A model generated the notes under the pieces. That model was not told the DNA's origin. It saw only the letters and a list, made by a program, of their open reading frames with translations, and did no database searches. From Guptibacillus hwajinpoensis (GTDB taxonomy: Bacteria > Bacillota > Bacilli > Bacillales > Guptibacillaceae): DNA of 64,000 bases. Shown here piece after piece: positions 1 to 64,000 of the stretch (the stretch's first letter is position 1; every line of letters begins with the position of its first letter). The translations under genes were made by a program, and so were the position numbers. The DNA lies in NCBI RefSeq assembly GCF_020171785.1, contig NZ_JAIVAE010000006.1, positions 248,001-312,000 on the forward strand, read 5' to 3'.

Positions 1-455
1 GCAACTGATACCCAGATTGTAAATTTAGCTTGTGTTAATTGTTCCAATATTTCACTTTGAATATTTTCAAAAGAGGTTTGAATCTCTATAATATCTTCTG
101 GAATTAATCCTTCTCCTGTTACAACAAATTCATCCTGTTCATTCCTCTGTAAGGCATACCCACAATATTTAATGATTTCGTTTATAGGTTCTATTAAATC
201 TGAGGCTATATTGATATCACTTCCAAGATATGTTCTTGAATATACAATATGGTTCATAAATCTTTCAAGTTGTTTTGAGTTATTGATGTCCTCTAACTTT
301 GATAAAGTGTAATCACTCCTAGATGGAAACCCTCTAGCATAAACATCTTCACTACCATATTGATTAAATAAATCTACTAATTCTGGACCTGTTCGATAAT
401 AACACTCATTGATGTATGGTACTAAATGTTTTAACGCAATTTCATCCAATTTCAA
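1..455 (-). CDS. Partial AbiJ-NTD-like / phospholipase D-like protein (N-terminal 151 residues)
   Basis: This open frame enters from the left edge and begins at a TTG at 453-455, preceded by a GAAGGGA ribosome site about 10 bases upstream. No stop occurs in the visible 151 codons. The N-terminal part contains GPELVDLFNQYG and GFPSRSDYT, a pattern I associate with AbiJ-type N-terminal domains of abortive-infection proteins. The last visible residues, QAKFTIWVSVA, resemble the opening strand of a phospholipase D-like nuclease domain (AK.TIWVAVAWF). The combination suggests a defence protein with a nuclease-type effector. It sits next to a tmRNA attachment remnant, so it probably belongs to an integrated island. 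Family assignment is by motif memory only; the C-terminal catalytic HKD motifs lie outside the window. Confidence 0.6.
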   Translation of the reverse strand, partial: MKLDEIALKHLVPYINECYYRTGPELVDLFNQYGSEDVYARGFPSRSDYTLSKLEDINNSKQLERFMNHIVYSRTYLGSDINIASDLIEPINEIIKYCGYALQRNEQDEFVVTGEGLIPEDIIEIQTSFENIQSEILEQLTQAKFTIWVSV

Positions 456-663
456 AGTTTATCTATCCCTTCTAATTATTTTAATAATATTATATCTATT
501 AACAAGGAACATTTGGGAAAAGCTTTAAAACTTGCTAGTAATTAGTATATAATGATTCACAGAAGGTCTCCGAACTCAGTTCGTAAATATGTAATACTCC
601 CTAATAATAATAATCGTTAATGATGGCACTTCTAAGTCTTACTGTTAAAGGGACTAAGAATTG

Positions 664-751
664 TAGTGAAACGCTAATATAACGACTACACTCGTAGAAG
701 CTTAAGTGCCGATACTTCTGGACGTGGGTTCGACTCCCACCGTCTCCACCA
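664..751 (+). ncRNA. ssrA: 3' end of tmRNA (ssrA), attachment-site remnant of an island
   Basis: The segment reads like the last ~88 nt of a Bacillus tmRNA: a GTGAAAC-like stretch, the CGACTACACTCGTAGAAGCTTAAG region, the T-arm GGGTTCGACTCCC, and encoded CCA at 749-751. The 5' half (the conserved ...ACGGATTCGACAGG start) and the tag reading frame are not found in the preceding 650 bases, so this is a fragment and not a whole gene. Integrases commonly use the ssrA 3' end as attB. The likeliest reading is that an island lies to the left, an intact ssrA lies beyond it, and this copy is the displaced original 3' end. The exact 5' limit of homology is uncertain. Confidence 0.8.
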
Positions 752-773
752 AATACATATTTGGTGGTTTTTT
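746..773 (+). terminator. Terminator after tmRNA 3' end
   Basis: CCACCAAATA and TATTTGGTGG form a stem that starts in the tmRNA acceptor bases and is followed by TTTTTT. A second short hairpin with a T-run follows at about 808-838 (GCCCA...TGGGC). Between them, and in the rest of 456-663, I see no gene. Confidence 0.75.
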
Positions 774-835
774 ATTTGGAAAAAATCATAGCATATAGGA
801 ACCCTTGGCCCACCCTTTGACGGACTGGGCTTTTT

Positions 836-1333
836 TTAACGTGATTTTCCTTCCTCGGTATACTTTTTATTCAGACGCTTATTGAAAGAGTCAGCTTGTG
901 GAGTGACCTTAATCGATCCTAGCGCTTTTCCTAAGCCAAATACGGGCATGTTACCATAAAGACTTTCGTAATGAGAGTTCGGAAGGACATATGTTTCGTG
1001 GTAGATCCCAACAGCACGGTTGTTTCCAATTTTTTGATTAAAGTTCTTCCATGCTTTTAGATGGGCTTGTCCATGCGCATATTGACGGAGATCTTCAGAA
1101 GAGCGCCAGTATTGAAGAAGTAGCGTTGTTCGGAAGCTAAAGAAATTTTCCATTGAGAGGCAACCTAACTGCTTGTTAATGCTAAGTTCACGAATCATAC
1201 CAGGCATCGCAAGAAAAACGGGTAGCCACTTATGCACAGCCCACCATTGATTGATTCGCATTCCAATGAGAAAGACGACAACATCCTGTCCTTTATCTAC
1301 CGTGTAGCGCCCTTTGAATACTTGATTTGCCAT
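836..1333 (-). CDS. DUF4188 domain-containing protein
   Basis: 165-residue protein, probably cytoplasmic. The start is the ATG at 1331-1333, directly behind GAAAGGAGG; a longer frame exists upstream but it overlaps the padR gene and has no better ribosome site. The sequence (GQDVVVFLIGMRINQWWAVHKWLPVF, GCLSMENFFSFRTTLLLQYWRS, YWRSSEDLRQYAHGQAH) is typical of the DUF4188 family, which resembles ferredoxin-like dimeric monooxygenase/heme-degrading folds. No substrate is known to me. It lies 13 bases behind the PadR regulator on the same strand, so the two are very likely co-transcribed and this gene is a candidate target of that regulator. Confidence 0.8.
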   Translation of the reverse strand: MANQVFKGRYTVDKGQDVVVFLIGMRINQWWAVHKWLPVFLAMPGMIRELSINKQLGCLSMENFFSFRTTLLLQYWRSSEDLRQYAHGQAHLKAWKNFNQKIGNNRAVGIYHETYVLPNSHYESLYGNMPVFGLGKALGSIKVTPQADSFNKRLNKKYTEEGKSR

Positions 1334-1346
1334 TTCTCTTTCCTCC

Positions 1347-1886
1347 TTAAAGTACGTTTTTAGCATTCATCACCCAATCATTAGCTGCTTCCGTTGTCCG
1401 TATTCCATAATCCAATGTGAGGAGCCAGAATTTTGCCTCTTCCTGATCACCGTAAGTCCCATATATCATTTCTTTAATTGCGTGATACGTATTCAGCCGT
1501 TCTTGAAGTTTTGAATGGTAATGATCTAATTGCTTTAAGGTTATTTCAGTGCTCTGATGATGACTGAAAAAAAGTTTAAGTAAAAGCTCATTTTTTTCTA
1601 CGCCGATTTCCTGAATAGGCGTTTCCATCCAGTCTTTAAGAGCCTCCCACCCCAAGGAGGTTAGTTGATATTCCTTTTTATCGGGCTTCCCTGACGTGCT
1701 CTCCTCTTGCACTGTAATGAGTTTTTCATCAAGGAGTTTTTTAAGGGTTGGATATATTTGTCCGTAGCTGATTTTCCAAAAATGATTTAAACTTCCATCC
1801 ATCATTTTCTTCATTGAATATCCCGTTTGACAACCAATTGTTAATAATCCAAGAATCGCATATTTCGTATGCATTTGCTTTTCCAC
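1347..1886 (-). CDS. PadR family transcriptional regulator
   Basis: 179-residue regulator. The N-terminal winged helix (residues ~5-85) contains the PadR signature ILGLL...GYSMKKMM, SYGQIYPTLKKLLDEKLI and KKEYQLTSLGWEALKDWM. The rest is the helical PadR C-terminal dimerisation domain. The GTG at 1884-1886 is taken as start with AGGATG upstream; an ATG five codons in is an alternative. It is first in an operon with the DUF4188 gene. An AT-rich palindrome in its promoter region (1909-1920) is a plausible autoregulatory operator. PadR proteins usually repress their own operon and respond to small phenolic or drug-like ligands; the ligand here is unknown. Confidence 0.88.
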   Translation of the reverse strand: MEKQMHTKYAILGLLTIGCQTGYSMKKMMDGSLNHFWKISYGQIYPTLKKLLDEKLITVQEESTSGKPDKKEYQLTSLGWEALKDWMETPIQEIGVEKNELLLKLFFSHHQSTEITLKQLDHYHSKLQERLNTYHAIKEMIYGTYGDQEEAKFWLLTLDYGIRTTEAANDWVMNAKNVL

Positions 1887-1908
1887 TTATTCACATCCTA
1901 TATCTTAT

Positions 1909-1935
1909 TGATACATATCATTTAGATATATCATA
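1909..1935. promoter_or_regulatory. Candidate PadR operator
   Basis: TGATACATATCA at 1909-1920 is a near-perfect palindrome (TGATA/TATCA arms). The adjacent AGATATATCA repeats one half. It lies 23-50 bases upstream of the padR start, where a self-repressing PadR dimer would bind. Assignment rests on symmetry and position only. Confidence 0.4.
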
Positions 1936-2033
1936 TAGCATTTCCAAACAGATCAAAAGATAAAATTGTAATATTCCGATTTTTATCTTGATGCATAAAA
2001 CAAGCCGCCCATTTGGACGGCTTGATTATTAAA

Positions 2034-2450
2034 TCAATTCGATGCTGCTTCTTTTACTTCTAATTCACGCTGATTAAAAACCTTTTTTGCAAGCGTAAGC
2101 GCATTGAGAACGCGCGGAAAGCCTGTATAAGGAATCAGCTGCATAATGGCTTCGACCAATTCTTTTGGTGTTAGACCGGAAGTGAGAGCGGTATTAATAT
2201 GAAGCTCCAGCTGTGGTTCCGTTCCTTGTGTAATGAGGGAAGAAAGCGTGATGAGTGCTCGTTGCTGATTAGTTAAGCCTTCCCGAGAATATATATCGCC
2301 ATAGGCAAATTCGATAATGTATTTTCCAACGTCTGGAGCGATCTCTTCTAGGTCATCTGAAATTTTCAGATGCGTTGAGATGTCATCGTTTGTTGACAGT
2401 GTGTATTCCATCAATTTATCTAGCCCTTGCTTCATGCGATCATTTTCCAT
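2034..2450 (-). CDS. Carboxymuconolactone decarboxylase (CMD) family protein
   Basis: 138-residue cytoplasmic protein of the CMD/AhpD-like alpha-helical fold. The start is the ATG at 2448-2450 with GGAGG 7 bases upstream; the longer frame upstream lacks support. FAYGDIYSREGLTNQQRALITLSSLITQG and the LHINTALTSGLTPKELVEAIMQLIPYTGFPRVLNA block are diagnostic for the family. No CxxC peroxidatic pair is visible, so this is more like a gamma-carboxymuconolactone decarboxylase homologue than an AhpD peroxidase partner. It follows a LysR regulator on the same strand at a 116-base gap, which may control it. The substrate is unknown. Confidence 0.85.
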   Translation of the reverse strand: MENDRMKQGLDKLMEYTLSTNDDISTHLKISDDLEEIAPDVGKYIIEFAYGDIYSREGLTNQQRALITLSSLITQGTEPQLELHINTALTSGLTPKELVEAIMQLIPYTGFPRVLNALTLAKKVFNQRELEVKEAASN

Positions 2451-2566
2451 TGTAAAAGCCTCCTGGTGTCTTTCCTTTAGTAAGATCACGTCTCCCACTA
2501 TAACGCTAGAAGGCTTTGGTGTGAAATACCAATAAGGAATCACGACCATGCATTATCGGTATGGAG

Positions 2567-3445
2567 CTAGATGGAGGAATTAATGTAGTTAATAAAAGCA
2601 CGGGAAGCATAAGAAATGTATTTTTCTTTTCTTAGGATAATGCCAAGGTCCCATGGGATTTCTGGATTGACGAGTGGAATGGAAACGACGTTGCTTTGGT
2701 TGATTTTTGTAAGAATGGATTTTGGAAAAAAGGTGACGCCGAGATTGTGACTCACCATATCGCTAATAAAATCCCACTGAGAGCTAACGTAGGAGATATT
2801 AGGCTCAAATCCAGCCTGACGACACTGTTCAATCATCTGGTCGTGTAACATAAAGTCTTCACTAAATAGGATGATCCGCTCATTTCGTAACTCGCTAATT
2901 GAGACCGAATTTTTTTCTGCGAATGGATGGGAACTGTGCACAAACAGCATTAATTCTTCCTTTTTAAAAGGGAGTGTTTCGAACTTGGTTTCATCGACAG
3001 GCAAAAGTCCAACTGCAAAATCCAATTCACCGTAGAGGATTTTTTGTTGCGCGATGTTGGCTCCATGCTCCATTAGTTCGATCGTAATATCAGGATAGAG
3101 TTCTTGGAACCCTTTTAAGATACTAGGAAAGTAGAGGGCGCCGATGAGTGGCGGGAGGCCGACTTTGATGTGCCCTTTCTTTAAATTCATCATGTCATAT
3201 AAGTGAGAAGAAAGATCGTCGACCATATTTAATATTTTCTCGCCCTGCAAATAGACGATTTTTCCTGCATCGGTTAATTCACTCGATCGTGCCGAGCGAT
3301 CGAGTAGTTCAACATCTAACTCAGCCTCTAAACTTTTCACCATTTTACTTAAGGTTGGCTGTGAGATGTAGAGGGAGTGTGAGGCTTTGGTGAAGCTTTT
3401 TTGCTTTGCCACTTCAACGAAATAGGCTAATTGCTTAATGTCCAT
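2567..3445 (-). CDS. LysR family transcriptional regulator
   Basis: 292-residue protein with an N-terminal winged helix-turn-helix (residues 1-60: MDIKQLAYFVEVAKQKSFTKASHSLYISQPTLSKMVKSLE) and a LysR substrate-binding domain (~90-290). This is the usual length for the family. The start is the ATG at 3443-3445. The gene lies upstream of the CMD gene on the same strand and diverges from the DJ-1/PfpI gene, so either could be its target. The effector is unknown; nothing in the sequence separates a CynR-, YwfK- or CitR-like specificity. Confidence 0.92.
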   Translation of the reverse strand: MDIKQLAYFVEVAKQKSFTKASHSLYISQPTLSKMVKSLEAELDVELLDRSARSSELTDAGKIVYLQGEKILNMVDDLSSHLYDMMNLKKGHIKVGLPPLIGALYFPSILKGFQELYPDITIELMEHGANIAQQKILYGELDFAVGLLPVDETKFETLPFKKEELMLFVHSSHPFAEKNSVSISELRNERIILFSEDFMLHDQMIEQCRQAGFEPNISYVSSQWDFISDMVSHNLGVTFFPKSILTKINQSNVVSIPLVNPEIPWDLGIILRKEKYISYASRAFINYINSSI

Positions 3446-3629
3446 ATGAAAGCTCCTGTCTCTATTCCCATCAGAAAGGGAAATGCATTATGGTTTATTG
3501 TAGTCGCAAGTCATCCGCGAATTCAACCATAGACAGAGATTCTAGACGTATTTTTTGAGAGATCTGTTAGAAATGTAAAAAAGAGGGGTAATGAAAAAGG
3601 AAATCAAAATTCTTATGGAGGTGCTCGTT

Positions 3630-4181
3630 TTGAGTAAAAACGTATTAATCATTTCCGGTGATGCTGTTGAAGCACTTGAGATTTTCTACCCTTACTATCG
3701 CTGTCTAGAGGAAGGATTTAATGTGACGATTGCGTCCCCGACCGTTAAGAAACTACAAACGGTATGCCACGACTTTACAGATGAAATGGAAACGTTTGTT
3801 GAGAAACAAGCCTACGGAATTGAATCACATACTTCGTTTGCAGAGATTAAACCAGCTGAGTACGATGGTTTAATTATTCCAGGCGGACGAGCACCAGAGT
3901 ACATTCGAATGGATGAAAGCGTACCTGGCATCGTCAGACACTTTTTTGAAGAAAATAAGCCGGTAGGTGCGATTTGTCATGCGGCACAGGTTCTTAATGT
4001 GGTTCCTGATATGATGAAAGATCGCGAGTATACCGCTTATCCAGCTTGTAAACCGGATGTAACCGCATGTGGGGCTACATACATTGATGAGAAAGTCCAT
4101 ACAGCTGATAATCTCGTGTCAGGGCAGGCATGGCCTGACTTACCAGGATTTATGAAAGAATTTCTCCGTTTATTAAGATAA
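3630..4181 (+). CDS. DJ-1/PfpI family protein
   Basis: 183-residue protein of the DJ-1/PfpI class I glutamine amidotransferase-like fold. The nucleophile-elbow motif is AICHAAQVL, with the cysteine followed by His, and an upstream GLIIPGGRAPEY supplies the conserved Gly-Gly and Glu region. Such proteins act as glyoxalase III-type hydrolases, deglycases/chaperones or peptidases; the sequence does not decide which. I take TTG 3630-3632 as start because ATGGAGG lies 8-10 bases upstream; the longer frame from 3591 has a weaker context. It is divergent from the LysR gene and ends at a strong terminator. Confidence 0.87.
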   Translation: MSKNVLIISGDAVEALEIFYPYYRCLEEGFNVTIASPTVKKLQTVCHDFTDEMETFVEKQAYGIESHTSFAEIKPAEYDGLIIPGGRAPEYIRMDESVPGIVRHFFEENKPVGAICHAAQVLNVVPDMMKDREYTAYPACKPDVTACGATYIDEKVHTADNLVSGQAWPDLPGFMKEFLRLLR

Positions 4182-4191
4182 TGACACGCGA

Positions 4192-4222
4192 AACCCCCTG
4201 ATTGTCCGATCAGGGGGTTTTT
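4192..4222 (+). terminator. Terminator after DJ-1/PfpI gene
   Basis: AACCCCCTGAT and ATCAGGGGGTT form an 11-bp stem followed by TTTTT. The convergent repeat-protein gene ends right at its edge, so the hairpin may serve both strands. Confidence 0.85.
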
Positions 4223-4764
4223 TAAGAAGAGGGATATTTCGTTTGACCAATAGCTGAAATAACAGAGCCAACTGCCTGAATCCAGCTTCCTACGACATTA
4301 ATAGTGGTAGCTTCTTCATTGTTCAGCTCTTTAATACCTGAAATCGCTTGAAGCGAATTGCCGACTGCCTGAAGAAAGTTGCCATAAATGCTATATAACG
4401 CTGATGCAGAAACTTCCCCCCCTAAGGCATCTGCAAGAGATACTCCACCACCAAGGGCTTGAAGCCAGTTTCCGTCAATATCTAAAATTTGTTTCACTTT
4501 ATCATCAAAATCAATCAGAATTCCTGTCACAACCGTCGAGTTCCCAATTGCCTGAAGCTGATTGCCAATCTTGTCTAACGAAGGGGGAGTGATCGTATCG
4601 GCGATTAGAGCGTTTCCTGTTCCCTGCATCACATTTCCAATAAGATTTAAACTATCAAGTATAGAGGAGGGGATTTCTTTAATAGGTGTACTACCAATAG
4701 CGGCTAAGATCGTTCCAATCGCTTGAATCCAAGAGCCAAATACACCTTTTACTTCATTATCCAT
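4222..4764 (-). CDS. DUF6944-like repetitive protein
   Basis: 180-residue protein built from imperfect repeats of about 28-30 residues centred on G(S/N)W(I/L)QA(I/V)G: GSWIQAIGTILAAIG near the N-terminus, then GNVMQGTG, GNQLQAIG, GNWLQALG, GNFLQAVG and GSWIQAVGSVISAIG at the C-terminus. No signal peptide or membrane anchor is seen. I recognise the pattern from Bacillus proteins annotated as DUF6944-family repetitive proteins; function is unknown. The start ATG at 4762-4764 is preceded by GAAGGCGAT. The first and last repeats are most alike, which gives the protein a symmetric look. Confidence 0.72.
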   Translation of the reverse strand: MDNEVKGVFGSWIQAIGTILAAIGSTPIKEIPSSILDSLNLIGNVMQGTGNALIADTITPPSLDKIGNQLQAIGNSTVVTGILIDFDDKVKQILDIDGNWLQALGGGVSLADALGGEVSASALYSIYGNFLQAVGNSLQAISGIKELNNEEATTINVVGSWIQAVGSVISAIGQTKYPSS

Positions 4765-4841
4765 GATGTATCGCCTTCTTCAAAAGTCGTCCTACTGTAT
4801 TCTATACAAAACAGAAAAATATGTTAATGATACGAGGGTGG

Positions 4842-6047
4842 TTATGAACGCACATCCATGTTTAGAGATGTAGAATTGCTCTGACGATATTTTAGGAAAA
4901 AGATACTTGTTATTGTAATCGACATAATGCCAAAAATGACAGACATCATTTGAAGACCGATCAGGTCTAACATCAACCCTGTTAAAAGCAAAACAATTTG
5001 AAAAATGATCCGATCTAGCATATTTCGGAATGAAAAGAATCGTCCGTGAAATTCTTTTGGTACTCTTGTTTGAAAAATGGTAGCAGCCGTTGGAAAAAAA
5101 CACCCAACTGAGTAACCGAATATACTAAACGCGATAACCGATAGAACAGGACTGTTTGCAAAAAAGAGCAGTAGCTGGGATAGTCCGATAATAAAGGAAA
5201 ACAAAAATAGAATGGTGTAAGGCGATTGCTTACTTGAAATTCTCTTTACAGCGAAAGCCCCTACCATAAACGACAGCCCTTCAGCTGTATATATCCAGCT
5301 TTTAATGAGCGAATTGTCTTGAAGCTCACTGATGCTAATCACAAGCAAATTAAATCCACCGATAAATAAGAGTGGAACTAACGTCATAATCAGTGTCATC
5401 ATCACAATGGGGAGCTCTTTTATTATTGGAAACAAAAGCGTAAAGCTACTTTCTGCTTTTGAACGCTTCGTATCGGAAACGTCATTTTCTTCAATAGTAA
5501 GGAAAAACGTAAATACGACAAGAAGAAAATATGCCCCTAAAGAAAGAAGGTACATCGTTGATAGTGACATGATCACTAGAAAGATTCCTGCAATGGCGGT
5601 GCCAAGTACTCTTGATAACGTGGCTACATTCATATGAATCCCATTCATTTGCAGAAGCTCTTTTTCTTTTACGACGAGAGGAATGGCAGCCTGGAGAGCA
5701 GGAAAGTAAAAAGCAGCAGCTGCTTGAATGAGAATCAGAAAAATAACCATCCATAGTACAGAGCCAGTTTGAATGGCGACCAGCATGAAAATGACACTAA
5801 TCGCTCTGGCAAGTCCAGCTACGATCATCACGGTTTTCTTCTTCATCTGATCTGTCACGCGTCCGGCATACGGACCAATCGCAACCCCGGCAAGGAGTCC
5901 AATGGCCAGAATAACGGCTTTCATAAAATCAGATGGAACTTTTTCCTGCATAAATTCTAAGTTGCCAATAATCCCGAGCCATAAACCTAACCCGGCCACG
6001 AACTCACCTGTTAGTAAAATCCAAACATTTTTATTTTGCCACATCAT
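4842..6047 (-). CDS. MFS transporter
   Basis: 401-residue integral membrane protein with about 12 predicted hydrophobic segments and the MFS loop signature GVAIGPYAGRVTDQMKKKTVM near residues 55-75. It resembles the MFS_3/enterobactin-exporter-like group of drug and metabolite exporters common in Bacillus. The start ATG at 6045-6047 follows GAGGT. It is transcribed alone, towards the DUF6944-like gene. No substrate can be inferred. Confidence 0.85.
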   Translation of the reverse strand: MMWQNKNVWILLTGEFVAGLGLWLGIIGNLEFMQEKVPSDFMKAVILAIGLLAGVAIGPYAGRVTDQMKKKTVMIVAGLARAISVIFMLVAIQTGSVLWMVIFLILIQAAAAFYFPALQAAIPLVVKEKELLQMNGIHMNVATLSRVLGTAIAGIFLVIMSLSTMYLLSLGAYFLLVVFTFFLTIEENDVSDTKRSKAESSFTLLFPIIKELPIVMMTLIMTLVPLLFIGGFNLLVISISELQDNSLIKSWIYTAEGLSFMVGAFAVKRISSKQSPYTILFLFSFIIGLSQLLLFFANSPVLSVIAFSIFGYSVGCFFPTAATIFQTRVPKEFHGRFFSFRNMLDRIIFQIVLLLTGLMLDLIGLQMMSVIFGIMSITITSIFFLKYRQSNSTSLNMDVRS

Positions 6048-6205
6048 GCCGACCTCAATTTTTCTTATTTTTTATCATCATACCATGAGTATGCAGTTGG
6101 GAATTACGAATCTCGAAAGAATTTATTGAAAAGAAGAGAGATCTTTTTTTCACCAGTATGTCAGCACCTCTTTCTGTTCATGCTAGAAAGAAGGAGGTGA
6201 AGGGA

Positions 6206-6364
6206 ATGGCATTAGATGTGTTGTGCGAAGTCGCAAACTGCGTTCACAACCGTAATGGGAAAAATTGTGGAGCAGACGAAATCTATGTTGTCAGTCATCA
6301 GGGAAATAAAGCACGTAATAGTGAAGAAACTGATTGTAAAACATTTGAGCCTGGTACCCTTTAA
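6206..6364 (+). CDS. DUF1540 domain-containing protein
   Basis: 52-residue cysteine-rich protein. The pattern C-E-V-A-N-C...NGKNCGADEIYV...ARNSEETDCKTF has four cysteines spaced as in DUF1540 proteins, probably a small zinc-binding knuckle. Several Bacillus members are sporulation-associated, but nothing here proves that. ATG 6206 lies 4 bases behind AAGGAGGTGAAGGG, better than the longer frame from 6158. It is monocistronic with its own terminator. Confidence 0.85.
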   Translation: MALDVLCEVANCVHNRNGKNCGADEIYVVSHQGNKARNSEETDCKTFEPGTL

Positions 6365-6391
6365 ACTCTTCCAAGCGTTACGATAAAAAAT

Positions 6392-6428
6392 GAAGCCGTC
6401 CTCATCAGAGGGCGGCTTCTCATTGTTT
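6392..6428 (+). terminator. Terminator after DUF1540 gene
   Basis: GAAGCCGTCCTC pairs with GAGGGCGGCTTC around a short loop, followed by a T-rich tail. Confidence 0.75.
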
Positions 6429-6478
6429 TGGAATCAATACTCCTTATAGGAAGATAGCATTCGCGAAAAGTTTACAAA

Positions 6479-6521
6479 TAAATTCAGATAATTGTTTGCG
6501 TTAAAGTACGAAAACTAGTAT
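6479..6521 (+). promoter_or_regulatory. Candidate CodY box and promoter upstream of ilvD
   Basis: TAAATTCAGATAATT at 6479-6493 matches the CodY consensus AATTTTCWGAAAATT at 11 of 15 positions. It abuts a possible promoter, TTGTTT (6492-6497) and TAGTAT (6516-6521) with an 18-base spacer. ilvD is a known CodY target in Bacillus, which raises the prior; four mismatches keep this tentative. Confidence 0.4.
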
Positions 6522-6591
6522 CATCAAAGAATATAAATTTTGAATTAAATAAATTGTCTAATTTTATACGTGATGTGGAAGGGTGATTGGA

Positions 6592-8286
6592 ATGGAAGGC
6601 AAAAAAGATCTTCGAATCAGAAGTAAAGTAATCAGTGAAGGTGTAAATCGAGTACCTAACCGCTCCATGCTTCGAGCAGTCGGTTTTACCGATGAAGATT
6701 TCAAAAAACCAATGATTGGTGTAGCGAGTACGTGGAGTGAAGTTACGCCGTGTAACGTACATATTGATTCTCTTGCGCGTGAGGCGAAAGCGGGCGCTAA
6801 AGATAACGGCGGCGCGCCAATGATTTTTAATACGATTACCGTTTCTGATGGGATTGCGATGGGGCATGAGGGGATGTTCTATTCTTTGCCAAGTCGCGAA
6901 ATCATCGCGGATTCAATTGAAACGGTCACAAATGCAGAACGTCTTGATGGCATTGTCGCAATTGGCGGCTGTGACAAAACAACGCCAGGTTGCTTAATCG
7001 CAATTGGTCGTATGAACATTCCGTCCGTGTACGTGTACGGTGGTACCATTCAGCCAGGTAAACTGAATGGAAATGATATTGACATCGTTTCGTCATTTGA
7101 AGCGGTTGGACAATATCAAGCTGGAACAATTAACGACGAAGAGTTGCACAAAGTTGAATGTTCTGCTTGTCCTGGTGCTGGCGCGTGTGGCGGAATGTAT
7201 ACGGCAAACACAATGGCATCTGCGGTTGAAGCACTAGGAATGAGTATCCCAGGCTCATCCTCAACGCCTGCAGTGAATGATTATAAAGAAACAGAATGTC
7301 GTCAAGCTGGAGAACTAGTGGTTTCCCTTCTTGAAAAAGACATCTATCCTCGTGACATTATGACAAAAGAAGCATTCGAAAATGCGATCACGGTTGTCAT
7401 GGCTCTTGGTGGTTCAACAAATGCCTTCTTGCATTTAACGGCAATGGCCCACTCAGCTGGTGTCGACTTATCATTGGATGATTTCGAACGCGTTCGTGAA
7501 CGTGTTCCATACATTGCAGACATGAAGCCGAGCGGTAAATATGTCATGCAAGATCTATATGAAATTGGCGGCGTACCTGCTGTCATGAAGCTTCTTCATG
7601 AGCATGGCTTGCTTCACGGAGATTGCCTCACAGTGACAGGAAAAACGGTCGCAGAAAACTTGGCCGAAGCCCCAGCGCTAAAAGAAGGACAAGAAATTAT
7701 CCGTTCTCTAAATGATCCGATTAAAGCAAGTGGCCCACTTGTTGTTCTACGAGGGAACCTAGCTCCTGAAGGTTCTGTTGCAAAAATGTCCGGTCAGAAA
7801 ATTAGTCAATTTGAAGGACCAGCTCGTGTTTATAATAACGAAGCAGAAGCAACGGCAGCAATCGAAGCGGATGATATTAAAGAAGGTGACGTTGTCGTTA
7901 TTCGTAATGTAGGTCCTAAAGGCGGACCTGGTATGCCGGAAATGCTTTCCATTACTTCCATGATTGTTGGGAAAGGATTAAATGGGAAAGTTGCCCTTAT
8001 GACAGACGGACGCTTCTCAGGCGGATCGCACGGCTTTGTGATCGGTCATGTCTCACCAGAAGCGTTTGTTGGTGGACCGATCGGCCTCTTGAAAGAAGGG
8101 GACACCATTACAATTGATAGTGACAAGCAACAAATCAATTTTGACGTCACTGACGAAGAACTCGAGCGTCGCCGAGCTGAATGGGTACGCCCAGAGCTTC
8201 GATATAAGACAGGTATTCTCGGTAAATATGCAAGACTCGTTTCTTCATCCGCAAAAGGTGCAGTAACAGATCTTGATCTTGAGTAA
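6592..8286 (+). CDS. ilvD: Dihydroxy-acid dehydratase
   Basis: 564-residue Fe-S enzyme that dehydrates 2,3-dihydroxy-isovalerate/-methylvalerate to the 2-keto acids of valine and isoleucine synthesis. The three cluster-ligand cysteines are visible: Cys54 (TPCNVH), Cys127 (GGCDKTTPG) and Cys199 ([16 protein letters not shown]). The C-terminal [17 protein letters not shown] block is intact. Length is normal. ATG 6592 is chosen because GGAAGGG ends 8 bases upstream; GTG 6583 overlaps that site. The gene stands alone here, apart from any ilvBNC-leu cluster, with its own promoter region and terminator. Confidence 0.97.
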
Positions 8287-8297
8287 ATGATAGTGCG

Positions 8298-8336
8298 AAA
8301 GCCAGCTTCCTTCTATGTGGAGGAGCTGGCTTTTTT
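8298..8336 (+). terminator. Terminator after ilvD
   Basis: AAAGCCAGCTTCC and GGAGCTGGCTTTTTT form a stem of about 10 bp followed by six T. Confidence 0.85.
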
Positions 8337-8423
8337 GATTTTATTGAGCAAAGGAAATAATGAATTAGTGGAGAATGAATTTGTATAGCTTAGAAAATAA
8401 AATCCAGAGGAGAGTGTCTCCCT

Positions 8424-9401
8424 TTGATCAAGAAAGATCATGATCCCCCGCATCATCTCCACAAATTAAAACTTTTACTAAACCGTCTTCCATCCTATCA
8501 TTCGCGCATTGAAGAAGTGAAGGAGCAACTTGCCATGTACCAAGCAGGAATTTCAGGTGAGAAATCTCTAAACTTCCCTCTGAGTTTTTTAGATGATAAG
8601 CGGTTTTCCGTCTATCATGATTTGCGTATATATGACGGAGTCCATTATTTTCAAATCGATACGCTTGTTGTGACTCAGCAGTATCTTCTCATTCTTGAGG
8701 TGAAAAACATCTCAGGCACTCTCATGTTTGATCCCATCTTCAACCAGTTGATTCGCATTTCCGACACGAAAGAAGAGGCCTTCCCTAATCCTCTCACTCA
8801 GGTGGAGCGGCAGCGCTCCCAACTTCGCGCTTTGCTTCAAAAAATGAATATCCCAGAAGTACCGATTGAAACGCTTATTGTTGTCGCTAACCGCAGAGCG
8901 GTCCTGAAAGCGACAGAAGAGGCTCAGTTCATTTCTTCAAAAGTGATTCGGAGCGAGTTTCTTCCAACAAAAGTGAATCTGCTGGATGAGAGGTATTGTG
9001 ATGAGCGATTGACGGTGAAGGAAGTTCGAAAGTTAGGGCGTATTCTTGTTAAGTTACATGAGCCGCTCGACCGAGACGTGCTGAAGCGATTTTCAATTTC
9101 TCCAGACGAATTGATTGTTGGTGTAGCTTGTCCAATTTGTGCTCGTCTAGCTATGCAGAGACTGCACGGGAGATGGTTTTGCGAAACTTGTGGTGCTTAT
9201 TCGAGGAATGCCCACTTAAAAGCGCTCCAAGAATATGCGCTACTTGTGTCTAGAGAAATTACGAATCAAGAGGCGAGGCGGTTTTTGAGGATGGATTCCG
9301 GGGATGCTGCTACACGCTTATTAAGATCATTAAATCTAGAGTCAACCGGATCTACTAAAGGTAGGCGCTATAAGTTAGATTTTGGCGTTTCGCGGAATTA
9401 A
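8424..9401 (+). CDS. NERD domain-containing protein with C-terminal zinc ribbon
   Basis: 325-residue protein. The NERD (nuclease-related) domain, about residues 45-160, shows the D...E-x-K pattern QIDTLVVTQQYLLILEVKN, as in restriction-like nucleases. Near residue 235 a zinc-ribbon pair CPIC...CETC follows, and the tail is basic. DNA processing is the usual guess for the family; no activity is established. The start is TTG 8424 with AGAGGAGAG about 9 bases upstream. The stop codon TAA lies inside the first unit of a 20-bp tandem repeat, so the last three residues (SRN) are encoded by repeat DNA. Confidence 0.85.
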   Translation: MIKKDHDPPHHLHKLKLLLNRLPSYHSRIEEVKEQLAMYQAGISGEKSLNFPLSFLDDKRFSVYHDLRIYDGVHYFQIDTLVVTQQYLLILEVKNISGTLMFDPIFNQLIRISDTKEEAFPNPLTQVERQRSQLRALLQKMNIPEVPIETLIVVANRRAVLKATEEAQFISSKVIRSEFLPTKVNLLDERYCDERLTVKEVRKLGRILVKLHEPLDRDVLKRFSISPDELIVGVACPICARLAMQRLHGRWFCETCGAYSRNAHLKALQEYALLVSREITNQEARRFLRMDSGDAATRLLRSLNLESTGSTKGRRYKLDFGVSRN

Positions 9402-9490
9402 TTGAATTTCCGCGGAAATAATACGTGTTTTCGCGGAATAAAAATGATTTTCGCGGAATTATCCTGAAAATCGCGGAATTAACGTGTTCT
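9390..9490. repeat. 20-bp tandem repeat array, five CGCGGAA units
   Basis: CGCGGAA recurs at 9391, 9411, 9432, 9452 and 9472 (steps 20, 21, 20, 20), each followed by an AT-rich stretch such as TTAATTGAATTT. The second unit contains the perfect palindrome TTTCCGCGGAAA. A degenerate relative of this array lies at 45935-46010. The function is unknown. Confidence 0.85.
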
Positions 9491-9506
9491 CCTCCTCCAA
9501 ATAACA

Positions 9507-9537
9507 ACAAAAAAGCCCGCCACACATCCATGGCGGA
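9507..9537 (-). terminator. Terminator of the VOC gene
   Basis: On the minus strand GTCCGCCA pairs with TGGCGGGC and is followed by TTTTTTG. Confidence 0.7.
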
Positions 9538-9546
9538 CCTCCTTCA

Positions 9547-9969
9547 CTAGTTAGAAGACCCAGGTTTTTCGAAATTAAGATCCCAGATCACTCCATAGGC
9601 ATCCTTTACTTTCGCAAACGTTGCTCCCCAGAAAGTATCTTGCAGCTCCATATATACCGTTCCTTTTTCTTTCAGGCGAGCATAGAGCGACTCGATTTCT
9701 TCAGCGCTATCCAGTTCGAGTGCGAGAGAGATGTTATTGCCTACAGTTACGTTTTGATTCGAAAAAACATCGGAAACCATGAAAAAGAGGTCATCTTTTT
9801 TAAAGCGTGCATGCATGATGCGATCGTCTAGTTCTGGTGGCGTTTCGAAGTTTGCTTCTCCAAACGTTTGAACATCGGTTATTTCGCCTTCGAAGACTTC
9901 TTTGTAGTATTCCAAAGCTTCACGAGCTGTGCCTTCAAATGAGAAATAAGAAATTGGGTGGTGCTTCAT
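9547..9969 (-). CDS. VOC family (PhnB-like glyoxalase fold) protein
   Basis: 140-residue cytoplasmic protein. HHPISYFSFEGTAREALEYYKEVFEGEI and the C-terminal WGATFAKVKDAYGVIWDLNF are the PhnB/YxeI-type VOC signature seen in proteins annotated as 3-demethylubiquinone-like or glyoxalase/bleomycin resistance-like. The metal ligands and substrate cannot be assigned. ATG 9967-9969 is chosen because GGAGAG sits 8 bases upstream; the GTG nine bases further out overlaps that site. Monocistronic. Confidence 0.85.
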   Translation of the reverse strand: MKHHPISYFSFEGTAREALEYYKEVFEGEITDVQTFGEANFETPPELDDRIMHARFKKDDLFFMVSDVFSNQNVTVGNNISLALELDSAEEIESLYARLKEKGTVYMELQDTFWGATFAKVKDAYGVIWDLNFEKPGSSN

Positions 9970-10160
9970 AGCTTTCACTCTCCTTTAAAGTAAGTCAGTA
10001 CTTGTCTATCTACGTCTAGTATAACGGCATGATGAGGAATAACAAAGAACAGTCGTTCGTCATCAAATGCCACATTTCTACTTAATCGTGTGAATACCCT
10101 TCATATAAAAAGGAAGAGCACTTTGACGTAGCGAATTAGTCAAACAATAGGAGGTGCTTT

Positions 10161-10574
10161 ATGTATCAGAAAGTAATCGATCCAAGAGTTTCAGAAACAG
10201 ACGGAGCAGGACACATTAATAATACGGTCATTCCGGTATGGTTTGAATCTGGTCGCGATCCGATCTTTCGTTTGTTTAACCCAGATTTAAGTTTCCATAA
10301 CTGGCACTGCGTTCTTTTGAAAATGAATGCACAGTACATGTCTCAAATTTATTATGGAACGCCGATAACTGTTTACACATGGATTAAGCGAATTGGTCAA
10401 ACAAGCTTTGAAGTCTATGAGGAAATTCATCAAAACGAGAGCATTTGTGTGAAAGGAAGCGCGACTTACGTGAACTATCATTTTGATGTACAAAAAAGCA
10501 TGCCGATCCCAGATGAGATTCGAAGTCAGCTTGAAGACCATCTTTACGACACTGAAAAAGCCACCAGCGAGTAA
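10161..10574 (+). CDS. Acyl-CoA thioesterase, hot-dog fold (4HBT family)
   Basis: 137-residue protein. The opening VIDPRVSETDGAGHINNTVIPVWFESGRDPIF carries the 4-hydroxybenzoyl-CoA thioesterase-type Asp and the GHINN motif. YGTPITVYTWIKRIGQTSFEVYEEI forms the hot-dog strands. It should hydrolyse acyl-CoA or acyl-ACP in the cytoplasm; chain length is unknown. The start ATG follows AGGAGGTG. It ends in its own terminator, which begins within the last codons. Confidence 0.88.
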   Translation: MYQKVIDPRVSETDGAGHINNTVIPVWFESGRDPIFRLFNPDLSFHNWHCVLLKMNAQYMSQIYYGTPITVYTWIKRIGQTSFEVYEEIHQNESICVKGSATYVNYHFDVQKSMPIPDEIRSQLEDHLYDTEKATSE

Positions 10575-10592
10575 TTTCGCTAGTGGCTTTTC
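10556..10592 (+). terminator. Terminator overlapping the thioesterase 3' end
   Basis: AAAAGCCACCAGCGA and TCGCTAGTGGCTTTT form a ~14-bp stem. It lies between convergent genes and is A/T-flanked on both sides, so it may be bidirectional. Confidence 0.8.
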
Positions 10593-10602
10593 ATCGAGGA
10601 AC

Positions 10603-11331
10603 TTAAATGTTGATTTTAACATCAGCATCTTTTTTAAGTTTGTCGATCAGTTCTTGCGTTTTCTTATTTTTTTGTTCCCCTTCTAGACCTTCTTTGATCT
10701 GAGGTTTCACATCTTCATAAGCTGGCATTTCTTCAGAACTACCCTGTTCTTTTGCCTTCTCGTAGTATTCTTTCATTTCTTCTTCGCTAACTTCATCAAC
10801 TTTAATTTCTTGATCGATGTACTTCGTATATTGAATGTTTTTCGCGATTTCTTTTTCAAGATCTTCCATCGTCATGTCACTTTCTTTAAGTGCAGCTTCG
10901 AATTTTTTCTCATCTTCAAAGCCTTTTTTGACATTCTCAAGCTCTTCCTTCACTTTATCATCAGAAGCTTTAATGCCTTCTTCTTGAGCCGCTTGAAGGA
11001 TCAGTTCCTGACCAACCATGCTTTCAGCGACTTGTTTTTTCATTTGATCTAGCTGATCTTTTGGTACTTCTTGACCCATTTGCACATATTGCATTTGGCT
11101 TTGCGTATAAAGGGCATTAAATTCTTCCCCTTTAATTTCTTTATCGTTGACAGTCGCTACTACTTTGTCTGCATCGACTTCATCAACTTCCGGTTGCTCT
11201 TGCTCACCGGCTTTTTCTTCTGTCTTTGTATCTTCTTGTTTTTTGTCATTACTGCTCTCTTCATTTCCTCCACAGGCTGCTAATACTACGATTAATAAAC
11301 CTGTTATAAATAGGTAAGTTAATTTACGCAA
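10603..11331 (-). CDS. SurA N-terminal domain lipoprotein (PrsA/SurA-like foldase)
   Basis: 242-residue exported lipoprotein. The signal sequence ends in the lipobox LAAC (LLIVVLAACGGNEE), followed by a Glu/Lys-rich linker and a SurA-type N-terminal chaperone domain (VATVNDKEIKGEEFNALYTQSQ...). The parvulin PPIase domain of PrsA is absent, as in a shorter SurA_N-only family. It probably assists folding at the outer face of the membrane. I place the start at TTG 11329-11331, 9 bases behind AAAGGAG, because it gives a proper signal peptide; a longer in-frame extension would bury the signal. Confidence 0.87.
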   Translation of the reverse strand: MRKLTYLFITGLLIVVLAACGGNEESSNDKKQEDTKTEEKAGEQEQPEVDEVDADKVVATVNDKEIKGEEFNALYTQSQMQYVQMGQEVPKDQLDQMKKQVAESMVGQELILQAAQEEGIKASDDKVKEELENVKKGFEDEKKFEAALKESDMTMEDLEKEIAKNIQYTKYIDQEIKVDEVSEEEMKEYYEKAKEQGSSEEMPAYEDVKPQIKEGLEGEQKNKKTQELIDKLKKDADVKINI

Positions 11332-11519
11332 TTCACATGCTCCTTTCAAAAGGCTGTGTCTATTGTTCCACAAAAGTGTCGACTTGAAAACCCCTATCAG
11401 TAAGTATGGGATAAAAACCACATTCTTATTACAATCTTTCATGAAGAAGGCATAAGCACTACATTCTTATGCAACTGTTGCATAGTTTAATAAGTAGTTT
11501 TATGAAAAGGGGAGACGGT

Positions 11520-12962
11520 ATGATTAACGGAAGAGAGTATATTGAACGGATTGACGGGCTCCAAAATGAAGTATGGATTGAAGGGGGACGGTGTTCAGGC
11601 AAATTATCGGAACTGGCGCCTTTTAAAGGCATTTTAAAAAGCAAAGCCGCCCTTTATGATTATCAATGTCAGCCTGCTAATCAAAAGCTGTTTCGATATT
11701 CAACACCTGATTGTAAAGGAGACTATGGTTTTTCTTATCATCAGCCTACGACGATTGAAGATCTCACGAATCGCCGCTTGGCAACCCAGGCGTGGGCACG
11801 ATTAAGTGCAGGACTGATGGGAAGATCACCAGATTATATGAATACCCTACTTATGACGCTTGGGTATGCAGCACCGCATTTTGCGCGAAATCAGAAAGTT
11901 TTTGGAGACAATATTAAGAGATTATATGAAAAGGCAAGAGAGAAAGATTTGTCTATCACACATACGTTTATTAATCCGCAGGTTAATCGATCGGCTACTC
12001 AGTACTTTGATGATACGAATGTCACAGCGGCCAAAGTGGTTGAGGAAAAAGAAGAAGGAATCGTCATTAAAGGTGCGAGATTGTTAGCTACCCAGGGGGG
12101 ATTAACAGATGAATTACTCGTTCTACCTGCCGGAGGCTACACATTGGATGATGCTTATTTATTCGGTTTTATGATTCCTTCTGACACCGCAGGACTGAAA
12201 TTCATCTGTAGGGAATCGTTTTGCTATCGTGATTCCCGATTTGATCATCCTCTCGCTTCACAATATGAGGAAATTGATTCTATCGTCGTATTTGAGGATG
12301 TTTTAGTCCCCTGGGAATGTGTCTTTCTTTATAAAGATGCTCAAATCGTCGGAGAGATGGAAGAAGCGACTGGTATGTACACGTTCTTACAATTTCAAGC
12401 TGTGTGCAGGCAGGTAGTAAAGGTAGAATATATTCTTGGACTATGTGAGTTAATGGGAGAAGCCATTCAAATTCAAGAGTACGAGCATATTAAGTTAAAA
12501 ATGAGTGAAATCATCATGACGCTTGAAATTATGAAAGCACTGCTAGTCACTTCTGAAGTCAATAGTCGGATAAATCAATATGGTACGCTTGTTCCGCAGA
12601 GTCAGCCATTGAAGGCTGCCATTCAATATTTTTCCGGTGTTTATCCAAGATTAATGGAGATCATACAACTACTTGGTGCCAGTGGGCTGATTTCAATTCC
12701 TACTGAGAAGGACTTTAATTCAGGCATTCAAGAAGATTTGGCCAAATATCTTCAAGGGGCGAACATCAATGCAAAAGAGCGTGTGCAGCTATTTCGAATG
12801 GCTTGGGATTTTGGGATGAGTGCATTTGGCTCCCGACAAACGCAATTTGAACGTTTTTTCTTTGGAGATCCAATACGTCTTTCAACGATTCATTACAACC
12901 GTTATTTCACTCAACCTTATGTTGATATGGTTCAAGCTTTTTTGGAGGAAAGGGAAAAGTAA
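11520..12962 (+). CDS. 4-hydroxyphenylacetate 3-hydroxylase (HpaB) family monooxygenase
   Basis: 480-residue protein of the HpaB/PvcC/4-BUDH family. It opens with MINGREYIERIDGLQNEVWIEG, contains the FAD-binding-region AHTFINPQVNRS-like block (THTFINPQVNRSATQ) and ends with the helical FGSRQTQFERFFFGDPIRL segment. HpaB enzymes hydroxylate phenols with FADH2 supplied by a separate reductase; no hpaC-like reductase is seen nearby, so the partner must be elsewhere or the substrate differs. ATG 11520 follows AGGGGAG; the longer frame from 11469 has no ribosome site. It stands alone upstream of the cre-preceded fatty-acid transporter. Confidence 0.88.
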   Translation: MINGREYIERIDGLQNEVWIEGGRCSGKLSELAPFKGILKSKAALYDYQCQPANQKLFRYSTPDCKGDYGFSYHQPTTIEDLTNRRLATQAWARLSAGLMGRSPDYMNTLLMTLGYAAPHFARNQKVFGDNIKRLYEKAREKDLSITHTFINPQVNRSATQYFDDTNVTAAKVVEEKEEGIVIKGARLLATQGGLTDELLVLPAGGYTLDDAYLFGFMIPSDTAGLKFICRESFCYRDSRFDHPLASQYEEIDSIVVFEDVLVPWECVFLYKDAQIVGEMEEATGMYTFLQFQAVCRQVVKVEYILGLCELMGEAIQIQEYEHIKLKMSEIIMTLEIMKALLVTSEVNSRINQYGTLVPQSQPLKAAIQYFSGVYPRLMEIIQLLGASGLISIPTEKDFNSGIQEDLAKYLQGANINAKERVQLFRMAWDFGMSAFGSRQTQFERFFFGDPIRLSTIHYNRYFTQPYVDMVQAFLEEREK

Positions 12963-13016
12963 AAGTAAAGTCGCGATAATGCGGCTCTTTCTTTTATTTA
13001 TAAGAATTTTTTATTA

Positions 13017-13030
13017 TGAAAACGTTTTCT
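13017..13030 (+). promoter_or_regulatory. cre site (CcpA) upstream of the short-chain fatty acid transporter
   Basis: TGAAAACGTTTTCT matches the cre consensus TGWAARCGYTWNCW at all 14 positions. It lies 72 bases before the transporter start, in the expected promoter-proximal region, and predicts CcpA-dependent carbon catabolite control. Confidence 0.8.
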
Positions 13031-13102
13031 TTTTTAGGAGGAAACAGAAGGATTGTTACCGAAAGAAGGTGAAGAACCTTATTACATAAAGGAGTTGAAT
13101 GT

Positions 13103-14428
13103 ATGCTTAAAGCTTCTATCTCATTATCAAATCGGATCATGCAACGGTATTTGCCAGATCCGTTTTTGTTTGTGATCATTCTAACGTTCGTTGTATTTGC
13201 GCTCGGAATGATTTTTACCGGAAGTTCACCAGTTCAGATGGTTCAGTACTTTGGAGAAGGATTTTGGAGTTTACTTGCTTTTTCCATGCAAATGGTGCTT
13301 GTTCTTGTCACTGGCTATGTACTCGCAAGTAGTCCACTTTTTAAGAAAGGGCTACATTTTCTTGCAAAAAGAGCAAAAACACCGGGACAGGCGATCGTAT
13401 ACGTTACACTCGTATCTCTGCTTGCAAGCTGGATCAACTGGGGGTTTGGTCTTGTTATTGGAGCACTCTATGCGAAAGAACTTGCGAGACAGGTGAAGAA
13501 AGTTGATTACCGTTTGCTGATTGCGAGTGCTTATAGTGGTTTTCTTGTGTGGCATGGTGGGCTTGCTGGTTCCATCCCACTGACAATTGCCACGCCTGAT
13601 CATTTTACAGCTGATTTGATCGGTATTGTATCAACGAATCAAACGATTTTTTCTTTGTTTAATTTAATGATTGTAGCGTCTCTCTTTCTTCTTTTACCTA
13701 TTGTAAATTATTTCATGTCACCTTCAGAAGATGAGCGTGTACATATTGATCCAAACTTGCTTGAAAAAGGGCACGTGGAGGCGGCGAGTCTTGAAGGAGA
13801 ATTAACGCCAGCCGAAAGACTTGAGAATAGTCGCATCATTTCTTTGGTTATTTCAATTGTCGGGCTCGCCTACTTGGTTTATTATTTTGTGAATGCAGGA
13901 TTTGAATTAAATCTGAATATCGTCAATTTTGGTTTTCTTTTTCTAGGAATCCTCTTTCATGGAACACCACGCTATTTTCTAGAAGCTGTAAGTGATGCGG
14001 TGAAGGGAGCGAGCGGGATCATCATTCAGTTTCCTTTCTACGCAGGTATTATGGGAATGATGGTGGCTTCTGGACTAGCTGCTCAGCTTTCACAGGGCTT
14101 TGTTTCGATTTCAAATGAATTTTCATTTCCGTTCTTTGCATTTTTAAGCGCGGGGATTGTGAATTTCTTTGTACCGTCGGGTGGAGGGCAGTGGGCGGTT
14201 CAAGCGCCGATTATGCTTGATGCCGCAAAAGAATTAGAGGTATCGATTCCAAAAACAGCGATGGCTGTAGCATGGGGAGACGCTTGGACAAATATGATTC
14301 AACCGTTTTGGGCTTTGCCAGCCCTTGCCATTGCAGGGTTAAAGGCAAAGGACATTATGGGGTATTGCTTCATCGTATTAATTGTAAGCGGTGTGGCGAT
14401 TTCGCTTGGCCTTGTCTTTATCCCCTAA
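13103..14428 (+). CDS. Short-chain fatty acid transporter (AtoE family)
   Basis: 441-residue membrane protein of the AtoE/TIGR00366 family. It opens with SNRIMQRYLPDPFLFVIILTFVVFALGM and contains WINWGFGLVIGALYAKELAR, YSGFLVWHGGLAGSIPLTIATP and FFVPSGGGQWAVQAPIM, all typical. It should import short-chain fatty acids such as acetoacetate or butyrate. ATG 13103 follows AAGGAG. A perfect cre element upstream predicts repression when glucose is present. No ato CoA-transferase genes are adjacent. Confidence 0.92.
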   Translation: MLKASISLSNRIMQRYLPDPFLFVIILTFVVFALGMIFTGSSPVQMVQYFGEGFWSLLAFSMQMVLVLVTGYVLASSPLFKKGLHFLAKRAKTPGQAIVYVTLVSLLASWINWGFGLVIGALYAKELARQVKKVDYRLLIASAYSGFLVWHGGLAGSIPLTIATPDHFTADLIGIVSTNQTIFSLFNLMIVASLFLLLPIVNYFMSPSEDERVHIDPNLLEKGHVEAASLEGELTPAERLENSRIISLVISIVGLAYLVYYFVNAGFELNLNIVNFGFLFLGILFHGTPRYFLEAVSDAVKGASGIIIQFPFYAGIMGMMVASGLAAQLSQGFVSISNEFSFPFFAFLSAGIVNFFVPSGGGQWAVQAPIMLDAAKELEVSIPKTAMAVAWGDAWTNMIQPFWALPALAIAGLKAKDIMGYCFIVLIVSGVAISLGLVFIP

Positions 14429-14448
14429 ACGCGATGTGTATAAGTAGA

Positions 14449-14481
14449 ACAGAAGCTTCCTTAAGCGGCTTCTGTTCTTTA
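14449..14481 (+). terminator. Terminator after fatty acid transporter
   Basis: ACAGAAGC pairs with GCTTCTGT across a short loop, followed by TCTTTATT. Confidence 0.7.
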
Positions 14482-14495
14482 TTGTCGATGAAGCC

Positions 14496-14699
14496 TTAAT
14501 GGTTATCGTTCGCGCGAAGCTTTTGATTTCGTATCACGCCATAAATCGCCAAGACAATGAAAAAAAAGCAAAGGACGACAAAGGTAAAGGAATATCCTAC
14601 CTTTTGATCCTGATACATAGTGAAGGCATACAAGGCCATGGCAAGGGCGCTTATGAAAAGATTGATGATAATTAGAAAATGAAATTTTGGTTTATCCAT
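14496..14699 (-). CDS. Small two-helix membrane protein, function unknown
   Basis: 67-residue protein with two hydrophobic segments (residues ~8-28 and ~37-57), a short hydrophilic hinge (MYQDQKVG) and a basic tail (RNQKLRAND). The start ATG is preceded by AAAGGAGGT, a strong site that supports it as a real gene. I do not recognise the family. It is divergent from sasA and convergent with the fatty-acid transporter. Confidence 0.7.
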   Translation of the reverse strand: MDKPKFHFLIIINLFISALAMALYAFTMYQDQKVGYSFTFVVLCFFFIVLAIYGVIRNQKLRANDNH

Positions 14700-14823
14700 T
14701 ATTTACCTCCTTTCATCATATCTTAACATATCAAGGTTGGCATTTGTTCCGAGTTCGTCAAAGTCCGTTCATACGCCGTTCATAAAAGTATGGTACGGTA
14801 ACAGGTGAAAGGATGGGTTGAAC

Positions 14824-15492
14824 ATGAAGAAGGAATTCCAAGAACGAATAGAAGAATGGAAGAATTTTTTGTTCATTTATAAATTTGCGCTCGATGAAAT
14901 TAACACTAAACTAACAATTTTAAATGATGAATTTCAATTTGTTCATCAGCATAATCCAATTGAACATGTGAAATCACGAATAAAATCACCAGAAAGTATT
15001 ATGGCAAAGCTTGAACGTAAAGGACTAGAAGTTACGACTGAAAATGTAAAGCAACATATTAATGATATTGCAGGTGTGCGCGTAACTTGTTCTTTTACTA
15101 ATGATATTTATCGTATTTATAACATGATTGAAAGTCAGGATGATATCCGACTGATTGATGTAAAAGATTACGTGAAAAATCCAAAACCAAATGGATACAA
15201 AAGCTTGCATTTGATCGTGGAAATTCCCGTTTTCTTATCGAAAGGACCAGAACTTGTGAGAGTGGAAATTCAATTGCGTACCATCGCCATGGATTTCTGG
15301 GCAAGTTTAGAGCACAAGATTTACTATAAGTTTGAAGGGGAGATCCCGGATAAATTAAGCAATGAATTAAAAGAAGCGGCAGAAATCGTTCATTACCTTG
15401 ATGCGAAAATGATGCGAATTAAAGATGAAGTAAACGAATTTAAGGAGCATGAAATTGAGGAGAGAAAACTTTTAACTAGGGGGCTTTTATGA
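14824..15492 (+). CDS. sasA: Small alarmone synthetase SasA/RelP (YwaC type)
   Basis: 222-residue single-domain (p)ppGpp synthetase that transfers pyrophosphate from ATP to GDP/GTP. Synthetase motifs are intact: INDIAGVRVTCSF, the G-loop region PKPNGYKSLH, and EIQLRTIAMDFWASLEHKIYYK. The opening EEWKNFLFIYKFALDEINTKL...HNPIEHVKSRIKSPESI is closer to B. subtilis YwaC (SasA/RelP) than to YjbM (RelQ). No hydrolase domain. ATG 14824 is preferred; an in-frame TTG two codons upstream is possible. In B. subtilis ywaC responds to envelope stress through SigM/SigW; no such promoter is clear here. It overlaps the next gene by 4 bases. Confidence 0.92.
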   Translation: MKKEFQERIEEWKNFLFIYKFALDEINTKLTILNDEFQFVHQHNPIEHVKSRIKSPESIMAKLERKGLEVTTENVKQHINDIAGVRVTCSFTNDIYRIYNMIESQDDIRLIDVKDYVKNPKPNGYKSLHLIVEIPVFLSKGPELVRVEIQLRTIAMDFWASLEHKIYYKFEGEIPDKLSNELKEAAEIVHYLDAKMMRIKDEVNEFKEHEIEERKLLTRGLL

Positions 15493-16484
15493 AAACCATT
15501 CGTTGGGGAATCATTGGTTGCGGGAATGTTACTGAAAAGAAAAGCGGACCGGGGTTCCAAAAAGCAGAGTATTCGGAGCTCGTAGCGGTTATGCGGCGTG
15601 ATGCAGAGCTAGCTGAAGATTATGCTAGGAGACACGAAGTGCCAAAGTGGTATACAAATGCGGAACAATTGGTTCAGGATGACGAAGTGGACGCTGTCTA
15701 TATCGCGACGCCACCGTCGACCCATAAAGAATATACGCTTCTTGCAGCCCAAGCTGGGAAGCCGGTGTATGTTGAGAAACCAATGGCTTTAAACACAGCA
15801 GAATGTCAGGAGATGATCGACGCATGCCGTTCCAACGATGTGCCCTTATTCGTTGCCTTTTATCGTAGAGCGATGCCTGCTCTTTTGAAAGTAAAAGAGT
15901 TGTTGGAGAATGACGAGATCGGTAATGTTCGATTTGTAAGGACTGTGCATCATAAGAAAGCTTCCGAACAAGAATTACAAGGTGATCTTCCCTGGCGAGT
16001 GAAACCGGAAATTTCGGGTGGGGGCCACTTTTTCGACTTGGCCAGTCATACGCTTGATTTTCTTGACTATCTTTTTGGTCCTATTGAACAAGCGGATGGT
16101 TTTGCGAGTAATCAAGGCGGTCTTTATGAAGCAGAAGACATCGTATCGGGCACTTATGTTTTTCAATCAGGTGTACACGGAACAGGGCAGTGGTGTTTTC
16201 AATCTTATAAAAATGAAGATTTAAATGAAATCATTGGGGATAAAGGATCAATCGTTTATTCAACACTTCAAGAACGTCCAATCATTCTCAAAACTGTGTC
16301 TGGCGAACGTGAAATTGAAGTGGTGTATCCTGAACATGTTCAACAGCCGTTAATTCAGACTATTGTTAATGAGCTAAATGGCATAGGACAGTCACCAAGC
16401 ACTGGAAACACGGCGATTAGAACGAGTAGAGTAATGGATCAGCTCGTTGCAAATTATCATCAAGAAAAGAAAAGTCTCTCATAG
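15489..16484 (+). CDS. Gfo/Idh/MocA family oxidoreductase
   Basis: 331-residue NAD(P)-dependent sugar-type dehydrogenase. The Rossmann motif is GIIGCGNVTE near residue 8, followed by the family EKPMAL motif and a C-terminal GGHFFDLASHTLDFLDYLFG block with the conserved His-x3-Asp-like region. Its ATG overlaps the sasA stop (ATGA), so the two are translationally coupled. Coupling to an alarmone synthetase is unusual; no pathway link is obvious. The substrate is unknown. Confidence 0.9.
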   Translation: MKTIRWGIIGCGNVTEKKSGPGFQKAEYSELVAVMRRDAELAEDYARRHEVPKWYTNAEQLVQDDEVDAVYIATPPSTHKEYTLLAAQAGKPVYVEKPMALNTAECQEMIDACRSNDVPLFVAFYRRAMPALLKVKELLENDEIGNVRFVRTVHHKKASEQELQGDLPWRVKPEISGGGHFFDLASHTLDFLDYLFGPIEQADGFASNQGGLYEAEDIVSGTYVFQSGVHGTGQWCFQSYKNEDLNEIIGDKGSIVYSTLQERPIILKTVSGEREIEVVYPEHVQQPLIQTIVNELNGIGQSPSTGNTAIRTSRVMDQLVANYHQEKKSLS

Positions 16485-16503
16485 GCTTTCTTTTTTATTT
16501 GAA

Positions 16504-16522
16504 ATTGATAATCATTATCAAT
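16504..16522. promoter_or_regulatory. Fur box upstream of nitroreductase
   Basis: ATTGATAATCATTATCAAT is a perfect 19-bp palindrome containing the classical 7-1-7 Fur core TGATAAT-C-ATTATCA (16506-16520). It lies 71 bases before the nitroreductase start. PerR and Zur boxes share the architecture, but the core is a full Fur match. Confidence 0.85.
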
Positions 16523-16592
16523 AGAATAGAGGTAAGATGAGTTTAAAAGCCACGGGTCTACCATTTGTCTTAAGAAAGGGTGCTTATAAAAA

Positions 16593-17189
16593 ATGAATGA
16601 TACGATTCAACATACAATTGTTTCAAGAAGAACGATTCGCAAATTTCAACCGGACGATATCCCATTACATACAATCGTAGACATTCTAGAAGATGCGAAA
16701 TGGGCGCCAAACCATAAACTAAGAGAGCCTTGGGAAGTGATGTTATATAAGGGTGACGGCAAAGAACACCTGATTGAGCATATCGAAGAAAGTATTGCCC
16801 GCATAGAATTTGATGAAGAAAAAGCGGAAAAGAAAAAGGAAAAGATTAATCAATTCATTCGTAACATACCGATTCATCTCCTTGTGACAGTAAAAGCGGC
16901 GACGACCGAAAAAGAGCGTCACGAAGATTTTGCGGCTACGTGTGCATTCATTCAAAATATACAGCTACTGTCTTGGGCGAAAGGATTAGGCGTTGTATGG
17001 AAAACAAACGGCTTTATTTTCGACCCTACCTTTCGAGATGCAATGGGACTAGAGCCTGGTGATGTGATCGTTGGGATGCTTCATATTGGGAAGCCAGCGT
17101 TTATCCCCAATCCGAAAGAGCGTAAATCTATTAAGAACAAGCTTACTATTTACGATACGCAACCAAAAAAGCAGCCTTCCTTTTTCTAG
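16593..17189 (+). CDS. Nitroreductase family protein, probably Fur-regulated
   Basis: 198-residue FMN-dependent nitroreductase. TIVSRRTIRKFQPDDIPLHTIVDILEDAKWAPNHKLREPWEV is the FMN-binding start, and GLGVVWKTNGFIFDPTFRDAMGLEPGDVIVGMLHIGKPA the C-terminal signature. A perfect Fur box upstream predicts induction under iron limitation. In Staphylococcus aureus a Fur-controlled nitroreductase (NtrA) acts as a ferric-siderophore reductase, so iron release from siderophores is a reasonable inference here; plain nitroaromatic or quinone reduction is the alternative. ATG 16593 has AAAGGG upstream. Confidence 0.88.
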   Translation: MNDTIQHTIVSRRTIRKFQPDDIPLHTIVDILEDAKWAPNHKLREPWEVMLYKGDGKEHLIEHIEESIARIEFDEEKAEKKKEKINQFIRNIPIHLLVTVKAATTEKERHEDFAATCAFIQNIQLLSWAKGLGVVWKTNGFIFDPTFRDAMGLEPGDVIVGMLHIGKPAFIPNPKERKSIKNKLTIYDTQPKKQPSFF

Positions 17190-17211
17190 CGAAAAGGAAG
17201 GCTGCTTTACT
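17167..17211. terminator. Bidirectional terminator between nitroreductase and cstA
   Basis: AAAGCAGCCTTCC and GGAAGGCTGCTTT form a 13-bp stem flanked by A-runs and T-runs on both sides. It overlaps the nitroreductase 3' end and serves the convergent cstA. Confidence 0.85.
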
Positions 17212-18654
17212 TTATGCCACTTGTTCGATTGTAACCATTTTTGTTTTGCGGGCTTTCCATAATTGATAACCAAACCATCCCGTTGTCATACAAGTAATGA
17301 TGCCACCAAAGACCATTGAGATGTTGTATGGAAGTTGAAACCCTTCTGGTGCAAGGAAAAGATAGGTTGATACCGTCATTGTCATGAAGAGTGCAGGCAA
17401 ACTACAAATCCAATGGAACTTTTGTTTTTTTACAAGGTACATCGCTGCTGTCCAAAGCATGACAGTAGCCACGAGTTGATTTGTAAAACCAACGTATCGC
17501 CATAAAAACGTATAATCAATCTGTGTTAAAAGAAATGTCGGTGTTGCAACAGCCGCTGTTAAAAGAAGCGTCTTCCCTTTGCCGTCAGCCGCTTTCGAAG
17601 ACCCTTTTTTAGTAAATAGATCCGCAAGCATCATACGAGATGAGCGAAGGGATGTATCACCTGTTGTGATTGGAAGAATGATGACGCCAACAATCGCTAG
17701 CACTCCACCAAATGTACCTAATAAAGAAGAACTTATTTCGTTAACTACACCAGATGGTCCTCCAGCAGCAAGTGCTCCTTGAAGTCCACCTGTACTTCCG
17801 AAGAATGTCATACCAGCAGCTGCCCAAATTAATGCAATCACACCTTCAGCAATCATAGCTCCGTAGAAAACTTTCTTTCCGTCGCTCTCACGTTTCATTG
17901 TTCTTGCAATGATTGGACTTTGAGTCGAATGGAATCCTGAGATTGCTCCGCACGATACGGTAATCATTAAGAGTGGCCATAGCGGCAAGTTATCCGGATG
18001 CAAGTTTGAAAAAGTTAAATTTGGGATAGGATTGTCCATAAAGAATAACCCGATTGCAATTGAAACAGCCATCACGATCAGAATAACTCCAAAGATAGGA
18101 TAAATTCGACCGATAATTTTATTTACAGGTAGAATCGCTGCGAGTACAAAATAAGCAAAAATGAGCATCAAGCTCATCGTAAAACTAAGCGGTGTTACTT
18201 GCGCCATTAGCTGGGCAGGACCAGCTGTAAAAGCAGCAGCAACAAGAATCATCAAAACGATTGAGATTATATTAATCGTTCCTTTTGCCCCTTTTCCAAG
18301 GTAGCGTCCTACAAGTGAAGGATACTGTTCCCCATTATGCCTAAGTGACATCATACCTGAGAAATAATCGTGAACAGCTCCTGCGAAGATTGAGCCAATG
18401 ACAATCCATATGAAAGCAACAGGACCGTATAGTGCTCCAAGCACTGCACCAAAGATTGGACCAAGACCGGCGATATTTAAAAGTTGAATCAAACTTCCTT
18501 TCCACCAGCTCATTGGCATATAATCCATGCCATCTTGCTTTGTATATGCAGGCGTCTCACGATCATCGTCAATGCCGAAAATTCGTTCAACCACCTTAGA
18601 ATAAACGTAATACCCAACAATCAATAAACAAATGGCTCCGACAAATGTGATCAT
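17212..18654 (-). CDS. cstA: Carbon starvation protein CstA (pyruvate/peptide uptake family)
   Basis: 480-residue membrane protein of the CstA family. Signatures are MPMSWWKGSLIQLLNIAGLGPIFGAVLGALYGP, the AGAVHDYFSGMMSLRHNGE segment, and GFHSTQSPIIARTM. It has ~13 hydrophobic segments. It is shorter than E. coli CstA/BtsT (~700) and belongs to the compact Gram-positive form. The family imports peptides or pyruvate during carbon limitation. ATG 18652-18654 follows AAAGGAGG; a longer frame starts in the upstream region without a ribosome site. A near-perfect cre site lies about 105 bases upstream. Confidence 0.92.
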   Translation of the reverse strand: MITFVGAICLLIVGYYVYSKVVERIFGIDDDRETPAYTKQDGMDYMPMSWWKGSLIQLLNIAGLGPIFGAVLGALYGPVAFIWIVIGSIFAGAVHDYFSGMMSLRHNGEQYPSLVGRYLGKGAKGTINIISIVLMILVAAAFTAGPAQLMAQVTPLSFTMSLMLIFAYFVLAAILPVNKIIGRIYPIFGVILIVMAVSIAIGLFFMDNPIPNLTFSNLHPDNLPLWPLLMITVSCGAISGFHSTQSPIIARTMKRESDGKKVFYGAMIAEGVIALIWAAAGMTFFGSTGGLQGALAAGGPSGVVNEISSSLLGTFGGVLAIVGVIILPITTGDTSLRSSRMMLADLFTKKGSSKAADGKGKTLLLTAAVATPTFLLTQIDYTFLWRYVGFTNQLVATVMLWTAAMYLVKKQKFHWICSLPALFMTMTVSTYLFLAPEGFQLPYNISMVFGGIITCMTTGWFGYQLWKARKTKMVTIEQVA

Positions 18655-18758
18655 GTCTCCCGCCTCCTTTTTTATGTGTGAAAATATAACATTCATTCTA
18701 CTCATCGCGGCACAAAAAAACAATAGGATTATTCAGAAAAAATATATTTTTCTATTAA

Positions 18759-18772
18759 TTCAAGCGTTTTCA
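18759..18772 (-). promoter_or_regulatory. cre-like site upstream of cstA
   Basis: On the minus strand TGAAAACGCTTGAA matches TGWAARCGYTWNCW at 13 of 14 positions. CcpA control of cstA fits its starvation role. In the rest of the 332-base intergenic region 18655-18986 I see no gene or hairpin. Confidence 0.6.
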
Positions 18773-18986
18773 TATTAATTTGAGTCCATAGACCTGGATT
18801 TAGATAGTAAAAAGGTTGTGTTTATGACTAAAATCAGTGTTAGAATATTCTTTCTTTTGGTGAGATTGACAGAATTATGTGGTCAAGGTGCGAATAACTT
18901 ACCAATATAAAGGATGAAAATATGAAAATGAGGGTATATAGAGAAGGACAATATCGTCTTTCAATCCTTTGAGGAGGTTGTTTTTC

Positions 18987-19964
18987 GTGTCAGAACGTAT
19001 TGCATACTTCGATAATAGTAAAGCTATCTTAATATTGTTAGTAGTCGGTGGTCATCTGTTAACGCCATTCATTAATGACTCTCGTTTTCTTTACAGCTTG
19101 TATCATGTAATCTTTATTTTTCACATGCCTGCTTTTATTTTTTTAGCTGGCTATTTCACTAGAAAGGCATCTGGGACAAAATATTTTTGGAAAGTATTCA
19201 CGACGTTTTTGCTTCCTTATGTCATTTTCCAGGTCGTTTATTCAATTTATTACACAAACCTGTATCAAAAATCATTTGCAATTGAGTTTTTAACCCCAAG
19301 ATGGGCCATGTGGTTTTTATTATGTATCGCTGCATATAAGCTAATATCCCCTATATTGCTTAAAATGAAGGCAAGTCTTTTGCTACCTTTAAGTATCGGG
19401 GCTGGTCTTGTTGTCGGTTACTTTGATGTTGAAAGATTTCTATCACTTGACCGACTCTTCGTTTTCTTACCGTTCTTCGTACTTGGCATGGTAATGGGGC
19501 GTAAAAAGAAGCCGATCCGCTTCCCATATATGAAGTGGATTGCTCCAGTGGTACTTGGCGGATTGTTTTTACTGTTTTATTTATACAAAATTGAAGGACT
19601 AGCTGATCTCCTTTACGGGACGTATGTGTATGAATCAAACACAGACTTGTTGATTCGCCTCACCTATTATATTGGAACGGCAATTGTTATGTTTCTGTTC
19701 TTTTCGGTAATTCCAGAAGGACCAATTGTCTTTACACCGTTAGGATCCAGAACGTTTGCGATTTATTTATTCCACGGTTTTGTCATAAAATGGTTCCTTG
19801 AACAACAGTCTTCTGAAGTTATTGCGACCATGTGGGGGATTCCATTTATCTTGATCTTTACGCTGTTCGTTTCTACCGTATTCGCCATGCCGTTTTTCTC
19901 GAAACTGCTGGCATTCGATCGATGGTTACCTTCACCAGATAAATTGACATCTGCTCGAAGATAA
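18987..19964 (+). CDS. Membrane acyltransferase (acyltransferase_3 family, NolL/YkrP-like)
   Basis: 325-residue polytopic membrane protein. It opens with ERIAYFDNSKAILILLVVGGHLLTPF, the acyltransferase_3 signature with the catalytic-type His in GGH, then IFIFHMPAFIFLAGYF. About ten hydrophobic segments follow. It resembles O-acetyltransferases that modify surface sugars. GTG 18987-18989 is chosen because GAGGAGG lies 10 bases upstream; a TTG further out overlaps that site. The gene ends at a perfect hairpin shared with the convergent HxlR gene. Confidence 0.85.
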   Translation: MSERIAYFDNSKAILILLVVGGHLLTPFINDSRFLYSLYHVIFIFHMPAFIFLAGYFTRKASGTKYFWKVFTTFLLPYVIFQVVYSIYYTNLYQKSFAIEFLTPRWAMWFLLCIAAYKLISPILLKMKASLLLPLSIGAGLVVGYFDVERFLSLDRLFVFLPFFVLGMVMGRKKKPIRFPYMKWIAPVVLGGLFLLFYLYKIEGLADLLYGTYVYESNTDLLIRLTYYIGTAIVMFLFFSVIPEGPIVFTPLGSRTFAIYLFHGFVIKWFLEQQSSEVIATMWGIPFILIFTLFVSTVFAMPFFSKLLAFDRWLPSPDKLTSARR

Positions 19965-20002
19965 AAAACGGTCCGCACGTTTAAACGTGCGGACCGTTTT
20001 TT
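19963..20002. terminator. Bidirectional terminator (acyltransferase / HxlR)
   Basis: Perfect 18-bp arms (AAAAAACGGTCCGCACGT and its complement) separated by four bases, with A and T runs on either side. Confidence 0.9.
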
Positions 20003-20005
20003 GAA

Positions 20006-20374
20006 TTAAGCTTTCATTGTATCTCGTTCTTCAGGTTGTAAGAGAACATCTTCTTTACAAGGATAAGTTTTTTCGATGTGCTGCTCTCCCCATGAGCAAA
20101 GTGAATCAAGTATTTCTTTTAAAGACCATCCGTAGTCAGTTAGTGAGTATTCAACTTTAGGTGGGATTTGATTGTACACTTTTCTTAAAATCACACCATC
20201 CTCTTCTAATTCACGTAGCTGTTGAGTGAGCATTTTTTGCGTTATACCAGGCATCAATTTCTTAAGTCCACCGGTTCGTTTCGTACCTTCAATTAAGTGA
20301 CAGAGTATGACGACCTTCCACTTTCCTCCAATCACTTCGAGGGCAGCTTCGACAGGGATATTATATTTTTTCAT
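20006..20374 (-). CDS. HxlR family transcriptional regulator
   Basis: 122-residue winged-helix regulator. VEAALEVIGGKWKVVILCHLIEGTKRTGGLKKLMPGITQKMLTQQLRELEEDGVILRKVYNQIPPKVEYSLTDYG is the HxlR/MarR-like signature. The N-terminal redox Cys of YodB/HypR-type sensors (in ...CPVE) is absent here because the sequence reads NIPVEA. Cysteines occur elsewhere (WKVVILC, SLCSWGE, TYPCKE). No adjacent target gene on the same strand; it diverges from the DM13 operon with a 243-base gap and could regulate it. Confidence 0.9.
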   Translation of the reverse strand: MKKYNIPVEAALEVIGGKWKVVILCHLIEGTKRTGGLKKLMPGITQKMLTQQLRELEEDGVILRKVYNQIPPKVEYSLTDYGWSLKEILDSLCSWGEQHIEKTYPCKEDVLLQPEERDTMKA

Positions 20375-20617
20375 CGTATATACTCCTTACGAAAAATTTA
20401 GTAGTTCTATTTATATATCCTATCACCTATCGCGTGTTTTAACCAGAAAAATGATGACACACCCGGACGGTTTTTCATAAACCGATTAAAAATAAACGAT
20501 CGAATTAAAATAAGGTACACTAAAGAAGAGTTAATGAAATCGTAATACTTTCTTCAGCAAACGCTAATTTTTGTTTCTTATGATAAGGCTATTCTAAATG
20601 AGAAAGGAACGGTGTGG

Positions 20618-21124
20618 ATGAGTAAGAAATGGGTTTCTCTTGGTACCCTTCTCGTCCTTATGCTCATAGTAGGCTGGTGGTTGATTTCTCCCCTTTTTTT
20701 AGATGAAACGGTAAATGAAGAGCTTCCACCAACGATTGAAGGAACAGAAACAACCAGTGCTGTAGAAATGTCAGATGGGCGCTCCGAAGATACACAAGCA
20801 AGACATTATTCTGGAAAGTTTGTAAATGCCGATGAGAAGCACCAGGCGTCGGGGGACGTGACGACGTTTCAGACAAATAACCAACAATGGGTTCGATTAG
20901 AGAACTTTGAAGTAACAAATGGTCCTGACTTATATACGATTCTCGTAAAAGAAGGACAGTCCACAAGGGAAGGGATCATTCTAGGGAAATTAAAGGGAAA
21001 TATCGGAAATCAGAATTACCGAATTCCAGAGTCCACGTTTTTAGAAGAAGGCGATCGGATCGTCATTTGGTGCAAAGCTTTCGAAGTTGATTTCGGTTTT
21101 GCAGAACTGTTTCTTAAGGAATAG
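20618..21124 (+). CDS. DM13 domain-containing membrane-anchored protein
   Basis: 168-residue protein. A single N-terminal membrane helix (~residues 7-26) is followed by an extracytoplasmic acidic linker and a DM13 domain (~62-168): HYSGKFVNADEKHQASGDVTTFQ...GPDLYTILVK...LGKLKGNIGNQNYRIP...DRIVIWCKAFEVDFGFAEL. The conserved single cysteine in VIWCKAF is present. DM13 domains are proposed to be electron-transfer or redox-related. ATG 20618 is chosen behind AAAGGA. It is the first gene of an operon with a two-component system and MsrAB, so a role in sensing or repairing surface oxidation is inferred. Confidence 0.87.
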   Translation: MSKKWVSLGTLLVLMLIVGWWLISPLFLDETVNEELPPTIEGTETTSAVEMSDGRSEDTQARHYSGKFVNADEKHQASGDVTTFQTNNQQWVRLENFEVTNGPDLYTILVKEGQSTREGIILGKLKGNIGNQNYRIPESTFLEEGDRIVIWCKAFEVDFGFAELFLKE

Positions 21125-21136
21125 AGGTGAAATAAG

Positions 21137-21823
21137 GTGGCAGAGAAAATATTGCTGGTAGATGATGAAGAAGCCATCCTTGATGTAAGTAGAAGATACT
21201 TAGAGAGAGATGGGTATCACGTGATTACTGCAGAAGATGGAAAAGAAGCTATAAAAAGATGGCAATTAGAAAAGCCAGATCTTATTGTACTTGATTTAAT
21301 GATGCCAGTAAAAGATGGGATGGAAACAGCTGAGGAGATCCGCGCGATCGACGATGTCCCTATTATTATGTTAACAGCTCTAGGTCAGGAACGAGATCGG
21401 CTTTTAGGCTTAACGGTCGGAGCGGATGATTATTTAACCAAACCATTTAGCCCAAGAGAACTTGTTCTTAGAGTGCGAAACATCTTGCGCAGAACCAAAC
21501 GGCAGCATGTAGAAGATTTATTAACATTCGGTGAGCTTACAATTGATGAAACGAAAAGGAAAGTAACGATTAATGGCGCCGCGGTAGACTTGACTGTTAA
21601 GGAATTTGATCTTCTTTACTTACTGGCTAGTCACCCAACTCGAGTTTTTCCACGATCGCAATTAATTGAAGCGATATGGGGGTACGAATTTGATGGGGAC
21701 ACTAATACGATTAATGTACACGTAAGGCGCCTTCGTGAAAAAATAGAAAAAGATTCGGCAGCTCCTAAGTGGATAAAAACGGTATGGGGTATCGGGTATA
21801 AGTTTGAGGAAACATCGTCATGA
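21137..21823 (+). CDS. OmpR/PhoB-type response regulator
   Basis: 228-residue regulator. The receiver domain (1-115) has the acidic pocket DDEE (~9-12), the phospho-acceptor Asp53 (LIVLDLMMP) and Lys in LTKPFSPREL. The C-terminal winged helix (~130-225) has the typical LTVKEFDLLYLLASHP and NTINVHVRRLREKIE. GTG 21137 lies 6-8 bases behind AGAGGTGAAA. It starts 12 bases after the DM13 gene and overlaps the kinase by 4 bases, so it is the cognate regulator of that kinase and probably controls this operon. Confidence 0.93.
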   Translation: MAEKILLVDDEEAILDVSRRYLERDGYHVITAEDGKEAIKRWQLEKPDLIVLDLMMPVKDGMETAEEIRAIDDVPIIMLTALGQERDRLLGLTVGADDYLTKPFSPRELVLRVRNILRRTKRQHVEDLLTFGELTIDETKRKVTINGAAVDLTVKEFDLLYLLASHPTRVFPRSQLIEAIWGYEFDGDTNTINVHVRRLREKIEKDSAAPKWIKTVWGIGYKFEETSS

Positions 21824-22863
21824 AACTTAGAACAATGCTCATGCTTGCTAACGGAATTTCAATAGCATTGATTCTTGTTTTTCTTATTATTAGTTATGCC
21901 CGAATGGTTCTTTCACCTGAATTGATAGTCACCCTTACGTTGATCACCGTGGGAGCAGGATCTCTTTCCATGCTGGCTCATTTTCTATTTACATCTCAAA
22001 TTTTAAAATCAGTGAATCAGATGACAGAAGAGACGAGTCGCATTGCAGAAGGGAAGTTTGATGTGAAGGTGACGGAGAAAGGGCCGAAAGAAATACAAGA
22101 GTTAGCCCACCATTTTAATGTGATGTCTAACAAACTGAATGGTATGTTTTCAGAAGTGAAGCGTTCGGAACGGTATAAAACAGAGTTGATTGCAAATGTT
22201 TCGCATGACTTAAGAACCCCGGTTTCTTCGATTCGATCTTTTGCTGAAGCACTACAGGATAGGGTTATAACAGATGAGGAAACCCAAAAGCGGTACCTTG
22301 AGACAATTGAAAGAGAGACAGAGCGGTTAAGTCATTTAATTGAGGAACTCTTAAATTTGTCACAGCTGGAGAGTGGTACGTCACCGTACGAACCGCAGCT
22401 AGTTCATCCTGATGTGATTCTCGTGGAAACATTACAGCAATTTGATCGAAAGCTTGAAGAGAGAAAAATTGAGCTGTCCGTGCACATTGATGAACATTTA
22501 GGTGTCATTCCGATGATGCCTGATCAGATTAAGCGCGTATTAACGAATTTGATTCAGAATGCCATTGCTTTCTCTCATGATAACGCTACTATTACCCTTT
22601 CACTGAAAAAAGTAGAAACGTCCGCTGTCTTTTTTATTAAAGATGAAGGGCGCGGCATTCCAGAAGCAGAATTAGAAAAAATCTTTGATCGTTTCTATCG
22701 TGTTGAAAAATCTAGGAATACGAAATATGGAGGGTCAGGGCTTGGCCTGGCGATTTCACGACAGCTGATTGAGCTTCATGGAGGTAAGATCGGTGTTGAA
22801 AGTATTAAAGGTGAAGGTAGCGAATTTTGGTTTATGCTTCCATTAGAAATAAAGGAGGAATAA
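21820..22863 (+). CDS. Sensor histidine kinase, short-loop (intramembrane-sensing) type
   Basis: 347-residue kinase. Two membrane helices (residues ~6-27 and ~32-58) are joined by only a few exposed residues (RMVLSPE), followed by HAMP (~58-110), HisKA with the phospho-acceptor His129 (SHDLRTP) and HATPase (NLIQNAIAFS, IKDEGRGIPEAELEKIFDRFYR, GGSGLGLAIS). With almost no sensor domain outside, it must sense within the membrane or through a partner; the operon-mate DM13 protein is an attractive candidate. ATG overlaps the regulator stop. Confidence 0.93.
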   Translation: MKLRTMLMLANGISIALILVFLIISYARMVLSPELIVTLTLITVGAGSLSMLAHFLFTSQILKSVNQMTEETSRIAEGKFDVKVTEKGPKEIQELAHHFNVMSNKLNGMFSEVKRSERYKTELIANVSHDLRTPVSSIRSFAEALQDRVITDEETQKRYLETIERETERLSHLIEELLNLSQLESGTSPYEPQLVHPDVILVETLQQFDRKLEERKIELSVHIDEHLGVIPMMPDQIKRVLTNLIQNAIAFSHDNATITLSLKKVETSAVFFIKDEGRGIPEAELEKIFDRFYRVEKSRNTKYGGSGLGLAISRQLIELHGGKIGVESIKGEGSEFWFMLPLEIKEE

Positions 22864-22866
22864 CGT

Positions 22867-23994
22867 ATGAAAGCAACAAGGTGGATTTTGTTAATTGGGA
22901 TAGCGGCTGTCTTAGTTTTCACATTGCCGAAACTATATGATGTCATCTTTAAACGTTCATATGGGAGCGAGCCGGCACAGGCTGTCCAGGATAATGAAGC
23001 GATTGCTACTTTTGCAGGAGGATGTTTTTGGTGCATTGAACCACCATTTGAAAAGCTAGATGGCGTTCGAGAAGCTGTCTCTGGTTATATTGGTGGAGAA
23101 ACAGAAAATCCTTCTTATAAAGAAGTATCTTCAGGAGGGACCGGTCATGTTGAAGCCGTTCAGGTGTACTATGATCCTTCTGTTGTTAGCTATGAGACAC
23201 TGTTAGATGTATTTTGGCGACAAATTGACCCGACAGATAATGAAGGACAGTTTGTCGATCGTGGAGATCAATATTTATCGGGGATTTTTTATCATAACGA
23301 AGAGCAAAAATCGGCTGCGGTGAAGTCGAAACAGGAGATTGAGGACTCAGGGCGTTTTGATCAAGCGATTGTTACTCCGATTGAAGAAGCGACGACTTTT
23401 TACGTAGCAGAGGATTATCATCAAGATTATTATAAAAAAAATGAATTTCGCTACAAATTTTATCGAGAAAACTCCGGGCGCGATCAGTTTCTCGACAAAG
23501 CATGGGGAGATGATCGTGAGATAAACGTGCCAGAAGCGAAATCGGCTGTTACGTATACTGATGAAGAATTAAAAGAAATGCTCACGCCCATTCAATACAG
23601 TGTGACACAGGAAGATGATACGGAAAAAGCATTTGATAATGAATACTGGGATAATAAAGAACAAGGAATTTATGTTGATATTGTTTCAGGCGAGCCGCTT
23701 TTTAGTTCGATCGATAAATATGAATCCGGTACAGGCTGGCCTAGTTTTACGAAGCCACTAGTACCAGAGAACATTGTAGAGAAAGAAGATAAAAGTTGGT
23801 TTACCGTTCGAACGGAAGTCCGAAGTAAAGGTGCTGATTCTCACCTTGGTCACGTGTTTGAAGATGGCCCTGAGCCGACAGGTCTTCGCTATTGCTTGAA
23901 CTCCGCTGCTCTTGATTTCATCCCAAAAGAGGAAATGGAAGAGAGAGGATACGGAGAATTTGTAAACATTTTTGATGAACAGGCAGAATCGTAA
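22867..23994 (+). CDS. msrAB: Membrane-anchored methionine sulfoxide reductase MsrA-MsrB fusion
   Basis: 375-residue protein. An N-terminal signal/anchor helix (~5-22) puts the enzyme outside the membrane. The MsrA domain (~45-200) has [12 protein letters not shown] with catalytic Cys53 and Cys56. The MsrB domain (~230-370) has [20 protein letters not shown] and catalytic Cys343 in RYCLNSAAL. The zinc-binding CxxC pairs of many MsrB proteins are absent. It reduces both diastereomers of methionine sulfoxide in exported proteins. It sits 3 bases behind the kinase gene and ends at a terminator, so it is the output gene of the operon. A thioredoxin-like electron donor is not adjacent. Confidence 0.93.
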
Positions 23995-24012
23995 GCGATT
24001 CTGCTTTTTTTA
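23983..24012 (+). terminator. Terminator at the end of the msrAB operon
   Basis: GCAGAATCG and CGATTCTGC form a 9-bp stem overlapping the stop codon, followed by TTTTTTTATTTTT. Confidence 0.85.
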
Positions 24013-24098
24013 TTTTTAGAAGGATACAATAACAGTAGTCAACAGTTGCGTATATACGCCGCGGGGTATATAATTCAGATCATGTGAGGTGAAGAAAC

Positions 24099-24467
24099 TT
24101 GGAAAACAAGAAAGCGGATGGACGGGTGCAGCAGCTTTTAGCAAATGAACGAACTTTTCTAGCGTGGGTTCGCACTTCGATTGCTATCATTGGTATTGGT
24201 TTTCTAACAGCAAGCTTGCATTTTACAAGAGCTGCGGGAGAACGTGCAGATGACCAGGTAGCGGTTTTTATTAGTTTTTCCTCGTTATTTTTTGGATTGT
24301 TGACGATCGCAGGAGGAGCTGTACAGTTTTATCGCACGAAAAAACGCATTTTAAAATTTGAGGTGCCATCCTCTTCATGGATCGTCGTGTTTCTACTAGT
24401 AGTCGTATTGTTAATGATTGCTTTAATTGCTACGTATTTTATTATTCAAATCAATTGGCTTTCTTAA
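24099..24467 (+). CDS. DUF202 (YidH family) membrane protein
   Basis: 122-residue protein with three membrane helices and the family motif VQQLLANERTFLAWVRTSIAIIGIGF at the N-terminus. Function unknown. TTG 24099 is the start, behind GAGGTGAAG. It has its own promoter region (GCGGGGTATATAAT around 24062-24074) and lies just upstream of the cstR promoter. Confidence 0.85.
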   Translation: MENKKADGRVQQLLANERTFLAWVRTSIAIIGIGFLTASLHFTRAAGERADDQVAVFISFSSLFFGLLTIAGGAVQFYRTKKRILKFEVPSSSWIVVFLLVVVLLMIALIATYFIIQINWLS

Positions 24468-24477
24468 AACCAAGGAG

Positions 24478-24520
24478 TTGACATTCTATACAGATACGTT
24501 ATAATACCCCTATAGGTATT
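24478..24520 (+). promoter_or_regulatory. cstR promoter with overlapping CstR-like operator O1
   Basis: TTGACA (24478-24483), a 16-base spacer and TATAAT (24500-24505) form a consensus sigma-A promoter. The operator AATACCCCTATAGGTATT (24503-24520) overlaps the -10 and start site, which is ideal for repression. Confidence 0.85.
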
Positions 24521-24569
24521 AAAAAACACAAACAAATTCGATTTACAGATAAATTTTTTTACTTGATAT

Positions 24570-24587
24570 TATACCCCTAAGGGTATA
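24570..24587. promoter_or_regulatory. CstR-like operator O2
   Basis: TATACCCCTAAGGGTATA is a perfect 18-bp palindrome apart from the central bases. It lies just before the cstR ribosome site, in the 5' untranslated region. Confidence 0.8.
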
Positions 24588-24607
24588 AGGTGAGGGGAGG
24601 AAATGAA

Positions 24608-24868
24608 ATGCAATACGATAAAGCAGTTATGAATCGATTGAAGCGAATTGAAGGACAAATTCGCGGTGTTATCCAGATGATGGAACAAGAGAAAAGCTGT
24701 GAAGACATTGTAAATCAGCTTTCTGCCACTCGTTCTGGTATCGATCGTTCGATTGGATTAATTGTAAGTTCAAATCTTGAACAGTGTCTTCACCAACAGA
24801 TTGAACAGGGAGAATCTACTGATGATGTTGTGAAGGAAGCTGTTAATCTTTTAGTAAGAAGTAGATAA
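24608..24868 (+). CDS. cstR: CstR-type persulfide-sensing repressor (CsoR/DUF156 family)
   Basis: 86-residue CsoR-fold repressor. The copper-type Cys-His-Cys triad is altered: Cys31 (KSCEDI) and Cys60 (LEQCL) are kept, but the His position is Asn56. That is the CstR pattern, where the two cysteines form di-, tri- or tetrasulfide crosslinks with reactive sulfur species and release DNA. ATG 24608 follows GGGGAGG by 7 bases. It is flanked by operators (24503-24520, 24570-24587, 24886-24903) and heads a set of rhodanese and TusA genes, the expected regulon. B. subtilis YrkD occupies the same position in its locus. Confidence 0.92.
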   Translation: MQYDKAVMNRLKRIEGQIRGVIQMMEQEKSCEDIVNQLSATRSGIDRSIGLIVSSNLEQCLHQQIEQGESTDDVVKEAVNLLVRSR

Positions 24869-24885
24869 AAAAATTTAAAACATTA

Positions 24886-24903
24886 TATACCCCCAGGTGT
24901 ATA
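24886..24903. promoter_or_regulatory. CstR-like operator O3
   Basis: TATACCCCCAGGTGTATA lies between cstR and the DsrE gene and keeps the TATACCC/GGxxTATA arms. It suggests a second regulated start for the downstream genes. Confidence 0.7.
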
Positions 24904-24918
24904 AGAGGAGGAAATAGA

Positions 24919-25398
24919 ATGAGTGAACAAAAGAAAACAACGATTGTCCTATTTAGTGGAGATTACGACAAAGCAATGGCTGCCTACATTATCGCGAATG
25001 GTGCCGCCGCATATGACCATGAGGTAACGATTTTCCATACATTCTGGGGTTTGAACGCTCTTCGTAAAGATCAGCAAGTTGACGTTAACAAAGGTTTCTT
25101 AGAGAAGATGTTTGGGAAAATGATGCCGCGTGGCGCTGACAAAATGGGCCTTTCCAAAATGAACTATGGTGGAATGGGCAAGAAAATGATTAAGAACGTC
25201 ATTAAAAAGCATAATGTAACAGAACTTCCGCAGCTCATCGAACTTGCACAAGAACAAGAAGTGAAACTCGTTGCTTGTACAATGACAATGGATCTTCTTG
25301 GCCTACAAAAAGATGAACTGTTAGAAGAAATCGACTATGCAGGTGTTGCCGCTTATCTTGGCGATGCCGAAGATGGTAACGTCAATCTCTTTATTTAA
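24919..25398 (+). CDS. yrkE: DsrE/DsrF family protein (YrkE-like)
   Basis: 159-residue protein of the DsrE fold used in sulfur relay. It opens with KTTIVLFSGDYDKAMAAYIIANGAAAYDHEVTIFHTFWG. A single candidate sulfur-carrier cysteine lies in LVACTMTMDLLGL. A Met/Gly/Lys-rich middle (KMMPRGADKMGLSKMNYGGMGKKMIKN) is typical of the YrkE type. It should carry or pass persulfide sulfur among TusA and rhodanese proteins. ATG 24919 follows AGAGGAGG. Confidence 0.9.
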   Translation: MSEQKKTTIVLFSGDYDKAMAAYIIANGAAAYDHEVTIFHTFWGLNALRKDQQVDVNKGFLEKMFGKMMPRGADKMGLSKMNYGGMGKKMIKNVIKKHNVTELPQLIELAQEQEVKLVACTMTMDLLGLQKDELLEEIDYAGVAAYLGDAEDGNVNLFI

Positions 25399-25410
25399 GG
25401 AGCGATAAGT

Positions 25411-25770
25411 ATGGAACTAATCATCATAGCTGTCATTGTGTTAGCAGCATGGTTCATTTATAAAAAGGTAGGATCAGGAAAAGGTGTGACAACGATCACT
25501 TCTGAACAGGCGAAAGAAAAGTTTAACGATCGCAATGTCCAATTTATTGATGTGCGCACACCTGGTGAATACAAAGGGCAAAAAGTAAAGCAATTTAAAA
25601 ATATGCCCCTCAATCAACTGAGTAAACGATCAAAAGAGTTAGATATGAATAAAGAAGTTGTCGTGATTTGTCAGAGTGGTATGAGAAGTTCAAAAGCCTG
25701 CGGAGAATTAAAAAGACAGGGATTTACATCTGTTTATAATGTTCGCGGCGGAATGAATATGTGGAAATAG
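25411..25770 (+). CDS. Membrane-anchored rhodanese-like sulfurtransferase
   Basis: 119-residue protein. One N-terminal membrane helix (~2-18) is followed by a rhodanese domain with the active-site loop CQSGMRS (Cys near residue 88). The topology (short N-terminus, KK after the helix) suggests the domain is cytoplasmic and held at the membrane. Starts 12 bases after the DsrE gene. It probably takes sulfane sulfur at the membrane, where a quinone-linked sulfide oxidase would release it; no such oxidase is in the window. Confidence 0.88.
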   Translation: MELIIIAVIVLAAWFIYKKVGSGKGVTTITSEQAKEKFNDRNVQFIDVRTPGEYKGQKVKQFKNMPLNQLSKRSKELDMNKEVVVICQSGMRSSKACGELKRQGFTSVYNVRGGMNMWK

Positions 25771-25781
25771 GAGGAATTGTC

Positions 25782-26090
25782 ATGTCTGGTTATGTTAAAG
25801 ATGTTACACCAGCTGAAGTGAATGAAATGGTAAAAGCTAATAAATCGATTAGTATTGTCGATGTTCGCGGACCAGAAGAGGTGGCCGAAGGAAAGATTCC
25901 TGGTGCCTATAATCTTCCGGTTAATGAACTACAGGCGAGAATGAATGAACTTGATAAAGATACGGAGCATATCATTGTCTGCCAATCTGGTGGCAGAAGT
26001 AGTATGGCTTCAATGGTTTTGAAATCTAACGGGTATTCCGTTCTAAATATGACAGGCGGCATGCTTGCATGGACTGGAGAAACAGAATAA
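25782..26090 (+). CDS. Single-domain rhodanese
   Basis: 102-residue cytoplasmic rhodanese with DVRGPEEVAEGKIPGAYNLP and the active loop CQSGGRS. ATG 25782 is preceded by AGGAGG; the frame opens earlier but overlaps the previous gene. It is the second of four rhodanese domains encoded in this operon. Confidence 0.9.
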   Translation: MSGYVKDVTPAEVNEMVKANKSISIVDVRGPEEVAEGKIPGAYNLPVNELQARMNELDKDTEHIIVCQSGGRSSMASMVLKSNGYSVLNMTGGMLAWTGETE

Positions 26091-26110
26091 CCAATACAGG
26101 AGGTAGAATG

Positions 26111-26674
26111 ATGATACAAACTGATCACGTACTCGATGCGAAAGGGCTAGCGTGCCCGATGCCCATTGTCAAAACAAAGAAAATGATGAAGGATCTTGAT
26201 TCTGGTGTCGTTCTAGAAATTCTAGCGACAGACAAAGGATCGAAAGCTGACCTTAAAGCGTGGGCTGATAAAGTTGGGCATCACTATCTTGGTACAGTAG
26301 AAGAAGGCGACGTATTAAAACATTATGTTCGTAAGGCATCAGATGGGGAAACCACGCTTGAGAAGAGCCATCCTCACGTCATTTCAAATGAAGACCTTAC
26401 AGGGAAACTATCTGACGATGAAATCACGATCGTAGATGTAAGAGAACCAGCAGAATATGCATTTAGCCACCTTCCAAATGCAATTTCAGTGCCACTAGGC
26501 GATTTAGATACACGCATGGCAGAGCTAGATAAGGAAAAGAAAATCTATGTTGTTTGTCGTACAGGTACAAGAAGTGATCTTGCAGCTCAAAAGCTAGCTG
26601 AGAGTGGCTACGATGTAATTAATGTTGTTCCAGGAATGTCCGAATGGGATGGTCCAACAACGTCTGATCTTTAA
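26111..26674 (+). CDS. yrkF: TusA-rhodanese fusion (YrkF-like)
   Basis: 187-residue two-domain protein. The N-terminal TusA domain (~1-75) has the sulfur-carrier CPxP motif in [13 protein letters not shown], and the C-terminal rhodanese domain (~90-187) has the active loop CRTGTRS. It matches B. subtilis YrkF in layout and length (~185). Fusion implies direct persulfide transfer between the two cysteines. ATG 26111 is 6 bases behind AGGAGGT; an ATG one codon earlier is possible. Confidence 0.92.
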
Positions 26675-26724
26675 GCATTAATGGGCGGGGGGCTTTTCCC
26701 CTCAACATAAATTTTTTTGCAAAT

Positions 26725-26744
26725 TATAATACGTATGGGGGTAT
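26725..26744 (+). promoter_or_regulatory. Internal promoter -10 and CstR-like operator O4
   Basis: TATAAT (26725-26730) runs into ATACGTATGGGGGTAT (26729-26744), a more degenerate version of the upstream operators. A weak -35 (TCAACA, 26702-26707) is 17 bases upstream. The GGGGG of the operator is also the only ribosome-site-like sequence for the next gene. A G/C hairpin (GGGG...CCCC) precedes it at about 26683-26701. Confidence 0.6.
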
Positions 26745-26748
26745 AAAA

Positions 26749-27870
26749 GTGGCTTTGAAACAAAAACAGGCAAGTGAAGTTGCAACAAAAGTGATCAATC
26801 AGGATGAACTTTTTATTCTCGATGTAAGAAATGAAGAAGCATACGGTGATTGGAAGATCGAAGGTGCATCCGTCACATCAATGAATGTTCCTTATTTCGA
26901 TTTAATTGACGGCGTAGAAGAAATTCTGCCAAAGCTTCCGAGGGATAAAGAAATTCTTGTTGTATGTGCGAAAGAGGGGTCTTCCATTTTTGTAGGGGAA
27001 GAACTCGTTGAAGCAGGACTTGAGAACGTCTCTTATCTTTCAGGTGGAATGAAAGCATGGAGTGAACACCTTGAGCCAGTTAAGGTTGGTGACCTTCCAG
27101 GAGGAGCGCTTTATCAATTTGTTCGCCTTGGTAAAGGATGCCTTTCCTATTTGATCGAATCGAATGGTGAAGCAGCTGTTGTGGATGCGAATCGCATGAT
27201 TGAGAATTATTCATCGTTTGCTGAGAATAAAGGTCTTACGATTAAAGCAACGTTTGATACTCACCTTCACGCAGACCATATTTCTGGTGGTAAGACATTA
27301 GCTGATCAGGTGAATGGAATGTATTACCTACCAGAAGAAGATGCTGGTGAAGTAACGTTCGACTATACGGCATTGAAAGAAGGAAGCACAGTAACGGTTG
27401 GAGAGGTTACGATTGAACCGATCTACTCTCCAGGTCACACAATTGGAAGTACGTCACTTATGGTTCATGATGCTTACCTTTTAACAGGTGACATTCTATT
27501 TGTCGAGTCCATTGGACGACCAGATTTAGCTGGTAAGGCTGAAGACTGGGTGCAAGACCTTCGCACAACGCTTTACAACCGTTACAAAGAAATGGCCGGA
27601 GAATTAGTTGTTCTTCCAGCTCACTTCTCAAAAATGGCGGAGCTTGATGAAAAAGGACTGGTCTCTGCAAAGCTGCAAGATCTTTACCAAAAGAATGATG
27701 GTCTTAATGTAGAAAAAGAAGAAGATTTTAGAAAAATGGTGACGGAAAATCTTCCACCACAGCCAAATGCTTATCAAGAAATTCGTGAAACAAACATGGG
27801 GAAAATCAACCCCGATGAAGAAACAAAAAGAGAAATGGAAATTGGACCAAACCGCTGTGCGGTTAACTAA
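26749..27870 (+). CDS. yrkH: Rhodanese-metallo-beta-lactamase fusion, putative persulfide dioxygenase (YrkH/CstB-like)
   Basis: 373-residue fusion. The N-terminal rhodanese domain (~1-110) has a CAKEGSS active loop. The MBL domain (~115-330) has THLHADH, the distal His in SPGHTIGS, Asp in TGDILF and His in LPAHF, so the non-heme iron site of persulfide dioxygenases is intact. The tail ends GPNRCAVN with a cysteine near the terminus. It should oxidise persulfide sulfur to sulfite/thiosulfate. S. aureus CstB has the reverse domain order; YrkH has this one. The start is GTG 26749. Confidence 0.9.
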
Positions 27871-27886
27871 TAAGGAGGAATTACAA

Positions 27887-28114
27887 ATGGATGCACAAAA
27901 AACACTAGACACAAAAGGGCTCGCATGCCCAATGCCAATCGTTAAAACGAAAAAAGCAATGAAGGATATGGAGTCAGGTGAAGTACTTGAAGTGCAAGCA
28001 ACGGATAAAGGTGCACAGAGTGATCTAGCAGCATGGGCAAAATCAGGCGGTCATGAACTAATGAAGTCTGAAGAAACAGACGGCGTGTTCTATTTCTGGA
28101 TTAAAAAAGCTTAG
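27887..28114 (+). CDS. yrkI: TusA family sulfur carrier (YrkI-like)
   Basis: 75-residue single-domain TusA with [22 protein letters not shown]; the Cys of CPMP carries the persulfide. ATG 27887 follows AAGGAGG by 7 bases. The N-terminal half is nearly identical in sequence to the TusA domain of the YrkF-like fusion upstream, so the two may be interchangeable carriers. Confidence 0.93.
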   Translation: MDAQKTLDTKGLACPMPIVKTKKAMKDMESGEVLEVQATDKGAQSDLAAWAKSGGHELMKSEETDGVFYFWIKKA

Positions 28115-28123
28115 TAAAATGAT

Positions 28124-28152
28124 AGGGGGTACTGAATAAGTACCTCCTTTTT
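28124..28152 (+). terminator. Weak terminator/attenuator between tusA and tauE genes
   Basis: AGGGGGTAC and GTACCTCCT pair with one mismatch and are followed by TTTTT. It probably lowers, and does not abolish, read-through to the permease. Confidence 0.5.
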
Positions 28153-28171
28153 AATGTAAGGGGTGAACAAA

Positions 28172-28951
28172 ATGGATTTTAGCTTTATCATAACGATTTT
28201 TGCAATTGGATTTATAGGATCTTTTATTTCTGGAATGGTTGGGATTGGTGGATCGATTATTAAATACCCAATGTTGCTTTATATCCCACCACTACTCGGT
28301 TTTGCTGCCTTTAGTGCACATGAAGTTTCTGGTATTAGTGCGGTTCAGGTATTCTTTGCCACGATAGGCGGTGTATGGGCATATCGAAAAGGTGGTTATC
28401 TAAATAAGCAGTTGATTCTCTACATGGGTGTCAGCATTCTGATCGGTAGTTTCATCGGAGGATATGGTTCCACCATTATGTCAGAGCAAGGAATTAATGT
28501 TGTATATGGTCTGCTTGCAGCCATTGCAGCGGTTATGATGTTTATACCGAAAAAAGGCATCGATGATATTCCACTTGATCAGGTGAAATTTAATAAATTT
28601 CTTTCAGCTGCTCTTGCCTTTATCGTGGGGATTGGTGCAGGAATCGTTGGCGCGGCTGGAGCATTTCTTCTCGTTCCGATCATGCTCGTCGTGTTAAAAA
28701 TTCCGACGCGAATGACAATTGCTTCTTCTCTTGCGATTACGTTTATTTCCTCAATCGGTTCAACTGTAGGTAAATTGGCAACTGGTCAAGTTCTTTTACT
28801 CCCAGCCGCAGTTATGATTGTCGCAAGCTTAATTGCTTCACCGCTTGGTGCCAATGCTGGTAAGAAAATCAATACAAAAATCCTTCAGTGGGTACTTGCT
28901 GCCCTTATTCTTGGAACGTCCATTAAGATTTGGATTGATCTCTTATCTTAA
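28172..28951 (+). CDS. yrkJ: TauE/SafE family permease (YrkJ-like)
   Basis: 259-residue membrane protein with ~8 helices and the TauE/SafE pattern [25 protein letters not shown] at the N-terminus, repeated as [22 protein letters not shown] in the second half. These permeases export sulfite, thiosulfate or organosulfonates, so it can remove the product of the persulfide dioxygenase. ATG 28172 follows AAGGGGTG; it is the last gene of the operon. Confidence 0.9.
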
Positions 28952-28954
28952 GCG

Positions 28955-28998
28955 AAAAAGCTGTCTCGATGTGGTTCACATCGAGACAGCTTTTTTTA
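28955..28998 (+). terminator. Terminator of the sulfur operon
   Basis: A perfect stem of ~19 bp (AAAAAGCTGTCTCGATGTG with its complement) followed by T7. Confidence 0.92.
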
Positions 28999-28999
28999 T

Positions 29000-30286
29000 T
29001 TATGATTTTTGCTTGATTTCAAGTTCTTTGATTTGGTGTCCGTCTACTTCTAGAACCGTGAACTGATAGTTATCTACTGTAAACGAGGTTCCCTGTTTAG
29101 GTTCAATGTCATGTGTAAGGATCCAACCACCAATTGTATCCACATCTGTATGGTCAATTGATGTGCCAAACAATTCGTTAATATCACTAATGAGTGCTTT
29201 TCCATCAACGATCGTTTGGCCATTTTCTGTTTCACGAATGGGAAGCTTTTCATCGAAATCAAATTCATCTTGAATCTCACCAACGATTTCTTCAAGAATA
29301 TCCTCAACAGTGACGAGTCCCGCCGTACCTCCGTACTCATCTACAACAATGGCAATGTGATTATGGCTCTTTTGCATTTTCGCTAAGAGTGTTTTGATGT
29401 GAGCCGTCTCAATAACGTGATTAATTGGGTGGATATATTCAGTAAGAACAAGCTCTTCGCCCCATCTATACTGTGTTAAAATTTCTTTAATGTTCACAAC
29501 GCCAATGATTTTATCTTTATCCCCATCAGCGACAGGATAACGTGTATACTTGCCGTTTTTCATGATTTCAAGATTTTCTTCCGTCGTATTATCTAAGAAA
29601 AGACAGGTCATTTCCGTTCTAGGAATCATAATCTCTCGAGCCATACGCTCATCAAATTCAAAGATATTATTCACAAATTCCATTTCAGATTTATTGATTT
29701 CACCACTTTTGTAGCTCTCTGATAAAATAAGACGAAGCTCATCTTCAGAATGGGCTTGTTCATGTTCATTTGCTGATTTAAGTCCGAATAACCTTACAAT
29801 ACCTCGGGCTGAGCCATTCAATGCCCAAATAAATGGATACATGATGCGGTAGAACCAGATAAGCGGTCTCGCAAGAAGCAAACTCACACTTTCGGCTTTT
29901 TGAATGGCAAATGTTTTCGGAGCAAGCTCACCAAGAACAACGTGAAGAAATGTAATAATCGCAAAAGCTAGGGCAATCGTGAGTGGAGTCGCTATGGAGT
30001 CAGGAAGATTCATGAGCTCAAACAACGGATGCAACAGTAGTTCTACTGTCTCTTCTCCAAGCCAACCTAGAGCTAACGCAGTAATTGTAATACCTAATTG
30101 ACAGGCTGATAGGTAGCCGTCTAAGTTTCCGAGTACTTTTTGAACTGCTTTCGCTTTTTTATTTCCTTCACTGGCAAGTGCATCAATTCGCGTCCTTCTT
30201 ATCTTAACAATGGCAAATTCAGAAGCTACGAAAAAGGCGGTTAATAAAATTAGCAAGATCACAACGATAACTTTTATTAGTTCCAA
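29000..30286 (-). CDS. CNNM/CorC (HlyC) family transporter with CBS domains
   Basis: 428-residue protein: a DUF21/CNNM membrane domain (~1-190), two CBS domains (~205-330; PRTEMTCLFLD, HNHIAIVVDEYGGTAGLVTVEDILEEIVGEI) and a C-terminal CorC_HlyC domain. The family transports or regulates Mg2+/other cations. I take TTG 30286 as start: it gives the family-typical opening MELIKVIVVILLILLTAFFVASEFAIVKIRRTRI and has TAAGGG 5 bases upstream. A GTG at 30316 overlaps AGGAGGTG and would add ten residues; the intervening bases CCCTTAC...GTAAGGG can form a hairpin. Monocistronic. Confidence 0.88.
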   Translation of the reverse strand: MELIKVIVVILLILLTAFFVASEFAIVKIRRTRIDALASEGNKKAKAVQKVLGNLDGYLSACQLGITITALALGWLGEETVELLLHPLFELMNLPDSIATPLTIALAFAIITFLHVVLGELAPKTFAIQKAESVSLLLARPLIWFYRIMYPFIWALNGSARGIVRLFGLKSANEHEQAHSEDELRLILSESYKSGEINKSEMEFVNNIFEFDERMAREIMIPRTEMTCLFLDNTTEENLEIMKNGKYTRYPVADGDKDKIIGVVNIKEILTQYRWGEELVLTEYIHPINHVIETAHIKTLLAKMQKSHNHIAIVVDEYGGTAGLVTVEDILEEIVGEIQDEFDFDEKLPIRETENGQTIVDGKALISDINELFGTSIDHTDVDTIGGWILTHDIEPKQGTSFTVDNYQFTVLEVDGHQIKELEIKQKS

Positions 30287-30492
30287 TAAGGCCCTTACAC
30301 AGTTGTAAGGGTTCACCTCCTATGTAATAGTTGTCTTATTATATCGATGTTTTTCCTCTTTTAAGGAAAAGTAAAACAACTATTATTTTTCTTACAGCGT
30401 ACTAAATGGATAGGATTGTCACTTGATTTCAATAATCGAACATTGTTGTTAAGAGCATTTATGCTATAGTTTTTTCAAAAGAGGAGTTATTT

Positions 30493-31173
30493 ATGAAAAA
30501 GTCCGTAAATCCTTTCCTGTGGATAGGAATTGCCTTACTACTTACAATTTTAATGATCTTTCTAATCAATCCACCGTGGTTGGCGAGAGTGCGCTCTATG
30601 CTTTCACTTGAATCACTTTCTCTCCTAGCTGATTACTTCCGCTCTTTGGGAGTGTGGGCACCGATCATAAGCATAGCGTTAATGATTGCTCAGGGCATAT
30701 TGGCGCCGCTGCCTTCGTTCGTAATTACCGCAGCAAATGGGCTTGCATTTGGCATTCCATTTGGGTTCTTAATTAGCTGGACAGGAGGAATGGCAGCTGC
30801 TATTGTGATGTTCTGGCTCGCAAGACTTTTAGGTGCCGGCTTTGTAGAGAGAGTTACGAAACAGAATCATCTCCTACAACAAGCAAATCGGTACAGCGGA
30901 AAAAACGGTTTCTTTTTAATTTTTGTAGCAAGATTGCTTCCCATTGTTTCTTTTGATTTTATAAGCTTTCTTGCAGGACTTAGTCAGATTACGTTTCGCT
31001 CTTTTTTTGTAGCAACAGCTCTTGGACAAATTCCTGGAACGATTCTTTACACTCTTGTTGGACATGACGTGGCTAATTTGGACGAATATCAAACCCGTTT
31101 TCTTTGGACAAGTGTCATCATTGTTCTATTGATTATTATAGGTAAAGTTGCGGCTAGCCGTAAAAAGAAATAA
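30493..31173 (+). CDS. TVP38/TMEM64 (VTT/DedA-like) family membrane protein
   Basis: 226-residue membrane protein with ~6 hydrophobic segments and the VTT signature ILAPLPSFVITAANGLAFGIPFGFLISWTGGMAAAIVMFWLARLLG, plus the F.ARLLPIVSFDFISFLAGLSQI block. The family includes lipid scramblase-like proteins. ATG 30493 follows AGAGGAG. Monocistronic and divergent from the CNNM gene. Confidence 0.9.
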   Translation: MKKSVNPFLWIGIALLLTILMIFLINPPWLARVRSMLSLESLSLLADYFRSLGVWAPIISIALMIAQGILAPLPSFVITAANGLAFGIPFGFLISWTGGMAAAIVMFWLARLLGAGFVERVTKQNHLLQQANRYSGKNGFFLIFVARLLPIVSFDFISFLAGLSQITFRSFFVATALGQIPGTILYTLVGHDVANLDEYQTRFLWTSVIIVLLIIIGKVAASRKKK

Positions 31174-31255
31174 GTGAACACCAGGTGCATATTACTTTCT
31201 AATCAGTTCAACTTAGCTTATGGTATAAGAAATGAAATGAATGGAGCGATGAATC

Positions 31256-31558
31256 TTGGCTAAAATTGTTGTCCTTTATGAGGAACCGAAAGACGTAGAA
31301 GAATTTAAGAACTACTATGAGAAGAATCATATGGCTTTAGTGAAAGATGTTCCTAATGTCACTCATGCAGAAGTGAATTACGTTACAGCTGCAATGAACA
31401 CCGATAAAAAATATTTCTTAACTGCAACGATTGTGTTTGAATCCAAAGAGCAGTTGGAAGACGCCATGCAGTCACCGGCATGGGTAAAAGTATCGGAAGA
31501 TGGCCAAAACATGATGAAGTTTTTAAATGAGCCACCTCAATTACTTATAACAGAATAA
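31256..31558 (+). CDS. EthD family protein
   Basis: 100-residue dimeric alpha-beta barrel protein. It opens with AKIVVLYEEPKDVEEFKNYYEKNHMALVKDVPNV, the EthD/monooxygenase-like pattern with conserved His in YYEKNHM. Function unclear. TTG 31256 with GGAG upstream is the only sensible start. It ends at a perfect terminator. Confidence 0.87.
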   Translation: MAKIVVLYEEPKDVEEFKNYYEKNHMALVKDVPNVTHAEVNYVTAAMNTDKKYFLTATIVFESKEQLEDAMQSPAWVKVSEDGQNMMKFLNEPPQLLITE

Positions 31559-31563
31559 AAAGT

Positions 31564-31599
31564 AAAAAAACACTTGAAGTTTCGTTCAAGTGTTTTTTT
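31564..31599. terminator. Terminator after EthD gene
   Basis: AAAAAAACACTTGAA and TTCAAGTGTTTTTTT form a 15-bp symmetric stem. Confidence 0.88.
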
Positions 31600-31678
31600 G
31601 CATAACGATTTGTTTAAATAATTCTAGAAGAGGTAAAAAGATGGTAGGAATAACCATAGGTTGGAGAGGAGTTAAAAG

Positions 31679-32296
31679 ATGAAAGCATTATTTTTAAATT
31701 GTTCGCTTAAGACAAGTGAAACAGCATCAAATACGGATGCTCTTTACAAAGAAGCGGAAGCCATTTTTCAACAAGAAGGAGTTGAGTCTGAAACGATTCG
31801 GCTAGCTGATTATAAGATCGCTTACGGAGTTTCGGATGACGAAGGTGATGGAGATGAGTGGCCGGCGATTTTTGAAAAGGTGAAGGCTGCTGATATTCTT
31901 ATAGTAGGAACACCTCTCTGGCTAGGTGAAAAAAGTAGCATTGCGACACTTGCCATTGAACGCTTATACGGAGGAAGTAGCTTAACAAACGAGAAAGGCC
32001 AGTCCCTCTATTATAATAAGGTAGGCGGCGTTGTGATTACGGGTAACGAAGATGGGGCTAAACACGCTGCTGCTTCAATCCTATATGGGTTTTCTCATAT
32101 CGGCATAACCGTACCACCAAACGTGGATGCCTATTGGGTAGGAGAAGCTGGACCAGGCGATTCCTATATCGAAGCGAATGGACAGAAAAATGATTTTTCG
32201 ACAGGGCATGCCAAAACAATGGCTTATAATTTAATTCATTTTGCGCGTATTTTTAATGAAAACCCGATTCCTGCGAAAGGGAATACAATGGAATAA
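31679..32296 (+). CDS. NADPH-dependent FMN reductase / flavodoxin-like protein
   Basis: 205-residue flavodoxin-fold protein. MKALFLNCSLKTSETASNTDAL is the FMN phosphate-binding loop, followed by AADILIVGTPLWLGEKSS and GGVVITGNEDGAKHAA. It probably reduces FMN, quinones or azo compounds. ATG 31679 follows GGAGAGGAG. Monocistronic. Confidence 0.88.
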   Translation: MKALFLNCSLKTSETASNTDALYKEAEAIFQQEGVESETIRLADYKIAYGVSDDEGDGDEWPAIFEKVKAADILIVGTPLWLGEKSSIATLAIERLYGGSSLTNEKGQSLYYNKVGGVVITGNEDGAKHAAASILYGFSHIGITVPPNVDAYWVGEAGPGDSYIEANGQKNDFSTGHAKTMAYNLIHFARIFNENPIPAKGNTME

Positions 32297-32305
32297 ACAT
32301 TCAGC

Positions 32306-32340
32306 AAGCCTCTTCATTTCGGAAGAGGCTTCTTTTTTTT
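32306..32340 (+). terminator. Terminator after FMN reductase gene
   Basis: AAGCCTCTTC pairs with GAAGAGGCTT, followed by T8. Confidence 0.85.
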
Positions 32341-32355
32341 AGCAAGGTTTCATTC

Positions 32356-32383
32356 ACCTAGGTGCCCAGCGTGACATAAAATA
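32356..32383 (+). promoter_or_regulatory. Candidate SigK promoter before the small-protein cluster
   Basis: CATAAAATA at 32375-32383 fits the SigK -10 pattern CATANNNTA, and an AC dinucleotide at 32356-32357, 17 bases upstream, fits the -35. Short motifs, so tentative, but a mother-cell promoter suits YjcZ-type sporulation peptides. Confidence 0.35.
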
Positions 32384-32411
32384 GTAAATGACCGATTTCG
32401 GGGGGAGCTCA

Positions 32412-32489
32412 ATGGATGAATTGATTTTGTTTCTTATCCTTTTCATTCTTCTTGTCATTATTTTACTAACTGTATCAGGCATTATTTGA
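32412..32489 (+). CDS. 25-residue single-helix membrane peptide
   Basis: ATG at 32412 behind GGGGGGAG encodes MDELILFLILFILLVIILLT followed by VSGII, a single hydrophobic helix with an acidic N-terminus. It is too short for most gene finders. It precedes two YjcZ-family genes and has a candidate SigK promoter, so it is probably another sporulation-associated peptide. No homologue named. Confidence 0.6.
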   Translation: MDELILFLILFILLVIILLTVSGII

Positions 32490-32602
32490 ACGTGACAAAT
32501 AAGTTGAAATGATATTTCTACAGAACTATGGACACCAGCCTAACCCTTCCTTTCCTTTGCGACATATAGTGTTAGTAACCTTCCAGGAAAGGGGGTTTTC
32601 TA

Positions 32603-32785
32603 ATGAGTGGTGGAAAAGAGCAAGTACGTGGCGGAGGCTACGGTAAAGGCTTCGCGCTAATCGTTGTATTGTTCATTCTTTTGATTATCGTTGGAGCTGC
32701 TGCAGTTGGTGGAGCTAATTACGGCGGTCAATGTGGTGGTTACGGAAAAGGTGGCTACGGCGGTTACGGCGGATATGGCTACTAA
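32603..32785 (+). CDS. YjcZ family small hydrophobic protein
   Basis: 60-residue protein. The core GFALIVVLFILLIIVGAA is the YjcZ-family signature; the tail is Gly/Tyr-rich (GGYGKGGYGGYGGYGY), reminiscent of spore-coat proteins. ATG 32603 follows AAAGGGGG. Family members in Bacillus are made during sporulation. Confidence 0.85.
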   Translation: MSGGKEQVRGGGYGKGFALIVVLFILLIIVGAAAVGGANYGGQCGGYGKGGYGGYGGYGY

Positions 32786-32823
32786 ACCTTTCTTGTTAAA
32801 TTAGCATGAAGGGAGGGATACGC

Positions 32824-32910
32824 ATGAGTTACGGTTATGGTCAAGGCTTCGCGCTAATCGTTGTATTGTTCATTCTATTGATTATCGTTGGCGCAGTATG
32901 GGCTTACTAA
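32824..32910 (+). CDS. YjcZ family 28-residue protein
   Basis: MSYGYGQ followed by GFALIVVLFILLIIVGA and VWAY. ATG 32824 is preceded by GAAGGGAGG. The 47 bases coding for the core differ from the previous gene at a single position, which points to recent duplication or gene conversion. Resembles YjcZ/SscA-type spore assembly peptides. Confidence 0.85.
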   Translation: MSYGYGQGFALIVVLFILLIIVGAVWAY

Positions 32911-32916
32911 AATAAG

Positions 32917-32945
32917 CAAAGCACCCGGATGGGGTGCTTTTTCTT
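32917..32945 (+). terminator. Terminator after the YjcZ pair
   Basis: AAAGCACC pairs with GGGTGCTTTT across CGGATG, followed by TCTTTT. Confidence 0.75.
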
Positions 32946-32953
32946 TTGGAAGC

Positions 32954-33820
32954 TTATTGAAAGACGATTGTTTTGTTTCCGTGAACGATCACGCGCTTTT
33001 CAAGGTGCCATTTCACGGCCCGGTAGAGCACAATGCGTTCAATATCTTTCCCATGTCTTTTTAAATCAGTCACATTATAGCGGTGAGTGATCCGAGTAAT
33101 ATCCTGTTCAATGATTGGGCCCTCATCTAGCTGAGCATTCACATAATGCGCCGTCGCTCCAATCAGTTTAACTCCTCGATCAAACGCCTGTTGGTAAGGG
33201 TTACCCCCGATAAAGGCAGGGAGAAAAGAGTGATGAATATTAATGATTTCGTTGTGATAAAGGTGAATCAGCTCTTCAGGAATGATTTGCATATACCTGG
33301 CGAGAATAACCGTATCCACCTCGTGCTCCTTAAGGAGGCGAAGATGCTCGGAGGTTGCTTCTGGTTTAGACTCTTTTGTAACTGGAACGTGGTAAAAAGG
33401 AATGCCAGCGTTCTCCGTTAGCTCTTTAAAGTCGAGGTGATTACTAATAACCATCGCAATGTCTGCATGTAGCTCTCCCAATTGCCATCTCCATAGTAAC
33501 TCCTGTAAACAATGATCTTCTTTTGTCGCAAAGATAGCGAGGCGAGATTTTTTGGAAGAAACAGTGATGGACCATTCCATCTCAAAGGGTTTTGCGGTTT
33601 CTTCAAACGCTTCTGTTAACGCTGGTAGTTGATGATTCAGGTGAGGATGACTAAATTCAATCCGCATAAAAAAATGGCCCTGAACAGGATCCGTAGAGTG
33701 CTGATCAGAATGAATAATGTTAGCCCCGTTTGAAAATAAAAAAGTTGAAACTGCTGAAACGATTCCTTCTTTATCCGGACAGGAAATTAATAAAATCCCT
33801 TTTTCTAAGTTATCCTTCAT
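32954..33820 (-). CDS. purU: Formyltetrahydrofolate deformylase
   Basis: 288-residue enzyme that releases formate from 10-formyl-THF, adjusting one-carbon pools and supplying formate. The N-terminal ACT domain (~5-85: LLISCPDKEGIVSAVSTFLFSNGANI) is followed by the formyltransferase domain with NIHHSFLPAFIGGNPYQQAFDRGVKLIGATAHYVNAQLDEGPII. The catalytic-type His and Asp residues (HHSFLP, LDEGPI) are kept. ATG 33820 is 6 bases behind AGGAGG; a second ATG adjoins it. Confidence 0.95.
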   Translation of the reverse strand: MKDNLEKGILLISCPDKEGIVSAVSTFLFSNGANIIHSDQHSTDPVQGHFFMRIEFSHPHLNHQLPALTEAFEETAKPFEMEWSITVSSKKSRLAIFATKEDHCLQELLWRWQLGELHADIAMVISNHLDFKELTENAGIPFYHVPVTKESKPEATSEHLRLLKEHEVDTVILARYMQIIPEELIHLYHNEIINIHHSFLPAFIGGNPYQQAFDRGVKLIGATAHYVNAQLDEGPIIEQDITRITHRYNVTDLKRHGKDIERIVLYRAVKWHLEKRVIVHGNKTIVFQ

Positions 33821-34036
33821 CATTTGCCTCCTGTTATCTTGTAAATATTTAAAATAATACATTATTTCGATGTGAAGCGCAAAAGGATTTTTCGGCAAGA
33901 GAATCCAGTAAAGAAATAAGGACTTTTTACTTACGATTACTTATTTTTAATTAAATATAATTATTAATACTTAATTCCTATTGATTACATACTTATAAAA
34001 ACTTATAATGTAAGTGGTTGGAAATGAGGTGCAACG

Positions 34037-34798
34037 ATGTATCAAGAAGAAAGAATGCTGGCCATTCTAGATTATTTGAAACAATATGAACGAATTTCAG
34101 TAGAGCGCATTTGCGAACTATTTCACGTATCGAGGGATACAGCTAGACGCGACTTAGTGAAGCTTGAAGAAAAAGGAGCAGTCACGAGGACACGGGGCGG
34201 CGCTGTACTTCCTGAGTTACGTCATGAGATCCAGTCGTATCACGATCGCCTGAAAGTGGTTTCCGAAGAAAAACAGCGAATCGGTAAGATGGCTTCAAAC
34301 TATGTGAATCCGGGAGACGTTGTTATTCTTGATGCATCTACGACCGTTCAAGCATGTGCCGAATTTCTTGTGGAAAAACAAGCGACTGTTATCACAAACT
34401 CTATTCACCAGGCGGATATTTTATCAAATGGAGCGTACCTCGATATTCATCTTCTCGGGGGGAAACTAGAGAAGGATCACCGTTTTCTTTACGGATCTGC
34501 CGTCGTCGAAAAAGTCGGCTCTTATAATGCGGATATTGCGTTTATTGGTGTCATTGGCATATCAGATAAGGGACTAACGATTGCGCATGAAGAAGACGGC
34601 ATGGTGAAAAGCAAGATGATTGAACAATCTCAGTATGTGATTGCTCTTGCTGACAATTCAAAATTTTATCGTTCTGAATTTTTTACATTTGCACAACTTG
34701 AAGACATTGATTTGATTATTACGGACAAGCTTCCAGAGGAGAATATACAGGCAATGCTTCGCAATCATCAGGTTAAGCTAGTTGTTGCAGAAGAATAG
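34037..34798 (+). CDS. DeoR/GlpR family transcriptional regulator
   Basis: 253-residue regulator with an N-terminal DeoR helix-turn-helix (~5-57: RMLAILDYLKQYERISVERICELFHVSRDTARRDLVKLEEKGAVTRTRGGAV) and a C-terminal DeoR sensor domain (~75-235: GDVVILDASTTVQACAEFL, ADIAFIGVIGISDKGLTIAHEED). It binds a phosphorylated sugar in relatives. No adjacent sugar operon, so the target is elsewhere. Start ATG behind GAGGTG. Confidence 0.9.
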   Translation: MYQEERMLAILDYLKQYERISVERICELFHVSRDTARRDLVKLEEKGAVTRTRGGAVLPELRHEIQSYHDRLKVVSEEKQRIGKMASNYVNPGDVVILDASTTVQACAEFLVEKQATVITNSIHQADILSNGAYLDIHLLGGKLEKDHRFLYGSAVVEKVGSYNADIAFIGVIGISDKGLTIAHEEDGMVKSKMIEQSQYVIALADNSKFYRSEFFTFAQLEDIDLIITDKLPEENIQAMLRNHQVKLVVAEE

Positions 34799-34842
34799 TT
34801 TTTCTGTAACAACCCTTAAAATACAGTATATTAAGATGAAAG

Positions 34843-34888
34843 AAACGGACTGGCGTAACCAATTGGGCGTGACAGTCCGTTTTTTTGT
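34843..34888 (+). terminator. Terminator after DeoR gene
   Basis: AAACGGACTG and CAGTCCGTTTTTTT pair across a ~20-base loop region. Confidence 0.8.
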
Positions 34889-34961
34889 TTGCAAAAAGGG
34901 TAACAACTAATAGCAGCAAGCAAATTAATTGGTCCCCCAAATATTTTCTGATAAGATGAAC

Positions 34962-34980
34962 TGTAATAATTATTTTTACA
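34962..34980. promoter_or_regulatory. Shared motif site A (TGTAA-N9-TTACA)
   Basis: TGTAATAATTATTTTTACA, preceded by AAC, lies 19 bases upstream of the luciferase-like gene. It is one of four such sites in 2.6 kb. Confidence 0.65.
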
Positions 34981-34998
34981 TTAAAGGAGCGGCTAAAT

Positions 34999-36006
34999 AT
35001 GAAATTAAGCGTACTTGATCAGTCACCTGTTTCAAGAGGTAATACGCCAACTGAAGCACTTAGAGAAACAACGACACTCGCACAAGAAACAGAAAAGTTA
35101 GGCTATCACCGTTTTTGGGTATCGGAACATCACAGTACAAAAAGCCTTGCTGGATCTAGTCCGGAAGTCCTTATTTCTCACTTAGCAGCCAATACGGAGC
35201 GGATGAGAATCGGTTCTGGAGGTGTATTGTTACCGCATTATAGTCCATATAAGGTAGCAGAAAATTTCCGGATGCTTGAAACCTTAAATCCAAACCGCAT
35301 TGATATTGGGCTCGGACGTGCCCCGGGAGGTATGCCGAATGTTACAAAAGCCTTGGCTGGTGGAAACAGTATGGGGATGGACAACTATTTAGAGCAGGTT
35401 AATGAGTTAGCCGCCTATCTAAATGGGGAAGACCCACAGAGAATGAACGTACGGGCAACACCCCTTGGCAGTACGACCCCTGAAATGTGGTTATTAGGTT
35501 CAAGTGGGGCTAGTGGAATGATGGCTGCCCAGCGAGGACTAGCCTTTACCTTTGCGCATTTCATTAATGGGTATGGTGGGACGAACGTGGTTGACAAATA
35601 CCGTTCTCGTTTTGTACCATCTGAATTTAACGAGGAGCCTAAAACAAACGTTGCGATCTTCGTCATTTGTGGTGAAACAGAAGAAGAAGCAGAATATCTT
35701 GCTTCTAGTTTGGATTTATCGATTTTATTAATTGAACAAGGAAAATCAGGAGACGGATTTCCATCCCCTGATGAAGCACGAAGCTTCCCATATACGGTGT
35801 TTGATAAAGAGCGTATTCGGGAAAACAGAAAAAGAATGATCGTAGGTAATCCGACCCAGGTGAAACAGCAAATAGAGGAATTAGCCAAGCAATACCAGAC
35901 GGATGAAGTGATTATTAATACCATTACACATGATTTTCAAGCCCGACTGAAGTCGTATAAACTACTTGCAGAAGCATTTCAATTAACTGAAAGCGTCTCT
36001 TCTTGA
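34999..36006 (+). CDS. Luciferase-like (LLM class) flavin-dependent oxidoreductase
   Basis: 335-residue TIM-barrel protein of the MsnO8/YceB type: KLSVLDQSPVSRGNTPTEALRETTTLAQETEKLGYHRFWVSEHHSTKSLAGSSPEVLI and GVLLPHYSPYKVAENFRMLETLNPNRIDIGLGRAPGG. It should use reduced FMN. The start ATG follows AAAGGAG. A TGTAA-N9-TTACA motif sits just upstream, linking it to the Rrf2 cluster. Substrate unknown. Confidence 0.92.
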   Translation: MKLSVLDQSPVSRGNTPTEALRETTTLAQETEKLGYHRFWVSEHHSTKSLAGSSPEVLISHLAANTERMRIGSGGVLLPHYSPYKVAENFRMLETLNPNRIDIGLGRAPGGMPNVTKALAGGNSMGMDNYLEQVNELAAYLNGEDPQRMNVRATPLGSTTPEMWLLGSSGASGMMAAQRGLAFTFAHFINGYGGTNVVDKYRSRFVPSEFNEEPKTNVAIFVICGETEEEAEYLASSLDLSILLIEQGKSGDGFPSPDEARSFPYTVFDKERIRENRKRMIVGNPTQVKQQIEELAKQYQTDEVIINTITHDFQARLKSYKLLAEAFQLTESVSS

Positions 36007-36035
36007 CAAAATGAACTGTAATATTTAAAATTACA
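36003..36035 (+). promoter_or_regulatory. Promoter and shared motif site B before the IDEAL gene
   Basis: TTGACA (36003-36008) and TAAAAT (36026-36031) with a 17-base spacer form a good sigma-A promoter. The palindrome TGTAATATTTAAAATTACA (36017-36035) covers the -10, an ideal repressor site. Confidence 0.75.
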
Positions 36036-36091
36036 CTATACCTTGACTCAGTTGGAACACAAACTAGTCTTCCAAATAAGGAGGTAATAAA

Positions 36092-36442
36092 ATGATGAAT
36101 CAACTACATCAACAAACACAATACCAAAAAGGTGATTGGGTAAAAGGAAAGTCAGTCCATGATGAACTCATTCATGGCTACGTTGAATCTGTTAATAATT
36201 ATCTTGGAACGATTAAAGTATTTGTTCTAGAATGTGATAATCCAGAAACTGTTGGAAAAGTAATTGAAACTTTCCAGAATCGTATTTCTCAGCTGGAAGA
36301 ACCTGATTTAGAGCAGGATGAATCCTTCTTGTTAAATCTTATTGAAGTTTCCCTGATCACAAAAGACAAGGAATGGTTTATGGAACTTTCAGCACAACTA
36401 AAAGAACTTCGAAATGAGTCGGAGGAAGTAGTTGCCTGTTAA
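36092..36442 (+). CDS. IDEAL domain-containing protein
   Basis: 116-residue protein. The N-terminal part (KGDWVKGKSVHDELIHGYVESVNNYLGTIKVFVLECDN) looks like a small beta-barrel, and residues ~78-110 (FLLNLIEVSLITKDKEWFMELSAQLKELR) fit the IDEAL motif, a helical hairpin of unknown role in Firmicutes. ATG 36092 follows AAGGAGG. It is expressed from the motif-B promoter and probably co-transcribed with the Rrf2 gene 70 bases downstream. Confidence 0.72.
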   Translation: MMNQLHQQTQYQKGDWVKGKSVHDELIHGYVESVNNYLGTIKVFVLECDNPETVGKVIETFQNRISQLEEPDLEQDESFLLNLIEVSLITKDKEWFMELSAQLKELRNESEEVVAC

Positions 36443-36512
36443 AATTTTCTTGCCAGCAATAAATGAAATACGATAGGATGGAAGTGGAAGAAAGTGTTGG
36501 GAGGCGCTGCAA

Positions 36513-36929
36513 ATGAATAGTGATTTTACTCTCGCCGTACACAGTCTGGCTTTACTCGCAATTAAGCCAGGGCAGATGGCAACAAGTGATTATCTTGCCG
36601 GAAGTGCTTCGGTCCATCCCGTTCGTATGAGGAAAATTCTTAGTTTACTCAAGAAAAACGGATATATCGTTTCAAAAGAAGGTGCTGGTGGAGGTTTTAC
36701 GTTATCTTGCCGAGTGGAAGAAGTAACGCTTGATAAGATCTATAACCTCACTTCTATCGGTTCACTTCAACCAAGGTGCCCTGATTCGAATGAGTACTGT
36801 CTTGTTGGAGCGAACTTGTCAAATGTACTTGGCGATATTTTTACAGATGCTGAGAACCACTTAACAGCATTCTTGAAACAATATACGATTCGTGATATTA
36901 TCCAAAGCCTGAAGCAAAAACAATTATAA
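36513..36929 (+). CDS. Rrf2 family transcriptional regulator
   Basis: 138-residue Rrf2 protein: winged helix (~5-65: FTLAVHSLALLAIKPGQMATSDYLAGSASVHPVRMRKILSLLKKNGYIVSKEGAGGGFTLS) and dimer helix. Cysteines are Cys66, Cys89 and Cys96. The three-cysteine Fe-S motif of NsrR/IscR is not reproduced, so thiol-based sensing (as in HypR or CymR) is more likely than a cluster. It is the only DNA-binding protein in the cluster and the natural candidate to bind TGTAA-N9-TTACA. Start ATG behind GGGAGG. Confidence 0.9.
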   Translation: MNSDFTLAVHSLALLAIKPGQMATSDYLAGSASVHPVRMRKILSLLKKNGYIVSKEGAGGGFTLSCRVEEVTLDKIYNLTSIGSLQPRCPDSNEYCLVGANLSNVLGDIFTDAENHLTAFLKQYTIRDIIQSLKQKQL

Positions 36930-36956
36930 ACGATTGTTTTTGTTTTATAGTGTAAC

Positions 36957-36975
36957 TGTAACAAAAAATATTTCA
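36957..36975. promoter_or_regulatory. Shared motif site C
   Basis: TGTAACAAAAAATATTTCA, preceded by AAC, matches the left half fully and the right half at 4 of 5. It lies 25 bases before the cNMP-domain gene. Confidence 0.5.
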
Positions 36976-36999
36976 ATAACCTAATGGGGGTGAGCAGAC

Positions 37000-37497
37000 A
37001 TGAGTACAAGTCTGGTGGCAAAAAACGAAAGTAAGCTTAATATGAAAGATTGGAATCGATTAGAGAGATCGGGTCAATTAATGAAGCGCAACAAAAGTAG
37101 GTTTTTGATTAAGCCAGAGCATACAAATCGTGATGTCTACATTATTAGAAGTGGAAGCATTGCTATTTATCATGCTGACAATATGGAAGAGCCGCTTGCT
37201 GTTCTTGGGGCGAACGATGTTCTCGGAAACCGCTCGATTTTTGTACATCAAAATTTGTATGCCAAAACGGTTACTGATGTTGAGCTCATTCAATTAGATC
37301 AAACGTCTTACCGTGCACTATATTTAGCTTATCCTGAATTAGCGATCAAGTTAACAGCTGAATTATCAAAGCTAAAACTAACGCTGGATTTTCCAGAACG
37401 AAAAGCACCTTCGTTTATCCAACAAGTGAAGAGTGGGGTTCAAAACTGGGTAAATAAAAACAATGGCAAGAAGGGTAGATACTGCCACAACTGCTAG
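37000..37497 (+). CDS. Cyclic nucleotide-binding domain protein without HTH
   Basis: 165-residue protein. Residues ~30-125 form a cNMP-binding-type jelly roll (DVYIIRSGSIAIYHADNMEEPLAVLGANDVLGNRSIF...VELIQLDQTSYRALYLAYPELAIKL). The DNA-binding winged helix expected in a Crp/Fnr regulator is missing; the protein ends in a basic tail with a terminal CHNC. I checked the next frames and see no detached HTH, so this is not an obvious frameshift. Start ATG behind GGGGGTGAG. It may act as an accessory sensor of the Rrf2 cluster. Confidence 0.8.
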   Translation: MSTSLVAKNESKLNMKDWNRLERSGQLMKRNKSRFLIKPEHTNRDVYIIRSGSIAIYHADNMEEPLAVLGANDVLGNRSIFVHQNLYAKTVTDVELIQLDQTSYRALYLAYPELAIKLTAELSKLKLTLDFPERKAPSFIQQVKSGVQNWVNKNNGKKGRYCHNC

Positions 37498-37515
37498 CAA
37501 TTTCTGTTTTCTAAC

Positions 37516-37534
37516 TGTAAATAAATGTGTTACT
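37516..37534. promoter_or_regulatory. Shared motif site D
   Basis: TGTAAATAAATGTGTTACT, preceded by AAC, matches the right half at 4 of 5. It lies 66 bases before the nitroreductase gene, next to a possible -10 (TATAAC). Confidence 0.5.
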
Positions 37535-37599
37535 GTATAACTGGTGAAGATAGTAGACAAAGAGAAAATTATTGATAGGTTCAAAGGAGAGAAACAAAC

Positions 37600-38235
37600 A
37601 TGTCGGTAAGTGTACAGGAAAATCAAAGTGTTTTAGATGTAATGAAAGAGCGTCATTCTGTACGAAAGTTTGAAAAAGGTGTCAAGATTCCTGAAGATGT
37701 GATGAATGAAATGCTAAATGCTACGATTGAAGCACCGTCTTCTTGGAATCTACAACATTGGAAATTCCTTGTTATTGAAAGTGATGAGCAGAAAGAAAAG
37801 CTTCTACCAATTGCTTTTAATCAACAACAAATCGTTGATAGCTCAGCTACCATTGTGATTCTTGGTGACCTTGAAGCTAACTTGCATGCAGAAGAAATAT
37901 ATGGGCAGGCTGTTGAATTAGGTTATATGGACAACGCAGTGAAGGAAACGCTAGTTGGTCAAATAAACCGTGCATATGAGCGAGAAGGATTTGCATTAAG
38001 TGAAGCAATTAAAAATAGTTCACTAGCTGCTATGCAGTTGATGCTAGCGGCAAAAGCAAAAGACTATGACACAGTTGCAATGGGCGGATTTAATCCAGTT
38101 GCACTTGTTGAAGAATTTAACATCCCTGCACGGTATGTTCCGACGATGCTTATTTCTGTTGGGAAAGCCGCTGCTGAAGCGCATGGAACAGGACGTTTCC
38201 CAATTGAGCGCATGGTAGTGAAAGAAAGTTTCTAA
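37600..38235 (+). CDS. Nitroreductase family protein (YodC/MhqN-like)
   Basis: 211-residue FMN-dependent oxidoreductase: VLDVMKERHSVRKFEKGVKIPEDVMNEMLNATIEAPSSWNLQHWKFLVI and DTVAMGGFNPVALVEEFNIPARYVPTMLISVGKA. This group is induced by quinones and other electrophiles in B. subtilis. ATG 37600 follows AAAGGAGAG. The upstream TGTAA-N9-TTACT motif ties it to the Rrf2 cluster. Confidence 0.92.
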   Translation: MSVSVQENQSVLDVMKERHSVRKFEKGVKIPEDVMNEMLNATIEAPSSWNLQHWKFLVIESDEQKEKLLPIAFNQQQIVDSSATIVILGDLEANLHAEEIYGQAVELGYMDNAVKETLVGQINRAYEREGFALSEAIKNSSLAAMQLMLAAKAKDYDTVAMGGFNPVALVEEFNIPARYVPTMLISVGKAAAEAHGTGRFPIERMVVKESF

Positions 38236-38248
38236 TTGAAGATGAATG

Positions 38249-38281
38249 AAAAAGGAAGGGCAGCAGCCCTTCCTTTTTCTG
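38249..38281. terminator. Terminator after nitroreductase gene
   Basis: AAAAAGGAAGGG and CCCTTCCTTTTT form a 12-bp stem with T-run. Confidence 0.88.
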
Positions 38282-38385
38282 TTGGGGAAGAGTAGATTCA
38301 TGACGGTACATTTAAGAATGAATTTATCTTCATGATTTTATATGTAAAGGCGGTATACTAAGAAGAGAGCATAAGGGGGATGAGA

Positions 38386-40143
38386 ATGGCAAAGGTAGTC
38401 GATCAAGATAAAAAGATGAACTGGCGTGGACTTTCAAAGCTAATCCGAGATACAAACCCGTCGAAACCTCTTGTAGCAGCAGCCATTGCGATGAGTATGA
38501 TTGGAACGATCGCTGGATTAATTGTTCCATTTTTTACGAAAAATCTAGTGGATCAGCTTTCAGGAAGCACGCTTTCATCAGGGGTTATTACGTTATTAAT
38601 TGCTGCTTTTATCGTTCAAGCGATTTTTTCGGGTTTATCCATGTATTTGCTATTATATATCGGTGAAACAGTCGTGGCTCGTTTAAGGGAGCGGTTAATG
38701 AAGAAAGTGCTTTCTCTTCAAGTTGAGTACTTTGATCAAAACCGTGTGGGCGATACGACGAGTCGGATTGTAAACGATACAGGGGTTATCAAAGATCTTG
38801 TCTCAAATCATTTGATTAGTTTGTTAACGAGCACGCTCTCCATTGTCGGTTCGATAGGGATTTTACTTTATTTAGATTGGAAATTAACGGCGATCTTACT
38901 TGCTGTCGTTCCAATTATGATGATTGGCATTCGTTTTATCGGAAAGAGAATGTATAAAGTATCAAAAGGATTGCAGGAAGAAACGGCTAAATTCACGGCA
39001 ACGATTACTCAAGTGTTATCAGAAGTTCGACTCGTGAAATTTTCTATGGCAGAGAATGTGGAAGAAGAGAACGGAAAGAATGGCATAAAAAATGTTTTTG
39101 GTTATAGTATGAAAGAAGCAAAAATCTATGCGCTTCTCATGCCTCTCATGACACTACTGTTGATGGGGGTGCTCGTCATTATTGTTGGATATGGCGGCGT
39201 ACGTGTGTCGACAGGAGAATTAACGGCAGGAGAACTCGTTGCCTTTCTTTTATACCTGTTTCAAATCATTATTCCGTTTAGTTCGATGGCGCGTTTCCTA
39301 ACAGCCATTCAAAAAGCGATGGGCGCAACAGAACGTCTCCAATTCTTACTCGATCATGAGAGTGAAGAGCGACTAAATGGGGAAGAAGTCAAAAACCCGG
39401 CACAAGTCCTTTCATTTAACAATGTTGAATTTTCCTATGGGAAAGAAATGGTCTTGAAAAAAGCGTCTTTTGAAGTGCCACCAGGTAAGGTTACGGCTAT
39501 TGTTGGGCCTAGCGGTAGCGGAAAAACAACGACTTTTTCTTTAATTGAACGCTTTTATCGACCACAAGAAGGAGAAATTAAATTAGGAGATAATGAGATC
39601 AGTCGCTTTTCGCTTGTCTCTTGGCGGAAGCAAATCGGTTATGTGTCACAGGAGAGTCCACTCATAGCCGGAACGATTAAAGAAAATATTGTATATGGGT
39701 TGGAGAAAGAGGTTTCGGATCAGGATATTGAAGCCGCAGCCAGCCAGGCATATGCCCTTCCTTTCATACAGGATCTTCCGAATGGATTTGATACTGAAAT
39801 TGGCGAAAGGGGAATCAAGCTTTCAGGTGGTCAACGTCAGCGAATAGCCATTGCTCGAGCAATTGTACGAAATCCATCTATCCTTTTGTTAGACGAAGCG
39901 ACGTCTAGTCTTGATAGTACGTCAGAAGTTCAAGTGCAACGTGCCTTGAACAATTTAATGAAAGATCGAACGACAATTGTGATTGCTCATCGTCTATCAA
40001 CGGTTGTCCATGCAGATCAAATATTAGTAATGGAAAATGGAAGAGTATCCGCTCAAGGTACTCATGAAGAATTGTTTATGAACAGCGATCTCTATAAGGA
40101 ACTCGCTCAACAACAGTTTCAAATGGAAGAAAAAAGCTCATAA
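38386..40143 (+). CDS. bmrA: BmrA-like homodimeric multidrug ABC exporter
   Basis: 585-residue ABC half-transporter. Six membrane helices (~30-300) precede the nucleotide-binding domain with Walker A GPSGSGKTT, the Q-loop YVSQESPL, signature LSGGQRQRIAIARA, Walker B ILLLDEATSSLD and the switch His in IAHRLST. Long stretches (GYVSQESPL.AGTI.ENI.YGLE, LPN.FDTE.GERGI.LSGGQRQRIAIARA) agree with B. subtilis BmrA (YvcC), an exporter of drugs and dyes. ATG 38386 is preferred because an ATG at 38380 abuts the AAGGGGG ribosome site. Confidence 0.92.
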   Translation: MAKVVDQDKKMNWRGLSKLIRDTNPSKPLVAAAIAMSMIGTIAGLIVPFFTKNLVDQLSGSTLSSGVITLLIAAFIVQAIFSGLSMYLLLYIGETVVARLRERLMKKVLSLQVEYFDQNRVGDTTSRIVNDTGVIKDLVSNHLISLLTSTLSIVGSIGILLYLDWKLTAILLAVVPIMMIGIRFIGKRMYKVSKGLQEETAKFTATITQVLSEVRLVKFSMAENVEEENGKNGIKNVFGYSMKEAKIYALLMPLMTLLLMGVLVIIVGYGGVRVSTGELTAGELVAFLLYLFQIIIPFSSMARFLTAIQKAMGATERLQFLLDHESEERLNGEEVKNPAQVLSFNNVEFSYGKEMVLKKASFEVPPGKVTAIVGPSGSGKTTTFSLIERFYRPQEGEIKLGDNEISRFSLVSWRKQIGYVSQESPLIAGTIKENIVYGLEKEVSDQDIEAAASQAYALPFIQDLPNGFDTEIGERGIKLSGGQRQRIAIARAIVRNPSILLLDEATSSLDSTSEVQVQRALNNLMKDRTTIVIAHRLSTVVHADQILVMENGRVSAQGTHEELFMNSDLYKELAQQQFQMEEKSS

Positions 40144-40144
40144 G

Positions 40145-40178
40145 AAAAGGTGTCGGGGCATTTCCCCGACACCTTTTT
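40145..40178. terminator. Bidirectional terminator (bmrA / alanine symporter)
   Basis: AAAAGGTGTCGGGG pairs with CCCCGACACCTTTT and lies between convergent genes. Confidence 0.88.
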
Positions 40179-41529
40179 AATTTGAAACGCCTGTGGAATG
40201 CGCCTCACGTTTTTCTTCTTTTACTTTCTCAAGGAAACGTTTTGTCTCAGCAACCACAACTCCAGATAGGCCGAGTAGGCCGATTAAGTTTGGTAGTGCC
40301 ATTAAGCCATTGAAGATATCTGCAAGTAACCAAACAACGTTTAGTTTTAACGTTGTTCCTACAAAAACGGCTAATACGAAAACAAAGCGGTAATATTTGA
40401 TCGATGCGTCTCCAAACAGATAAGAGAAACACTTTTCTCCGTAATACGACCAGCCTAAAACAGTAGAATAAGCAAAAAGAATCAGACCAATCGTAACAAT
40501 GAGTGCACCAGGAACGCCAAGGAACTTTTCAAATGTTGCCGTTGTTAACGCAGCACCATTCAAGTCGCCTCCGTAAAGGTCTCCCATAACGAGCGCGATT
40601 CCAGTGATGGAACAGACAACAATCGTATCAATGAAAACCTGGGTCATTGATACAAGAGCCTGACGACCTGGATAATCGGTTTTCGCAGCTGCAGCAGCAA
40701 TTGGAGCGGAACCAAGCCCAGCTTCATTCGAGAATACCCCACGCGCTACACCGTACCGAATAACGGCACCAATCGCACCACCAGCAGCTGCTTCACCTGT
40801 AAAGGCATCCGAGAAAATAAGCGATACAGCAGCGGGCACAAGCTCAAGGTTCATGAAAATAACAACTAGTCCTCCGATAACATAAAATAAGGCCATAATA
40901 GGAACGAAGTAAGCTGTTACTTTACCAATGCTTTTTATTCCACCAAGGATAACCATACCAGTGAAAAACATTAAGACAAGACCCGTAATCCAAGGTGCAA
41001 TACCAAACGTAGCCACTGCATCAGCAACTGAATTGGATTGCACCATATTACCAATACCAAATGCAGCAAAAGCACCAAAAAATGCAAAGATCATACCAAG
41101 CCACTTCATATTAAGGCCTTTATCAAGGTAGTACATCGGACCCCCTGACATTTCACCTTTTGCGTTCACAGAGCGGTATTTAACTGCGAGAATGGCTTCT
41201 GCATATTTTGTGGCCATTCCGAAGAGCGCACTGATCCACATCCAAAGAACAGCACCAGGCCCCCCCACGAAAACCGCTGTGGCAACACCGGCGATGTTAC
41301 CTGTTCCGATTGTAGCAGCAAGGGCTGTCATTAACGCCTGGAAATGAGAAATATCCCCTTCAGATGTTTTATCTTGCTTCTTCGTGAAGGCTTGCTTCAA
41401 CGCATATGGAAGCATGGTGAATTGGAGAAAGCCAAGACGGATCGTGAGGTAAATCCCCGTTCCAACGAGCAGGATGAGCAAGGGCCACCCCCACACAAAT
41501 CCACTAATATTATTTAATGCTGCTTCCAA
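40177..41529 (-). CDS. Alanine/glycine:cation symporter (AGCS family)
   Basis: 450-residue membrane protein. The start TTG 41527-41529 gives the family opening LEAALNNISGFVWGWPLLILLVGTGIYLTIRLGF and has AAAGGAGGAG 8 bases upstream; the extra upstream frame is spurious. Family motifs include TALAATIGTGNIAGVATAVFVGGPGAVLWMW and GGPMYYLDKGL. It imports alanine or glycine with Na+ or H+. A paralog with the opposite orientation lies at 49400-50809. Confidence 0.93.
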   Translation of the reverse strand: MEAALNNISGFVWGWPLLILLVGTGIYLTIRLGFLQFTMLPYALKQAFTKKQDKTSEGDISHFQALMTALAATIGTGNIAGVATAVFVGGPGAVLWMWISALFGMATKYAEAILAVKYRSVNAKGEMSGGPMYYLDKGLNMKWLGMIFAFFGAFAAFGIGNMVQSNSVADAVATFGIAPWITGLVLMFFTGMVILGGIKSIGKVTAYFVPIMALFYVIGGLVVIFMNLELVPAAVSLIFSDAFTGEAAAGGAIGAVIRYGVARGVFSNEAGLGSAPIAAAAAKTDYPGRQALVSMTQVFIDTIVVCSITGIALVMGDLYGGDLNGAALTTATFEKFLGVPGALIVTIGLILFAYSTVLGWSYYGEKCFSYLFGDASIKYYRFVFVLAVFVGTTLKLNVVWLLADIFNGLMALPNLIGLLGLSGVVVAETKRFLEKVKEEKREAHSTGVSN

Positions 41530-41726
41530 TAAGAACTCCTCCTTTATGTATGTTAATACTAAATATTCTAACAAATTACCACAATAACCTTTATAATACA
41601 AAATAATTTTTTTCTGAAAATTGTCGAATGATAGAAAAGAGCGCTTTCTTGTTCGACGTAATGCATTTGAGTCGAAGAAAATAAATTTCTTTTGTATGGT
41701 AGAGAAAGTAGAGGAGGAGGTTGAAA

Positions 41727-42494
41727 ATGAAGTATTTTGATCTATCAAACAAGGTAGCCGTCGTTACGGGTGGAGGAAGAGGGATTGGAAAAGCAATGGC
41801 TCGTGCTCTCTCTGAAGCTGGCGCTAAAATTGCTATAGTAGGACGAACCTCAAATATACTTGAAGAAACGGCAGAAGAATTAAGCAAAGAAACAAATGGA
41901 ACAGTTCTTCCATTTGCTTATGATGTTACAAAGGAAGAGAGTATTAAAGAACTCGTAACTGATATCCATGAGAAACTTGGTTCTATCACTATTCTTATTA
42001 ATAATGCAGGTAAAACGGTGCGGAAATCGATCGAAGAGTTGGAACCTAGTGAATGGGATGATGTGATGGAAACAAATGTGAAATCTGTTTATATGATGAC
42101 AAGAGCAATTCTCCCTGATTTGAAAGAACAACAAGGATCACGAATTATTAACATTGCATCGATGGCAAGTGAAGTTGGCCTGCCATTTTCCACACCTTAT
42201 GGTCCAAGTAAAGCGGCAGTTGCACAATTGTCGAAACAGCTAGCACAAGAGCTATCTCCGCTTGGCATTACCGTGAATGCGATTAGTCCCGGTTTTATAA
42301 AAACACCATTTAACGAAAAAGCCCTTGAGAACCCGATCCTTTTAAATAAAATTAAGAATAGTAATCCAATGCATCGTATTGGTCAATTGGAGGAGCTAAT
42401 TCCAGCTGTTCTTTATCTCGCTTCCCCTTATTCTAGCTATACAACAGGGCAGAATCTTATCATTGATGGTGGGACAACTTCTCACGCCTTTTAG
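41727..42494 (+). CDS. Short-chain dehydrogenase/reductase (SDR)
   Basis: 255-residue classical SDR: cofactor motif TGGGRGIG, NNAG (LINNAGKTV), catalytic Ser in IASMAS, Tyr-x3-Lys in YGPSK, and the C-terminal GQNLIIDGGTTS. It resembles gluconate 5-dehydrogenase or 3-oxoacyl reductase-like enzymes; the substrate is unknown. ATG 41727 follows GAGGAGGAGG; a TTG two codons upstream is possible. No terminator follows; the promoter of the MutS2-like leader begins 9 bases after the stop. Confidence 0.92.
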   Translation: MKYFDLSNKVAVVTGGGRGIGKAMARALSEAGAKIAIVGRTSNILEETAEELSKETNGTVLPFAYDVTKEESIKELVTDIHEKLGSITILINNAGKTVRKSIEELEPSEWDDVMETNVKSVYMMTRAILPDLKEQQGSRIINIASMASEVGLPFSTPYGPSKAAVAQLSKQLAQELSPLGITVNAISPGFIKTPFNEKALENPILLNKIKNSNPMHRIGQLEELIPAVLYLASPYSSYTTGQNLIIDGGTTSHAF

Positions 42495-42502
42495 ATATGG
42501 GC

Positions 42503-42531
42503 TTGAAAGAAGTATGGCCCTCCCTTATAAT
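42503..42531 (+). promoter_or_regulatory. Promoter of the MutS2-like leader transcript
   Basis: TTGAAA (42503-42508), 17-base spacer, TATAAT (42526-42531). Transcription should begin near 42538, giving a leader of about 350 nt before the MutS2-like gene. Confidence 0.82.
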
Positions 42532-42565
42532 AAATGTAACCTGAAAAGAAAAAGGGGAAAAGTTT

Positions 42566-42589
42566 ATGTTATCGGTGATTCTTAACTAA
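42566..42589 (+). CDS. Seven-residue leader peptide MLSVILN
   Basis: ATG 42566 is 8 bases behind a strong AAAGGGG. The frame reads MLSVILN and stops at TAA 42587-42589. Codons 4-8 (GTG ATT CTT AAC TAA) are the 5' arm of a long helix with 42663-42676. This is the layout of leader peptides in ribosome-mediated attenuators such as those of antibiotic-resistance genes. Assignment is by architecture; translation is not shown. Confidence 0.72.
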   Translation: MLSVILN

Positions 42590-42678
42590 CGTAATTTTAT
42601 AGACAGTTTGGTTTTTAAAGACGCATATATACTATGCTTATTTAATTATGCCTTCTGTCAAATTAGTTAAGAACACAG
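42575..42678 (+). promoter_or_regulatory. Anti-antiterminator helix and antiterminator 5' strand
   Basis: Bases 42575-42589 (GTG-A-TTCTTAACTAA) pair with 42663-42676 (TTAGTTAAGAACAC), 14 bp with one bulged A. The second strand overlaps the antiterminator strand GAACACAG (42671-42678), so both helices cannot form at once. GACAG (42602-42606) and CTGTC (42655-42659) extend the stem. Confidence 0.75.
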
Positions 42679-42702
42679 ATTTAAGCTCATGAATGATGAC
42701 GA

Positions 42703-42761
42703 CCATTCCAGCTGCGCCTCTGTGCGCGGCTTTTTATATGCTTTTTTAAGCATGGGAATGG
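42703..42761 (+). other. Nested three-way RNA structure with internal terminator-like hairpin
   Basis: CCATTCC (42703-42709) and GGAATGG (42755-42761) enclose two hairpins: GCTGCGC/GCGCGGC followed by TTTTTAT (42711-42737, terminator-like) and ATGCTT/AAGCAT (42738-42753). This may be a structured element of the leader or a first terminator. Confidence 0.55.
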
Positions 42762-42780
42762 GGAAGTCTACCCTTTTATA

Positions 42781-42823
42781 AAAGAGCTACGAGTGAACCT
42801 GTGTTCATTTGTAGCTCTTTTTT
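42781..42823 (+). terminator. Conditional terminator before the MutS2-like gene
   Basis: AAAGAGCTAC (42781-42790) pairs perfectly with GTAGCTCTTT (42811-42820); GAAC/GTTC closes the inner stem; T6 follows. CTGTGTTC at 42799-42806 and GAGCT at 42784-42788 are also complementary to the upstream GAACACAG and AGCTC (42671-42688), so an antiterminator can dissolve this hairpin. Confidence 0.88.
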
Positions 42824-42840
42824 ACGTTAGGAGCGTGTGT

Positions 42841-42882
42841 ATGTTAATTGAACGAACGCATTATAGGAGCACAAACGACTGA
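42841..42882 (+). CDS. Thirteen-residue upstream ORF MLIERTHYRSTND
   Basis: ATG 42841 follows AGGAG by 7 bases. The frame ends with TGA 42880-42882, whose last bases are the start of the GAGGAGG ribosome site of the MutS2-like gene, 13 bases before its TTG. This suggests translational coupling. The ATTGAACGAAC stretch inside it is repeated at the main start. Confidence 0.6.
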   Translation: MLIERTHYRSTND

Positions 42883-42895
42883 GGAGGAAGAAAAA

Positions 42896-44815
42896 TTGAA
42901 CGAACAAACGATGGCAACACTTGAATTTGATAAAATCCGTAGCGAGATCGCCCACTATGCGCTTTCCGAAGAAGCGAAAGGTGAGATCCAGAAAATGAAA
43001 CCCTCACATGATACAAAAGTGGTTCAAAACAGATTAAATGAGACTACCGAGGCAAAAGCGATTATAAAGAAGAGCTCTAGTGTTCCTCTTCATGGCCTTC
43101 ATGGCATCATTCAAGTGATAAAGCAATTAAACAAAGGACTTGCATTACGACCTGATCAGCTTACAACCGTACTGGATTTGATTGAAAGTGGTCGAAGAAT
43201 GAAACAGTTCATGGTGGGAAAAGAGTGGTTAGCTCCCACGATTTCAAGCTATGTGTATTCTCTTTTTGAACTTACAGATCTTGAAGAAGAGTTAAAACAA
43301 TCGATTCGAAATGGGGAAATCGACGATACTGCGAGTAAAGAGTTAGGAAGAATAAGAAAAAAAATAACTGTATATGAAGAAAGGGTGAAGGAGAAACTTA
43401 ACCAGCTTCTGCGTTCATCATCAAAACGAAAAGCTCTCCAGGATACCATTATTAGTGATCGTAACGGACATTATGTTGTAGCAGTTAAAAAGGAATATCG
43501 TAAACAAATCAAAGGAACGGTTCACGATCAATCATCAAGTGGTTCAACGGTTTATATTGAACCTGAGGAAGTTCGAAAAGTTCAAGTAGATTTAAATGAA
43601 TTAAAAGCGGATGAATACCTGGAGGAACAGCGCATTCTGAGCAAATTAACAGGAGAAGTGGAGCAATATGCACAGGAGATCTCCATTAACATTGAAACGA
43701 TGACGCACTATGATTATATTTTTGCCAAAGCAAAATATAGTGTAGCGATTGATGGAAGTCAAGTTCAGCTATCATCCGAACCAATGATCGAACTACGCAA
43801 CGGTCGCCATCCATTGTTAGCTAAAGAAGCTGTTCCCTTAACCCTTGAACTAGGGAAGGGATATAAAGGATTAGTGATTACTGGCCCAAATACAGGAGGG
43901 AAAACCGTTGCCATTAAAACAGTCGGTCTTCTTGCGATGATGGTGCAATGTGGCTTACACATTCCGGCTGAAGAGTCTTCTGTGTTTGGAATGTTTGGCA
44001 ACATACTCGTTGATATTGGCGATGGACAGAGTATTGAACAATCGTTAAGTACTTTCTCTTCACGAATTTCGAATATCATTACCATTTTGCAAGATGCTGG
44101 ACCTGATGCTCTTGTCATTCTAGATGAGCTTGGTTCAGGAACAGATCCTGGTGAAGGGATGGGAATTGCCGTATCGATTTTAGAACAATTAAATCGCCTC
44201 GGCGCAACCATTCTTTCCACAACGCATTATAGCGAGATGAAGAATTTTGCATCTGCCCATCCTGATTTCGAGAACGGGTCGATGGAGTTTGATCCACAAT
44301 CACTGCGGCCGACGTTTAAGTTGCGAATGGGCATACCCGGTGAAAGTCAGGCATTTGCAATTGCCCTCAGGCTTGGCATGCATCCGAAGATTATTGAGCG
44401 TGCTCATGAAATTACGTATCAGGAGAAGGAAACTTACAATAAGCGAGAGCAGCGTGATTGGCACTATGAACAACAGTTGAAAAGTAAAAAGGTCGATCAA
44501 CCGCGACGGCAAAAAGTACAGGTTGAAAAGCACTTTGAACAGTTTTCCATTGGAGACAGCGTGGCGATACCTTCTATGGAGGAAAAAGGAATTGTTTACA
44601 AACCGATTGATGAGTTTGGGAACGTGATGGTCATGATTAATGGCAAAAAAGAGACGATTCATGCGAAGCGATTAAAACTCCTTTTGCCAGCAAGCGAACT
44701 TTACCCTGAGAATTATGATTTTGATATCCTGTTTGAATCGGTTGAGAACAGAAAGAAAAAGAAATTGATGAATCGAAAGCATGTGGATGGCTTGAAAATT
44801 GATTATGAAGAGTAG
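42896..44815 (+). CDS. MutS2-like ATPase lacking the Smr nuclease domain
   Basis: 639-residue MutS2 paralog. Core/clamp region (~1-300) has LQDTIISDRNGHYVVAVKKEYRKQIKGTVHDQSSSGSTVYIEPEEV; the ATPase has Walker A GPNTGGKT near residue 330 and Walker B ALVILDELGSGTDPGEG near 405. A KOW-like segment follows (FSIGDSVAIPSMEEKGIVYK), then a short tail. The ~75-residue Smr nuclease domain of canonical MutS2 (~785 aa) is absent. TTG 42896 is chosen for GAGGAGG 8 bases upstream; TTG 42848 has no good site. B. subtilis MutS2 acts on collided ribosomes, so this form may split ribosomes without cutting mRNA (inference). Confidence 0.9.
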   Translation: MNEQTMATLEFDKIRSEIAHYALSEEAKGEIQKMKPSHDTKVVQNRLNETTEAKAIIKKSSSVPLHGLHGIIQVIKQLNKGLALRPDQLTTVLDLIESGRRMKQFMVGKEWLAPTISSYVYSLFELTDLEEELKQSIRNGEIDDTASKELGRIRKKITVYEERVKEKLNQLLRSSSKRKALQDTIISDRNGHYVVAVKKEYRKQIKGTVHDQSSSGSTVYIEPEEVRKVQVDLNELKADEYLEEQRILSKLTGEVEQYAQEISINIETMTHYDYIFAKAKYSVAIDGSQVQLSSEPMIELRNGRHPLLAKEAVPLTLELGKGYKGLVITGPNTGGKTVAIKTVGLLAMMVQCGLHIPAEESSVFGMFGNILVDIGDGQSIEQSLSTFSSRISNIITILQDAGPDALVILDELGSGTDPGEGMGIAVSILEQLNRLGATILSTTHYSEMKNFASAHPDFENGSMEFDPQSLRPTFKLRMGIPGESQAFAIALRLGMHPKIIERAHEITYQEKETYNKREQRDWHYEQQLKSKKVDQPRRQKVQVEKHFEQFSIGDSVAIPSMEEKGIVYKPIDEFGNVMVMINGKKETIHAKRLKLLLPASELYPENYDFDILFESVENRKKKKLMNRKHVDGLKIDYEE

Positions 44816-44913
44816 TGAAAACCATCCAAGCGGAAATCTTACTTCATGTTTGAAAGAAGGTAAGAAACGCAGAAATGTAGAAGAACGTTTGTAGCAACTA
44901 GTAGGAGGTAAAA

Positions 44914-45288
44914 ATGATGAATTTAGGAGCTTTTTCAGTCAGTTTAAGTGTAAAGGATATCCAAGCTTCAAAGAATTTTTACGAAAAATTAGGTTTTCAA
45001 ACGTTAGGAGGAGATATCTCACAAAATTGGCTCATTATAAAGAATGGAAGTACCGTTATCGGTCTTTTTCAAGGAATGTTTGAGAAAAATATGCTTACAT
45101 TTAATCCTGGTTGGGATGAGAACGCTGAAAACCTAGAGTCGTTTACGGACATCCGAATCCTTCAGAATACGTTAAAAGAAAACGGTGTGAAAATTCTTTC
45201 TGAAGCGGATGAATCAAGTGAAGGGCCAGCGAGTTTTACAATAGAAGACCCAGATGGCAATCCTATTCTTGTAGATCAGCATAGATAA
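44914..45288 (+). CDS. VOC family protein (glyoxalase/bleomycin resistance-like)
   Basis: 124-residue protein: LGAFSVSLSVKDIQASKNFYEKLGFQTLGG and the C-terminal ASFTIEDPDGNPILVDQH are typical of the VOC fold. The paired metal ligands are only partly evident, so activity is uncertain. ATG 44914 (or the ATG one codon on) follows TAGGAGGT. Confidence 0.87.
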   Translation: MMNLGAFSVSLSVKDIQASKNFYEKLGFQTLGGDISQNWLIIKNGSTVIGLFQGMFEKNMLTFNPGWDENAENLESFTDIRILQNTLKENGVKILSEADESSEGPASFTIEDPDGNPILVDQHR

Positions 45289-45406
45289 AAGCAACTTGTT
45301 TTCTAAATTAGCACTCTCTCTGCGTAGAATTCCTCTGAAAAGGGTAATGCGTGTAATAGAACATTCTGCTCGGGCAGAAAAGATGGCAAAGTGGAGGATG
45401 AGAGAG

Positions 45407-45874
45407 ATGCAAAAAATGAACAGAGGAATTTTAACAGCCGTTTCGTCAATTGCGATTGCTCAGGGGCTGAAGATTTTGACGCATAAGAAATTAACAGGAG
45501 AATGGGATGTGAAGCAAGTGGCGACAACTGGTGGGATGCCGAGTTCACATTCCGCTGGTGTTGCAGCACTTACAACTTATATTGCATCAAACAAAGGGTC
45601 TCGTCATACAGAAACGGCGCTCGCGACTATTTTCGGGGTCATTGTGATGTATGATGCTCAGGGAGTTAGGCGTCATACTGGAGAAATTGCGGCTCTAGTA
45701 AACGATTTAGAAGATAACCTGGCGACGATCTCTGGCGATTACCCCAGCATGCAATTTGTGGAAAGAGAAAAAGAGTTGAAAGAGCTTCTCGGGCATCAAC
45801 CTGTTGAGGTTCTAGGTGGAGCCATTTTGGGGGCAACTTTAGGCTTTCTTTCAGCTAAATATGAGAATAAGTAG
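45407..45874 (+). CDS. Divergent PAP2 family protein (YuiD-like)
   Basis: 155-residue membrane protein of the acid phosphatase/vanadium haloperoxidase-related group (YuiD 158 aa). Motifs: SSIAIAQGLKILTHKKLTGEWDVKQVATTGGMPSSHSAGVAAL, VIVMYDAQGVRRHTGEIAALVNDL, and LKELLGHQPVEVLGGAILG. SSHS and RRH mimic PAP2 catalytic residues. ATG 45407 is 9 bases behind GTGGAGG and gives the family length; the longer frame from 45296 adds a basic non-family leader. Confidence 0.88.
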   Translation: MQKMNRGILTAVSSIAIAQGLKILTHKKLTGEWDVKQVATTGGMPSSHSAGVAALTTYIASNKGSRHTETALATIFGVIVMYDAQGVRRHTGEIAALVNDLEDNLATISGDYPSMQFVEREKELKELLGHQPVEVLGGAILGATLGFLSAKYENK

Positions 45875-45890
45875 TAAGTATACAGAGAGG

Positions 45891-45922
45891 AAATCATAGG
45901 CGCTTTGCCTATGATTTTTTTT
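45891..45922 (+). terminator. Terminator after YuiD-like gene
   Basis: AAATCATAGGC pairs with GCCTATGATTT, followed by T-run. Confidence 0.85.
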
Positions 45923-45934
45923 GTGATTTGGCAG

Positions 45935-46010
45935 ATCGCGGAATTAATTTAAAAATCGCGGATATATTTCAAATATCGCAGAAATAATCGACTTTCCGCG
46001 TAATTAACGG
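45935..46010. repeat. Second 20-bp tandem repeat array, four degenerate CGCGGAA units
   Basis: CGCGGAA (45937), CGCGGAT (45957), CGCAGAA (45977) and CGCGTAA (45997) recur at exactly 20-base steps with AT-rich spacers (TTAATTTAAAAAT). Same unit as the array at 9390-9490, more diverged. Confidence 0.75.
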
Positions 46011-46122
46011 CATTTTTCTTGAACATTGACGCCACGAGCACATCACACAAACAGATTGCTTTCATTTAAAATGTGATTTTGAAATAATATGAAGTGCAAG
46101 AAGGATAGAGGAGGAAATCAAA

Positions 46123-47226
46123 TTGACACATACAACAAAAACAACCGAAGCGTTATTCAAAACGTTCAATAGTGAAAAATTAACTTTAGAAAATCGTACG
46201 GTTATGGCTCCAATGACGAGAGGTTTTTCACCAGGAAATGTACCTGGTGAAGATGTAGCTGCATATTATCGCCGTAGAGCTGAAAATGGTGTTGGCTTAA
46301 TCGTCACAGAAGGGACAGGTATTAACCATCCTTCTTCTGTTTCAGGAGCAAGTATTCCAGTATTTCATGGTGAAGAAGCACTTAATGGCTGGGAAAATGT
46401 CGTCAAAGAAGTGCATGAAGCTGGTGGTAAAATTGCGCCTCAGCTTTGGCACGTTGGAATGACTCGAAAAATGGGTGAGCTGCCAAACGAAGAAGCACAA
46501 CCAGTTGGCCCGTCAGGTCTAGCACTATCTGGTGAGAAAGTAAACGAGCCTTTAACTACAGAAGAAGTTGAGCAGCTCGTTGAAGCATACGCACAGGCGG
46601 CAGCAGATGCGAAGCGACTCGGTTTTGATGCGATTGAACTTCATGGAGCACACGGTTATTTAATTGACCAGTTTTTCTATGAACAAACAAATCAGCGCAC
46701 TGACCGCTACGGTGGCGATCTTGTAGGGAGAACACAGTTCGCAGTTGAGATCATTGAAGCGTGCCGGCGGAAGGTTGGTCCAGACTTCCCGATTATCTTC
46801 CGTTTTTCTCAATGGAAAATGCACGATTTTAAAGCGAAGCTAGCTACTACACCTGAGGAATTAGAACAGTTCTTAGCGCCGCTCGTTGAAGCTGGAGTGG
46901 ATATTTTCCACTGTTCAACACGTCGTTTCTGGGAGCCTGAATTTGAAGGATCTGAATTGAATTTAGCAGGTTGGACGAAGAAACTAACTGGTAAGCCAGT
47001 TATTTCAGTAGGCTCCGTAGGACTTGATGGCGAATTTACAAGCTTCTCAGGTGCCAATACAACGAGTCTTGATGGCTTGATTGGAAAGCTAGAAAATGAG
47101 GAATTTGATCTTGTTGCCATTGGTCGCTCTTTATTAATGGATCCTGAATGGGTAAATAAAGTACGCGATGGGCGTGCAGATGACCTATTACCATTTGATA
47201 AAGAAGCTTTGCAAAAATTATACTAA
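46123..47226 (+). CDS. Old yellow enzyme family NADH:flavin oxidoreductase
   Basis: 367-residue FMN TIM-barrel ene-reductase: LENRTVMAPMTRGFSPGNVPGEDVAAYYRRRAENGVGLIVTEGT, GKIAPQLWHVG, and DAIELHGAHGYLIDQFFYEQTNQRTDRYGG (the active-site HxxH). DLVAIGRSLLMDPEW binds the FMN phosphate. TTG 46123 follows AGAGGAGG. Monocistronic. Confidence 0.92.
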   Translation: MTHTTKTTEALFKTFNSEKLTLENRTVMAPMTRGFSPGNVPGEDVAAYYRRRAENGVGLIVTEGTGINHPSSVSGASIPVFHGEEALNGWENVVKEVHEAGGKIAPQLWHVGMTRKMGELPNEEAQPVGPSGLALSGEKVNEPLTTEEVEQLVEAYAQAAADAKRLGFDAIELHGAHGYLIDQFFYEQTNQRTDRYGGDLVGRTQFAVEIIEACRRKVGPDFPIIFRFSQWKMHDFKAKLATTPEELEQFLAPLVEAGVDIFHCSTRRFWEPEFEGSELNLAGWTKKLTGKPVISVGSVGLDGEFTSFSGANTTSLDGLIGKLENEEFDLVAIGRSLLMDPEWVNKVRDGRADDLLPFDKEALQKLY

Positions 47227-47268
47227 ATACGTGAAGTTGTCATAGCATAACGTTATGAACAGCTTTGT

Positions 47269-47314
47269 AATCAAGTATTCCTTTACTTTGTTTAAAGGAA
47301 TACTTGATTTTTTT
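47269..47314 (+). terminator. Terminator after OYE gene
   Basis: AATCAAGTATTCCTTTA pairs with TAAAGGAATACTTGATT, followed by T7. Confidence 0.9.
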
Positions 47315-47408
47315 ATTGTTAATATCAAAATAAATACATACTATTATTTACCAAAATACTAGGATAGGTGTAGAATCGATAGAGAACAGTCATGGAAAAA
47401 TAACTTTT

Positions 47409-48473
47409 ATGGAAGTGACAAGGCCTATGGAATCATTATTAGCTAACTTCTCAATCTTACTATTTATGCACCTTTGCATTCAAAGTGTATACTACATCGC
47501 TTTTCAGAAGCGATGGCCAGATCAAGTTGTCGAAGTTGCACATGTGCTGATTGTAGTAATTGGTATTTTTTTCCTTTATCAATTACCAGTCGTTCTTAAT
47601 AACTATTGGTTTGATTTACGTACGATTCCAATGGTCATTCTTATTCTATACCACGGGTCCCGATTGGGGGTTCCGGTTTTAATAATTGTTACACTTGCTC
47701 GCTTCGCTTTTCCAGGTGAATTTATTATGTTGGAGCTTCTTTTTACCTTGTTCATTCCGACGGTTGTGACTCTCCTTATTCGTGAGAGGCTTTTTCGAAA
47801 TCTGACTTATCTAAACCTCTTTCTCTATTTTATTGGGATTTGGTTGATTTCCGATGCCATTATCGGTTACATCATTTCAGACAGCGTTACAATCTATTCG
47901 TACTTCATTCGTTTCTTGTCTTTTCAGCTGTCTGCTTTAATCATGTATTTTTTTATACAAACGAGTACAAGAAACCTTGAGATGAGTGAGCAGCTTCGTT
48001 TTTATGCTGAACACGACTCTTTGACAGGTCTTTTAAACCTTAGAAGTTTTCTTAGAAAAGCGAGAGAGCATGAAAGTCATGTATTGAAAGTGGTGGCCAT
48101 GCTTGACCTTGATTTTTTCAAACAAATTAATGACACTTACGGTCATTTGAATGGGGATCGTGTTCTTGCTGACTTTGCGGCTTTTCTTTCAGAACAGGAT
48201 GATTGGCTTGTTGGACGATACGGAGGAGAAGAATTTATTGTTATACTCGAAGCGGCTACGAAGGAAGAGGCTTACGATCGTATGAAAACCTTGCAGCGAA
48301 GTTTGAGTAAACAACAATTCATTACTGAAATGGGAGAAGAAATACAAAATGTTTCGGTTTCCATTGGACTAGCTGAGCTCGACCAACAAAATCCTCTCAT
48401 GACTTCAGTGGAGCGAGCAGACAAGTGTCTTTATAAAGCGAAGAAAAATGGGCGAAACCAGGTCTGCTTTTAG
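47409..48473 (+). CDS. Diguanylate cyclase (5TM sensor plus GGDEF)
   Basis: 354-residue membrane protein. Five to six hydrophobic helices (~10-185) of the 5TMR-LYT kind precede a GGDEF domain (~200-354) with the active motif GGEEF (RYGGEEFIVIL) and DLDFFKQINDTYGHLNGDRVL. It should make c-di-GMP. No EAL domain. An RxxD inhibitory site is not obvious. Start is uncertain: ATG 47409 has a weak site, ATG 47427 follows AAGG too closely. Confidence 0.9.
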   Translation: MEVTRPMESLLANFSILLFMHLCIQSVYYIAFQKRWPDQVVEVAHVLIVVIGIFFLYQLPVVLNNYWFDLRTIPMVILILYHGSRLGVPVLIIVTLARFAFPGEFIMLELLFTLFIPTVVTLLIRERLFRNLTYLNLFLYFIGIWLISDAIIGYIISDSVTIYSYFIRFLSFQLSALIMYFFIQTSTRNLEMSEQLRFYAEHDSLTGLLNLRSFLRKAREHESHVLKVVAMLDLDFFKQINDTYGHLNGDRVLADFAAFLSEQDDWLVGRYGGEEFIVILEAATKEEAYDRMKTLQRSLSKQQFITEMGEEIQNVSVSIGLAELDQQNPLMTSVERADKCLYKAKKNGRNQVCF

Positions 48474-48555
48474 CACTTTGCACATTCGTCGGTTTAAAAA
48501 GATGAATTTGCGGAATATAACAAGTGTTAAGGTTTTTAAAGGAGGACGAATTGTC

Positions 48556-49194
48556 ATGAAAGTACTCGTTATTGGAGCAAATGGACAAGTAGGAACACAT
48601 TTAATTTCGAAATTAGCTGAACGCGGTCACGAACCAGTCGGTATGATTCGCGATACAGATCAAGTCAAGGCGATTGAAGATGCTGGCGGCAAAACCGTAC
48701 TAGGTGATCTTGAGAAAGATTTCTCACAAGCGTTGTATGGCTGTGAAGCGGTGATCTTCGCTGCAGGTTCTGGCCCACACACTGGTGCGGATAAAACGAT
48801 CATGATTGACCAAGAAGGTGCAATTAAAGCCGTTGATGAAGCGAAGCAACAGGGCATTAAGCGCTTTGTAATGCTAAGCACGGTTGGGTCCGATTACCCA
48901 GAAAAAGGACCAGATGAAATGAAGCCATACTTATATGCGAAAAAACGTGCTGATGAGCACTTAAAAGCTACAAACTTAACGTACACGATCCTTCGCCCGG
49001 GCCGTCTTTCAAATGACCCTGGTACAGGAAAGATTAGAGCTTCTGAAACATTAGAAGATAAATCTGGTCAAATTCCACGCGAAGATGTAGCGGCTGTTCT
49101 AGCTGAAGTTCTAGAGAATGAGCATACGTTTAATCGTTCATTTGAGGTTCTAGACGGTGACCACAGCATCAGTGATGCGATTGGTCAGCTATAG
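48556..49194 (+). CDS. NAD(P)-binding SDR-like protein (YhfK type)
   Basis: 212-residue atypical SDR: Rossmann motif VLVIGANGQVGTHLISKLAERGHEPVGMIRD, then GCEAVIFAAGSGPHTGADKTIMID and KRFVMLSTVGSDYPEKGP, TYTILRPGRLSNDPGTGKI. The catalytic YxxxK of classical SDRs is replaced by YAKKRADEHLK, as in YhfK-like proteins. ATG 48556 follows AAAGGAGG; the upstream frame overlaps the GGDEF gene. Confidence 0.88.
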   Translation: MKVLVIGANGQVGTHLISKLAERGHEPVGMIRDTDQVKAIEDAGGKTVLGDLEKDFSQALYGCEAVIFAAGSGPHTGADKTIMIDQEGAIKAVDEAKQQGIKRFVMLSTVGSDYPEKGPDEMKPYLYAKKRADEHLKATNLTYTILRPGRLSNDPGTGKIRASETLEDKSGQIPREDVAAVLAEVLENEHTFNRSFEVLDGDHSISDAIGQL

Positions 49195-49209
49195 AGTTTA
49201 TTTTGTGGG

Positions 49210-49240
49210 AGACTTAACGTCCGTTAAGTCTCTTTTTTTC
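49210..49240 (+). terminator. Terminator after NAD(P)-binding protein gene
   Basis: GAGACTTAACG and CGTTAAGTCTC, followed by T7. Confidence 0.88.
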
Positions 49241-49369
49241 TGTTGGATAAAGTTACTCCTTGTATTTAATACATAGTTATAGAAAAATAATTAGTGACTT
49301 TTTCATCATTTTTCGACGAAAAAATTGCGATGAAGGCGAACTAATGATAATGTGGTATAGGTCAGTGCA

Positions 49370-49383
49370 TGAAAGCGTTAACA
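49370..49383 (+). promoter_or_regulatory. cre site upstream of the second alanine symporter
   Basis: TGAAAGCGTTAACA matches TGWAARCGYTWNCW at all positions. It lies 17 bases before the start codon, downstream of any promoter, so CcpA would act as a roadblock. Confidence 0.78.
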
Positions 49384-49399
49384 TAAAGGAGTAGAGAGA

Positions 49400-50809
49400 A
49401 TGAACATCTTAGAATGGCTACAGAAAATTAACGGCGTTCTTTGGGGAGCACCAAGTCTAATTTTGTTATTTGGAACAGGTGTCTTTCTCACGTTAATTTT
49501 AAAAGGACTTCAGTTTCGGAAACTTGGGTATGCATTTAAATTGGCATTTTCAAAAGAAAAAGAAGAGGACAGCAGTGCTGAAGGTGATGTTAGTAACTAT
49601 AAAGCTTTGATGACAGCCCTTGCGGCAACGATCGGAAATGGAAACATTGCGGGGGTTGCGACGGCCATTACGATCGGTGGACCTGGCGCTATTTTCTGGA
49701 TGTGGGTCGTTGGTCTCGTCGGTATGGCAACCAAATATGGTGAAGCCCTCCTTGCTATGAAATACCGAGTGAAAAATGATAATGGTGAGTATGCAGGTGG
49801 ACCAATGTATTATGTTGAAAAGGGACTCGGTCCAAAATGGAAGTGGCTCGCGATCTCGTTTGCGTTATTTGGTGCTATCGCTTCACTTGGCATTGGGAAT
49901 AGCGTTCAATCGAATACGATCGCAAGTGTTGTTGATGAAAGTTTTCACATTGATGGATGGGTAACGGGGGTTATCCTTGCTGCGCTTACAGCACTTATTA
50001 TTTTTGGTGGCGTGAAACGGATTAGTTCTGTCGCAGGTTTCTTTGTTCCAATTATGGCAGTACTTTACATTGTAGGAGCTGTCATCATCATCATCCTAAA
50101 CTTCGACGCGGTTATTCCAGCAATGAAGTTAATCTTTACGTATGCTTTCTCTCCTCTATCGGCTGTGGGAGGATTTTCTGGTGTAATTGTAATGGAAGCA
50201 GTGAAATCCGGCGTTTCCAAAGGGATTTTTTCTAATGAAGCAGGCCTTGGTACAGCAGCGCTAATTGCAGGAAATGCAAAAGCGGATCACCCTGTAAAAC
50301 AAGCGCTCGTTGCGATGACGGGTACGTTTATTGTAACGATTATTGTTTGTACAATGACGGCGCTCGTGCTCCTCATTACAGGATTTTGGGATCCAACAGG
50401 AGGAGAGCTTTCAGGAGTTGTGCATGATCCAAACCTGGAAGCGGGTGCTTTAACGACTGCTGCCTTTGGGTCAAGTCTCGGTATAGTTGGTGAATATATC
50501 GTCACATTCTCTGTTATTTTCTTTGGTTTCTCGACCATTATCGGCTGGTACGTGTATGGGTATAAATGTTTTGAATACCTTGTTGGTACAAAAATAACAA
50601 TTTATTATGGTGCCGTATATATACTAGCGTGCTTTGTTGGAACAGTTGCGAACTTAACAACCGTGTGGGCCTTTGCAGATATGGCGAATGCCTTAATGAT
50701 GATACCAAACTTAATAGCGCTATTGTTGCTTTATAAAGTGATTAAGAGTGAAACAGACGACTACTTTAACCGTTATCTTGTTGAATTTGAAATGAAGAAA
50801 GCGAGTTAG
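49400..50809 (+). CDS. Alanine/glycine:cation symporter (AGCS family), second copy
   Basis: 469-residue membrane protein: WGAPSLILLFGTGVFLTLILKGLQF, TALAATIGNGNIAGVATAITIGGPGAIFWMWVVG and GGPMYYVEKGLG. Paralogous to the symporter at 40177-41529. ATG 49400 follows AAAGGAG. A perfect cre element just upstream predicts repression in glucose; the other copy lacks one. Confidence 0.93.
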   Translation: MNILEWLQKINGVLWGAPSLILLFGTGVFLTLILKGLQFRKLGYAFKLAFSKEKEEDSSAEGDVSNYKALMTALAATIGNGNIAGVATAITIGGPGAIFWMWVVGLVGMATKYGEALLAMKYRVKNDNGEYAGGPMYYVEKGLGPKWKWLAISFALFGAIASLGIGNSVQSNTIASVVDESFHIDGWVTGVILAALTALIIFGGVKRISSVAGFFVPIMAVLYIVGAVIIIILNFDAVIPAMKLIFTYAFSPLSAVGGFSGVIVMEAVKSGVSKGIFSNEAGLGTAALIAGNAKADHPVKQALVAMTGTFIVTIIVCTMTALVLLITGFWDPTGGELSGVVHDPNLEAGALTTAAFGSSLGIVGEYIVTFSVIFFGFSTIIGWYVYGYKCFEYLVGTKITIYYGAVYILACFVGTVANLTTVWAFADMANALMMIPNLIALLLLYKVIKSETDDYFNRYLVEFEMKKAS

Positions 50810-50823
50810 TTCTAGATAGCCAA

Positions 50824-50862
50824 AAAAGAGCCCTGCTGAAAATTTCAGCTGGGCTCTTTCTT
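50824..50862. terminator. Terminator between alanine symporter and sortase genes
   Basis: AAAGAGCCC...GGGCTCTTT with inner CTGAAAATTTCAG; lies between convergent genes. Confidence 0.85.
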
Positions 50863-51835
50863 ATTCGTCTGAAGTGATTTTTTTAGAAGGCGCCGATTCA
50901 TTTCCAAAGATATTAACTGCCGTAACATAGTAGGAAGAGCTTGAGGCATCTGGATCTGTAAAGCTCTTTCGTTCAAGATTTGATACACTCTCAATTTGTT
51001 TGTATACTCCGTACGCATCGGCTTTATAAATCCGATAACCGACCACATTTTCATCACGAACAGCGTGCCACGAAAGAAAGTTGCCGCTAACACTAAGGTT
51101 TGTTGGTGCATCAGGTACTTCGTCAGGATTTACTTGTTCCTTTTTATCAGAATCGTCTTCTTTTAATTCGGTAGACACAACAAGTCTTTCTTCATGTGTC
51201 CCTTTCGACCGATTAAATGTGCCAACACATGTAATGAGATTCAATGTACGTGAATCAGTTGGTCCAAAAATCTTCTCAATTGGAGAATCATCATACGGGT
51301 ATCTTTCTTTACCGGTTACAACGAAGGTCATTGTTGCACCATCTTGACCAGTTAAAATAATTTCGTCTCCTTTTGAAAGTTTTTCGAGATAAAAAAAGAT
51401 CGCTGGTCCCGTTTTACTATCGACGTGCCCAGCAAGGACAGCATTTCCTTTTGTACCTGGCTTAAAGCCGGGCTCAAACCAGCCAACTTTGTTAATATCC
51501 TCTGGTACACCCATTTGTCCATTATCTAGAACGCCTACATTCTCGATAGCGGCTTTCACATCAATGGCGGGTATTGCAAGTTGCACTGGTTCAATTCCTT
51601 CTTGAACGTCCTGAGATTCTTTTGCTTTCTCAATTTTTTTCTTCTGATTATCTAGAAGTAAAAATTCATCCGATAAGACATCCGGTTTTTCAATTTCTTC
51701 TACTTCTAACTCAGATTGGTTTTCTTCGGTTATGTTTGTTACGGCTTCTTGCGCCGGCTCAGTATAATTATTGTTATAACCAGCAAGAACGAGCCAGATA
51801 ATTGCGCCAACGACAAGCAACAAGATCTTCCTCAC
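50861..51835 (-). CDS. Class F-like sortase with C-terminal FN3-like domain
   Basis: 324-residue exported protein: N-terminal anchor (~3-20), acidic linker, sortase domain (~85-225) and a fibronectin type III-like domain (~238-320: PDAPTNLSVSGNFLSWHAVRDENVVGYRIYKA). Catalytic residues are visible: His in AGHVDS, Cys in NLITCVG and Arg in ERLVV. The compact sortase core resembles class F. GTG 51833-51835 is 8 bases behind AGAGG; a GTG three codons upstream overlaps that site. No LPxTG substrate lies in the window, so the enzyme may act on distant proteins. Confidence 0.83.
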   Translation of the reverse strand: MRKILLLVVGAIIWLVLAGYNNNYTEPAQEAVTNITEENQSELEVEEIEKPDVLSDEFLLLDNQKKKIEKAKESQDVQEGIEPVQLAIPAIDVKAAIENVGVLDNGQMGVPEDINKVGWFEPGFKPGTKGNAVLAGHVDSKTGPAIFFYLEKLSKGDEIILTGQDGATMTFVVTGKERYPYDDSPIEKIFGPTDSRTLNLITCVGTFNRSKGTHEERLVVSTELKEDDSDKKEQVNPDEVPDAPTNLSVSGNFLSWHAVRDENVVGYRIYKADAYGVYKQIESVSNLERKSFTDPDASSSSYYVTAVNIFGNESAPSKKITSDE

Positions 51836-51957
51836 ATTCTTCACCTCTTTTAGTTAATTTCTATCATATAAACATTTACTGACAATAGTCTTACAAAGCT
51901 AACGAAAAAAACGTCACTTTAGATCATTTTTTAAGAAAAAAATTAATCTGAAAAAGA

Positions 51958-52000
51958 TTGACCTTCCCAAAGTATCGGTGTACTATGTAACTAATACACC
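51958..52000 (+). promoter_or_regulatory. Promoter and YtrA-type operator of the ABC operon
   Basis: TTGACC (51958-51963) and TACTAT (51981-51986) with a 17-base spacer. The inverted repeat GGTGTA-N12-TACACC (51977-52000) covers the -10, so the GntR protein encoded in the operon is the likely repressor. Confidence 0.72.
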
Positions 52001-52023
52001 AATACAATATGAGGAGTGATGAA

Positions 52024-52794
52024 ATGATGAATTGGAGCGGGCTGTTACGAAAAGAATTTCGTGTAACAAGAACCCTTCTTTTAGGCGTCCTAACATTTGA
52101 TTTACTGGTAATGATCGGTTTCTTCTTAGCATCAGAAAGGTGGGAATTCCCTTATTTAACTGCCATTATTGGTGGTGTCTTAACGGCGATACATGTTTTC
52201 TTTCTGCCCCTGTATTTATTGATTAGTCTTAACACAGAAGGAAGAAACCTACATCTCTGGCTCCACAATCCTCAATCTGGAGCTCGCTTACTTGGGGCTA
52301 AATTCCTGAATGGTTTATTAGCGATATTAATTTCAATTGGTCTTGTAAGTAGCTTATCACTTCTAGCTTACAACATAGAGACAAGTGCTTTGGAGCTTCC
52401 AATTGACAACGTATGGTTGTTCGGGTTTTACTTTTTAGCCGTCATTGTGACAGGGTCTATCTACATGGGGATTTGGCTTATCTTCTATTGGACGTTTTAT
52501 CAAGTGTTGAAAACCTATATTGGCAAATGGGCGCTTCTCCTTGTCCTCGTACTTGTTGCTTTCATTAGTTGGTTAGGTTCGTGGTTTAGTGGAACCCGTC
52601 TTTCAGAAGTGCTTGTGGAGTGGGGGTATGTGCAACTACCTTCACCGTTAAATATGGAAGTTAGTCAGCAAGAGTTTGGTTTAACCGTTTCAACCTTTCC
52701 ATTTCCGGTTGGTAACGTGGTTTTCGATATCATCACATTAGTCGTTATATTCTTGATTGCTTGTTGGTTACTTGATCGAAAAGTGGAGGTGTAA
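52024..52794 (+). CDS. ABC-2-like membrane protein, first gene of the YtrA-type operon
   Basis: 256-residue membrane protein with six hydrophobic segments and no recognised motif beyond an ABC-2 permease-like layout. It begins MMNWSGLLRKEFRVTRTLLLGVLTFDLLVMIGFF, typical of permease subunits. ATG 52024 follows AGGAG. It lies 3 bases upstream of the GntR gene and is probably the permease partner of the first ATPase. Confidence 0.75.
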   Translation: MMNWSGLLRKEFRVTRTLLLGVLTFDLLVMIGFFLASERWEFPYLTAIIGGVLTAIHVFFLPLYLLISLNTEGRNLHLWLHNPQSGARLLGAKFLNGLLAILISIGLVSSLSLLAYNIETSALELPIDNVWLFGFYFLAVIVTGSIYMGIWLIFYWTFYQVLKTYIGKWALLLVLVLVAFISWLGSWFSGTRLSEVLVEWGYVQLPSPLNMEVSQQEFGLTVSTFPFPVGNVVFDIITLVVIFLIACWLLDRKVEV

Positions 52795-52797
52795 CGG

Positions 52798-53178
52798 ATG
52801 GGAGAAGAATTTAATCCCTCAAAGCCGATTTACCTTCAGCTAGTGGATCGCATTAGCTGGGAAATTATTAAAGGTGAACGTAAAACTGGTGAGAAGCTTC
52901 CTTCAGTGAGGGAAATGGCCATTCAATCAGGAGTAAATCCTAATACAGTATCGAGAACTTACAATGAACTGGAGAGGATGGAAATCGTGGAGACGAAGCG
53001 CGGACAAGGAACGTTTGTAACAGAGCAAAAAGAAAAACTAGTCGAACTTCGAGAACAGCTTAAGATTAACCACATCCAGAATTTTATTGAAGAAATGAAG
53101 CAGATGGGCTTTTCATCAGAAGATATGATTGAAGGTATTCGAACTTACGTTACGAACGAAAAGGAGAATCAATCATGA
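52798..53178 (+). CDS. GntR family regulator, YtrA subfamily
   Basis: 126-residue short GntR protein: FNPSKPIYLQLVDRISWEIIKGERKTGEKLPSVREMAIQSGVNPNTVSRTYNELERMEIVETKRGQGTFVTE is the winged helix, followed by a small helical dimer domain (YtrA subfamily). It controls ABC transporter operons that respond to cell-wall antibiotics in B. subtilis. It overlaps the first ATPase gene by 4 bases. Confidence 0.92.
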   Translation: MGEEFNPSKPIYLQLVDRISWEIIKGERKTGEKLPSVREMAIQSGVNPNTVSRTYNELERMEIVETKRGQGTFVTEQKEKLVELREQLKINHIQNFIEEMKQMGFSSEDMIEGIRTYVTNEKENQS

Positions 53179-53873
53179 TTACATTTGAGAATGTATCAAA
53201 GCGATATTTGACAAAACATGCCCTTTCAGATGTGAATGTTACGATTCCAGAGGGGAAAATCATTGGTCTTGTAGGGTCAAACGGTAGCGGGAAATCGACG
53301 TTCATGAAAATGATCGCAGGTCTTGTAGGACCTTCTGAAGGGAAAGTAATGATTGACCAAGAACCGGTTTCTAGGCGAACAGCCAATAAAGTGGCTTATC
53401 TTTCTGAATTAGATGCGTATTATTCATTCTTTTCAGTGAAAGAGACAATCGATTTCTTTGCTTCACAATTTCAGGACTTTGATGTAGAAAAAGCGAACGA
53501 TATTGTTGACTTTATGGAGGTAGATTCGAGTCAAAAGGTAAAGCATTTATCGAAAGGAAATCGGGGGAGGTTAAAGATTGCGCTCACCCTGGCAAGAGAA
53601 GTGCCGGTTATTTTGATGGATGAGCCATTATCAGGACTTGATCCGATGGTGCGAGATTCAATTGTGAAAGGTTTACTTTCATTTATTGATTTAGAAAAAC
53701 AAACGGTGATCATTACGACACATGAAGTAACAGAAATCGAACCTTTGCTTGAAACGGTTATTGCGATTCGAAATGGTAAGGTACTGGCTCTCGAAGATGT
53801 TGAAACCATTCGCGAGCGAGATCGCATGAGAATAGTGGATTGGTTGAAGAAGATGTACCAAGAGGAGGCGTAA
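53175..53873 (+). CDS. ABC transporter ATP-binding protein (YtrB-like)
   Basis: 232-residue ATPase: Walker A GSNGSGKST, Walker B VILMDEPLSGLD, and a variant signature LSKGNRGRLKIALTLA in place of LSGGQ, as in the YtrB/EcsA-like and AgrT group. Switch His in ITTHEV. It probably pairs with the membrane protein at 52024-52794. Confidence 0.92.
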   Translation: MITFENVSKRYLTKHALSDVNVTIPEGKIIGLVGSNGSGKSTFMKMIAGLVGPSEGKVMIDQEPVSRRTANKVAYLSELDAYYSFFSVKETIDFFASQFQDFDVEKANDIVDFMEVDSSQKVKHLSKGNRGRLKIALTLAREVPVILMDEPLSGLDPMVRDSIVKGLLSFIDLEKQTVIITTHEVTEIEPLLETVIAIRNGKVLALEDVETIRERDRMRIVDWLKKMYQEEA

Positions 53874-53874
53874 C

Positions 53875-54801
53875 ATGGCTGTCAAACCAGTTGTTCAGAT
53901 TCGAAACTTAACAAAAGTAATTGGTAAGAAAACAATTATTGATCAGCTTTCATTTGATGTCTATCCAGGGGAAGTGTTTGGTTTTCTAGGACCGAATGGA
54001 GCAGGAAAAACAACAACGATTCGGATGATGGTTGGGTTAATGAGAATGACGGAAGGCGAAGTTCTCATTGATGGAAACAGTATTAAAACAGATTACGAAA
54101 ATGCGATTGTAAAAGTAGGGGCGATTGTTGAAAATCCTGAAATGTACAAATTTCTAACTGGCTATCAAAACCTTGTCCATTATGCTCGAATGGTCAAAGG
54201 GGTTTCAAAAGAACGGATTCAAGAAGTGGTTCAATTGGTTGGATTGCAAGGTCGTATTAATGAAAAAGTGAAGGGGTATTCTCTTGGAATGAGACAGCGT
54301 CTTGGACTTGCGCAGGCCCTGCTCCATCGACCTAAGCTACTTATTCTAGACGAGCCAACAAACGGGCTTGATCCCGCTGGTATTCGAGAAATTAGACAAT
54401 ATTTACGAACCCTTGCCAGAGAAGAAAACGTCGCCGTTGTTGTTTCAAGTCATTTGTTATCCGAAATTGAGCTCATGTGTGATCGGATTGGCATTATTCA
54501 GGCCGGTAAAATGATCGATGTCCAGCGGGTAAACGACTTTGTTCAAAATGAACAAGCGGTAATGGTTTCATTTGAAGTTGATCCAGTGGAACACGCCGTT
54601 CATGCTGTTAAAGCGAATTTCCCTGAATGTGATATTGAACAGGCGGATCGTAAGTTGACGATTAAAATCGAACATGAGCTTATTCCAGAGGTAACAGCCA
54701 TACTGGTGGAAAAGGGTGTACGCGTTTATGGTATTCAATCCTCAGTGAAAACGTTAGAAGATGTGTTCCTTGAAGTAACGGGAGGTGAGCAGGTTGTCTA
54801 G
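53875..54801 (+). CDS. ABC transporter ATP-binding protein (BcrA-like)
   Basis: 308-residue ATPase: Walker A GPNGAGKTT, signature YSLGMRQRLGLAQAL, Walker B LLILDEPTNGLD, and a C-terminal ~80-residue extension (SFEVDPVEHAVHAVKANF...) typical of BcrA/NatA-type exporters. ATG 53875 is one base after the previous stop. Pairs with the permease that follows. Confidence 0.93.
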   Translation: MAVKPVVQIRNLTKVIGKKTIIDQLSFDVYPGEVFGFLGPNGAGKTTTIRMMVGLMRMTEGEVLIDGNSIKTDYENAIVKVGAIVENPEMYKFLTGYQNLVHYARMVKGVSKERIQEVVQLVGLQGRINEKVKGYSLGMRQRLGLAQALLHRPKLLILDEPTNGLDPAGIREIRQYLRTLAREENVAVVVSSHLLSEIELMCDRIGIIQAGKMIDVQRVNDFVQNEQAVMVSFEVDPVEHAVHAVKANFPECDIEQADRKLTIKIEHELIPEVTAILVEKGVRVYGIQSSVKTLEDVFLEVTGGEQVV

Positions 54802-55744
54802 TATGCTACATTTAATTCAAAATGAAAACATGAAGATTTATAGAAGAGTTGGAACGTGGGTGATGGTTGGGCTTGTCGTGGCCGCTGTTCTTGTAGCTGC
54901 CATTTTCACAAATATGAATGCAAGTGATGAGACCACGAACTGGCGCACTGATTCTGAAAATGCGATCCAGCAAGCGGAAGAAACGTTAAATAATTCAGAA
55001 GGAATGCCGAAAGCCTTTAAAGACAGTCAGGAACGTTCGATTGCGATCAATGAATATCGTCTTGAGAATGACATTCCGCCTTTAGAAAGTGATTCCATTT
55101 GGAGTTTTATGGATAGTTCAACTGGCGTAGTGAGTTTAATCTCCATCTTCACAATCATTATCGGAGCGGGCGTGATTGCGAGTGAATATTCGTGGGGAAC
55201 GATTAAGCTCTTGTTAATTCGTCCAGCTTCACGAACGAAAATTCTAGCTTCCAAATTCATAGCAACGCTATTGTTTGCCCTTTTTTCTCTCGTTATCTTA
55301 TACATTTCTTCTTTTATAATAGGTGGGTTATTCCTTGGTTTTAATGCCGTCGATCAACCATACCTGACTTATTCAGGTGGTGATGTGGCCGAAACGAGTA
55401 TGGCAATTCATTATATTGTTGAATACGCGCTTGCAAGTGTGAACTTGCTTATGATGGTAACGTTTGCTTTCATGCTATCAAGTGTTTTTAGAAGTTCATC
55501 CCTTGCGATAGGGCTAGCGATTTTCTTAATGTTTACAGGAAGTCAGCTTACGTATATTTTAAGTCAGTACGATTGGGTGAAATATATCCTATTTGCAAAT
55601 ACGGATTTAAGTGTTTATTTCGATGGATCTCCTATTATTGAAAGCATGACGCTTGGTTTTTCCTTAATGACTTTGCTTGTCTATTTTATTGTTTTCTTAT
55701 TATTGTCATGGCTACTGTTCACAAAGCGAGACGTAGCTGCATAG
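54794..55744 (+). CDS. ABC-2 type permease
   Basis: 316-residue membrane protein with one N-terminal helix, a ~90-residue extracytoplasmic loop (MNASDETTNWRTDSENAIQ...), and five more helices, including ASEYSWGTIKLLLIRPASRTKILASKF typical of BcrB-like permeases. TTG 54794 is 8 bases behind GGAGG and overlaps the ATPase stop by 8 bases; a GTG at 54785 overlaps the site itself. Confidence 0.88.
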   Translation: MSSMLHLIQNENMKIYRRVGTWVMVGLVVAAVLVAAIFTNMNASDETTNWRTDSENAIQQAEETLNNSEGMPKAFKDSQERSIAINEYRLENDIPPLESDSIWSFMDSSTGVVSLISIFTIIIGAGVIASEYSWGTIKLLLIRPASRTKILASKFIATLLFALFSLVILYISSFIIGGLFLGFNAVDQPYLTYSGGDVAETSMAIHYIVEYALASVNLLMMVTFAFMLSSVFRSSSLAIGLAIFLMFTGSQLTYILSQYDWVKYILFANTDLSVYFDGSPIIESMTLGFSLMTLLVYFIVFLLLSWLLFTKRDVAA

Positions 55745-55774
55745 AAAAAAGCCGGTCATTGGGCCGGCTTTTTC
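55745..55774. terminator. Terminator of the ABC operon
   Basis: AAAAAAGCCGG pairs with CCGGCTTTTT across TCATTGGG; lies between convergent genes. Confidence 0.85.
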
Positions 55775-56622
55775 GATGTCTTTTTTCGAAAACGGTATAA
55801 GAAAAATAAACCGATGATCAGAAGAGGTAAAAGAATGGGAGAAAGACCAATTAATAGAACGATTGTTTTGGAGAAAAACGCAACCAGTCTGTTTGATGTG
55901 GTTAGAAAGAGATGTTTGGCTTCAGAAAGTGTTTCGAAATCCTTTTTGGGAACCGGTCGTTTCGTTTGTTCAAGCGAGATTGTTATAGTAGAATAATCGC
56001 TTTGATTATCGAGATAATTGATTTGCCCTTTCAACTGTTCGACCTCTTCCTGTACACGAGAAAGTTCATTTGATATGGCTAACAGGTCGCCTGTTTTTGT
56101 TGCTTCGTTTAGAAATGATTCAAGTTTCTGTTGAACGGCTTCCTTTGCCTTTAATCGAGAAGATAGATCGACGTAATTTTCTGTTACATCCTTACTAGTA
56201 ATGGATTTTTGCGGTTCTCCTTTTGTGAGAGTTTCTACCTTGCGTAGATAAGCGTCAAATTGAGATTGAGGAATACGAATGGTCATTGAGCCAATATAGG
56301 CGTTTTCCTCTGAAAAAGTGCTTTCTTCCACAACATAACCTTCAAATCGTTTGGTCGATTTCTTAATTAGATCAATTGTTTGTGTTAAATCTTCCACAGT
56401 TAAGAAAAGGTTAGCGTTAAAAATCACTTTGCGTTCTTTTAGCAATGGAGGCATTTCTTGTTTCTCTTCCTCAGACGACCTGTTTTCTTTTGCTCCACCA
56501 CTATCACGGTTTTGTTCAGTGAAATGTTCAGTAGCCTGATCACTGGAGCTGTTTTCTTCATTTGAACTGCAACCAGCTAGCATTAAAATAGAAGTAAGGA
56601 TTACAAAAAGCCATCTTTTCAT
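55756..56622 (-). CDS. DUF4349 domain-containing lipoprotein
   Basis: 288-residue exported protein. The signal ends in lipobox LAGC (ILMLAGCSSN). A Ser/Glu-rich linker leads to the DUF4349 domain (~60-220: KVIFNANLFLTVEDLTQTIDLIKKSTKRFEGYVVEES, MTIRIPQSQFDAYL, YVDLSSRLKAKEAVQQKL) with a coiled coil, and a C-terminal helix anchors the end (~250-275). Function unknown. Confidence 0.9.
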   Translation of the reverse strand: MKRWLFVILTSILMLAGCSSNEENSSSDQATEHFTEQNRDSGGAKENRSSEEEKQEMPPLLKERKVIFNANLFLTVEDLTQTIDLIKKSTKRFEGYVVEESTFSEENAYIGSMTIRIPQSQFDAYLRKVETLTKGEPQKSITSKDVTENYVDLSSRLKAKEAVQQKLESFLNEATKTGDLLAISNELSRVQEEVEQLKGQINYLDNQSDYSTITISLEQTKRPVPKKDFETLSEAKHLFLTTSNRLVAFFSKTIVLLIGLSPILLPLLIIGLFFLYRFRKKTSKKPAQ

Positions 56623-56733
56623 AGCGATTGCCTCCGCTTCAGTTATTTGTGAATTAGACGGGATGAGAACTGCTTAGGTTACCGTTTCCATGATATGATA
56701 AAAAGTAACTGACTCAAAAAGGAGTTGCCTTTT

Positions 56734-57819
56734 GTGCTTTCAATCTTTGAAAATGCGAATATTATCGATTTGGTGATAACCGTTTCTGTTATACTAGGTC
56801 TTTTTCTAATTCGATTTCTCATTAAATTATGGCTGACAAAAAGGGAAACAGAAGAGGAGTATCCAAATGGAATCCGTCCAGCCTTCTTATCATTTATCAA
56901 TTGGACTACAGGGTACGCCATTCTGTTATTTGTATTACTTTATTACTCTGATAACAGCTGGATGTTTAGTCCCTTGGTTGCTATTGGAAAGGTAGAAATT
57001 TCTCTCTTTCTTATTTTAATTGCCCTATTTATTATTACGCTTGCAAACCGAATCTCGAAAATCGCAACATCCTTCCTGATGCCCCCTGTTTATGATCGTT
57101 ACAGTTTGGATACAGGACTGCAATTTACATTTAATCGGATTTTTCACTATACGTTAATGGTCGTAGCAGTCGTTATTAGTTTAACGACAGTAGGGATTGA
57201 TCTTAGTGCATTAACCGTATTTGCAGGTGTTCTAGGCGTAGGAATTGGTTTTGGCATGCAAAATATCGCAAATAACTTTATCTCTGGTTTAATCATTTTA
57301 TTTGAACGGCCAATTAAAGTAGGCGATCGTGTCATTATTAACGACATTATTGGTGACATTGAGAAAATTAATATGCGTGCAACCATTATTCGCACGTTAG
57401 ATAATGAACGAATTATCATGCCGAATTCCTACTTCATTGAAGAACAAGTTGTCAATCATTCCTATGGCGATTCTCGGTTGCGGCTTGTCTTACCAATTGG
57501 TGTTGCATACGGATCGGATGTCGAGCTTGTTCGATCACTTCTTTTACAAGTAGCAGAAGAAGAAAAGGAACATTCGATGTATGTTCTTGAAACACCACCG
57601 CCTTTTGTGAATTTTCTTGGTTTTGGTGATTCATCGCTAGATTTTCAACTGTTTATTTGGATCTCGTCCCCAAAAGCAGCAGTAGAAACAAAAAGCAGTT
57701 TGAATTTCCGCATCAATCGGATTCTCACAGAAAACAATGTTGAAATTCCATTTCCACAGCGAGATTTACATGTGCGTAGCTTAGATGAAAAAGTGATTCA
57801 GCAATTAACAAAGCGATAG
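56734..57819 (+). CDS. MscS family mechanosensitive channel
   Basis: 361-residue membrane protein with four helices and the MscS pore helix LTVFAGVLGVGIGFGMQNIANNFISGLIILFERPIKVGDRVII, followed by the beta and alpha/beta domains. It should release solutes on osmotic downshock. GTG 56734 is 9 bases behind AAAGGAG; a TTG at 56725 overlaps it. Monocistronic. Confidence 0.92.
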   Translation: MLSIFENANIIDLVITVSVILGLFLIRFLIKLWLTKRETEEEYPNGIRPAFLSFINWTTGYAILLFVLLYYSDNSWMFSPLVAIGKVEISLFLILIALFIITLANRISKIATSFLMPPVYDRYSLDTGLQFTFNRIFHYTLMVVAVVISLTTVGIDLSALTVFAGVLGVGIGFGMQNIANNFISGLIILFERPIKVGDRVIINDIIGDIEKINMRATIIRTLDNERIIMPNSYFIEEQVVNHSYGDSRLRLVLPIGVAYGSDVELVRSLLLQVAEEEKEHSMYVLETPPPFVNFLGFGDSSLDFQLFIWISSPKAAVETKSSLNFRINRILTENNVEIPFPQRDLHVRSLDEKVIQQLTKR

Positions 57820-57916
57820 CGGAAACTCACATCGTTTTCACATCATTCTTACAAATTTCTTCGTAGGTTGCTGTCCATAATAGGTAGTGTAAGAACATAC
57901 CTTCGAAGGGAGATTG

Positions 57917-58447
57917 ATGAAATTGAACAAATGGATGATAGGAGTTGCATCGGTTATGCTTGCGGGAGGAATTGCTGGAGCTAATGTTTATGCAGCAGAT
58001 GGCGAATCAACTGAAATAGATGAGGCAGTAGTGGGGCAGGAGGAAATGGCGGGACATGATGGTCATCATGGAAAAAGAGGTCACTTTAAGGGTCACTCTG
58101 AAGAGCGCGAACTGCGAATGGAAACGGCTGAAAAGAAAGATCAGTTAATTGATCTATTACTTGATCAAGATGCAAGCGTTGACGGCGTTGACGAGCTTCA
58201 AAAAGAGCTTGCCGATCTAAATACTCAGTTGGATGCTCTAAAAGAGAAATTCACAGCTGCCCATGAAGAAAAAGAAGCGAAGATGCAAGAGTGGAAAGAT
58301 AGTGGAGAACGTCCGGAGTTAACGGAAGAAGAGAAAGCTGCACGTGAAGAGGCCCATGAAGAAATGAAAGCAAACAGAGAACAGGCTTCCGAACTGGTTA
58401 AACAAAAAAATAAGGTGCTTGATCAGCTAATTGAAAAGCTTAGCTAG
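57917..58447 (+). CDS. Secreted His-rich helical protein (CpxP/Spy-like), function unknown
   Basis: 176-residue protein. A signal peptide (~1-27, cleavage near VYAADG) is followed by an acidic stretch, a His-rich segment (GHDGHHGKRGHFKGH, ~50-64) and a long charged helical part. It resembles periplasmic CpxP/Spy/ZraP-type metal-binding helical proteins in style, though I see no LTxxQ motif. It ends at a terminator 130 bases before a two-component system. ATG 57917 follows GAAGGGAG. Confidence 0.7.
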   Translation: MKLNKWMIGVASVMLAGGIAGANVYAADGESTEIDEAVVGQEEMAGHDGHHGKRGHFKGHSEERELRMETAEKKDQLIDLLLDQDASVDGVDELQKELADLNTQLDALKEKFTAAHEEKEAKMQEWKDSGERPELTEEEKAAREEAHEEMKANREQASELVKQKNKVLDQLIEKLS

Positions 58448-58455
58448 TCATCATG

Positions 58456-58484
58456 AGAGATAGGGAGCTTCCCTATCTCTTTTA
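58456..58484 (+). terminator. Terminator after His-rich protein gene
   Basis: AGAGATAGGGA pairs with TCCCTATCTCT, followed by TTTATTT. Confidence 0.88.
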
Positions 58485-58577
58485 TTTACGTTGCTACTAT
58501 ATAGATGAATTTACTGTGTGAGAAGCGTAGGATAAAATAGGAAGAAAGTATGGAGGACGAAAGAACGGAGTGAAGAA

Positions 58578-59258
58578 ATGCCACACGTTTTTGTTATCGA
58601 TGATGAACAAAACATACGTGATATTTTAGAAAAGTATTTAAAGAAAGAAGGATTTACGGTGTCAACCTTTCAGGATGGAGCTGAAGTGTTAAGTGCTCTT
58701 AAAACGAGTGAACCCGATTTATTCGTATTGGATATTATGATGCCTAATGTCGATGGACTTGAACTGCTTCGACGGTTAAGGAAGCAGTCTTTTATACCAG
58801 TTATCGTCGTTTCTGCAAGGGATGAAGAACTTGATCGTATCCTGGGGCTCGAACTGGGAGCGGATGATTATTTAACAAAACCATTTAGTCCACGTGAATT
58901 GGTTGTACGGATTAAAAATATATTTAAACGGATCGATCGAGTAGAACAGGGGCAATCTTCCTATCACATTCATTTGAAAAATGTCCAATTGAATAAGAAA
59001 AAACGACAAGTAAAAATCGATGATCAAGAATTAGCCTTAACACCAAAAGAATATGATGTACTTGCATTTCTTATTCAGAATCCCGGGCAACCATTCACAA
59101 GAGAAAAACTAATTGAAACCATTTGGGGATATCACTATGCAGGTGATGGAAGGTTGATTGATGATCTAGTCAAGCGGCTACGTAAAAAAATGGAACATGC
59201 GGATTATCAAATCGTGACCGTCTGGGGGTATGGTTATAAAATCGATGAAGAAGCTTAA
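58578..59258 (+). CDS. OmpR/PhoB-type response regulator
   Basis: 226-residue regulator: receiver domain with DDEQ (8-11), phospho-acceptor Asp52 (FVLDIMMP) and Lys in LTKPFSPREL, then a winged helix (~130-225; LTPKEYDVLAFLIQNPG, LIDDLVKRLRKKME). Overlaps the kinase gene by 14 bases. Start ATG 58578 has GGAGTGAAG upstream. Confidence 0.93.
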   Translation: MPHVFVIDDEQNIRDILEKYLKKEGFTVSTFQDGAEVLSALKTSEPDLFVLDIMMPNVDGLELLRRLRKQSFIPVIVVSARDEELDRILGLELGADDYLTKPFSPRELVVRIKNIFKRIDRVEQGQSSYHIHLKNVQLNKKKRQVKIDDQELALTPKEYDVLAFLIQNPGQPFTREKLIETIWGYHYAGDGRLIDDLVKRLRKKMEHADYQIVTVWGYGYKIDEEA

Positions 59259-60570
59259 AATCGGCACGAAATTATTTCTAAGCTACGTGATTTTAATTGT
59301 GGTTATCCTTCTCATTACAACGGTCTCATTTCGCTATCTTTTTCAAGAATACCTTGTTCGTGAAGCGAGGGATCAACTTCAAAAAGAAGGAGTTCAAATT
59401 AGTCATATGCTTGAAGATCGAAATTGGAAAGGAAATCAGCCGCCGAATAGTTTACTGGATCGTAGAAGAATTGAAATGGCGGGTAATTTAATTTCTTCTC
59501 AATTCATTATTTATAACCAGAATGACAGGGCGATTTATTCAAATGTCGATGATGACGTTCAATCGGAGTATGAAGAAAGTAAAGGGGAGCGATTTGTTAC
59601 AGTGGAAGTGCCAATCAATGCCTCACGTGAGCAAATTGGCCGTCTTGTCCTTTTTACAAAGGTAGAGAGTTTAGAAGGCTTTAATCGAATCATCGAACAA
59701 GCCCAGGCGGTCAGCCTCTTTGTTTCTGCGGCGGTTGCGGTACTCCTTGCTGCCTGGATGCAAAGAGGCATAACAGGACCGATTCGTCTCCTGGCAAACC
59801 ACATGAGACGATTTAGTATGCGAAAGCCACAGCCTCCACTAAAACTTAAGTCAAAAGATGAAATTAATGAATTAGCGGAAACCTTCGAAGAACTAACGGA
59901 TCAGCTACGAAAGAATGATTTCGACCAAAAAGAATTTCTTCAAAATGCCTCTCATGAACTCAAAACCCCTTTAATGGCAATCCAAGGGAATGCGGAAGGA
60001 ATTCTAGACGACGTGATTGTCGGAGAAGAGGTGGGGCATAGTCTTGAAGTCATCGTAAATGAAACGCAGCGACTTAAGAAAATCGTGCAAGATATTTCTT
60101 ATTTAACAAGACTAGAAACAGTAGAAGAGGCTTTCACCTACAAAGTAGTTGACATGCAACTTATTATGAAAGAAGCGGTGACGGCAGTAAAACCATTAGC
60201 TTACCAGAACAAGTTAAAGCTAAAATATAATGGTGGTTGTGCGGTGTATGTAGAAGTAGACGCAGATAAAATGAAGCAAGCTTTCTTGAATATTATTGGA
60301 AATGCCCTACGATTCGCCTCTTCTTTCATCGAAGTTCGTATGCGGAAAGAGGAAAATCAGGTTGCGATCGAAATTCAAGATGATGGTACTGGATTTGGAG
60401 AGAATCCCGATCGTGTTTTTGAACGGTTTTATACAGGAGATCAATCTGGCTCTGGAATCGGATTAGCGATTACGAAAACAATTGTAGAAAAGCATCATGG
60501 TGAAATTTACGCAGAAAATCTTAAAAAGGGAGGAAGGGTTATCATCACGCTTCCTTTGCCACCAGGATGA
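59245..60570 (+). CDS. Sensor histidine kinase with extracytoplasmic domain
   Basis: 441-residue kinase. TM1 (~8-30), an extracytoplasmic sensor of about 120 residues (31-155), TM2 (~158-178), HAMP (~180-232), HisKA with His237 (ASHELKTP) and HATPase (NIIGNALRFAS, IQDDGTGFG, GSGIGLAITKTIVEKHHGE). ATG 59245 gives a normal signal-anchor; an upstream start at 59230 abuts GGGGG. It is the partner of the regulator; the secreted His-rich protein upstream could modulate its sensor domain. Confidence 0.92.
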   Translation: MKKLKIGTKLFLSYVILIVVILLITTVSFRYLFQEYLVREARDQLQKEGVQISHMLEDRNWKGNQPPNSLLDRRRIEMAGNLISSQFIIYNQNDRAIYSNVDDDVQSEYEESKGERFVTVEVPINASREQIGRLVLFTKVESLEGFNRIIEQAQAVSLFVSAAVAVLLAAWMQRGITGPIRLLANHMRRFSMRKPQPPLKLKSKDEINELAETFEELTDQLRKNDFDQKEFLQNASHELKTPLMAIQGNAEGILDDVIVGEEVGHSLEVIVNETQRLKKIVQDISYLTRLETVEEAFTYKVVDMQLIMKEAVTAVKPLAYQNKLKLKYNGGCAVYVEVDADKMKQAFLNIIGNALRFASSFIEVRMRKEENQVAIEIQDDGTGFGENPDRVFERFYTGDQSGSGIGLAITKTIVEKHHGEIYAENLKKGGRVIITLPLPPG

Positions 60571-60575
60571 AGGTA

Positions 60576-60698
60576 TTACGTTTTGTGTTCATATAATTTT
60601 TGTAGAATTTCTTTGCTTTCTTCTTCGCTTAGAAGACCGAATTTCTGACAGAGCTGTGTGTAGCCAGCAAGCTTCTTAAAGCATGTCGTTTTTTTCAT
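60576..60698 (-). CDS. Small 40-residue protein, function unknown
   Basis: ATG 60696-60698 behind AAAGGTGAG encodes a 40-residue basic protein beginning MKKTTCFKKLAGYTQLCQKF, with two cysteines and a helical C-terminal half rich in Glu and Lys. It is convergent with the kinase gene and ends 6 bases past its stop. Good ribosome site and helical composition support it; I know no family. Confidence 0.5.
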   Translation of the reverse strand: MKKTTCFKKLAGYTQLCQKFGLLSEEESKEILQKLYEHKT

Positions 60699-60927
60699 CA
60701 CACTCACCTTTCTTTCCTTTGGGAAACTTTTTTAGGTGTTAACAATATATGCTTAAACGAAGTGATTGTGATAGGTGTTTGTCTTTAAAGTTGAAATAAA
60801 TTCTCGTCAATGTAACAATAGAGCTTGTGCAAAAACGATGGGTCATGTAAGATGGTGTTATCAATATTTAGTAGTTAGATAATGTTTTTTATACTATATA
60901 TAGGGTAAATCTTAAATAATTAAATAG

Positions 60928-61088
60928 TTGAGTATGCGGTGTCGTAGAACGACTTAAAAGGGAATCCGGTCTGAATCCGGAGCTGTCCCCGCAACTGTCG
61001 TGTGGACGAGGCAAGAAACCACTGGAGAATAATCTGGGAAGGTTTGCCAAGGACGAAGCACAAGCCAGTAGACCTGCCGTGTACTCAA
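60928..61088 (+). ncRNA. Adenosylcobalamin riboswitch
   Basis: P1 pairs TTGAGTA (60928-60934) with TACTCAA (61082-61088). Between them are the conserved blocks GCGGTGTCGT, AAAAGGGAATCCGGT, GAATCCGGAGCTGTCCCCGCAACTGT and the B12-box region GAAGCACAAGCCAGTAGACCTGCC. It senses adenosylcobalamin and leads to a terminator at 61174. The bases 60699-60927 ahead of it hold only AT-rich sequence with no gene that I can see. Confidence 0.95.
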
Positions 61089-61173
61089 AACGTTTCTATT
61101 CTTCGGGGATTGAGGGTGAGAGATGGCATCGGAAATGTGTACATTTGTGCACGTCTAACTTGTCGTTTTCTCC

Positions 61174-61205
61174 AGGCTCACTCTGCTAAGAGTGAGCCTT
61201 TTATA
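61174..61205 (+). terminator. Riboswitch-controlled terminator before nrdA
   Basis: AGGCTCACTCT and AGAGTGAGCCT form an 11-bp stem followed by TTTTATAAT, 22 bases before the nrdA start. Cobalamin binding should favour it. Confidence 0.85.
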
Positions 61206-61226
61206 ATGAAAAAAGGAGAGAGGTTA

Positions 61227-63458
61227 ATGAGCACAGTGGTTGATACGAAGTTAACAAAATTAATAGAGGAAGTAAACGTTATTCTAAATGACTATCATTT
61301 GCAGACAAGTGAAAGCTTCCTTGCGAAAACAATAAAGGGCCTAACAGAAAAAGGTACGCAAAACGAGATTGACAATATCCTTGTGTTAAATGCATTGGAA
61401 CGAATTACGGCAGAGGAGCCTGATTGGACTTATGTGGCGGCAGCTTTTCATCTACGTACGCTTTACCGGAATTCTCTTCGTAACCGAAATGAAAAGGAAG
61501 TATACGGGAAAGGAAACTTTTATCGGCTTCTACAACAGCTAACGAAGAAAGGGATTTATAACGAAGCCCTTCTTCAATCTTATTCGAAAAAGGAAGTGGA
61601 TCAGGTAGCGACGTTCATCACTCCAACACGAGATCGTCTTTTTACATACATTGGCCTTCGTACACTTGCAGATCGCTATCTTGCTACCGATCATGAAAAA
61701 AATGTGTATGAATTGCCGCAAGAACGCTTTCTTGTCATTGCGATGACACTGATGATGAATGAACCGAAAGAAAAGCGACTCCACTTCATTGAAGAAGCTT
61801 ACTGGGCGTTATCCAATCTCTATATGACCGTAGCGACGCCAACCCTTTCAAATGCTGGTAAAAGTTACGGCCAGCTTAGCTCGTGCTTTATTGATACAGT
61901 GGATGACAGCCTTCGCGGTATTTACGACAGCAATACGGATGTCGCAACCGTATCGAAAAATGGTGGTGGGATTGGCGCATATCTTGGGAAAATCCGTTCC
62001 CGTGGAAGTGATATCAAAGGATTTAAAGGGAATTCATCAGGTGTTTTGCCTTGGATGAAGCAACTAAACAATACAGCCGTTAGCGTGGATCAATTAGGTC
62101 AGCGCCAGGGCGCTGTTGCCGTTTACCTCGATGTCTGGCACAAAGATGTTTTTGAATTCCTTGATGCCAAGCTTAATAATGGAGACGAGCGCATGAGGAC
62201 GCATGACCTTTTTACCGGTCTTTGCATTCCAGACCTTTTTATGGAAGCGGTAGAAGACCGGTCAGACTGGCATTTGTTTGATCCGCATGAAGTTCGTCAG
62301 GTGATGGGGTTCTCTCTTGAAGATGCTTATGACAAAGAAAAAGGAGCAGGAGAATTTCGCATGAAATATGCGTTGTGCGTCAATCACCCTGAACTATCAA
62401 GAAAAACCGTTCCAGCGATTGAAGTTATGAAGCGTGTCATGAAATCTCAATTGGAAACAGGTACGCCGTACATGTTCTATCGCGACACGGTTAATCGCGC
62501 AAATCCGAATAAGCATGCCGGGATGATCTATGCTTCAAACCTTTGTACGGAGATTATGCAAAATATGAGTGCAACGACCGTTGAAGAGGAAATCACGAAA
62601 GACGGTAAAATTATCATTACGAAAACCCCTGGTGATTACGTCGTTTGTAATCTATCAAGTATTAATCTTGGGCGTGCTGTGACGGCCGATGCGCTTGAGC
62701 GGTTAATTCCAATTCAGGTAAGGATGCTTGATAACGTCATCGACATTAACACCATTGAAGTCCCTCAAGCACAGCTAACAAATGAGAAATACCGAAGTAT
62801 CGGTCTTGGAACGTTTGGTTGGCATCACTTACTGGCGAAAAAGGGGATTGTCTGGGAAAGTCATGAAGCAGCAAACTATGCAGATGAACTCTATGAAACA
62901 ATTAATTACCTAACCATCCAGGCGAGCCATGAGCTGGCGGTTGAAAAAGGGAGTTATTCACTTTTTGAAGGGTCTGATTGGCAAAATGGGGAGTACTTTA
63001 CAAAGCGCGGTTATACGAATGAAAAATGGAGCGCACTGAAAGAAAAAGTTCAGTCAAGTGGTGTTAGAAATGCTTATTTACTAGCTGTTGCGCCAAACAG
63101 TTCAACGAGTTTAATAGCCGGATCAACCGCTTCAATTGATCCGATTTTCCAAAAGGAATATTCAGAGGAAAAAAAGAATTATAAAATTCCCGTAACGGCA
63201 CCTGACCTTTCCCCTGAAACAACTTGGTATTACAAGTCGGCGTATCACATTGATCAGCTGTGGAGTATTGAGCAAAATGCGGCAAGACAGCGCCATGTCG
63301 ATCAGTCGATTTCATTTAATATTTATGTGCAGAGCACGGTGAAAGCAAAGGACTTGCTCAACATTCACCTAACGGCGTGGAGAAAAGGACTGAAGACAAC
63401 GTATTACACTAGGAGTACTTCAGTAGAGATCGATGACTGTGAAAGCTGCGCAAGTTAA
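61227..63458 (+). CDS. nrdA: Class I ribonucleoside-diphosphate reductase, alpha subunit
   Basis: 743-residue large subunit that reduces NDPs to dNDPs. Visible sites: LSNAGKSYGQLSSCFIDTVDDS (redox Cys), NLCTEIMQNMS (NxCxE active-site triad), VVCNLSSINLG (second redox Cys), and a C-terminal CESCAS pair that is re-reduced by thioredoxin or NrdH. No ATP-cone is clear at the N-terminus. ATG 61227 follows AAAGGAGAG. It is larger than B. subtilis NrdE (700) and lacks an adjacent nrdI, so I name it nrdA, tentatively. A cobalamin riboswitch precedes it. Confidence 0.92.
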   Translation: MSTVVDTKLTKLIEEVNVILNDYHLQTSESFLAKTIKGLTEKGTQNEIDNILVLNALERITAEEPDWTYVAAAFHLRTLYRNSLRNRNEKEVYGKGNFYRLLQQLTKKGIYNEALLQSYSKKEVDQVATFITPTRDRLFTYIGLRTLADRYLATDHEKNVYELPQERFLVIAMTLMMNEPKEKRLHFIEEAYWALSNLYMTVATPTLSNAGKSYGQLSSCFIDTVDDSLRGIYDSNTDVATVSKNGGGIGAYLGKIRSRGSDIKGFKGNSSGVLPWMKQLNNTAVSVDQLGQRQGAVAVYLDVWHKDVFEFLDAKLNNGDERMRTHDLFTGLCIPDLFMEAVEDRSDWHLFDPHEVRQVMGFSLEDAYDKEKGAGEFRMKYALCVNHPELSRKTVPAIEVMKRVMKSQLETGTPYMFYRDTVNRANPNKHAGMIYASNLCTEIMQNMSATTVEEEITKDGKIIITKTPGDYVVCNLSSINLGRAVTADALERLIPIQVRMLDNVIDINTIEVPQAQLTNEKYRSIGLGTFGWHHLLAKKGIVWESHEAANYADELYETINYLTIQASHELAVEKGSYSLFEGSDWQNGEYFTKRGYTNEKWSALKEKVQSSGVRNAYLLAVAPNSSTSLIAGSTASIDPIFQKEYSEEKKNYKIPVTAPDLSPETTWYYKSAYHIDQLWSIEQNAARQRHVDQSISFNIYVQSTVKAKDLLNIHLTAWRKGLKTTYYTRSTSVEIDDCESCAS

Positions 63459-63472
63459 AGGAGGAGATCAAA

Positions 63473-64000
63473 GTGGGAACGATACAGAAAAGAAAACTCT
63501 ATGACGTGTCTGCACCAAATAGCTCGACGGGCATAATAAACGGTGAGAGTTCAAATGTTCTAAATTGGGATGATGTCCGCTTTAGCTGGGCGTATCCGAT
63601 GTATAAAAATATGCTAGGAAACTTTTGGACACCGTTCGAAATCAACATGTCAAACGACGTAAAGCAATGGGAAATATTAAATGAAGATGAGCAAGATACG
63701 TTTAAGAAAATCATTGGACTTCTCGCTTTTCTAGACTCAATTCAAACCGACTACTCGAGTAAAGTAGCAGATTATTTAACAGATTCAAGTTTATCTGCGC
63801 TCATGCAAGTGCTTTCCTTTCAGGAAGTTGTGCACAATCAGTCTTATAGCTATGTGCTTTCTTCGATTGTCAATAAACAGGAGCAGGATCGGATCTTTGA
63901 ATACTGGAAGCATGATGAGGTGCTCTTAGAACGGAATCAATTTATTGCCGCCGGATATGAGGCATTTGTAGAAGATCCATCACCACAAACGTTTTTTGAA
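63473..64000 (+). CDS. nrdB: Class I ribonucleotide reductase, beta subunit (partial)
   Basis: The first 176 residues are in the window; the gene runs off the right edge. GTG 63473 follows AAAGGAGGAG. Metal ligands of a canonical R2 are visible: Asp in LLAFLDSIQTDY and Glu/His in SFQEVVHNQSY. It is 14 bases after nrdA and shares its riboswitch control. Radical type (Fe or Mn, Tyr position) cannot be settled from the visible part. Confidence 0.92.
   Translation, partial: MGTIQKRKLYDVSAPNSSTGIINGESSNVLNWDDVRFSWAYPMYKNMLGNFWTPFEINMSNDVKQWEILNEDEQDTFKKIIGLLAFLDSIQTDYSSKVADYLTDSSLSALMQVLSFQEVVHNQSYSYVLSSIVNKQEQDRIFEYWKHDEVLLERNQFIAAGYEAFVEDPSPQTFFE

Follow-up and report, generated by a model that had tools for sequence, protein, structure and literature searches.

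Locus and leader architecture

The window (the whole stretch of 64,000 nucleotides of Guptibacillus hwajinpoensis DNA that was analysed) carries a mutS2-like paralog of 639 amino acids (42896..44815), most likely starting at the TTG at 42896, and ahead of it a leader with its own promoter; all features described here lie on the + strand. The promoter, a sigma-A-like TTGAAA-N17-TATAAT (42503..42531), lies where an initial annotation of this DNA had put it and begins just 9 bp 3' of the stop codon of an SDR gene; it agrees with the consensus in 11 of 12 bases, a better match than any other in the region. The same annotation had described a 7-codon leader ORF with a ribosome site, and this upstream ORF (uORF) was recovered at 42566..42589 (ATG TTA TCG GTG ATT CTT AAC TAA, encoding MLSVILN), its ribosome-binding site GGGG (42554..42557) lying 8 nt 5' of the start codon.

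Codons 4-7 and the stop codon of the uORF make up the left arm (42575..42589) of helix P1a, the predicted anti-antiterminator, and pair with the right arm (42663..42676) with one A bulged, which corresponds to the 14-bp helix claimed at the outset. An AATTTnATA block (42590..42602), also present in the tet(M) leader, follows directly on the uORF stop; its columns were invariant in the leader alignment, and in most relatives it forms the loop of a hairpin (P2) whose stem is weak in the window. Folding and a permutation test pointed to an inner helix, P1b, between GACAG (42602..42606) and CTGTC (42655..42659). A putative RNA polymerase pause hairpin, GCATA...TATGC (42623..42637), occupies the position of SL-2 in the vmlR leader (PMC9226507) and is followed by TTATTT (42638..42643), a pause motif of the NusG type (TTNTTT).

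Bases 42671-42676 of the P1a right arm are shared with the antiterminator strand GAACACAG...AGCTC (42671..42688, of which GAACACAG covers 42671-42678), which, once the uORF is masked, can form 17 pairs with the terminator. Two hairpins lie further downstream: T1, terminator-like, with T5 (42710..42736; hairpin 42710-42731), and T2, the predicted regulated intrinsic terminator (42781..42823). T2 with its T6 is located as the initial annotation had it, while its stem measures 17-19 bp instead of 10 bp. The T1 hairpin, the pause hairpin with TTATTT (42623-42643) and the GACAG/CTGTC helix had all been missed there.

Folding of the leader RNA

The RNA from 42538 to 42830 folded at -95.9 kcal/mol, against -61.2 kcal/mol (sd 4.8) for shuffled sequences, none of the 200 shuffles being as stable; in this check, proposed with the initial annotation, the leader was therefore far more stable than expected from its composition (z -7.2). 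When the growing transcript was folded with the uORF unmasked, antiterminator pairs were absent at every length. With 42552-42600 masked, mimicking a ribosome on the uORF, exactly 17 antiterminator pairs formed for transcript ends between 42806 and 42812, the size of about 17 bp foreseen earlier. The claim that the two helices exclude each other and that masking by a ribosome frees the antiterminator strand was borne out in these simulations, where the 17-bp pairing appeared under the mask only; the arms involved are also backed by the permutation tests given below. T2 regained its advantage over the antiterminator once its 3' arm was complete (42823). Since T2 wins at equilibrium, the switch must be kinetic.

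The regulatory model as first drawn was supported in these respects, with T1 left out of it. No dissolution of T1 by the antiterminator was seen in the folding of growing transcripts. T1 would be expected to terminate transcription ahead of T2, which counts against the explanation preferred below.

Conservation of the leader

Leaders were examined at 133 paralog loci of the order, 125 of them being used for the counts of Shine-Dalgarno (SD) sequences, TTNTTT motifs and terminators. The uORF was exactly 7 codons long at 132 of the 133 loci; L032 was the sole locus with a diverged ORF. The uORF ended in V/I-L/F-N/D-stop at 128 loci. A strict pattern, with the start exactly 7 codons ahead of a stop preceded by GTT/ATT-CTT-AAC/AAT/GAC, together with the right arm GTTAAGAAC or a variant of it, was found at 126 of 133 loci; L018 (MLSVVFN) and L131 (TAG stop) have the same form and fall outside the strict pattern only. 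The 4 loci of a diverged clade (clade 2) carry 7-codon ORFs (MSAVGSK, MSIAGVN, MSGVVSK and MSAIGSN) with different arms. In a clostridial relative, a 7-codon ORF (MSVIVLL) also precedes a mutS2-like gene, with changed arms.

The other leader parts were similarly widespread. An SD-like sequence was located 7-11 nt before the uORF start in 124 of 125 leaders, and TTNTTT occurred between the uORF and the right arm in 110 of 125 (mean of 28 and maximum of 41 in shuffles). Each of the 125 leaders had at least one strong terminator ahead of the gene, and 88 had two or more terminator-like hairpins. The leader ORF and the alternating helices, on whose conservation the initial annotation had staked its model, were both kept across many families of Bacilli, as was the terminator.

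Covariation, a further check proposed there, gave a divided picture. The left-arm columns of P1a were nearly invariant, with one compensatory pair and G-U changes, and P1a as a whole offered little covariation signal; compensated changes were seen in L129 (CTTAATTAA with AATTAAGAAC) and in a broken copy, L207 (TTTAACTAA with GTTAAAAAC). RNAalifold, run on all aligned leaders, recovered P1a only, as hairpin length differs from leader to leader; P1b and the antiterminator were therefore tested by permutation. Among 48 dereplicated leaders (phylogeny uncorrected), the leaders' own P1b strands paired at -13.3 kcal/mol versus -5.5 kcal/mol after permutation, and their own antiterminator strands at -6.67 versus -5.25 kcal/mol, 0 of 1000 permutations reaching the observed value in either case. 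By eye, T1 also seemed able to pair with the strand that follows the right arm; this pairing was discarded, being equalled in 131 of 1000 permutations after dereplication (not significant).

The anatomy of the leader and its conservation lie far beyond chance. No Rfam family matched the window leader. Two pattern matches on viral contigs fell in phage coding sequence and were set aside as chance, as were those in genomes G032, G095 and G225.

The MutS2-like protein

The encoded protein consists of a MutS core with ATPase, a KOW-like barrel and a conserved C-terminal tail. Of the 397 genomes of the order, 137 carry the paralog, and these fall into 44 of 135 genera. The MutS2 profile TIGR01069 matched at 632 bits (cutoff 400), over model positions 1-520 of 790 only. 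The absence of the Smr nuclease domain, already noted by the initial annotation, extended to the whole sample: in a set of 48 diverse paralogs, PF01713 was found in 0, whereas Smr and MSSS both occur in the canonical MutS2 encoded by the same genome. As canonical MutS2 is nearly always retained (45 of 46 genomes sampled), the paralog is an addition and not a replacement. In a phylogenetic tree, one branch with support 100/100 split the paralogs from canonical MutS2. The database name of the paralog is just 'endonuclease MutS2', despite the lost Smr.

An AlphaFold model (mean pLDDT 83) matched B. subtilis MutS2 in complex with a collided disome (7qv3) and Thermotoga MutS2, the fold matches being 7qv3 and 9kce. 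The exact Walker A string was intact in all 128 full-length clade-1 proteins and absent from the 4 clade-2 proteins. MSSS was detected in 1 of 48 paralogs; the model shows a barrel at 555-597, with a weak KOW/SH3 profile match (probability 9%), which probably descends from the KOW domain. Since KOW/SH3 is barely recognisable, the paralog need not bind uS10 the way MutS2 does. In place of Smr stands a conserved tail, ELYPxDYDxDI...NRKxRKxMxRKHVEG, which is also seen in proteins that are tentatively Paenibacillus- and Brevibacillus-like.

Compared with B. subtilis MutS2 (PMC10897456; PDB 7qv3, 8qpp), the core, clamp and ATPase fold are alike and the Walker motifs are intact in clade 1; the paralog differs by the missing Smr, the degenerate KOW, the extra C-terminal tail, its separate lineage and the leader ahead of the gene. 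MutS2 splits stalled ribosomes, for which its ATPase is needed (PMC10897456).

Other genes behind the same element

A covariance model of the leader (R1, with rough E-values) picked out the element in 138 of the 397 genomes from the order and, at the level of the class, in 67 of 330. Most matches preceded a mutS2-like gene, and matches before this gene and before genes of resistance type together made up nearly all. Tet(M) stood behind the element at four loci (L288, L289, L291 and L297; protein 1507 bits, cutoff 1420; uORF MRQGILK) and an ABC-F ribosomal-protection-like protein at two (L213 and L214; 464 bits, cutoff 380; uORF MMPSYC). GNAT proteins were encoded at L167 (uORF MKVVVLN) and L211 (slightly broken ORF), with a second GNAT at L266, and a SAM methyltransferase at L209 and L212 (uORF MKVVVLN, stop TAA or TGA). 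Single loci had an alpha/beta hydrolase (L210, with a degenerate uORF), an LmrB-like MFS transporter (L286) and an APH-like kinase (L281). BpsA_C proteins (PF01861, E 1.3e-41) were the second commonest cargo, at 11 loci in two families outside the order.

The mutS2-like gene and its leader were also found on plasmids of Cytobacillus and Paenibacillus, and the tree placed two distant paralog types within the window's own genus. Together with the clostridial relative, these observations indicate horizontal movement. By its sequence and the genes that it precedes, the element is a recurrent, mobile and putatively antibiotic-type transcription attenuator, and as it is shared with tet(M), ABC-F, an efflux pump and acetyltransferases, 'antibiotic-inducible' is the natural reading.

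Proposed mechanism and alternative readings

We consider, with a probability of about 0.8, that transcription is controlled here by a ribosome-mediated attenuator of the kind known from antibiotic-resistance genes and that the product is an inducible factor acting on stalled ribosomes. In an unstressed cell, the 7-codon ORF would be translated fast and the ribosome would depart; RNA polymerase would pause at the TTATTT hairpin, and helix P1 would form between the end of the ORF and 42663-42676. P1 would lock the antiterminator strand, and the terminator at 42781-42823 would stop transcription. An antibiotic or another stress that slows translation would keep the ribosome on the short ORF, covering the left arm, and the freed strand (42671-42688) could then pair with the 5' arm and loop of the emerging terminator, so that the gene is transcribed. 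On this reading, the gene would be induced by ribosomes that are slowed or arrested while on the uORF. The product, an ATPase of the MutS2 lineage in which a different conserved tail has taken the place of Smr, most likely works on stalled ribosomes as an inducible factor, the counterpart of HflXr among the HflX proteins. Ribosome rescue by the paralog is suggested by its homology to MutS2; by analogy with HflXr, an inducible ribosome-splitting or rescue factor is the most likely role.

The leader peptide might be read specifically, a nascent M-x-x-V-V-L-N arresting the ribosome only when one drug class is bound, as in erm and msrD leaders; the paralog would then serve a single class of antibiotic and not slow translation at large. 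We regard this as possible, at clearly less than even odds. Val occupies codon 4 in 100 of 126 leaders, with all four Val codons in use and the third base outside the conserved helix; codon 5 encodes Val or Ile in every one of the 126, codon 6 encodes Leu, and the clostridial relative retains VIVL though its arm is now CTTTTATAG. However, GTTCTTAACTAA is fixed even at synonymous bases, and pairing alone could fix V-L-N. Positions 2-4 of the uORF vary, and L6F and N7D/S/K/L occur; MRQGILK of tet(M), MMPSYC of ABC-F and MSAVGSK of clade 2 have only a length of about 7 in common, and the cargo covers several drug classes. A fixed ORF length, a variable peptide and cargo of multiple classes are easier to reconcile with general sensing of slow translation than with a drug-specific arrest peptide.

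The attenuator could be real and its induction by translation stress indirect, the paralog acting on DNA in a recombination- or mismatch-like process, which we hold to be unlikely. The paralog does have a MutS-family core and ATPase. DNA roles have been proposed for some MutS2 proteins (PMC3200294). Against a role on DNA, the relatives of the leader control factors and enzymes directed against ribosome drugs, B. subtilis MutS2 acts on ribosomes (PMC10897456), and Smr, the domain associated with nuclease activity, is missing from the paralog.

A uORF sensing a small molecule such as a polyamine, like the speFL or odc1 leaders, would fit the rank of the BpsA-like polyamine synthase among the cargo genes (second commonest; 11 loci in two families outside the order). 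It appears improbable, as the tet(M), ABC-F, LmrB-like and APH-like cargo has no polyamine link and tet(M) responds to tetracycline and other translation inhibitors (PMC9632896); speculatively, branched polyamines could themselves protect ribosomes. Finally, the reading of the structures as chance pairings around a plain terminator that belongs to the upstream SDR gene, to which the promoter only 9 bp past the SDR stop codon might point, is refuted by the conservation of the leader, kept in many genomes with its own promoter and a conserved ORF next to other neighbours, plasmids included.

Significance

The wider proposal is that a single mobile attenuator family is widespread in Bacillota, with a fixed 7-codon uORF, its stop in a helix arm and an AAUUUnAUA block next to it, and that it responds to slowed translation whatever the cause and has come to stand ahead of tet(M), ABC-F, efflux, modifying-enzyme and BpsA-like genes and most often ahead of Smr-less MutS2; we put the odds of this at about even. 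If it holds, Smr-less MutS2 proteins would form a class of inducible resistance factors that is both new and common, splitting drug-stalled ribosomes, and the sensing ORF of tet(M) would be an unannotated 7-codon ORF and not the annotated leader peptide. Roughly one in three genomes sampled from the order carries the paralog, and its tet(M)-type attenuator predicts an inducible role in intrinsic resistance or in ribosome rescue. The likeness of the switch to that of tet(M) suggests that many soil bacteria may turn the paralog on when an antibiotic slows their ribosomes. The shared element would also provide a search tool for unrecognised genes of resistance to ribosome drugs and a fresh hypothesis on how tet(M) senses tetracycline. 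No published description of the window leader or of the Smr-less MutS2 paralog was found, in a search that was thin on subscription journals.

Comparison with known attenuators

Ribosome-mediated attenuators of resistance genes are, as the initial annotation noted, of a known kind (tet(M), vmlR, msrD and hflXr). The tet(M) leader of Tn916-type elements was reportedly treated by Su et al. in 1992 (cited in PMC9632896 and PMC5418344). Both tet(M) and Tn916 are under attenuation that tetracycline or other translation inhibitors relieve (PMC9632896). In our search, R1 gave tet(M) leaders scores of 38.7-41.2 bits, with E-values near 1e-5 per genome under a rough calibration. They share with the window leader a 7-codon uORF (MRQGILK) with SD, a P1 helix, the AATTTGATA block after the stop, a terminator and an antiterminator strand, and differ by the ribosomal protection GTPase under their control and by the bases of peptide and arms. 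The tet(M) right arm, which is the antiterminator strand, pairs with its own terminator at -14.5 kcal/mol, a value reached by 6 of 500 shuffles. In one plasmid record, the ORF annotated as the tet(M) leader peptide (L299, 549-665) is distinct from the uORF (434-457): it lies further downstream and overlaps the terminator. Rfam holds the tet(M) leader only as RF02864, 'Enterococcus sRNA 30'. Judged from these sequence features, the window leader is recognisably related to that of tet(M).

The likeness to the vmlR leader of B. subtilis is one of layout: both have a uORF inside the anti-antiterminator, a TTATTT pause hairpin, a terminator and an alternative antiterminator (PMC9226507). The vmlR trigger is ribosome arrest (PMC9226507), and a like trigger is proposed for the window leader. 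The vmlR leader differs by its 3-codon uORF (MIN), by arrest at initiation with lincomycin or retapamulin and by its ABC-F cargo (PMC9226507).

In hflXr of Listeria, with its leader rli80 (PMC6310831), a paralog of a ribosome-splitting factor likewise stands behind an antibiotic-responsive attenuator with a short uORF, the response being a predicted one in our case. The uORFC-6-1 motif before hflX in Bacillales (PMC8632094) is a further attenuator with a short uORF. HflXr differs by being an HflX GTPase, not a MutS2 ATPase, and the Listeria uORF has 14 codons with an RLR motif. On this analogy, HflXr is the nearest analogue in logic, and the paralog is predicted to be its MutS2 counterpart.

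Leader conservation and associated genes

Immediately 3' of the stop codon of the leader's upstream ORF (uORF), an AATTTnATA block (window 42590-42602) was kept across leaders, and its conservation among those compared, tet(M) included, exceeded what pairing requires. Several genomes displayed intact leaders with frameshifted or truncated mutS2-like genes (loci L010, L166, L168 and L207). Elsewhere in the window, a sortase-like protein (50861-51844, minus strand) appeared by eye to carry an additional C-terminal FN3-like region.

The same leader, with uORF peptides MSVCVLN, MSVFVLN and similar, preceded a BpsA_C-type branched-polyamine-synthase-like gene (L264, L267-L270, L272, L274, L275, L277, L283 and L294), cargo whose connection to antibiotics is not obvious. 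A GNAT acetyltransferase also had its own attenuator copy (L167 3648-4445; also L211); in genome G187, the mutS2-like gene lies 3.6 kb upstream of this acetyltransferase gene.

Among the Smr-less MutS2 genes, a second, diverged clade (L132-L135, L173-L176 and L292) harbored leader ORFs also of 7 codons, of another sequence (MSAVGSK type), and leader arms GGTTCTAAATAGG / CCTATGAAGATACC. Several of these loci displayed an extra left-arm-like copy (GTAGGTATCTTCAT) immediately 5' of the gene start, which suggests that translation may be controlled as well.

The tet(M) leader

The tet(M) leader of plasmid NZ_CP026492.1 (L299) encoded an unannotated 7-codon uORF, MRQGILK (434-457), within an anti-antiterminator helix; the annotated tetracycline resistance leader peptide ORF (549-665) was located downstream of it and overlapped the terminator. 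At L288 (2904-3068), a locus matched by the leader covariance model, the tet(M) leader is overlapped by Rfam RF02864 'Enterococcus sRNA 30', so this 'sRNA' probably represents the attenuated tet(M) leader transcript.
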